Source: Deltaproteobacteria bacterium
GTDB taxonomy: Bacteria > SAR324 > NAC60-12
Reading direction: 5' to 3'
DNA: 35,869 nt
NCBI GenBank assembly: GCA_011522845.1
Contig: WTIF01000164.1
Location: 1 to 35,869, forward strand
A program made the translations under genes and the position numbers. The notes under the pieces are model-generated. The model was given only the letters and a program-made list of their open reading frames with translations, made no database searches and was not told the origin of the DNA. Shown piece by piece: positions 1 to 35,869 of the stretch; the first letter of the stretch is position 1, and each line of letters begins with the position of its first letter.

Positions 1-267
1 GTCCTCAACCGCGCACTAGACCCCCTCTTTGCGGTGGCTGATATGCTGGTGATGCCTTCGGCTCCAGATCATGCACCCCGAGACCGCAACACTACCGGAG
101 ATCCCGTCTTCAACGGAATCTGGACCCTCTGCGGTACCCCCTCGTTGACCCTTCCTCTCTTTCAGGCGGAAAACGGCATGCCAATCGGGATGCAGTTGGT
201 TGCTCCTCGTGGAGCCGATGCTCGGCTACTGCGTGTCGCCCAATGGCTCTGGGAGCAACAGAGTTGA
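1..267 (+). CDS. Amidase (amidase signature family), C-terminal fragment; 5' end outside window
   Basis: Frame open from base 1 (VLNRALDPLFAVADMLVMPSAPDHAP...); GTPSLTLP and GMPIGMQLVAPRGAD resemble the C-terminus of GatA/amidase-signature enzymes. Confidence 0.8.
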   Translation, partial: VLNRALDPLFAVADMLVMPSAPDHAPRDRNTTGDPVFNGIWTLCGTPSLTLPLFQAENGMPIGMQLVAPRGADARLLRVAQWLWEQQS

Positions 268-359
268 GTTTGCGCAGGGATTTCAGGCGGGTGTAGTAAT
301 CAAAGCAGTGAGACCGTTTACTTTGAGTACGCTAAGATGCAGGGAAAGTTTCAGAAAAT

Positions 360-896
360 TCAGTTGGCAGTGAGCGCTTTGCGTGCTCCAGCGTGAAGCA
401 TGTTGTTGGCGATGACTTCTTCAGTAGGCTTGGCTTCGGGCAGGGATTCCAGGCTTTCCAGCACACCATGAGCAACAACTGCTACCAGATCCTCTGGAAA
501 ATCAGGCTGAACAACAAACTCCAAGTCCCCAAACTCGTAGATCGTTTTCAGGTCAACCTTGTTCTTGCCCTGGAATTGATCGGAGGCGTTGCGCATCATC
601 TCAACGTTGGTCTTGCTGAGCAACGCAAACTGGAATTGGTTGGTACGTAGCAGGTTGTAAGCCCGCTCCAAATTGATAGCCCGGGCTGGCCGAGCTTTGG
701 ACTCTGGAACGGACCTATTGAGAGCTTCCACAAGCTTCTTGGAGTAGGGATAACTTTGTAGGTCATCCCTAGAACGAAAGACCAGCAGATGCTTTTGACG
801 ATATACTTGGTATTGCCCCCAAGGCGAGTGGGCTAGTGCCAATACGGGACATAGCGCCAGTAGGATCAGGATCAGTAATCTGCGTGATAGCATCAT
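360..896 (-). CDS. Small exported protein, possibly periplasmic substrate-binding-like
   Basis: 178-aa ORF with N-terminal signal peptide (MMLSRRLLILILLALCPVLALAHS); 45 bp downstream of the formamidase-family gene on the same strand. Family not recognised with certainty. Confidence 0.65.
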   Translation of the reverse strand: MMLSRRLLILILLALCPVLALAHSPWGQYQVYRQKHLLVFRSRDDLQSYPYSKKLVEALNRSVPESKARPARAINLERAYNLLRTNQFQFALLSKTNVEMMRNASDQFQGKNKVDLKTIYEFGDLEFVVQPDFPEDLVAVVAHGVLESLESLPEAKPTEEVIANNMLHAGARKALTAN

Positions 897-941
897 GAAT
901 CCAGAGTTTTCCAGTTCACATTGGGGGAGAACGTCCGCAAC

Positions 942-2204
942 TCAGTAGTGCCGGAACTTGTCGAAGACATCGAGATTGAGCGTGGCCGTCACTACGTAGT
1001 TGGGAATGTCCACCACTTGGCCAACTCTCAGGTCAACAGCTACAGAACTCAGAATGTAGGCCTGCTCCCGAGTCAAACCATGTTCATCCGTCAGGTAATC
1101 AATCATCTGCATGAGTGCATGCCGGGCAGCAATTGATAGATCTTCGTTCAAGTTGGCCAGATTCTCAATCTTGGTGCCAGTCAGGTACTGGTGGGTCGGT
1201 GGCACTTCACCCACACCCTTCAGTGGGATACCCACAGTTTGGTAGTACCGTGTTGGCTCCATGTCGATAATCTGATCATTACCTTTGGTAGCCGGCATGG
1301 AGAGATCTTTTGCTTTGCCCGGGTGGATCTTAACGACTCGCAGGGTGGTCACCGAACCCATCTCAATGGCTGTTCCCGAGACCTCGCCATCTCCCTGTGC
1401 ATAGTGGACGTCTCCAACGAAGAGACCACAGCCGTCAATGAAGCAGGGAAATAGCATTCGTGTACCGATTTGTTGCTGCTGAACATCCATGTTTCCACCA
1501 TTTTCTCTTGGTGGAATGGTGCGTAGACAACGAGACTCTTCTGTACCCCCTTCACCACAGAGATCTGCAGGTAAAGCACCGGGGCCAGACGGAGTCAAAA
1601 CTGCTCCCCCAGCTCCTGCCAGATTAGCTTCCCGCTCCAAGATCTTATCAATCTCTGGGTTACCCGGCATGACACCAATCGACCCAGGAAATGCTTCATA
1701 GGGTACCGTCACACCAGGCATTTCCGGTGAAACTGCTCCATTTCGAGTTAGACGCCAGTTGACAATGTAGGGCTCCGTGTAGACATCCCGCAGAAATCCG
1801 AAACCTGGTGCGATGACCGTGTAGCCATATTCATCAGGAGCAATATCCACAATCTCTACCTCAATTGCATCCCCTCGCTTGGCTCCATTGATGTGAACTG
1901 GACCAGTCATTGGATGCACGAGACCCAAGTCTACAGTGGCTAAATCATCAGGAGTTGAATCTAGTCGAAACTCGGTATCTAAGGCATCTCGAGTGTGGTA
2001 GATAATCATGTCACCCACGTTAGCATCTGCCTTGGATGGAATATCCGGGTGGTAGCGGTTGAAACAGTTGGGATCATCTGCACAGTGCATCCCTCTTTTA
2101 GTAAGCTCGACCTTGGTCATCCACCGTTGGTCAGTAGTGTCGGCGAATGCCTGGAAACCAGCCATAGATAGTGCGCTGGCTAGCATCAACACGATTTTCT
2201 TCAT
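942..2204 (-). CDS. Acetamidase/formamidase family protein (FmdA/AmdA-like) with signal peptide
   Basis: 420 aa; GDVHYAQGDGEVSGTAIE and MTGPVHINGAKRGDAIEVEIVDI motifs of the FmdA_AmdA family; N-terminus MKKIVLMLASALSMAGFQAFAD looks like a Sec signal. Confidence 0.88.
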   Translation of the reverse strand: MKKIVLMLASALSMAGFQAFADTTDQRWMTKVELTKRGMHCADDPNCFNRYHPDIPSKADANVGDMIIYHTRDALDTEFRLDSTPDDLATVDLGLVHPMTGPVHINGAKRGDAIEVEIVDIAPDEYGYTVIAPGFGFLRDVYTEPYIVNWRLTRNGAVSPEMPGVTVPYEAFPGSIGVMPGNPEIDKILEREANLAGAGGAVLTPSGPGALPADLCGEGGTEESRCLRTIPPRENGGNMDVQQQQIGTRMLFPCFIDGCGLFVGDVHYAQGDGEVSGTAIEMGSVTTLRVVKIHPGKAKDLSMPATKGNDQIIDMEPTRYYQTVGIPLKGVGEVPPTHQYLTGTKIENLANLNEDLSIAARHALMQMIDYLTDEHGLTREQAYILSSVAVDLRVGQVVDIPNYVVTATLNLDVFDKFRHY

Positions 2205-2597
2205 ATATTCCTCTGGGAAGTGATTAGAGCTCCAGATACTTCGCCAAATTGTAAAGTATTTATAGAGCAGTCCAATTGCGAATCATTTCATTGCGAACGA
2301 AGGTTCATTAGAGCAAGAAGAAACTCTGGATGTCCTTGCCGACTTCACAGCCAGAGTATGCCAAGGATTTACAGAGTTTATAAGCGGATCATTAAAGCAC
2401 TTTATTCAGGAAAATGAATGCTTTTGTAAAGCGCAAAATCCACTCATACACCACAAATTAATCTAGTTTGGCTTTGCTCTGGGTGTCAAGCAAATCCTTG
2501 TTGAGAGATAGTTTCCACTGCTCCAGCTATCAAGCATTCTACGATCAAACTTATTTATACCTGGAAAGTTGGAGAGAGGTTTAGCCACGGAACATTT

Positions 2598-4643
2598 TCA
2601 GACTGCTTCGATTCGTAGCAATTGAGCCACCTGTCGCATTTTTTCCGGTGGACCAATCAGAAACAGTTCGTCATCTGCTTGAAGGATTGTTTCGCCTGAC
2701 AAATCCAGCAGCATTTTCCCCTGTCGGCGAAGAGCCACCAAGCTCACTCCATGCTCTGCACGAAGATGAATTTTCTGTAGCGACTGGCCGGTCCAGGAGC
2801 AGGCAGCATCCAGCAGCAAGGTCGTTACTTGAATTTCTGGATGAAGGTTGGGTTCCTGGGAAACCTCAGTGGTTTCAGGAAGAGCTTCCTGACGCAATAG
2901 GTCATAATTCCCAGAGCGCATTTCCTCGACAAGATGATCGATCTCTGGACGAGGTACGAGGTACTGCGTCAATACTCGATCAAAGATTTCCAGTGCCGTT
3001 TCAAATTCTTCAGGAACAACCTCATTGGCGCCCAGGCGGCGTAGTTCTTCCACCTCGCGCACATAACGTGTTCGAGCAATCAGGTAAACACTAGGATTAA
3101 GTTCTCTGACTGCTGAGACGATCCGTCGAGTTGCCGTTGCTTCTGCGATCACCACCACAACCGTTCTTGCCTGCCGAATTCCTACACGGTTCAACACCGC
3201 TTTCTGGGTAGCATCACCATAGACCAATGGCTCACCCAGGGCCTGCTCACTACGAACCGTATCGGGGTTAGTTTCCAATACCACGTAGGGTACCTGTGCT
3301 CGTTTGGCGGCTCGAGCCACGTTGCGCCCATTGATTCCATAACCAACAATCACTAGGTGATCCTGCAGATCATAGCGAGAAGAACGAATCTGTAGACGTA
3401 GGCCCTTGTAAAGCCCAGCTCGCAAACGTCGAGGCCAGGGTAGATGTAGCAGGGATTGCGTCAACTGAGGGGCTCCAGCAATCAGGAAAGAGGTGAGCAT
3501 CATCGTTAGGACGATCACAGTCAGGAAGAGTTGTTCGTTGTCCGGACTCAACAACTGGAAGCGGCTACCCGTTGTGTTGAGCACAAAGGCAAATTCACCC
3601 ACCTGACACAAACTAAATCCTGCAATCCAAGCTGTGCGAAGCGGCATTCCCAGTACAATCGCTACCCCCAAAAGTATGAACAACTTGAAGACTAAGACAG
3701 CCAGCAAGACAGCCAGCACCAGCCCAAGATGTTCCCAGAGATAACCAATATCCAGCAGCATGCCGGCGGAAACAAAGAAAATGCTGGTGAAAATCTCCCG
3801 GAACGGCAACACGTGCTCAAAGGCTTCGTGGCTGTACTCGGACTCTGAAATCACCAAACCCGCCAAAAAGGCACCCAGCGCCAAGGAAATACCGACCTGT
3901 GAGAATCCCCAGGCTACTGCAAAGCAGATGCTGACAATGCTCAATAGAAACAATTCCGGACTACGGGTACTGACCACCCGGTGCAACATCCAGGGGAGAA
4001 CATACTGAGATCCCAGCCAGATGAATAACGGTAAACCAAGGCCAATCAATACCAGGCGAAACACATCAAGGCTCGATGTATCGAGAACTTCTCCTCCCAA
4101 CATCGGGGTCACCAGAATCATCAGCACCGCCGCAATATCTTGAAAAATGAGGACTCCCAAGGCTAGGCGCCCCTGCATTGTCTCCATCTCTCCGCGTTCC
4201 TGGTAAAGCTTGAGCACAATAGCGGTGCTAGACAACGATAACAGCATCCCAAGAAACCAAGCCTGTGTGGTTGCCCATCCCAGCAGGTAGTGCGTCACAG
4301 CAAAGGTTCCCAACATCGTCAGGCCGACTTGTAGGGTTCCACCGACCAGGACGAGTGTGCGAATCTGCCAGAGCTTCTTCAGGGAGAACTCAATTCCGAT
4401 TGAGAAAAGCAGCAGGATGACACCAATCTCTGCCATCACTTCGACCAGATGCACCTCGTGAATCAGCCCGAAGCTTCTGGGGCCAACCAGCATCCCAGTA
4501 ACCAGCAAACCGACCAGAATCGGTAAATTCACCTGTCGGCAGCCATAGATTACCACCACCGACAGACTGAAAATGATTACAAGATCTCGCAACAGAGGAA
4601 TTTCCATCCCGAAATAGCCAAAAATGTTGGAAAGGAGAAACAA
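2598..4643 (-). CDS. Kef-type K+/H+ antiporter (CPA2) with RCK/TrkA-N and TrkA-C domains
   Basis: 681 aa; multi-TM Na/H exchanger region, Rossmann HLVIVGYGINGRNVARAAK, C-terminal TrkA-C-like segment. Alternative Met start at 4607. Confidence 0.9.
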   Translation of the reverse strand: MFLLSNIFGYFGMEIPLLRDLVIIFSLSVVVIYGCRQVNLPILVGLLVTGMLVGPRSFGLIHEVHLVEVMAEIGVILLLFSIGIEFSLKKLWQIRTLVLVGGTLQVGLTMLGTFAVTHYLLGWATTQAWFLGMLLSLSSTAIVLKLYQERGEMETMQGRLALGVLIFQDIAAVLMILVTPMLGGEVLDTSSLDVFRLVLIGLGLPLFIWLGSQYVLPWMLHRVVSTRSPELFLLSIVSICFAVAWGFSQVGISLALGAFLAGLVISESEYSHEAFEHVLPFREIFTSIFFVSAGMLLDIGYLWEHLGLVLAVLLAVLVFKLFILLGVAIVLGMPLRTAWIAGFSLCQVGEFAFVLNTTGSRFQLLSPDNEQLFLTVIVLTMMLTSFLIAGAPQLTQSLLHLPWPRRLRAGLYKGLRLQIRSSRYDLQDHLVIVGYGINGRNVARAAKRAQVPYVVLETNPDTVRSEQALGEPLVYGDATQKAVLNRVGIRQARTVVVVIAEATATRRIVSAVRELNPSVYLIARTRYVREVEELRRLGANEVVPEEFETALEIFDRVLTQYLVPRPEIDHLVEEMRSGNYDLLRQEALPETTEVSQEPNLHPEIQVTTLLLDAACSWTGQSLQKIHLRAEHGVSLVALRRQGKMLLDLSGETILQADDELFLIGPPEKMRQVAQLLRIEAV

Positions 4644-4696
4644 GAAACTCTTGCTCAGAGCCTCTTGTGATGCCTAGAAAGCGTGAACGGACTGCG

Positions 4697-6019
4697 CTAT
4701 GGCAGCATAGACTTTGGCTTGTGAGCCTTTGCTCGCTGCAGCAATTGTTGAGTTTGCTGAGAAGCCTGTTCCAGCAAGGAGGATTGATCTAGGGTTTGCA
4801 GGACATGATCTTCAAGCAGGATCTGCCCATTGACCATGACCGTGCAGACATCTGAAGCCTGAGCAGAGTAGACAAGCAACGCAATTGGATCATGGCGTGG
4901 AGCGAGATGCGGCTGGGATGTGTTGATCATGATCAGGTCGGCCTGCTTGCCAACTTCCAGTGATCCGATCTGGTGACCTAATCCCAAGGCCTGAGCACCG
5001 CGAATCGTAGCCATTCTTAGGACCTCTGAAGCAGGGAGAGCCTGAGCATCGTGATTTTTCCACTTCTGGAGCAAGGCTGCCAAGTGCATTTCCTCAAACA
5101 GGTTGAGATTGTTGTTGCTGGCAGCTCCATCCGTTCCTAAGCAAACGTTCACTCCCTGATGCAAAAGAGACTGGATGGGCGCAATGCCATTGGCGAGCTT
5201 GAGGTTACTGCTCGGATTGTGGGCGATGCTCACCTTTCCTTCCCGTAACAAGTACTGATCCTGCTCATCAACATAGATTCCATGAGCCGCTACTACGGGA
5301 ACCTCAAAGCAATCAAGATCAGCCAATAATTGCACAGGGGTTTTGCCATGCTGCTGTCGACAGTTCTCCACCTCTTGCTCTGTTTCACAGAGATGCGTGT
5401 GCCATCCACATTGTAGCCGCAAGGATTCCTGCAGAATTTCACGCAAGTAACCCGGACTGCAGAGATAGATTGAGTGAGGGGCCATTGCAACACGGATCCG
5501 GCCTTCTGCTTGGCCATCCCAGTGTTGATGCAGTTCAACCGCATCACGGAGCATTTGTTCGCCCTGACCAGCATTATCAAACAATGTTTCACAGAGGCAG
5601 GCTCTTATACCAGCAGCTTCCACCTCTTCAGCAACCTGATCCAGATGGAAATACATGTCATGAAAACAGGTTGTTCCGCCTCTGATCAATTCTGCTAGAC
5701 CTAAACGGGCACCGATTCGTACGTCCTCTAGAATCAGGTGGTCCTCCAGCGGCTTGATCCGTTCCATCAACCAGGGCCAGAAGTCCAGATCGTCCGCATA
5801 GTTGCGCATCAGCGTCATCGACAAATGCGTGTGGCTATTGACTAACCCGGGTAGCACGATACAGTCCTGTCCTTCAAGAATTCGGTCCGGCACAAAGTCT
5901 TCTGGGATTTCACCAATCGCAGCGATTTTATCATCAACAATCGCTAGGTCGGCCTGTTCCAAGACCTCGTCTTTCTCGTTGACGGTGACCAGGGTGGTTT
6001 GTCGTATCAGTAGCTTCAT
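4697..6019 (-). CDS. mtaD: Amidohydrolase: 5'-methylthioadenosine/S-adenosylhomocysteine deaminase-like
   Basis: 440 aa; VLPGLVNSHTHLSMTLMRNYADDLDFWPWL, HTHLCETEQEV, CLGTDGAASNNNLNLFEEMHLAALLQK, and LGHQIGSLEVGKQADLIMI are characteristic of the MtaD/SAH deaminase family. Confidence 0.9.
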   Translation of the reverse strand: MKLLIRQTTLVTVNEKDEVLEQADLAIVDDKIAAIGEIPEDFVPDRILEGQDCIVLPGLVNSHTHLSMTLMRNYADDLDFWPWLMERIKPLEDHLILEDVRIGARLGLAELIRGGTTCFHDMYFHLDQVAEEVEAAGIRACLCETLFDNAGQGEQMLRDAVELHQHWDGQAEGRIRVAMAPHSIYLCSPGYLREILQESLRLQCGWHTHLCETEQEVENCRQQHGKTPVQLLADLDCFEVPVVAAHGIYVDEQDQYLLREGKVSIAHNPSSNLKLANGIAPIQSLLHQGVNVCLGTDGAASNNNLNLFEEMHLAALLQKWKNHDAQALPASEVLRMATIRGAQALGLGHQIGSLEVGKQADLIMINTSQPHLAPRHDPIALLVYSAQASDVCTVMVNGQILLEDHVLQTLDQSSLLEQASQQTQQLLQRAKAHKPKSMLP

Positions 6020-6026
6020 GAATTGC

Positions 6027-7277
6027 TCAGACTTGCCAGTTTGCCAGATAATCCTGCTGCTCTTGGGTCAGCGTATCAATCGAAACTCCTGCTGCTTTTA
6101 GTTTCAAACGGGCCACCTGCTCATCAATCTCTGTGGGCACCGGATGACAATCTACGACCAGCCTATTCCCCTGCTGCACCACATAGCGTGCGGAAAGAGC
6201 CTGCAGGGCAAAGCTGGTGTCCATGATTTCCGCTGGGTGACCATCTCCACAAGCAATATTGACGATGTTGCCACCTCCCAGCAGATTCAGCCAATTCCCG
6301 TTGGAGAGATGGAATCCTTCAATGTTAGCGCGTAACTCTCGACGCTCTGTCGACATTTCCGCCAAGCTCTCCACATCAATTTCTTCCCAGAAATGACCAG
6401 CATTGGCCAGCAGGACGTTGTTCTTCAACAAGGGGAAGTGTTCCCTGCGCAAGGCGTGACGCCCTCCGGTAACGGTTAATACGACATCAGCAATTGGACA
6501 GGCCTCTCTGAGTGGTAAGACTCGACAGCCATTCATCATGGCATCGGCTGCCTTGATCGGATCAACCTCACAAACCACTACGTTTGCACCCAGTCCTTGT
6601 GCCCGCAGTGCACACCCTTTCCCACACCAGCCGTAACCGATGATCACCACTGTTTTACCAGCCAATACCAGGTTGGTGGAGCGCATCACTGCATCCCAAG
6701 CCGACTGCCCCGTGCCGTGTACGTTATCGAAGAGATACTTACAACGTGCATCATTGACCAGCATCACTGGGAAATGTAGTTGTCCAGCTCCGGCACGGGC
6801 TCTGGCACGGAGTACTCCAGAAGTTGTTTCTTCGCAAGCTCCAAGCATCTGTTCTCCGTGTTGCCGCTGCGACTCATGGAGTAGCTCGACTAGATCTCCT
6901 CCGTCGTCAATTACTACATGCGGTTGTAGCTCCAGCGCAATGCTCATGTACCGGCGCATCTCCTCCGGACTAGCACCATGACGAGCATAGACATGCAGTC
7001 CCTCTGCAGCGAGTGCGGCCACCACATCGTCCTTGGTCGATTCAGGATTACTACCTGTCACGGAAACCGTTGCCCCACCGGCTCGAAGTACCAGTGCCAG
7101 GTAGGCGGTCTTGGCTTCCAGATGAATACAAACCGTCACCCGCTTGCCCGCGAAAGGACGTTCCTGAGCAAATTGATCCTCCAACTGACTCAGGATCGGC
7201 ATGTTGCGTCGTACCCACTCAATCTTTTGATGACCCTGACTGGCCAATTCTGGCGAAGAGATGATGTTGGACTGCAT
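6027..7277 (-). CDS. ahcY: Adenosylhomocysteinase family protein, short (archaeal/Thermotoga-like) type
   Basis: 416 aa; NVHGTGQSAWDAVMRSTN, GKTVVIIGYGWCGKGCALRAQGLGANVVVCEVDP. Lacks the KPDHYRY-type C-terminal tail. Confidence 0.92.
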   Translation of the reverse strand: MQSNIISSPELASQGHQKIEWVRRNMPILSQLEDQFAQERPFAGKRVTVCIHLEAKTAYLALVLRAGGATVSVTGSNPESTKDDVVAALAAEGLHVYARHGASPEEMRRYMSIALELQPHVVIDDGGDLVELLHESQRQHGEQMLGACEETTSGVLRARARAGAGQLHFPVMLVNDARCKYLFDNVHGTGQSAWDAVMRSTNLVLAGKTVVIIGYGWCGKGCALRAQGLGANVVVCEVDPIKAADAMMNGCRVLPLREACPIADVVLTVTGGRHALRREHFPLLKNNVLLANAGHFWEEIDVESLAEMSTERRELRANIEGFHLSNGNWLNLLGGGNIVNIACGDGHPAEIMDTSFALQALSARYVVQQGNRLVVDCHPVPTEIDEQVARLKLKAAGVSIDTLTQEQQDYLANWQV

Positions 7278-7451
7278 AATGATTTTTAGTATATTTATTC
7301 AATCAGAAATATGGGTAGTATTTTGCCTTTTCCAAAGCCTGCAAAATGTTGAATGATTCCAGTTTGTGACTTGTCTTTTCAGTGCTTCCTTTACATATTC
7401 GTGCCGTTTTGCACATTTTTGTTCGCTATCCAATCCCAGGTAGAGCCTCGC

Positions 7452-8909
7452 ATGCCCAACTTCATTTCACTGGTCGATTTACTACCACTGATTCCGGAAC
7501 TGATCCTATTTCTGACCTTGGTGGTCGCGATGTTGGCAGATCTCTTTGTTCCGTCCAACCGCCGCAACGACGTACTCGTCAGCGTTTCACTGGGGGGCAT
7601 TGTGCTGACCATGCTTGCTGAGTTGCAGTTGTATGGCGCCGGTTACACAGGTTTCTACGGCACCGTGGTAGCAGATAACTACTCGATCTTGCTGGAATTG
7701 GTGTACCTGCTAATCGGACTGATGACCATCCTGCTCTCGCGGCACTACATCACCGAAAACGAGATGAACTTCGGTGAGTATTATATCCTATTGTTGAGTG
7801 CGTTGATTGGGATGATGCTGATGTCTTCGAGTCTCGAGTTGTTAGTGATCTTCATCGGGCTCGAAATCATGTCGATTTCCAGCTACATCCTGGTTGGCAT
7901 GAAACGCAAGGTGCCTGAATCAGGTGAGGCTGCACTAAAGTACCTATTGTTGGGCGCTTTCTCCACTGGATTTCTACTATACGGCATCTCGCTGCTCTAT
8001 GGCGCAACCGGAAGTACCTATCTTCCGGACATGCTGCAGCAACTACGCCTGGGGGCTGTGGAGACTCCGCTGGCTCTTGCAGGTATTGCACTGCTGACTA
8101 TCGGCCTGAGTTTCAAGGTGGCGATCGTTCCTTTCCACATGTGGACACCGGATGTCTACAGTGGCGCACCAACACCAGTCACCGGGTTTATGTCTGCAGC
8201 TGCTAAAGCCGCAGGGTTTGCAATCATGATCCGAATTTTGCTGGTTGGAATTCCCTTGGAGCAAGTTGAGGGCTGGGAAACCATCCTTGGTTGGCTTGCC
8301 ATGCTCACGATGACCATCGGCAATCTGGTTGCCTTGCAGCAACAAAACGTGAAACGCATGCTGGCTTATTCTTCTATTGCACATGCCGGGTACATGATGG
8401 TAGCCATTGCTGTAGGCACAACTGCTGCGATTGGTAGTGTTCTCTTTTACGCGCTGGCTTATGCAGTGGTCAGCACTGGTGCTTTCGGTATTCTGGCTAT
8501 TCGCAATCGTGGACGGATTCTGGAGACTTACGAAGATCTGCACGGCTATGCGCGAACCAATCCGATGCTTGCACTGGGCATGAGCTTGATGATGCTCTCG
8601 CTGATCGGCTTGCCTCTGACGGGTGGCTTTGTTGGCAAACTACGGATCTTCGGTGCTGCCTTGGAAGCCGATTGGATTCTACTGACAGTCGTTGCGGTTC
8701 TCAACAGTGCACTTTCAGTTTACTATTACCTGAGAGTCATCGCCTGCATGTATCTGAAGGCAGGCGAAGAAACCTCTGCAGTTGTAGAAACTCCACCACG
8801 ACTGGCTTCTTTCGGAGTCGGTTTGACCGTCTTCGCTACGCTGTACTTGGGGATCTTCCCTGATGACTTTCTCCTACTCATCAACGAGTCCGTGAGGTCT
8901 CTGCTCTGA
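7452..8909 (+). CDS. nuoN: NADH-quinone oxidoreductase subunit N
   Basis: ORF track opens at 7353; Met at 7452 ([21 protein letters not shown]) is the more likely start. [46 protein letters not shown] and [17 protein letters not shown] are NuoN hallmarks. Confidence 0.93.
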
Positions 8910-8916
8910 GGTGTCT

Positions 8917-9327
8917 ATGCCAATCAGAGGTCGATATCTTGCATACGGTGCCCATCAACCCAAGGGATTTAGCCTGATTGAGGTGATGATCGTTGTTGCG
9001 ATCATCGGCATTCTTGCAACCCTGGCTTATCCCAGCCTGGAAGGCTATCTGCAACGAGCCAAGCAAAGCGAAGTCAAGACCAATTTAGCAGCAATCCATA
9101 CGGCAGAAAAACTCTATCATGCCAGTAATGGAAGCTACACCGATGACTTCGCAGCTCTTGGAGTCGGCATTGCAGACGATGCCATTTATAGCTACGGCAT
9201 CACGGCCACCGCCAGTACCTTCACCGCCACGGCAACTGCCAACCTGGATGACGATGCAACTGAAGACACCTGGACCATCAACCAAGACAAGCAATTGGTA
9301 CAAACCACAGACGACCTCGCTGACTAA
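8917..9327 (+). CDS. Type IV prepilin-like protein (N-methylation motif)
   Basis: Short basic leader ending KG followed by [22 protein letters not shown]; class III prepilin signature with Glu5. GTG at 8911 is an alternative start. Confidence 0.9.
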
Positions 9328-10699
9328 TTTTTTATTTCTCCTGTCACTACCGCTACTGCTCTCTGGCTGTCTGGCAAAAACTGTCTACTACTCCGATCCA
9401 CCCAATTCCGAAGCACTACTGCGCACGTCTGCCTTCTCACTAGAGCGTTTCACAGGACGTCAAGCCGGTTTGTTTCGTGATATATTTATTCAAGAAGTCT
9501 ATCGAATCCCTAATTTTGACTATCTGGATGAAGTAAGCGAGACACAACGCGAATACACCGCCCTGGTTGCAGCAGAGGTTGAAATTTTTTCTGTCCGTGA
9601 TGAAGAAGAGACTCGTGGGAATACCAGAATTAATCTACGATCGCGAAATGTGATGGTTCAGGAGCCTGGTCAAGAAATCGCGATCCCCCGACAGGCTTTT
9701 GAGTTCGAAGAAATTCCCTTCAGTGAACGGGTGATGCATCGCACCTTGGATTTGGAGATTCACTTCTCTTTCCTAAACGCTGGGAGCCGACAAGAGCTGT
9801 ACCAGGGAAATGAAAAGATTTCTTTTCAGCAGAGTTACGTAGGAGAAGCAGAGATTTTAGCAATGCCTCCTGCTGACAGCGAAATGATGCGGCTTGGGCG
9901 CTTGCTTGTGCAGCGTATGTTGGATCGACTGAATCCTGTGCAAAAAAATCGCACTCTTGAACTGGAGGTCGGCACCTCTCCTTTGCCTTGGAGTGGTGAT
10001 ACTGTGGACTTGGGGCATCCGGGAATCCTGCAGGCTAACCGCTATGCTGTCAGTGGAGATTATGACCGTGCGCTGAAAGGCTGGAGTTACGTTGTCTTTG
10101 AGCCTGTATCCTTTGGCGAATCCGAACGTTTCACCTTCGGTAGTGAACTCTACACACGATTACGCCAGGCAAGATTACCCCAAGATACGCTCAAAGCTCT
10201 ATTGCGCTTGTATGGAAAATCCTATTCACTGAAAGAGATAGATCCTGTACTGATTGCCCTGCTAGAACGTCAGGACTTTCAGCGCTACAGCGCGATCATC
10301 AAGTTCTACGCCCGCACCTCGCGGCCTCAAGATGGCCAGAATCTAGCGGCTGCACACTTCAACTTGGGCTCTGTGTATCGATTGCAGCAACGGTGGTCAT
10401 TGGCAGCTTATCATTTTGCACAAGCCAACGCCTATCAGCCAGGAATCAAGTATGCGCAAGCCTGGACCGACATGCAAATAGCCGCTGGCAGCTACAATCC
10501 ACTGGATAATTTGGCAGAAAATACTATCGAAGCCGCAGGGACTACATCGCCACCTGAAGATGCCTTGGTGCAGCCTCGTGCTGCCAGCGCTATCATTCAG
10601 CCTGCCAGCCAACCTGCAGAAATGGAGCCCACTCGTATTGAACCAGTGGAACTGCCCTTTCTTTCTGAAGATCCTGAATTTGGTTTGGAAATCAATTAA
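9254..10699 (+). CDS. Lipoprotein with C-terminal TPR-like region; start uncertain
   Basis: Lipobox [14 protein letters not shown], then a long unbroken frame to 10699. Candidate ATGs at 9248/9254 lie inside the prepilin gene; CTG at 9320 is a possible non-canonical start. ORF track start 9119 is probably too far upstream. Confidence 0.75.
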
Positions 10700-10716
10700 A
10701 TCATCCAAGGAGGAAT

Positions 10717-11922
10717 ATGCGTTACCTGATCCTGTTACTGATAGCGACTCTATGTACGAATTTTACGGCATTGGCACGCGAAATCACAGTGACTGGAGTG
10801 GCAACGATTTATGACGAAAATATTGGTGGTGCACGAACTCAGGCCTTGAAAAACGCACAGCGTGAGGCTGTTGAGCAGGGCGTTGGGGCCTATGTTGATG
10901 CAACAACGCTGACCCAGAATTTTGAGGTCATCCGTGATGAAATCTTCAGTGCTAGTCAAGGATTCATCAGGGAATTTCAAGTCTTGCGTGAAGGGCGCTC
11001 CAGTGGGGGGTCAGCCTACGAAGTGGTGATCCGAGCAGATGTCCAGGATAGCCGAATTGTTGATACTCTGACGGCACTCCGGGTGTTGCACCAGAAAATG
11101 GGCAACAAGCGTGTGATGATCGTGTATGCGCCAACCGATCCGAATGCTTTACCCCGCGACATTGGGCCTGTTAGCACAACCTTGTCTGTGATTCGAGATG
11201 AATTCAACCGCATGGGCTTTCGTGTTTTCAATGAGCAGGCGATGGAAGAGGTTTACCGGACGATTGAACAAGCTGCATTGGTAGATCGCCCCGTAGACAA
11301 CCTGATTGCCCTAGCGTTGGATCAGCAGGCGGAAATCCTCGTACGCTTTGAACTAGTCGGTGGCAAACGAGATCAGCGGGGTGGTGTATTCTATGCGACC
11401 AAGGCGACCGTGAGACTCAGTGTCTACGATGCGAACACAGGCCGACAAATTGCTGACGTAGTCACTTATGGTAAGGAACTCTCCGCTAACCGGCCTGGTT
11501 CCTACGACTGGTTCAACATGCTGGGCAAGGCAGGCACTCGAGCTGGTAAAGATGCTGCTCAGGAAGCTATTGATCGAGTGCTGTCCTACTACCAGAGCAT
11601 TGGCGATATCGGCAACGCCTATCTGCTGGTCTTCCGAAATTACAGTATCGAGGAAGAAGATATGATCCTCGACTATCTTGAAAACACTCCGGGATACCAG
11701 CAACTCAGCGAACTCAAAAACACGAATCGCTACATTGAGATCGAGCTATTCTCTTCTGAGGACAAAAGCCGGCTACGACGTCAGATGCGCCGTGATTTAC
11801 AAGAGAGGAATATTCCTCTGGTAGCCCAAGAAGCTACGGGTAACCGCATCGTCTTCCTCAATCCTCGAGCCCCCGCCATCGAAGAAGTAGCTGCACCAGA
11901 GCAGTTGGAAGTACGCCAGTAG
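10717..11922 (+). CDS. Exported protein with FlgT N-terminal-like domain
   Basis: Signal peptide MRYLILLLIATLCTNFTALA, then REITVTGVATIYDENIGGARTQALKNAQREAVEQGVGAYVDATT..., resembling FlgT_N / LPP20-like proteins; AAGGAGG upstream. Confidence 0.72.
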   Translation: MRYLILLLIATLCTNFTALAREITVTGVATIYDENIGGARTQALKNAQREAVEQGVGAYVDATTLTQNFEVIRDEIFSASQGFIREFQVLREGRSSGGSAYEVVIRADVQDSRIVDTLTALRVLHQKMGNKRVMIVYAPTDPNALPRDIGPVSTTLSVIRDEFNRMGFRVFNEQAMEEVYRTIEQAALVDRPVDNLIALALDQQAEILVRFELVGGKRDQRGGVFYATKATVRLSVYDANTGRQIADVVTYGKELSANRPGSYDWFNMLGKAGTRAGKDAAQEAIDRVLSYYQSIGDIGNAYLLVFRNYSIEEEDMILDYLENTPGYQQLSELKNTNRYIEIELFSSEDKSRLRRQMRRDLQERNIPLVAQEATGNRIVFLNPRAPAIEEVAAPEQLEVRQ

Positions 11923-12036
11923 CTCACCCTATCTTCATTTTGATCGATTTCCTTCTGAATGAGGCGGTAGGGATTTTAGTTTGCAACATCAATCCAGTCC
12001 GCCTAGTTTTTCCCTCATCATCTACAAGCTTTACTC

Positions 12037-12058
12037 ACCGGACTTCGCTATGTCCGGT
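12037..12058 (+). terminator. Hairpin ACCGGAC-ttcgctat-GTCCGGT between the FlgT-like gene and lpd
   Basis: 7-bp perfect stem followed by a pyrimidine-rich stretch (catccacttttctt). Could be a terminator or an lpd leader element. Confidence 0.45.
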
Positions 12059-12090
12059 CATCCACTTTTCTTAGACTTTCTGGAGAACTC

Positions 12091-13494
12091 ATGAGCCAAT
12101 TTGATGTCGTTGTGATTGGCGCAGGACCTGGTGGCTATGTCGCTGCAATTCGTTCATCGCAGCTCGGACTGAAAACTGCCCTGATCGAAAAATCATCCAC
12201 CCTTGGGGGAACCTGCCTCAATGTGGGCTGCATTCCTTCCAAGGCCCTTCTCGATTCAACCGAGCACTACTACAACGCCAAAAATCACTTTGCGACCCAT
12301 GGAATCGATGTCTCAGGACTGAGCCTCAACTGGGACAACATGAAGAAGCGCAAAGACGAGGTAGTTTCTCAGACTTGTGACGGTGTGATGTATCTGATGA
12401 ACAAGAATCAAATCGAGGTGTACCAAGGCCATGGCAGCTTTGTGGATGCCAATACAATTCAAGTTCGCAAGGCAGATGGCGGTACAGAAAATATTCAGAC
12501 GAAAAACACCATCATTGCCACTGGTTCTGAGCCTTCTTCACTGCCCAATGTGCCAATCGACGGTAAACGTATTATCACCTCTACTGAGGCGTTGTCCTTG
12601 CCCAGCGTCCCGGAAACTATGCTCGTGATTGGTGGAGGAATCATTGGTTTGGAAATGGGTTCTGTCTACGCTCGCATGGGTACCAAGGTCGCTGTGATTG
12701 AATTCATGGATCGCCTGATTCCCACCATGGATCTCTCACTGGGTAAGGAAATGCAGAGAATTCTGCGTAAGCTCGGCATCAAGTTTCACCTGAACCACGC
12801 TGTCCAGCAGGCTGTTGCCAGTGATGACAAGGTCGTGGTGACTGCCAAGAATAAAAAGGGTGAAGAAGTGAGCTTTGAGGGTGAATACTGCCTGGTCGCT
12901 GTCGGGCGTAAACCCTTCACAAACAGCTTGGGCCTCGATAAGATCGGCCTGCAAACCGATGAGCGAGGTAGAATCCCTGTCAACGATCAGCTACAGACCA
13001 CCGTACCCGGAGTTTATGGGATTGGTGACGTTATCCGTGGAGCAATGCTGGCACACAAAGCAGAGGAAGAGGGAGTGTTCGCCGCAGAAGTCATTGCTGG
13101 ACAGCGTCCCCACATGAACTATCGGGCAATTCCCAGCGTGCTCTATACCTGGCCAGAAGCCGCAGGTGTTGGCTACACAGAGCAGGAGTTGCAGGAGGCC
13201 GGACGAAGCTTCAAAATTGGTTCCTTCCCATTTAAAGCCTTGGGACGTGCCCGGGCAGCGATGGAAACTGATGGGTTGGTCAAGGTGATTGCTGATCAGG
13301 AAACCGATGAAGTGCTCGGTATCCACATGGTTGGAGCCCGGATCGCAGACCTGATTGCAGAGGCTGTCGTAGCTTTTGAATATCGTTGCAGTGCAGAGGA
13401 TATTGCAAGAATGTCCCACGCTCACCCAACCTTTGCAGAAGCGATCAAGGAAGCTGCTCTGGATGCCACAGACAAGCGAGCGATCCATATTTGA
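12091..13494 (+). CDS. lpd: Dihydrolipoyl dehydrogenase
   Basis: 467 aa; FAD-binding GAGPGGYVAAIR, redox-active GGTCLNVGCIPSKALL, C-terminal HAHPTFAEAIKEAALDA. Confidence 0.96.
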   Translation: MSQFDVVVIGAGPGGYVAAIRSSQLGLKTALIEKSSTLGGTCLNVGCIPSKALLDSTEHYYNAKNHFATHGIDVSGLSLNWDNMKKRKDEVVSQTCDGVMYLMNKNQIEVYQGHGSFVDANTIQVRKADGGTENIQTKNTIIATGSEPSSLPNVPIDGKRIITSTEALSLPSVPETMLVIGGGIIGLEMGSVYARMGTKVAVIEFMDRLIPTMDLSLGKEMQRILRKLGIKFHLNHAVQQAVASDDKVVVTAKNKKGEEVSFEGEYCLVAVGRKPFTNSLGLDKIGLQTDERGRIPVNDQLQTTVPGVYGIGDVIRGAMLAHKAEEEGVFAAEVIAGQRPHMNYRAIPSVLYTWPEAAGVGYTEQELQEAGRSFKIGSFPFKALGRARAAMETDGLVKVIADQETDEVLGIHMVGARIADLIAEAVVAFEYRCSAEDIARMSHAHPTFAEAIKEAALDATDKRAIHI

Positions 13495-13561
13495 TTGATT
13501 ATCCAGACGATCTTTTGGTCGTCTTCCCCCTTTGTCAAGAATGCCGGTTCAAGGAGGCCAA

Positions 13562-16500
13562 ATGCTGCTGTGCCAACGAGCCTTTATCGTGCTCTGTGCC
13601 AGTTATTTGCTGACCCATAGTTGGGCAATTGCACAAGAAAATGAGCAAAGTGAAAAAGCTCTGTCAGAGACCCAGAATGCATTACAGCAGGTTGAGGATG
13701 CGCTTCAGCGTACTGAATCCACAGTACAGGAGGCAGAAACCCAGGCTGCATCTGTACAGTCTGAACTACCAGACACTGCAGCCACTGAAGAGGCCACCAT
13801 TGATCCTGTTGAACTGGCTCGTGATTGGAAAAAAATCTTTGATCAGGCGATGCAGGAATATGAATTTGGAGAACTGGAAAACAGCCTGAACAAGGCTCTA
13901 CAAGCTCGTGAGTTAGCAGATCAACACTTCGGACTGCGAGATGAGCGAACCCTTCGGGCGTATTTACTCCAGGCACTGCTGTATGGAGAACTTGGAGAGC
14001 TGGAAATTGCCAATGAACTCTACCAGGAAACTCTGGTCATCGCCATGGAGCAGCAGGGAACCAACTCCAACATCGTGTTGCAGATTCTTGATCAGTACGG
14101 TGGATTCTTTGCCGAGTTGGGTGAATACGAAATGGCCGATGTCGTTTATGAAAAAGCCTATCTTTTATCTACTGAAGCCTTGGGAGCACAGGATCCCCGA
14201 ACCACTCTGCGCTTACAAACCTTGGCAAACAATGATGCGGAATTGCAGCGCTATGAACTGGCAGAGCAGCGCTTACAGGATGCTCAAGCAACCCTTGTGA
14301 CAGCAGTTGGGGCAGAAGCGTTACCCACAATCAATGTCTTGGAAGACCTAGCGCAGCTCTATCAGCGCCAAGGCAAATTACGTCCTGCTCTAGAACCACT
14401 GGAGCAGAGTTATGCCCTACGCACAAAGGTTCAGGGACCGGAGGAGACACAGACGCTGGAAACCAAGGAACGATTGGCAGAGTTGTATCGACAGTTGGGA
14501 CGTCTCGACGAAGCCGAGCCAATGTTCCTGGAAGTGATCGCAACAGCAGAGCAACTGCTTGGAATTGCAGATCCACTAGTCATCGACGCAAAAAGTCATC
14601 TTGCTCAACTCTACGAAAATACGAATAACTTTGTTGCATCCCTTCGCTATTACCAAGAAGTCTACGAAATCGACCAACAAATTCTTGGTGATGCCCATCC
14701 AAACACAGCAGGTGATCTGAACAATCTGGCTGGCATTTACCGTCGACTTGGCCAGTTGCAGCAATCTGAAGCCACCTATCGGCAGGCACTGCAAGCAATG
14801 AGCGCTGCACTTGGTGAAGGCGCACCTCAGACCATCTCTATCATGAACAACTTGGCTCTTGTTCTAGAAAGCCAAGGACTCTATGACGAAGCAGAACCAC
14901 TCTACCAGAAAGCACTAGCCCTTTCCCAAGTGGAGCAAGGTACAGAGCACCCAACCTCACTGGCGCTCAACAACAACATTGCCATGCTCTATGAAGCACA
15001 GGGAGACTTCAGCCGAGCGGAGCGGACCTATCAGCAAGTCATTGAGCTCAACAAGAAGGTCTTCGGTCCAACTCATCCAAATACGGTTGCCAGCATTAAC
15101 AACTTGGCCTACCTCTACCTGATTGACCAAAAACCAGAACAAGCAGAAACCAATTTTCTCGAAGCTTACGAAATCTGGAAGGAACTCTACGGAGAAAAGC
15201 ACCAGGACACACTCAAGGCGCTTAACAATAGTGGCCGAGTTCAAACACAACTTGGCGAACTGGACCAAGCAGAAGAAACTCTGATTCGCGCCCTTGAACT
15301 GCGTACTGAACTATTCGGAGGGCAGGAACATGAAGATGTGCTACGCAGTATGAATGATCTCGCCTTGCTCTACGCTGAACAAGGTCGTGAAGACGAGGCT
15401 TTGGAACTTTTCCAGGAAACACTTGAGCTACAAGGCCAAGTCCTTGGAGAATTGCATCCTTACACCTTCGAAACTTTGAATAATCTGGCCAATCTCCAAC
15501 AGGAGATGGGAGACCTGGATGATGCCTATGAAACACGGCAGCTGGGCTATCAGCGACGTAACGAATTTCTGAACCGAATCCTCTGGGTAGCTGGTGACAA
15601 TACTCGTCAGTCCTATATCAATCTCTATCGTCCTGAGTTAGATGCTTACATTCGGTTGCTGATTGAATTAGATGACGAACGCACTGCTCGAGATATTTTT
15701 GATATCAGCCTCCGGCGCAAGGGACTGCTACTGAAGATTACCAGTGAAACTCAGCAGGTAGTTCAGATGGCAGACTCTCCCGAGTTGCAAGTTATCACGG
15801 AAGAGTTAACCGCTGCCCGCAAGGAGTTGGCTGCCTTGACACTCTCTGGTCCTACTCCGGAAACTCGTAACAACTTTCCTCAGTTGATCAACGATCTCGA
15901 AAATAAGGTCAACAGCCTTCAACTACGTCTAGGAGAAGCGAGCGCTGTCTTTCGGCAGGCAATTCAGCAGGTCAGTGTTGAAGATGTGCTTGATGCTGTC
16001 GGTGAGGAACACGCACTGGCTGATTTTTTCGCCTATCGTGATGAAAATGATGAGTGGTCACTCTGTGTCATCATCCTGAATGATGGTGAACTCTATTTCT
16101 ACAATTACGAGGAAATGGAGCCATTCAAAGACATGATCATGGAGTTGCGTGACTACATGATGGACGTCACTGTCATTGAGGATGATATCAAACCGATTGC
16201 CCAGGAACTCTATGAACCCCTCTGGGATCCAATCACTGAATTCCTGGAAGACAAAGATTCGATCTTCCTGATCCCGGACAGCGTGCTGAATGTGTTGCCC
16301 TTTGACGCATTGGTTGATTTTGAGGACCAGTATCTGATTGAGACCCTGAATCTGCGGTTAATCAGTTCTGCTCGAGATTTGGTCATCGATCCGCTGGAAC
16401 CTGCTGAGGGCGATGTGCTCATCATTGCGGGCCCAGACTATGATTCCGATGAGATCAGCAACTCTCCAGAAGCTCGTATGGTTGCTTCCAGTAAGCGCTC

Positions 16501-17236
16501 GGCAACAGTAAACTCTGGCATTCGCATGGGTAACGGTCTGCGCGGACTAAACTTCAGTCCTCTTCCTGGAGCTGAGAAGGAAGGTGAAGTGATTGAAGAA
16601 GTTGTGGGCGACAAGGAGCGTAGTACAACCTTTGTCACTCGGGCTGCCGCTGAAGAGAAAGAGTTACGTAGTTACAATGCTGAGAAGGTTCCTGAAATTC
16701 TTCATATTGCGACTCATGGTTTTTTTCTGAAAGAACAGGAACGTCTGGCCAAGCGCATCATGGGCATGCAGCGTGGTAGTCAAAATCCAATCCCACCTCC
16801 AGCAGATAACCCCTTGTTACGCGCTGGCTTGGCCTTCGCCGGTTTGAATCCGAATGCTCCGCTGTTGGGTGAAATCGATACGGACAATGACGGAGTTTTG
16901 ACTGCGATGGAGGTACTCAGCCTAAACTTGACTGGTACTCGACTTGTCATTCTATCCGCTTGTGAGACGGGCCTCGGTGAGATTCATGAAGGTGAAGGGG
17001 TCTATGGTCTACGCCGCTCCTTTCAGGAAGCTGGTGTCGACTCCGTAATCAATTCCTTTTGGGAAGTCTCTGACGATGGTACTCAGCTTCTGATGACCAA
17101 GTTCTACGACAAATACCTGGATGGTATTCCCCCACGGGAAGCCATGCGAGAGGCTCGTCTTGAAATGGTCGAGGACTTCCGCTGGAGCAGCCCTTTCTAT
17201 TGGGGTGCTTTCGCCATGGTTGGTCGTCGCGAATAG
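13562..17236 (+). CDS. Exported TPR-CHAT domain protein (caspase/separase-clan peptidase-like)
   Basis: AAGGAGG at 13551-13557 supports ATG at 13562. Signal peptide MLLCQRAFIVLCASYLLTHSWAIAQ; tandem kinesin-light-chain-type TPRs; C-terminal CHAT with HIATHGFF, LSACETGLGEIHEGEGVYGLRRSFQEAG and SPFYWGAFAMVG. Confidence 0.93.
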   Translation: MLLCQRAFIVLCASYLLTHSWAIAQENEQSEKALSETQNALQQVEDALQRTESTVQEAETQAASVQSELPDTAATEEATIDPVELARDWKKIFDQAMQEYEFGELENSLNKALQARELADQHFGLRDERTLRAYLLQALLYGELGELEIANELYQETLVIAMEQQGTNSNIVLQILDQYGGFFAELGEYEMADVVYEKAYLLSTEALGAQDPRTTLRLQTLANNDAELQRYELAEQRLQDAQATLVTAVGAEALPTINVLEDLAQLYQRQGKLRPALEPLEQSYALRTKVQGPEETQTLETKERLAELYRQLGRLDEAEPMFLEVIATAEQLLGIADPLVIDAKSHLAQLYENTNNFVASLRYYQEVYEIDQQILGDAHPNTAGDLNNLAGIYRRLGQLQQSEATYRQALQAMSAALGEGAPQTISIMNNLALVLESQGLYDEAEPLYQKALALSQVEQGTEHPTSLALNNNIAMLYEAQGDFSRAERTYQQVIELNKKVFGPTHPNTVASINNLAYLYLIDQKPEQAETNFLEAYEIWKELYGEKHQDTLKALNNSGRVQTQLGELDQAEETLIRALELRTELFGGQEHEDVLRSMNDLALLYAEQGREDEALELFQETLELQGQVLGELHPYTFETLNNLANLQQEMGDLDDAYETRQLGYQRRNEFLNRILWVAGDNTRQSYINLYRPELDAYIRLLIELDDERTARDIFDISLRRKGLLLKITSETQQVVQMADSPELQVITEELTAARKELAALTLSGPTPETRNNFPQLINDLENKVNSLQLRLGEASAVFRQAIQQVSVEDVLDAVGEEHALADFFAYRDENDEWSLCVIILNDGELYFYNYEEMEPFKDMIMELRDYMMDVTVIEDDIKPIAQELYEPLWDPITEFLEDKDSIFLIPDSVLNVLPFDALVDFEDQYLIETLNLRLISSARDLVIDPLEPAEGDVLIIAGPDYDSDEISNSPEARMVASSKRSATVNSGIRMGNGLRGLNFSPLPGAEKEGEVIEEVVGDKERSTTFVTRAAAEEKELRSYNAEKVPEILHIATHGFFLKEQERLAKRIMGMQRGSQNPIPPPADNPLLRAGLAFAGLNPNAPLLGEIDTDNDGVLTAMEVLSLNLTGTRLVILSACETGLGEIHEGEGVYGLRRSFQEAGVDSVINSFWEVSDDGTQLLMTKFYDKYLDGIPPREAMREARLEMVEDFRWSSPFYWGAFAMVGRRE
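13850..15560 (+). repeat. Tandem TPR-encoding region (~42-aa, ~126-bp units)
   Basis: Recurring xxxHPxTxxxxNNLAxLYxxxGxxxxAExxxxxAL units in the translated protein. Boundaries approximate. Confidence 0.85.
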
Positions 17237-17251
17237 CTCGTCACTTCTAAT

Positions 17252-17280
17252 ACAGGGAGTACCCTCCACTCCCTGTTTTT
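17252..17280 (+). terminator. Rho-independent terminator after the TPR-CHAT gene
   Basis: ACAGGGAGT-accctcc-ACTCCCTGT, 9-bp perfect stem followed by TTTTTCTCTT. Confidence 0.9.
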
Positions 17281-17433
17281 CTCTTCTCAGTCGGCCTCCT
17301 CAGACTCCTGTTGTCATCTTCTACAGTTCACACATCCTGCGACAAAAGGCCAAAAACTTGCTCAAAATGTTGCTGGAAACAGGCAATCCTGTGATTGTCT
17401 GAAGGCATCGCTCAATCATCACTTGGAATCGTA

Positions 17434-18444
17434 ATGCTGCGCTGGATTGGGAGGATATTGCTACTGGGGCTGATTTCCTTTTTGGGACTAAGCTACTGGA
17501 AACTGGAGCAAATTCGTCAACCCATCAAACCTGAAGAAATCCCACGTTGGCAAGTTCGTGAACTTGATACCGAGCAGTGGGAAATCCAATCTATCAGCGA
17601 TCCTGAACGAAAAACCATTGCCTGGTTTCGAGGAAATCCCCGAGGCCTGCGTTGTGACACTTCCATACTACTCACCGGAGTGAAGCAGGGTAAGAATCTG
17701 CTGGATGGAAGCGCTGTCCTCAATGATCCAGCCAACACTGTAGCGATGGAGCACCCGATTCGGGAGTATGTCAGTAAACAGGTCTGGCTGAGCTATGGGG
17801 CTGCTGAATGGTGGAATGTAGGAGAGTTGATTCGTCTGGAAATGCTCCATACTCTTGGTGCCTTACAAGCGCTGCTTCGTCATACCAACGGCTCTCTAGA
17901 CGGAGATGCTCGCTTCACAGAGCAAGTCGTGCTAGCTGGAGGTAGCTTTGGCGCTCCCTTCACTGCGGCTCTCGCCAGCTTGGAGAATGAGAACGTTTCG
18001 GGACTATTGCTGATTTATGCGTTCACAGATTTTGAAGGACTCTTTAACCGTGAGTTTGTCCGTCAAGGCCGCATTCATTACAAAATGCCTTCGGAACCGG
18101 AAGGACTGGTCGCTTGGAGTAAGGATCTTGGACTACGAGCGCTGGCAGGCAGCCTTGCCTGGTTCCTCTCAACGCTTTTAGAATACGGTGAAATGGAAGC
18201 CTATCTACCCAATATTCGGAATACTCCCATCCACTTCATCAATGGTCGTGACGACCGCCTTGCCCCGCAAGCCTCCTACGATCTACTCTGGAGTGCTGCA
18301 CCAGAACCAAAGTCTGAACTCTGGCTGCCAGGAGACCACATCAATCCTGGAGATCCTGTGGCGCTGCTGCAGGTCTCTGAATATATGTACGAATGGGGGA
18401 AGGCTCAAGGTCTGCGAGATTGTGAGGAATTCGACTCCCAATGA
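17434..18444 (+). CDS. Alpha/beta hydrolase-fold protein with N-terminal membrane anchor
   Basis: N-terminal TM (MLRWIGRILLLGLISFLGLSYW); nucleophile elbow LAGGSFGAP; INGRDDRLAP acid region; LPGDHINPG histidine region. ORF track start at 17395 is TTG; ATG at 17434 preferred. Confidence 0.78.
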   Translation: MLRWIGRILLLGLISFLGLSYWKLEQIRQPIKPEEIPRWQVRELDTEQWEIQSISDPERKTIAWFRGNPRGLRCDTSILLTGVKQGKNLLDGSAVLNDPANTVAMEHPIREYVSKQVWLSYGAAEWWNVGELIRLEMLHTLGALQALLRHTNGSLDGDARFTEQVVLAGGSFGAPFTAALASLENENVSGLLLIYAFTDFEGLFNREFVRQGRIHYKMPSEPEGLVAWSKDLGLRALAGSLAWFLSTLLEYGEMEAYLPNIRNTPIHFINGRDDRLAPQASYDLLWSAAPEPKSELWLPGDHINPGDPVALLQVSEYMYEWGKAQGLRDCEEFDSQ

Positions 18445-18921
18445 TCACTGGTCAAGAAATTCACCAGGTAGGGTTGTGAACTGGAGTAGTACACCAGGGT
18501 GACCCTGTGCATCGGGGATGATGGAGAAGGAAAATTCCTGATTACGAAAGACCTGAATTCGGCTTAGTGGTTGTTCTTCCTGAACCCAATTGGTCAGATT
18601 CCAGAAATCAGGACTGAAGCGTGATCCATAATGCACCGAGATTCCTTGCAGTAGGTTGTCCATCAGGGAACGTTGCCAGGAATCTAGGCGTAGTTCAAAA
18701 CCAGAAAATTCACAGTTGCCTGTCTGGTCATCAAATTGGTAGCGGAAGCGCAAGTCCTTCCACATCGGATCAGAGCGTAATTCTGAAAAGCCTTCTCCTT
18801 GACGCAGAGAATCACAGGTTTTGCGTGACTCATCCAGTAGCGAGAGTTCCACAGCAACTACGGGTACAGCGCAAAACTTCAATACACTCATCAAGAGCAC
18901 GAAAGCCCTGCAAATTCTCAT
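18445..18921 (-). CDS. Hypothetical exported protein
   Basis: 158 aa with a signal-like N-terminus (MRICRAFVLLMSVLKFCAVPVVAVE); fits convergently against the hydrolase gene. Confidence 0.6.
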   Translation of the reverse strand: MRICRAFVLLMSVLKFCAVPVVAVELSLLDESRKTCDSLRQGEGFSELRSDPMWKDLRFRYQFDDQTGNCEFSGFELRLDSWQRSLMDNLLQGISVHYGSRFSPDFWNLTNWVQEEQPLSRIQVFRNQEFSFSIIPDAQGHPGVLLQFTTLPGEFLDQ

Positions 18922-19126
18922 TATTCTCCGTCTTGAATATCCAAAAAAGTTGAAAGAACTCCTACATACTCACATCTGGTATTGCCAAGATCTTGACACT
19001 CGGCGACAAAGTAAGGGATAGTACCCTGATTTCCAGAGACGGTCGGTGTTCCCAGAGCACTCATAGTGTCGGCTCTGGTGGAAGTGAATACCACCACTGT
19101 AACCTACTCCCAGCCCCAAGGAGGCT

Positions 19127-19543
19127 ATGCGCTATCTCTGGCTCGTATTCTTCGCCGGATTTCTTTACCTGAGTATCGTTTTCATCACCCAGAATCTAGA
19201 TCCGATTGTGATCCGGTTCAACCTTGATGAACTCGGTCTGAATTTCCGGTTCGAGCGCCCAGTTTTTGTACCGATCTTTGTAACGTTGGCGCTGGGTATC
19301 CTTTTCTGTGTGGCCTACTTCTTCACTTATCACTCTCAACTCAGAGTCTTGCACCGCAACCAAGTGATGGAAGTCAAGCGCCTCAAGCGCCTGGTCCTGC
19401 TGGAGCGCAACAAGAACCAGTCTCTCGAGCAACGTAATCACGAGCTACAGCAAATCGTTGAGCGTATGCAATACCTGCTTGATGACAAGGAGTGGTCAGA
19501 GGAACCACGCCGCTTACCAGAAAAGACTGCAGAACCTGCCTGA
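19127..19543 (+). CDS. LapA/DUF1049-like inner-membrane protein
   Basis: 138 aa; two N-terminal TM segments followed by a cytoplasmic coiled coil; FITQNLDPIVIRFNL typical of LapA-domain proteins; AAGGAGG upstream. Confidence 0.75.
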   Translation: MRYLWLVFFAGFLYLSIVFITQNLDPIVIRFNLDELGLNFRFERPVFVPIFVTLALGILFCVAYFFTYHSQLRVLHRNQVMEVKRLKRLVLLERNKNQSLEQRNHELQQIVERMQYLLDDKEWSEEPRRLPEKTAEPA

Positions 19544-19556
19544 TTCTCTCTACACT

Positions 19557-20144
19557 TCAGAACACGAAGTCGTGGTCCACTGTGACCATGACTTCAAGCC
19601 TTTGCTTACTATACTCTACCACGCCTCTAACCGGACGATGGATCTCATCCATGATCCCCAATTCAAATGGATCTTTTGTCATCACTGTCCGGCGGAGCGT
19701 GTGCTTGAGGCAGGCGTTTTTCCAGCCACCTGTAAAGACTAACTGTTTCAGACCTCTCTGCCTCACCAAGTACTCACTTAGTCGTTCAGCCTGTGCATTG
19801 ACTGAGTCCTGCTCTAGTGAAGGAATCACGGTCACTTGGCTCCCTAAGGATCTTAGGAATTTTGGTGGTTGCTGCTCCGTCTTTTGCAGATTCAACAAAA
19901 TCACATTGACCTGTTCCTGCAATAGTTTTTGTAGATGCCGCTGAAGACTTTTCTGAAAATCCTGTGAGTTCTTGACTAGCCTGCTGGCCTGAATCGCATA
20001 TTCATCTGCGTGGACCACTACGTAGGCGATTTCTGAACCGCTTATCAAACCGAAGGAACTCACTGTACTCGTACACATAAACTTCGCTAAAGCATGGATC
20101 GCTAAATGATTTTCTTCTACAGTGGTGTGGAGGAGACTCCGCAT
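19557..20144 (-). CDS. Putative divergent isochorismatase-like protein
   Basis: 195 aa; ...LSEYLVRQRGLKQLVFTGGWKNACLKHTLRR resembles the LvvtGv..naCv..Ta block of isochorismatase-like cysteine hydrolases. Confidence 0.5.
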   Translation of the reverse strand: MRSLLHTTVEENHLAIHALAKFMCTSTVSSFGLISGSEIAYVVVHADEYAIQASRLVKNSQDFQKSLQRHLQKLLQEQVNVILLNLQKTEQQPPKFLRSLGSQVTVIPSLEQDSVNAQAERLSEYLVRQRGLKQLVFTGGWKNACLKHTLRRTVMTKDPFELGIMDEIHRPVRGVVEYSKQRLEVMVTVDHDFVF

Positions 20145-20256
20145 ATTTTTGAGAAATTCAGACGGACCTCACTAACTCAAATCAAGAAGGCTTTTCTACT
20201 TATTTTCAAAATCACATCGGCTGGATGCTTCGGATAGTTGCCAATAAATATTGCTC

Positions 20257-20418
20257 TCACAAGAAACCAGCTTCTCGTGCCTCTTGTTCGACTTCTTCGA
20301 AATCCTGCATCACTTTGATCTCAGCATCTTTCTCCGTATAGTTACAGTGTTCCGTCAGGTAACGCTGTAAGGCATAAGTCAGATACGCTTGGTATTCACG
20401 ACTGTACTGATTATCCAT
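20257..20418 (-). CDS. Small acidic protein, 53 aa
   Basis: Below the ORF-track cutoff: MDNQYSREYQAYLTYALQRYLTEHCNYTEKDAEIKVMQDFEEVEQEAREAGFL*. Protein-like composition, same strand as the 195-aa gene downstream. Confidence 0.5.
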   Translation of the reverse strand: MDNQYSREYQAYLTYALQRYLTEHCNYTEKDAEIKVMQDFEEVEQEAREAGFL

Positions 20419-20834
20419 AAATATTCTCTAATTTTGTTTTTCATATTAGAAAACGTTCCATCTCTTTTACCCCAATTCGGAACTACAGGCACTTGAATTA
20501 ACTAGATACAGCAATTTTCTTCGTATTGAACTATTCAATTAGGTATCGAATTACCAACCAACAAACATTACGTTGCTAAATTAAGTTTTGGAGTTTAACT
20601 GGTTGAGTTTGTGTAACCTGGGTACTCAGGCTGACATCATTCGCTGTTGCCAATCAAAAAAGTTTCTTTTGCATTCATTTCATGAACTGGATAGAATCAT
20701 TAAAATTAGTAGTTTAAAACTGCTATAACTAAGAGAAAGCAGGTTGCAGAATAAAAGTTATTGATTCTGTAATGATTGTTTACGAACGCTCTTTGCACTA
20801 ACTTGCAGAGGATAGCGTACTATCTTAGAAGCGA

Positions 20835-20852
20835 AGCAAAGTTTACTTTGCT
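20835..20852. promoter_or_regulatory. Palindrome AGCAAAGT-tt-ACTTTGCT upstream of the H-NS-like gene
   Basis: Perfect 8-bp arms with 2-nt spacer, 29 bp before ATG 20882. Confidence 0.5.
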
Positions 20853-20881
20853 AATTGATCAACAGCTAACTGAGGAAGACC

Positions 20882-21064
20882 ATGCCCAGCGTACAAGAAC
20901 TTGAGAATCAAATTGCAGAACTGCAAAAGCAAAGAAAAACCGCGTTACGGGATGAAAGAAACAAGGATCTGTCTCTCGTCAAGGAAATGTGCAAGAAGCA
21001 CGGGTTTACTGCGCGGATGCTGAAAGGATACTTGGCGGAAGGAAGAAACAGAAGGAAGAAGTAA
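20882..21064 (+). CDS. H-NS-like mini-protein (coiled coil plus basic tail)
   Basis: 60 aa: MPSVQELENQIAELQKQRKTALRDERNKDLSLVKEMCKKHGFTARMLKGYLAEGRNRRKK; GAGGA RBS upstream; followed by a terminator-like hairpin. Confidence 0.65.
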   Translation: MPSVQELENQIAELQKQRKTALRDERNKDLSLVKEMCKKHGFTARMLKGYLAEGRNRRKK

Positions 21065-21075
21065 AGATTACGCTA

Positions 21076-21137
21076 GTAGATTAAAGCTATCTGAATTTGA
21101 TCACATTGAATAAGGGCAGCTTTGATCTACTTTTTCT
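21076..21137 (+). terminator. Long-loop hairpin plus T-tract after the H-NS-like gene
   Basis: GTAGATTAAAGCT (21076-21088) pairs with AGCTTTGATCTAC (21118-21130) with one G-U, followed by TTTTTCT. Confidence 0.6.
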
Positions 21138-21199
21138 CCAGCTAGTGGCTCAGATCAGTGACCTCAACCAGGCCCAACTCACCCATAATCAATCCACCT

Positions 21200-21733
21200 T
21201 CAGGCGTAAAGATTTACCGAGTTTGGTGATTTTTTCGAATCTTCTACTGGCTTCTCTGCTGCTAATATTTCTAGTTTGAAGATCAGATCTGCGTTGGGAG
21301 GAATACCAGCTCCAGCCATTCCAGAAGGACCATAGGCTAGCTTGGCAGGAATTTTCAGTTGTAGCTTAGTACCAACCCGCATTCCCTCCATGGCTTTTTC
21401 CCAGCCCTTGATGACCATGCCTTCGCCATGGTTATATTCAAAAGGCCGCCCCTTGTCGATGCTGCTGTCGAACTTGGTGAAGTCGCTAGCTAGCCAGCCT
21501 TCATAATGAACGCTGAGCTTACTGCCCGTTTCAACTTTCTCCCCCTTGCCCAACTTCTCCACGTAGACCATCAACCCACCGGGTAACTTCTTGAAAGAAG
21601 CATCCATCGCCAGTTCAGGAGGTGGATTTTCTTCCTTTACACCACTGGCTTCTTCCCCTTGCTTGCCTTCATCCGTGACAGGGGGGGTATACTTGGTGCG
21701 CAGGTTGGTAAAGGTGTTATTGCTGATATTCAT
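21200..21733 (-). CDS. FKBP-type peptidyl-prolyl cis-trans isomerase
   Basis: LSVHYEGWLASDFTKFDSSIDKGRPFEYNHGEGMVIKGWEKAMEGMRVGTKLQLKIPAKLAYGPSGMAGAGIPPNADLIFKLEIL is a classic FKBP domain. Confidence 0.93.
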   Translation of the reverse strand: MNISNNTFTNLRTKYTPPVTDEGKQGEEASGVKEENPPPELAMDASFKKLPGGLMVYVEKLGKGEKVETGSKLSVHYEGWLASDFTKFDSSIDKGRPFEYNHGEGMVIKGWEKAMEGMRVGTKLQLKIPAKLAYGPSGMAGAGIPPNADLIFKLEILAAEKPVEDSKKSPNSVNLYA

Positions 21734-22908
21734 CTACACCGAAATGCGTTGCTTGCCGAATTGGGCTGATCCATCAAAATAGTAACCCGAATCGGAGAAT
21801 TGTCATCACCTTGAGCCACTCCTTGGCTGACATCCGTATAAAGCTTGATCGACTCACCTTGCAGGTTGTACTGATCGGTTTGCACTTGGGCGTTGCCTTC
21901 CAACAAGATCAGTTGGGTTGCCTGCTCCATCCTGACAGAATCAGCACGGGCTACTCGCCCAGGCTGCTCGAAGCATACCGCTCGTTCCGCATAGACCGTT
22001 TGAATCTGCTGGGTTGCATCAAACTCTACCTGGACCCGACCACCATAGATCCGTAGCTGTTCCGGCGACTTGAAAAGTTCTACCGCTCCTTCCAGCAAAA
22101 GACGCCGAACTTGGTTATTGAGCGTTGCCTGGGCCGCTTGCAGCGTCACCGTCTCTGGAGAGTCACTGGTTGGTGGCAATTCCTCTAGACTATTGAACGC
22201 TTGCTGTCGGCGAATTTCATCAAGGTCTAATTCTATCCGAGCGGGCTCTGCTTCACTGCGTCCCTGTAGGAGAACCTGTTGTCGCAGCAGGTCGGCCTGC
22301 ATCAAATTACCACTGATTTTTCCTTGCTTAGCGCTAGCACGGAACTCTTCGTTGAAGCGCAAGATCTGGACCGGTCCTCGCACATCTTCGTTCGCGAATC
22401 CTTCTTCTGCACGCTCATAGAATAGAAACCCGGCCTGCAAGGTTCGATCCCACTGTTCCACCTCCACAGACCCCTCACTGCGCATTTTCTCGTACTTTTC
22501 TTGGCGCACCAAGTTGAGCAACTCAGAGCGGAAGCGTAGCTGTTCTCGTGGCAATTCCCCCTCAACTTCCCCACGAAATACCAACTCTCCCTTCTTCTGA
22601 TCACCACTGAATTCCTGGGCTTGCAGTTGTAGACGTCGCATCTCAGCAAACTGTTCAATCTGCTCCAGGGCTTCAGTTGTCGGGGAACGCGGCAACTTCT
22701 GCAGTGCAGCACGCAGATCTTCTTTCGTGTCAAAACGAATTCCTACCAAAGATCGCAGATCCCTGAGAATTTCTAATGGCAAACCCGCCTGACGCAAATG
22801 GATCAGGGTGTTGCTGGAAAGTTCATAAGCATTGCTACCCTGTGCCCAGACAAAATTAGTGAGGCAGCAGAAGATCAGCGACAGCAAGCCGATTCGGAAG
22901 CGCATCAT
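21730..22908 (-). CDS. Exported LptA/OstA-like protein
   Basis: 392 aa, signal peptide; repeated beta-rich segments such as QLILLEGNAQVQTDQYNLQGESIKLYTD and VRRLLLEGAVELFKSPEQLRIYGGRVQVEFD resemble OstA/LptA domains. Confidence 0.72.
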   Translation of the reverse strand: MMRFRIGLLSLIFCCLTNFVWAQGSNAYELSSNTLIHLRQAGLPLEILRDLRSLVGIRFDTKEDLRAALQKLPRSPTTEALEQIEQFAEMRRLQLQAQEFSGDQKKGELVFRGEVEGELPREQLRFRSELLNLVRQEKYEKMRSEGSVEVEQWDRTLQAGFLFYERAEEGFANEDVRGPVQILRFNEEFRASAKQGKISGNLMQADLLRQQVLLQGRSEAEPARIELDLDEIRRQQAFNSLEELPPTSDSPETVTLQAAQATLNNQVRRLLLEGAVELFKSPEQLRIYGGRVQVEFDATQQIQTVYAERAVCFEQPGRVARADSVRMEQATQLILLEGNAQVQTDQYNLQGESIKLYTDVSQGVAQGDDNSPIRVTILMDQPNSASNAFRCR

Positions 22909-22912
22909 GGTG

Positions 22913-24517
22913 TCACCTTATGGAGGAGTTTTGCTTGTAGTGCAGAGCTGCACGTGAGAAGGAAACAAACAACGGATGTGGGGCGAAGGGCTTTGATTTC
23001 AACTCTGGATGGTACTGGCAGCCAATGAACCAGGGGTGATCTGCCAACTCAATGGTTTCTACCAGGTCTCGATCCGGATTTCTGCCAGAAATCACTAACC
23101 CTGCAGATTCTAGTTGAGGAACAAATTCGTTCATCACTTCATAGCGATGACGATGACGCTCACGAATCTCTGGCTTAGCATAGATTTGCGCAATCTGAGT
23201 TCCTTCCCGCAAGTGGGCCGTATATGCTCCAAGACGCATTGATCCGCCAGTATTTTGTTGTCCTTGCTGCTCTGGCATTAAATCAATCACATTTTCATCA
23301 TGGGGACTCCGGAATTCTCCAGAATTGGCGTCCTTCAGATTGGCAACATTGCGCGCAAATTCAATCACAGCCATCTGCATTCCCAGACAAATGCCAAAGA
23401 AAGGAATTTGCTGTTCTCGTGCGTGCTGAACAGCCAAAATTTTTCCTTCTGTACCACGTTCTCCAAAGCCTGGTGCAACCAACACCGCATGAGCAGGAGC
23501 CAGCATCGGCCCAACGGTTTTTTCCGTGATTTCCTCGGAGTTGATATAGATCAGGTTCAGACGCAGGTTGCAGGCAATACAGCCATGCACGAGCGCTTCG
23601 TTGAGGCTTTCATAGGTGTCCCGCTGATTGACATACTTTCCAACAAAGGCAATGGTAATTTCATCAATTGGCTCTTTGTAGGCTTCCACAATATCTACCC
23701 AATTCTGCAACTTGGGGCGTCGTGTCCACATCTGCAGCAACTCAATGATTTTGTCATCAAGCTTCTGCTTGTGATAGACGAGCGGAATCTCGTAGAGAAA
23801 ATCAACATCCAGCCCATCAATCACCGCATCAACAGGGACATTGGTGAACAAGGCGATCTTCTCACGCAACTTATCCGGCAAAGGCTCTGGTGTCCTGCAG
23901 ATCAGCATATCTGGTTGAATTCCAATTTCCCGTAGTTTGCCAACACTGTGCTGGGTCGGCTTGGTCTTCATCTCTGTTGTATAAATGATCAGCGTGAGAT
24001 GAATGTAAAGTGTGTTTTCACGACCATAATCATGACGAAACTGACGGATCGCCTCCAGAAAGGGTAAGGACTCAATGTCACCGACGGTGCCGCCGATTTC
24101 CACGATAGCGATATCTACATTATCACTAGCCCGAAGCACTGCCTCCTTGATCTCATCAATCACATGAGGCACAACCTGAACAGTTGCCCCCAGGTATTCA
24201 CCGGCTCGTTCCTTGCGAATGATTTTATCGTAGATCTGCCCCGTTGTGCAGTTGTGAACTCGAGACACGACGGCATTGGTATAGCGCTCATAATGTCCCA
24301 AATCCAAATCAGTCTCTGCCCCATCCTCGGTAACGTAAACCTCACCGTGTTGGAAGGGATTCATAGTTCCTGCATCAATATTGATGTAAGGATCGAGTTT
24401 CATCAGACTGACGGTTAGGCCGCGACTCTCGAGCAAGGCACCAATGGAGGCTCCGGCAATGCCTTTGCCCAGGCCCGAAACAACGCCACCGGTGATGAAG
24501 ATAAATTTGGTCTGCAT
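22913..24517 (-). CDS. pyrG: CTP synthase
   Basis: 534 aa; KFIFITGGVVSGLGKGIAGASIGALLESRGL, DPYINIDAGTMNPFQHGEVYVTEDGAETDLDLGHYERY, GATase motif FFGICLGMQMA. Confidence 0.98.
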   Translation of the reverse strand: MQTKFIFITGGVVSGLGKGIAGASIGALLESRGLTVSLMKLDPYINIDAGTMNPFQHGEVYVTEDGAETDLDLGHYERYTNAVVSRVHNCTTGQIYDKIIRKERAGEYLGATVQVVPHVIDEIKEAVLRASDNVDIAIVEIGGTVGDIESLPFLEAIRQFRHDYGRENTLYIHLTLIIYTTEMKTKPTQHSVGKLREIGIQPDMLICRTPEPLPDKLREKIALFTNVPVDAVIDGLDVDFLYEIPLVYHKQKLDDKIIELLQMWTRRPKLQNWVDIVEAYKEPIDEITIAFVGKYVNQRDTYESLNEALVHGCIACNLRLNLIYINSEEITEKTVGPMLAPAHAVLVAPGFGERGTEGKILAVQHAREQQIPFFGICLGMQMAVIEFARNVANLKDANSGEFRSPHDENVIDLMPEQQGQQNTGGSMRLGAYTAHLREGTQIAQIYAKPEIRERHRHRYEVMNEFVPQLESAGLVISGRNPDRDLVETIELADHPWFIGCQYHPELKSKPFAPHPLFVSFSRAALHYKQNSSIR

Positions 24518-24670
24518 AGTTGAATATCGACTGGTAATGGACGCTATCGGCAGGAAATCTGTTATTGAGAGGAGCTTGGCAGGACACTCCGGCCCATTGC
24601 CATGAAGAGCAAGTCAGCGAGGTCTGCGGCTTGCGAATCGCAAGGCTTCTCTATATACAGTCTAGTTGTT

Positions 24671-24682
24671 GATTTGCAAATC
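24671..24682. promoter_or_regulatory. 12-bp perfect palindrome GATTTGCAAATC upstream of the receiver gene
   Basis: Perfect self-complementarity, 21 bp before ATG 24704 in the pyrG/receiver divergent region. Confidence 0.4.
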
Positions 24683-24703
24683 TCTTCTGCCTAAAAAATC
24701 TGC

Positions 24704-25078
24704 ATGCCCAATCTGCTTTACGTTGATCACGATCTGACACGCTTGGGTGAGATTCAACACCAACTTTCGGAACACTTCCAGTTGGAAGTCGCTTTCAATG
24801 GCTGGGAAGGCTTCGCCAACTCCGTCATGAACAAACCGGATGTTGTTTTGCTGAACTTGGAACTGCCTGTGATGGACGGATTGGAAATGGTGCGCTTGGT
24901 TCGTACAGAAACTGATTGTGCGCATTTGATCCTGCTTGGTTTTTCTTTGATAGAACTTTCCTCAGAATTTGCCGAAACAGCCGAAAGACTCGGTTTGAAT
25001 CAGTTGGTTGAATACCCTTTCGCTCAGCAACTACCAGCAGAACTATTCAAAATGCTGCCTGTTGCCACACAGGGCTGA
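24704..25078 (+). CDS. Stand-alone atypical receiver-domain protein
   Basis: 124 aa; LLYVDHDLTRLGEIQHQL... PDVVLLNLELPVMDGLEMVRLVR aligns by motif with REC, but Asn replaces the phospho-acceptor Asp. Confidence 0.85.
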   Translation: MPNLLYVDHDLTRLGEIQHQLSEHFQLEVAFNGWEGFANSVMNKPDVVLLNLELPVMDGLEMVRLVRTETDCAHLILLGFSLIELSSEFAETAERLGLNQLVEYPFAQQLPAELFKMLPVATQG

Positions 25079-26588
25079 TTCCTTCGATCAACCTGCCAGC
25101 TGTCAACCCAACTTCGCCCGACCGTTTCGCCTGCCAATCTCCAGCAGATCCATGCCACCAACAACCAACTAAGGTTGCCTCCAAAGGATTCAAGCCTTGC
25201 GCCAGTAGTCCGCCAATCATCCCACTGAGTACATCTCCAGAACCTGCCGTTGCCATTCCTGGATTGCCTGTAGGATTGATGAAGACCTGCCCATCTGGCG
25301 TACCAATCACCGTGAGTGCTCCCTTGAGCAGCAGGACGACCCCCCACATCTGTGCCCAGTGACGTACAGTAGCCACGCGTTGTTGCTGAAATTCCGAGAC
25401 CGGCTTATCGATCAAGCGTGATAACTCTCCCGGATGTGGTGTTAGTACAGCCGGAATTTCTCTTTCACGAAGCCAATTCGGATCAAGCGCATTCAATCCA
25501 TCGGCATCAATCAGAACAGGCAACTCTCTCACTTCCAGTAAAATCCCCTCCAACAATGCTGGGATTTCTTCGCTGGTACCGATTCCACAGCCAACAACCA
25601 GCGCATTGTAGCGTGGTAATTGGGGCCTCAGTTCGGATAGCGTACTCACTTGCCAGACGTCTTTTGTCTGAGACGCTGACCAAGTCATCACTTCTGGCAC
25701 ACCAAGAAGTCGATCTCGCAAAGCACCGGGCACTGCTGCAGTGACTAGTCCAGTTCCTACCTGCAAGGCTGCTTGACTCGCCAACTGCACCGCACCTGCC
25801 ATTCCTACCTGACCACCCAGCACCAGCAAATGCCCAAAAGTTCCCTTGTGGGCTGTGATCGGACGTTTGGGAAGAGCTTGTCGAAAAAAGTTCTTTGTCA
25901 GCAGGTAAGTGGACTTCTCCCCAGTGGGCCAATGCGGTGGGATGCAGACATCGACAACATGAATTTCTCCAGCTTGTTCACGGCCAGGCTGTTGCCACAA
26001 CCCAATCTTAGGAACCTGAAAAGTGACCGTAGACTCACAGCGTGTTGCTGTTCCCAGTATCCGACTGTCATCTGCCGAAATCCCCGAAGGTAGGTCCACA
26101 CCGATTACTTCTGCAGGACTAGCATTGATGGCTGCAATCCAATCTGCATATAGACCAACAATAGGACGTTGCAGACCAACTCCAAAGATAGCATCTAACA
26201 CTACCTCTGCTGCTTCAATGGCTTGTGCTGCAGCAGGTTCTGGGAAAGTTAGAGTGGGACCAAAATTTTGCCAAAGACGGAAGTTCTGCTGAGCATCTGG
26301 AGTGTTAGGCTCCTGAAGGCAGACTACCGAAACAGAATAGCCTCGGTTGGCCAATAGACGGGCTGCTGCATAACCATCTCCTCCATTGTTACCGCTTCCA
26401 CAACAGACACAGATTCTTCTGGAGTTTGGATAGCGTTGTTCCACCCAATCTGCGACAGCCCGAGCCGCATTCTCCATTAGTAGTAGGCCAGGTAGCCCGA
26501 GTTCCTCAATCGCTCGGCGATCCATCGCCTGCATGCTCATAGCATCTGTCAAGCGATCACAGCAATCGAGGAGTTTGGCTTCTATCAT
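25047..26588 (-). CDS. nnr: Bifunctional NAD(P)H-hydrate epimerase/dehydratase
   Basis: YjeF_N: LPGLLLMENAARAVADWVEQRYPNSRRICVCCGSGNNGGDGYAAARLL; dehydratase domain: ITAHKGTFGHLLVLGGQVGMAGAVQLASQAALQVGTGLVTAAVP and GNPGMATAGSGDVLSGMIGGLLAQGL. Confidence 0.96.
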   Translation of the reverse strand: MIEAKLLDCCDRLTDAMSMQAMDRRAIEELGLPGLLLMENAARAVADWVEQRYPNSRRICVCCGSGNNGGDGYAAARLLANRGYSVSVVCLQEPNTPDAQQNFRLWQNFGPTLTFPEPAAAQAIEAAEVVLDAIFGVGLQRPIVGLYADWIAAINASPAEVIGVDLPSGISADDSRILGTATRCESTVTFQVPKIGLWQQPGREQAGEIHVVDVCIPPHWPTGEKSTYLLTKNFFRQALPKRPITAHKGTFGHLLVLGGQVGMAGAVQLASQAALQVGTGLVTAAVPGALRDRLLGVPEVMTWSASQTKDVWQVSTLSELRPQLPRYNALVVGCGIGTSEEIPALLEGILLEVRELPVLIDADGLNALDPNWLREREIPAVLTPHPGELSRLIDKPVSEFQQQRVATVRHWAQMWGVVLLLKGALTVIGTPDGQVFINPTGNPGMATAGSGDVLSGMIGGLLAQGLNPLEATLVGCWWHGSAGDWQAKRSGEVGLTAGRLIEGISPVWQQAAF

Positions 26589-26687
26589 TTTGGCTTAGTG
26601 CGTCTTCAATAGTGGCAGGTCGGCACCCAGTCTGTCCTGAAATGGTCAATCAAATGGTCTAGTGGGTATTTTTACTGATCACATATC

Positions 26688-29465
26688 TCAGCGCGCCAGT
26701 AAATCTGCTACAGCTTGCAGAACCTGTTTGAGTTCTTTCTCTAGAGCAGCCATTGAATCTGGGATCACGTTGCCTTCCCGCAGTTGTGCTTCAGCAGTGC
26801 GAGACGCTGTCTCCAGTCCCTTGGCTCCCAGACTTCCAGCAATTCCCTTCAGGGTGTGGGCGAGACGAGCAGCTTCTACCAGGTTTTCTTCTGCAAGTAA
26901 TTCCTGCATCTTTTCCGCTGTGTTGGACTGGTTACGCTGAAAGACATCCAACAGACGCAGGTACAGCGAGGTATTTTGGTTCAGACGATTCAGAGCGGTT
27001 GCGATCGCTAGCCCAGGAACATTGGCCGGCAATTCTTTTGGTGGTGACTCCAGTGGTTGATTGGTCGACACGGTTGTCTCATTTTTCTTGGGTGGAATCC
27101 ATTGGAGCAGTTTGCTCAACAACAACTGCAACTCAATGGGCTTGGGAATATGATCATTCATCCCCACTTCTAGCGCCTGCTCACGGTCTGTATGAAGAGC
27201 ATTGGCGGTCATGGCGATGATGGGTAATTCCTTGAATTGTGGTAAGCGTCGTAAGAAGCGAGTTGCTTCATAGCCATCCATCACGGGCATCTGCACGTCC
27301 ATCAATACTAGATCATAGGACTGGCGTCGTAGAACATTGAGAGCCTCCTGACCATTCGGAGCTACATCTACCGCGAAATTACGCTGCCGGAGCAGTTCGG
27401 TAGCCAGTTGCTGATTGAGTTCGTTGTCCTCAACCAATAGGATTCGTGATCCACGAATTTTGCTGAGATCCGGCTCCGTCATCTTGTTACTTTGGAAAGG
27501 ATCTGTGCCATCAGACTCTGCATTCGGCTGAAGTAGGTTGTTGAGAGCCGTGTGCAGGGCCAGCTTTTGAATCGGCTTGATCAGCATCCCACCGACTCCT
27601 GCCTGCTGCGCCCGAGGCCAAAGATCGTCACGACCGTAGGCTGTCACCAGCAGAAGTTTTGGCAACTTTTCCAACTCCAATTCGCTCCCAATCAGTTTAG
27701 CTGTACGAATGCCATCCATCCCTCCACCGAGGCGCCAGTCAATCAACACCAAATCAAAAGCTCCCCGTCCTACTCTTCGTAGAGCTTCCTCACCAGAATG
27801 CACCGACTCCGTTTGTAATTCCAGTGCCTGTAGTTGTTGCTCCAGGATCTGGCACGAGGTCCGATTATCATCCACAATGAGAGCACGCAGATTTCTACAG
27901 TTAGCAATCATCTGACGGGAAACTGGACGGGAAGAAGCCATTCTCAGGCTCAACTCAAAAGAAAATGAAGTCCCTTGGTGCACGGTACTCTGAACACGAA
28001 TCTCTCCTCCCATCATCTCCACAAGTCGCTTACAGATCGCTAGACCTAGCCCTGTACCACCGTATTTCCGAGTAGTCGATGAATCGACCTGGGTGAAGGA
28101 TCGGAACAATTGAGACAGCTGCTCTGCGGGAATACCAATACCCGTGTCCCGAACCGTAAAGCGTAACCGGATGATGTCTGTAGCACGCTCCAGCTCTTCA
28201 ACGGCAATGACTACCTCACCCCGTTCGGTGAACTTGACTGCATTATTGGTCAGGTTTGTCAGAATCTGACCAAGCCGCAAGGGATCCCCAACCAGTTGTT
28301 CTGGAAGACTTGGTGGTACGTCGAAAAGCAACTCGATATTTTTTTCCAACGCTCGGATCGAGAGCATCGTTGAGACATTCTTGAACACTGAGTCGAGGCT
28401 GAAGTTTGTTTCTTCCAACTCCAGCTTGTTGGCTTCAATTTTAGAGAAGTCCAGAATATCGTTGATGATGCCAAGCAGTGACTGTGCTGAGCTCGCAATC
28501 TTGTCCAGATAGTCACGTTGCTGTGGATTCAGACGGGTTTGGATACACAGTTGAGCCAGTCCGATAACTGCATTTAGCGGTGTGCGGATTTCGTGGCTCA
28601 TATTGGCAAGAAACTCACTCTTGGCTGCATTGGCAGCCTTGGCCGCTTCCATCGCTTCGTGCAGACTTTGCTCATACTGTTTCTGGACTGTGATATCTTC
28701 CTGCATCACAACCACACTGCTAAGATCTCCGTTATCCTCCAGCACAGGAGCTACCAACATTCTTGCCCAGTAGTCCTGATTGTTTTTGCGGCGAGCCTGG
28801 AGTTCTCCTTGCCATTCTTGTCCTACAGTGACTGTCTCCCAGAGTTCTTCATACGCATTGTTTGTCGAGTCTGTCTGATAGAATTGCACCATCTGCTGAC
28901 CACAAACATCTTCCTCCACAAAACCGGTGACTTCAGTGAACTTCCGATTCACGTATTCAATACAACCGTTACGATCCGCAATGATCGTCATCGCTGAGCT
29001 GAAGCGAACCGCATGTGAGAGTTTGCGCATGGTCTGCTCAGCCTGCTTTCGAGCACTGATCTCCCTCACAGAAACCATGATCATCGTACCCTGACTGGTT
29101 TGGGAACGAACTGCACTGATTTCTACTGGGAGAACGTTTCCAGACTGATGTCTTGCAAAGCACTCAACACTCCGGCCCTGACCATCTGGAGGCAACAGTG
29201 TGATTTCCTGGATCTTTGGCATTGCCTGCGTTGGCTGGATCAGGAGGTCAGCAAGACTCCGCAGATCTAAATCCTCCCGGCTATAGCCAAAGATTTCCTC
29301 AGCCCAAGTATTGGCAAAGGTGATCTTCCACTCGGTATTCAGGACAAACAGGGCATCCGGTACGTTCTCCAACAAAACCCGATAATAGGAGGCCATGTTG
29401 GCCAGCGTGATCTCACGGTTTTGCTGATCCTGGGAAAGTGCGGATTCCTCTGAATTCATGGGCAT
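26688..29465 (-). CDS. Hybrid sensor histidine kinase (PAS-PAS-HisKA-HATPase-REC-REC-HPt)
   Basis: 925 aa; [62 protein letters not shown], and HPt [17 protein letters not shown]. Confidence 0.96.
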
Positions 29466-29562
29466 AACTCCACGAAGGCTAACGAAAAGTCACAAAAATC
29501 ATCATCATCTAAGAAGCACTAGCAGAGAGCAATATTTTTGTGGCAAAAATGAGGCAGGAAGA

Positions 29563-29585
29563 GGCTGGCCTGTGATCAGCCAGCC
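29563..29585 (-). terminator. Candidate terminator hairpin after hppA
   Basis: GGCTGGC-ctgtgatca-GCCAGCC, 7-bp stem, just downstream of the hppA stop on the minus strand; moderately T-rich after the stem. Confidence 0.5.
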
Positions 29586-29612
29586 CGAAAAGAGGGAATC
29601 CGGTAGTTGGTC

Positions 29613-31739
29613 TCAGTTGACCAATAATCCACCGTATTCTACAAAGAAAGGAACAAAGACAAGGCTGAGAATCGCTGACAGCTTGATCAGAATATTCAGC
29701 GAAGGACCAGAAGTGTCTTTCAAGGGATCACCCACAGTGTCACCGACAACTGCGGCTTTGTGAGTATCGGTTCCCTTTCCACCCAGGTTCCCAGCTTCAA
29801 TGTACTTCTTGGCATTGTCCCAGGCTCCCCCAGAGTTGGCTGAGGAGATTGCCAAAACCCCACCAGCGACCAGTGAACCTGCTAATACTCCGGCCAGTGC
29901 AGGAATACCAAAGAGGAAGCCCACAACGATTGGAGTACCCAAGATCAGGATACCGGGAGGAATCATCTCGCGGACAGCGGCCTTGGTCGAAATGGCTACG
30001 CACTGTGCATAGTCGGGCTCAGCCTTGCCCTCCATGATGCCATCAATCGTACGGAACTGACGGCGTACTTCCTCAATCATGTCAAAGGCTGCTTTTCCAA
30101 CAGACTTCATGGTCATTGCCGAAAAGAGGAAGGGCAGCATGGCACCGACGAAGAGACCGGTCAGTACCAATGGATCCAGCAAGCTGATGCTAGCCATCAG
30201 GTCAACATCCGGCTGTAGATAGTCAGCACGGGTCAGGAAGGCAGCAAACAGAGCTAAGGCCGTCAGGATCGCGGAACCAATAGCGAAGCCCTTGCCAATC
30301 GCAGCGGTCGTGTTACCAGCAGCATCCAGCACATCAGTGCGCTTTCGCACACCCTCTTCCATTCCGCTCATCTCAGCAATACCACCGGCGTTATCAGCCA
30401 CCGGCCCGTAGGCGTCAATTGCCAAACCAATGATTAGTGTGCTGAGCATACCCAAAGCTGCAATCGCTACTCCGTACATTCCACCAAAGTAGAATGGCAC
30501 ATAAATACTGACCGCGATCGCCAGGATTGATCCGACAGAGCTGTGGTAGCCAAGGGCCAGACCAAAAATGATGTTGGTAGCTGAACCTGTTTCTGAGGCT
30601 TTGGCGACTTCCCGCACAGGCGCAAAATCATGAGACGTATAGTATTCCGTCAGTAGTCCCACCGCCAGACCAGCTACTGCTCCAGCGAAGTAGCACCAGT
30701 AGATACCAAGATTGGTGTATTCTGAACCACTGATCACAAAGGTCGCCGGCAGAGCCCACTTGGTCACGAAGAACATCACAACCACGCTGAGGATCGTAGA
30801 GACAACCAGCAGCTTCTTCAGAGTAGGAGCTACATCTTTTTCTTCCTGAACCCGAGCCGTGAACATCGTGGCTAGCGCCAGTGGAATCCCAATAGCTGTG
30901 ACCAGAATCGGGAAGAGTAAGGCCTCCAAGTTGGTGGCAAAGGCCACAGCACCAATCACTAACGCAGCGCAGGTACTTTCGGCACAGGAGCCGAAGAGGT
31001 CTGCTCCCATCCCTGCTACGTCACCAACGTTGTCACCAACGTTGTCAGCGATGACCGCTGGGTTGCGAGGATCATCCTCCGGAATTCCCTGTTCCACCTT
31101 CCCAACTAGATCAGCTCCAACGTCTGCTGCCTTGGTGAAGATTCCACCGCCTACACGACCGAACAACGCAATCGAAGAACCTCCCAGACCAAAGCCAGCC
31201 ATGACTTCCATTAAGATGTGCGTATCTACTCCGGAAGGTAGCAAGCCCACCAACATCAGGTACACACCGATCAGCCCGAACACGGCCAAGCCAACCAAGC
31301 CGAAACCCATCACTGCACCAGATTGCAAGGCAACCTGAAATGCCTTAGAAATCGAAGTTTTGGCAGAAACGGTTGTGCGTGCATTGCCAATCGTCGCAAT
31401 CTTCATCCCAATAAAGCCGGATACCATAGACACACCGGCTCCAAGCAGGAATGAGAGCGCTGTATACATACCCTCGTTCAGATTGGCAGTGTGTGGATCA
31501 TCCACTAAAAATGAGATCAGAACTGCGAATGCCACCATGAAGTAGATCATGTAGCGATACTCTTGGGTCAGGAAGGCCATCGCCCCCTTGGAGATCGCAC
31601 CGTGAATCTTGCGCAGGCGTTCTGCTTCAGCAGAGTCAGAAATGCCTTGGGTCAATGGAATTTGCGAGACCTGACGAGCATAGTACAGGGCGATCAGCAG
31701 TCCAAAGACCGACAGGACCAAAATGAGCGAAATGGTCAT
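29613..31739 (-). CDS. hppA: Membrane-bound ion-translocating pyrophosphatase
   Basis: 708 aa; [95 protein letters not shown]. Confidence 0.97.
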
Positions 31740-31946
31740 GAGAGACTTACTCCGTTGAGAAATGAGGTGGAAACAGAAGGAAAGGAGTGAAGGCTAGACG
31801 CGCTTGTAGCGTGTTCCGGACTTCTCTGGTGCAGGCCACGCCTCCGAGGCTCCATGCTCTTCCAGAGGAGGAGTTGCCAAATGGAAAGCCGCTAAGTGTA
31901 AGAAACTGCTATTGAAATTGCAAGGATTGATTTGCCGCGAGCGGAG

Positions 31947-31974
31947 GCAGACCGCAGCAGCAAAAGCGGTCTGC
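31947..31974 (-). terminator. Hairpin downstream of sodB
   Basis: GCAGACCGC-agcagcaaaa-GCGGTCTGC, 9-bp perfect stem 14 bp past the sodB stop; no long T-tract. Confidence 0.55.
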
Positions 31975-31988
31975 AAAGGAGAGATCGA

Positions 31989-32567
31989 TCAGCTCATGTT
32001 GTCTGTGACAAAGTCCCAGTTCACGAGATTCCAGAAGGCGTCCAGATACTTTGGACGAGCGTTGCGATAGTCAATGTAGTAGGCGTGCTCCCAGACATCA
32101 CAGGTCAGCAATGGTGTGCTTGCTCCGGTCAGAGGAGTTGCTGCGTTGCTGGTGTTCTCCAGCGCCAGCTTGCCATCGGAATTCTGCACCAGCCAGGTCC
32201 ACCCAGAACCGAAGTTGTTGACCGCCGAATTGGTGAACTGCTCTTTGAACGCATCAACAGAACCGAACGAACCCTGCAGGGCTGAGGCTAGTTTGTCATT
32301 GGGCGCTCCACCTCCATTGGGGCTCAGGCAGTTCCAGTAGAAGGTATGATTCCAAACTTGGGCTGCATTATTGAAAACACCACCACTGGACTTACCGACA
32401 ATATCTTCTAGGGACATGTTCTCGAATTCTGTACCCGGAATCAGGCCATTAAGCTTGGTCACATAGGTTTGATGATGCTTGCCATAGTGAAACTCCAGGG
32501 TCTCAGCAGAAATGTGTGGTGCAAGGGCATCCATGGCATAGGGCAGGGCGGGGAGTTGGTGTTCCAT
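31989..32567 (-). CDS. sodB: Superoxide dismutase, Fe-type
   Basis: 192 aa; [65 protein letters not shown]. Confidence 0.95.
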
Positions 32568-32683
32568 TGAGATCCTTTCAGAAAGACTCGTGTTAGTAAT
32601 CCCTCGACAACCGCGTCGAAGGCGGTGGCGAAGCGTTGCTTCCCATCAGATGAACAGAAGTGTAGCAGAAACCGCCCAAAGTC

Positions 32684-32714
32684 CAAGTTTGAGTCGATCA
32701 GCACTCAAAACTTG
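32684..32714. terminator. Hairpin between umuC and sodB
   Basis: CAAGTTTGAGT-cgatcagc-ACTCAAAACTTG, 11 paired bases with one bulge; follows the umuC stop on the minus strand; weak T-tract. Confidence 0.4.
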
Positions 32715-32827
32715 TTGTATCAACCGTGGGGAAAAGTTTCGGCGAAGCTCCCAAGATTGTGATGGGGGATTGTTTAGTCTGTGGAAGAAAAGACATTTGT
32801 TGAATATCTGGGGAGCGCTTAAGCCAA

Positions 32828-34105
32828 TCAGCGAAGCCCGATCACTGGTAATTCCGACCATTGAGTGGTGTAACGTGGGGATCGATGTTGCTGGAGCGGC
32901 AAACCTTTGGTCGCCGTCAGGGTGTGAGCCAACTGTAGCACACTACGTCCCCAACGTTGCTGGAGCCCTGTGATGGCTTGCTGAAGTTCTGCTCTCGGTT
33001 GCCACGCCGTGTCCATATTCCAGGAAGGCTGATCGGGTTCCAGACCAAAGAGCATTACCCCGCAGCGGGTATAGGCCACACCCGAGCGATAGGCTTGTTG
33101 CAATAATGTAAAGGCACAACGTTGGAGTTCCCACAGATCATCTGTTGGCTCGATGACCGCTTGTCGGCTACCGAAATAGCGAACTTCTCTGTGAAAACGA
33201 CTGGTGTGTAGAAAGACCTGGATTCCACTTGCCCTCAAATGATGCCTACGCAAATGCTCCCAGCCACGTTGCAGATATCGTCCAAGAGCTGGACGCAATT
33301 CTGTCAGCTGGTACAGCGGTTGACCAAAGGAACGACTACGCACCAGTGAACGCGGTGGTGGGCTAGTTTCTTCCAAGGAGAGGCAGGACTCTCCACGTAG
33401 TTCCAAAGCGATTCGCTGCAATACCACATTGGCGACAAGCCGGATCATTGCAGGATCAGCAGCTGCCAAGTCTGCAGCATTCTGCCAACCTTCGGTTTCC
33501 AAACGTCTTGCCCAACGCCTGCCAATGCCCCAGACGTCGGTCAATGGGGTCACTGAAAGCTGCTGTTGACGGGTTTCTGGATCTTCTGGCATGGACCAAA
33601 TCCCTGCGGCTTCCTTGCGCCGTTTGGCCTGTCGATTGGCCAACTTGGCCAGTACCTTCGTTGATGCTAACCCAATCGAAACGGGGATACCAGTATCGCG
33701 CAGGACACGAGCCCGCAATTGTCGAGCGAAGGCTTCTCGCTCTGTCTGTTTCCTACCGGGAATTTCGACGAAGGCTTCATCGATTGAGTAACGTTCCACT
33801 CGTGGACACTGAGCCTCCAGCGTTTGCATCACCCGCTGGCTGAAATCTCCGTAGAGTGGATAGTTGCTGCTGAAAACAACAGCCCCAGCCCGACGCAACT
33901 CTGGTCCACACTGAAAGTAGGGAGTCCCCATCGCTACCCCCAATTGCTTGACCTCCTCACTGCGGGCGATCACGCAACCATCGTTGTTGCTGAGGACAGC
34001 TACTGGAACTTTTGCTAAGTCGGGCCGAAAGACTCGCTCACAGGAAACGTAGAAATTGTTACAATCAACCAGCGCTAGGCAGGGATCAGAGCTTGTGGAT
34101 GACAT
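32828..34105 (-). CDS. umuC: DNA polymerase V catalytic subunit (Y-family)
   Basis: 425 aa; ALVDCNNFYVSCERVFRPDLAKVPVAVLSNNDGCVIARSEEVKQLGV, VERYSIDEAFVEIPG, VTPLTDVWGIGRRWARRLETEGW. Confidence 0.96.
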   Translation of the reverse strand: MSSTSSDPCLALVDCNNFYVSCERVFRPDLAKVPVAVLSNNDGCVIARSEEVKQLGVAMGTPYFQCGPELRRAGAVVFSSNYPLYGDFSQRVMQTLEAQCPRVERYSIDEAFVEIPGRKQTEREAFARQLRARVLRDTGIPVSIGLASTKVLAKLANRQAKRRKEAAGIWSMPEDPETRQQQLSVTPLTDVWGIGRRWARRLETEGWQNAADLAAADPAMIRLVANVVLQRIALELRGESCLSLEETSPPPRSLVRSRSFGQPLYQLTELRPALGRYLQRGWEHLRRHHLRASGIQVFLHTSRFHREVRYFGSRQAVIEPTDDLWELQRCAFTLLQQAYRSGVAYTRCGVMLFGLEPDQPSWNMDTAWQPRAELQQAITGLQQRWGRSVLQLAHTLTATKGLPLQQHRSPRYTTQWSELPVIGLR

Positions 34106-34556
34106 AGGTCACCACCCCCCAGACAGCAAAGGCATCATCCACCGTCACTTGGATGGATTCATAATTTTCGTTTTCTGGACGCAACTCGATCTGACCTCCA
34201 TCCTGCCAAAGCCGCTTGAGGGTAAATTCTCCATGCAGCGAAGCGATCACAATCCGGCCTTTACGTTGCTCGATTGACCGATCCACTACCAGCAGGTCTC
34301 CATCGAAGATTCCAGCTTGGATCATTGAATCTCCAGCTGCTCGGACAAAGAATGTTGAGGTGGGATGGGGAATCAGGTGCTCATTTAGATCCAAGCGTCC
34401 TTCCAGATGATCTTCTGCCGGTGAAGGAAAACCTGCAGAGACTCCCATACTGAAGATGGGCAGTGAGCGTTCGGCACCAATTTCCAAGCCATGTATTGAA
34501 GCGATGCTACCATCCGTGACCAATGGACGACGGCGTGGAAGAACGGAAATCGACAT
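34086..34556 (-). CDS. umuD: UmuD, LexA/S24-like autoprotease
   Basis: 156 aa; Ala-Gly cleavage region VSAGFPSPAED, catalytic Ser FFVRAAGDSMIQAGIFDGDLLVVD, Lys segment LHGEFTLKRL; 20-bp overlap with umuC. Confidence 0.95.
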   Translation of the reverse strand: MSISVLPRRRPLVTDGSIASIHGLEIGAERSLPIFSMGVSAGFPSPAEDHLEGRLDLNEHLIPHPTSTFFVRAAGDSMIQAGIFDGDLLVVDRSIEQRKGRIVIASLHGEFTLKRLWQDGGQIELRPENENYESIQVTVDDAFAVWGVVTYVIHKL

Positions 34557-34628
34557 CGGGGCAACTCCTTCCTGAATCAGGTTTCAAACAAATCCGCACC
34601 TAGCAATGAAAAGAGTTTGCCAGGCAAC

Positions 34629-34673
34629 TGTTATGATCAACTACAATTGTTGAATGCGCCCGTTGATCTAACA
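34629..34673. promoter_or_regulatory. Imperfect inverted repeat in the umuD upstream region
   Basis: TGTTATGATCAAC (34629-34641) and GTTGATCTAACA (34662-34673) are reverse complements apart from one extra base; ACAATTGT palindrome lies between them. Confidence 0.45.
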
Positions 34674-34775
34674 AACAAATTCTCATCTCACTCAAAAATC
34701 CTAGAATTTTGTAGAGAGTGCGGTAGGGTTGGGAGAATAATATTTTTGAAAAAAGTCTTCCTCCCCAACAGGTGC

Positions 34776-35159
34776 ATGAGCACAAGTTATCGTTCCAGAA
34801 ACCTTCGTAGTTTGGCTGGAGCACTGGCTGTATTGCTGCTGATCTGGCTCAGTGTGATCCCAGTGCATGTGCAGCACACGAACGGGTTCCGCACACCAAC
34901 AGGTGCTTTTGTCTCCGCAGACCTGGCAGAGCATCTGGACTGTCTGCCCTTCCCATTGACTCCCGTTTCTACGGATACAGAACCTTGCCCCGCCCTACTA
35001 GCTTGGAACTCTGGGAGCGCCACATTTGTTCTACCTCCCATGGCTCCTATCCTAGGGCAGTTTCTGGCCCACATACTTGGTACTCTCCCCTACCAATCTC
35101 CTTTCATTGTCAAAGCCTGGCTGAGTCTAGCTTCCCTGCGGGCTCCACCTCTATTCTGA
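34776..35159 (+). CDS. Small exported/membrane protein, possibly DUF2946-like
   Basis: ATG at 34776 (MSTSYRSRNLRSLAGALAVLLLIWLSVIPVHV...) preferred over the ORF-track start 34617; C-terminus SLRAPPLF is reminiscent of DUF2946 proteins next to copper genes. Confidence 0.6.
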   Translation: MSTSYRSRNLRSLAGALAVLLLIWLSVIPVHVQHTNGFRTPTGAFVSADLAEHLDCLPFPLTPVSTDTEPCPALLAWNSGSATFVLPPMAPILGQFLAHILGTLPYQSPFIVKAWLSLASLRAPPLF

Positions 35160-35262
35160 TCCATTCTTGCCAAAATTACTGAGCGTCTGTTGTTTTCCTT
35201 GAAACTCTGAAGAACATCGGACGTTTCGAACTACTCTCTGCGTCAATAGCTACCTGTGATTC

Positions 35263-35283
35263 GATTACCTTGGACCGGTAATC
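35263..35283. promoter_or_regulatory. Inverted repeat GATTACC-ttggacc-GGTAATC upstream of the PCu(A)C gene
   Basis: 7-bp perfect arms with 7-nt spacer, 119 bp before ATG 35403. Confidence 0.4.
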
Positions 35284-35402
35284 ATCTAGGCAGAACGTGG
35301 AGAGAGCGCAATTTGTCTCTACAGTGAGATCGGAGGACTGAGCTTTAGTGCTCTGGCTACATTCAAACTGTGGAGCAACTACTCCTGGAGAAAGAATCAA
35401 CA

Positions 35403-35869
35403 ATGAAACAAATTTCAAAAATATTTGGCTTATTCATCGGTTTGTTGTCCATACTAAGTATTAGTGTTGTGTTCGCACAGTCCATGGCTGAAATGGGAGT
35501 CACCAATGGTTGGATTCGAGCGACACCTCCCAATGCCAAGATGGGGGCTGCCTACCTGACCATGATGAATCATCAGGATCAGGCAGATGCCCTGATTGGG
35601 GCCAGTTCACCTCTGGCTGAAGTGGTGGAAATCCACAACGTCAAGGAAGAGAACGGTATGATGAAGATGTACCCTGTGGATTCCCTTGAAGTTCCAGCAA
35701 AGGGCATGGTGATGCTCAAACCCGGAGGCTATCACATCATGCTGATCAACTTGAAACAGGCACCTAAACTTGGAGAATCACACTCGCTGACTCTCCGGTT
35801 TCGGCAGGCCCCAGACGTAGTCGTAGAGTTGCCTGTACAGCAGAGTGGGGCTACTTCTGGAGATGATGA
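35403..35869 (+). CDS. Copper chaperone PCu(A)C (DUF461-like), 3' end runs off the window
   Basis: Not in the ORF track because no stop is reached: MKQISKIFGLFIGLLSILSISVVFAQSMAEMGVTNGWIRATPPNAKMGAAYLTMMN...EIHNVKEENGMMKMYPVDSLEVPAKGMVMLKPGGYHIMLINL. Confidence 0.92.
   Translation, partial: MKQISKIFGLFIGLLSILSISVVFAQSMAEMGVTNGWIRATPPNAKMGAAYLTMMNHQDQADALIGASSPLAEVVEIHNVKEENGMMKMYPVDSLEVPAKGMVMLKPGGYHIMLINLKQAPKLGESHSLTLRFRQAPDVVVELPVQQSGATSGDD

Follow-up and report, generated by a model that had tools for sequence, protein, structure and literature searches.

A gene in the 35,869-nucleotide stretch of DNA analyzed here (the window) encodes a protein that is best explained, with a probability of roughly 0.6, as a stand-alone exported cysteine peptidase of the CHAT fold, which would be targeted by an arm of tetratricopeptide repeats (TPRs) and whose active-site linker probably binds Ca2+. 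Read from its sequence, the protein combines a predicted export signal, a defined domain order, a catalytic dyad and a conserved loop, and it is independent of CRISPR and of fixed neighbours. Its distinctive feature is a conserved EF-hand-type loop within the active-site linker, which was absent from the original prediction for this DNA.

Domain architecture and distribution

The reading frame joins an N-terminal signal, a long TPR solenoid and a C-terminal CHAT domain (Table 1). Its ATG was preferred over an upstream TTG at 13532 because of the Shine-Dalgarno-like sequence in front of it. In Pfam searches, TPR_12 scored 308 bits across nine stretches of the 1224-residue protein. The repeats match KLC1 and KLC2 (best E value 7.5e-30) and share about 30% identity with kinesin light chain 1. 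The TPRs of kinesin light chains bind linear peptides, as is generally known and reflected in PDB entry titles. The CHAT domain scored 235 bits, where the cut-off is 24, and covered 288 of 289 profile positions (2–289), which excludes an assignment by chance. Pfam and NCBIfam matches of the window protein included no anti-sigma or transmembrane domain, the N-terminal signal being the only such element.

Table 1. Position and basis of the features assigned to the TPR-CHAT gene, in window coordinates
Feature	Position	Strand	Basis
Shine-Dalgarno-like AAGGAGG	13551..13557	+	Direct reading; 4 nt upstream of ATG 13562
TPR-CHAT gene, 1224 aa	13562..17236	+	Open reading frame, ATG 13562 to stop 17236
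Predicted Sec (type I) signal peptide, residues 1-24, cleavage AIA/Q	13562..13633	+	Sequence; ortholog conservation
Predicted coiled-coil-like N-terminal helix, window's genus only	13640..13744	+	Model, low pLDDT
TPR solenoid, kinesin-light-chain type, about 14 helix pairs, residues 82-673	13805..15580	+	Pfam; KLC1/KLC2 matches; model
Helical linker joining TPR and CHAT, residues 679-813	15596..16000	+	Model
CHAT domain (PF12770), residues 878-1222	16193..17227	+	Pfam; fold match to Csx29 and separase
Catalytic His1052 (HIATHG)	16715..16717	+	Invariant in orthologs and 22 diverse CHATs
EF-hand-type loop DTDNDGVLTAME, residues 1106-1117, between His and Cys	16877..16912	+	Ortholog comparison
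Catalytic Cys1134 (LSACETG)	16961..16963	+	Invariant; sole conserved Cys column of the ortholog alignment
Terminator-like hairpin and T tail, directly 3' of the stop	17252..17276	+	Hairpin search; count of such hairpins in the region close to shuffled expectation

About 30 genomes from the same phylum-level group carry orthologs, in which the signal peptide and the dyad are kept and the neighbourhood is not. When 58 relatives were searched with the CHAT region, close matches came from the same genus (97–99%), from further genera of its family (66–69%) and from a different family within the class (about 53%). Over their whole length, 18 full-length orthologs are 38–99% identical to the window protein. 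Some CHAT protein occurs in 36 of 52 genomes of the phylum-level group and in none of the ten f2 genomes. The CHAT search gave no match in the phyla of G052 and G057, where control queries were silent as well. The window genome contains a second CHAT (contig C146), of which only a C-terminal fragment is present at a contig end.

Export signals in CHAT proteins

In the N-terminus, MLLCQRAFIVLCASYLLTHSWAIA followed by QE, a positively charged n-region precedes a hydrophobic stretch, and the cleavage site is of the A-x-A type. Every ortholog whose N-terminus is complete likewise starts with a predicted Sec signal of typical form but diverged sequence, which bears out the signal peptide of the original prediction. 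Retention of the signal while the sequence diverges, with identity down to 38%, supports export, and the mature protein would be located in the periplasm or on the cell surface. This call combines conservation with a crude, home-made Sec-signal test rather than SignalP. A coiled-coil segment had also been described and is indeed present (approximately residues 27–61, in a low-confidence part of the model), but it is restricted to the window's genus; orthologs from other genera pass from the signal peptide directly into the TPRs. The coiled coil was therefore rejected as a functional element.

A survey of signal peptides among CHAT proteins, which the original prediction had proposed, revealed that export is not distinctive of the window protein. 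The Sec test was positive for 33 of 49 other CHATs versus 14 of 128 neighbouring proteins (5'-complete genes), the CHAT rate being somewhat inflated by the use of several starts per protein and a 100-codon window, against 40 codons for the background. Within the protein's own phylum, 11 of 14 paralogs were positive; the corresponding figures were 8 of 20 for the G055 phylum and 14 of 15 for the G056 phylum. Signal peptides are also clear by eye in the CHAT proteins of Leptolyngbya boryana (WP_017292126.1) and Nostoc sp. UHCC 0302 (WP_341531788.1), and DdvA, a CHAT protein with a solved structure, is described as transmembrane. The contrast once drawn between an exported enzyme here and cytoplasmic ones elsewhere was thus overstated: an exported TPR-CHAT protein is nothing rare, although most such proteins are uncharacterized.

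Several signal-peptide proteins in the survey are very large. L199, L200 and L201, from the phylum of G056, span about 2600–2700 residues, and L200, the one of the three that was scanned, has a PD40/TolB-like propeller together with numerous TPRs and ends in a CHAT domain. Proteins of similar length are found in many other genomes of the phylum.

A conserved EF-hand-type loop in the active-site linker

Between the catalytic His and Cys, DTDNDGVLTAME conforms to a full EF-hand-type loop, with D1, D3, D5, G6, the backbone position V7, T9 and E12. The canonical form (Dx[DN]xDG plus E12) is present in 30 of 31 orthologs, while its codons drift between the synonymous GAT and GAC; among these 30, position 3 shows a single Asp-to-Asn change, which the motif permits. 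The 31st ortholog (L165) reads DGANDG and has lost ligand 3. None of 49 other CHATs whose frames are readable and 5'-complete, L165 counted among them, has the canonical loop, and the orthologs that carry it form one clade with a support of 0.993. Sister paralogs contain acidic, non-canonical loops (REDGSDG and QKDNSDG). A half motif, DG-x-L-T-A-x-E, is widespread in CHATs, so the EF clade has added the first two ligands to a pre-existing half. As a caution, a single chance origin of Dx[DN]xDG among tens of lineages would not be improbable, and it is retention that argues for function. A non-orthologous CHAT with a short linker (L089, G110:C30) has DQDNDG between His and Cys and is an independent candidate for such a loop.

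Clan CD includes calcium-dependent members, such as metacaspases, clostripain and gingipains, which makes a role for Ca2+ reasonable. Proteins with the Dx[DN]xDG motif are biased to periplasmic, cell-surface or secreted locations (PMC3123361), and the window loop, for which binding is predicted, has the linear motif, E12 and the extracytoplasmic setting in common with these calcium loops. A text search of the same paper gave no mention of CHAT, caspase or peptidase contexts. Judged by its sequence, we consider the chances that the loop binds Ca2+ to be evenly balanced.

The closest competitor, with somewhat less than even odds, is the same exported TPR-CHAT peptidase with a metal-free loop, in which DxDxDG would be an acidic variant of the CHAT linker that serves folding or substrate binding. 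The non-ligand positions N4, L8 and A10 are as invariant as the ligands, so that the whole block is conserved, and the half motif is general to CHATs, including those without the two extra Asp; conservation of the loop therefore need not mean metal binding. The acidic sister loops and the loss of ligand 3 in L165 point in the same direction. Against a metal-free loop, both added Asp are fixed in 30 of 30 orthologs, apart from the one Asn, despite codon drift; furthermore, all ligand positions including E12 fit the EF consensus, and an extracytoplasmic location suits Ca2+ binding. That Ca2+ also controls activity is a tentative proposal. A slightly bolder version is doubtful to much the same degree: a Ca2+-gated extracellular caspase-like protease, whose EF-type switch would be silent in the low-Ca2+ cytoplasm and turned on at seawater-level Ca2+, with the TPR arm picking the target.

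Catalytic dyad and structural relatives

Both dyad motifs, H-x-A-x-H-G and S-A-C, are present, and the two residues lie exactly where the original prediction had placed them. Its description of an intact-looking CHAT domain likewise agrees with the profile coverage and with the invariance of His and Cys in orthologs and in 22 diverse CHATs. In most orthologs that belong to the same family but to genera other than that of the window, no Cys apart from the catalytic one occurs beyond the signal region. Few cysteines, of which only the catalytic one is conserved, fit an exported thiol enzyme. Proteolytic activity of the window protein is likely. A non-catalytic exported scaffold or receptor, in which the CHAT domain would be a binding module and the TPRs would do the work, is an unlikely alternative: strict invariance of both dyad residues over deep divergence and the absence of most other cysteines argue against it, even though no CHAT outside CRISPR systems was found that has been demonstrated to be an exported active protease, and the catalytic geometry is modelled at low confidence.

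The AlphaFold2 model of the mature protein (mean pLDDT 79.9) consists of 28 helices in about 14 TPR pairs, mostly with pLDDT above 80, a helical linker and the CHAT core. Beside the catalytic residues, pLDDT falls below 50 (mature residues 1028–1087 and 1109–1123); in both models, the residues flanking His and Cys likewise stay under 50, with values of about 30–40 in the His–Cys linker including the loop. Near position 10, where an EF-hand loop would pass into its outgoing helix, the model has a short helix (mature residues 1090–1094, full-length 1115–1119) of only moderate pLDDT, and the loop remains below 50. The models match a caspase-like fold, but the stretches that would define the catalytic geometry, and with it the geometry of a putative Ca2+ site, are modelled at low confidence.

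In fold searches, the C-terminal model best matched Csx29/TPR-CHAT (7zoq, E = 3.4e-12), followed by separase, DdvA, RgpB and SAVED-CHAT; the full model matched separase first, with Csx29, DdvA and KLC1 close behind. A PDB sequence search with the CHAT part alone returned nothing significant, and a profile of diverse CHATs found Csx29 chains and DdvA (8rot_B, 6.6e-10, "CHAT domain-containing protein"). The peptidase reading is supported by these matches, since Csx29 (E 3e-12), separase and RgpB are all peptidases. Separase and the gingipain RgpB, both of clan CD, share the caspase-like catalytic fold with the window model; gingipains are secreted, and separase bears a long helical arm like that of the window protein, but no sequence-level similarity was detected, and arms and substrates differ. 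Csx29 of the type III-E Craspase (PDB 8eey, 7y8t) likewise has a TPR arm followed by a CHAT domain with a His/Cys dyad. It is cytoplasmic and found with Cas7-11, whereas the window protein is predicted to be exported and has a longer TPR arm, the EF-type loop and no CRISPR partner. The catalytic residues of Csx29 are mispositioned until an allosteric trigger arrives (PMC10028731), and similar control of the window protein is plausible by analogy. The exported Leptolyngbya and Nostoc CHATs, the former annotated also as a TPR protein, resemble the window protein in signal peptide and dyad, but their His–Cys linker is short and lacks the EF-type loop.

DdvA (PDB 8rot, 8rw5), a described transmembrane anti-sigma factor, has a CHAT domain by profile search and a fold similar to the window model, and Csx29 cleaves a sigma-factor inhibitor (PMC10028731). 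Both would suit a DdvA-like periplasmic stress sensor acting on a signalling partner anchored in the membrane, for instance an anti-sigma factor or a histidine kinase. However, the window protein has a predicted cleavable signal and no transmembrane or anti-sigma segment, and no conserved neighbour encodes one, which leaves this role improbable.

Gene context and inheritance

The window gave no Rfam match and a search of the entire genome no Cas1, as expected from the original claim that the protein has no CRISPR partner. Among 12 genomes with an ortholog that were checked, that of the window included, 8 lacked Cas1. A CRISPR link was rejected on these grounds, and a defence system because the defence library gave only weak TPR-model matches. 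A Craspase-like CRISPR or phage-defence effector is thus extremely improbable, although the fold is closest to Csx29, given also the predicted export, vertical inheritance and lack of defence neighbours. Export, the apparently intact dyad and CRISPR independence, as predicted from sequence, together suggest that trigger and substrate differ from those of Craspase, a point on which the earlier reading was supported.

The gene lies downstream of lpd and directly upstream of a gene for a 349-residue protein (17395–18444) with weak alpha/beta-hydrolase similarity, an arrangement that is kept within the genus only. An operon with either gene was rejected since adjacency is lost outside the genus; in other genera, the TPR-CHAT gene is found elsewhere, next to housekeeping genes. 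For example, gene F14, located 3' of four orthologs, looks on sequence inspection like a MiaB/MtaB-type tRNA-modifying enzyme, which indicates housekeeping synteny. Conservation of neighbours in the genus only argues against a dedicated partner, and no substrate or partner gene co-travels with the orthologs. The TPR-CHAT gene is stand-alone and vertically inherited.

Proposed mechanism and significance

As an exported peptidase, the protein would leave the cell via Sec and fold outside the cytoplasm, where the groove of its kinesin-light-chain-like TPRs (about 14 repeats) could bind a peptide or protein partner; the TPR arm is probably a receptor for the substrate or the trigger. By analogy with the TPR part of Csx29, the arm may position or unlock the C-terminal CHAT domain, whose dyad would then cleave the bound partner or a neighbour. 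The flexible His–Cys linker would be a natural control point, again by analogy with Csx29. The EF-type loop likely takes up Ca2+ from the Ca2+-rich surroundings of marine cells, so that the active site would become ordered only after export; alternatively, Ca2+ may simply be stabilizing.

In the literature searched, cytoplasmic, CRISPR-linked Csx29 was the only CHAT found with described proteolysis; in contrast, many of the sampled CHATs bear export signals. The EF clade offers a testable entry to them: a single gene that has no fixed partner and encodes an intact dyad, one conserved Cys and a discrete loop that predicts Ca2+ dependence. If confirmed, it would provide a CHAT protease with a built-in Ca2+ site and would tie bacterial relatives of caspases to extracytoplasmic functions, rather than to cell death or CRISPR.

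Additional loci in the window and in other genomes

One further TPR-CHAT locus and one candidate lie near Cas1 sequences. In G043:C68, a 2424-residue exported TPR-CHAT paralog (L146) shares its contig with a short Cas1-like match at a distance of about 19 kb. On the Anabaena cylindrica plasmid pANACY.01 (L206, 1–5205), the TPR protein WP_015217670.1, matched by the CHAT-region query, starts without a signal peptide and lies about 1.4 kb from a gene for a 668-residue Cas1, from which a DUF4384 gene separates it; it is possibly another CRISPR-adjacent TPR-CHAT.

Within the window, a type IV pilin-like gene (N_methyl, ComP/PilA-type; 8911–9327) is situated between nuoN and the gene of a probable TPR lipoprotein. 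The latter, whose frame opens at 9119 and whose lipoprotein-like signal begins further in, is followed by an exported FlgT_N-like/LipL46-like protein (9290–11922 for both), and the pair is kept in the genus. Finally, an overlapping pair at 32828–34556 encodes a UmuC/ImpB-type polymerase and an S24 (UmuD/LexA-like) peptidase.
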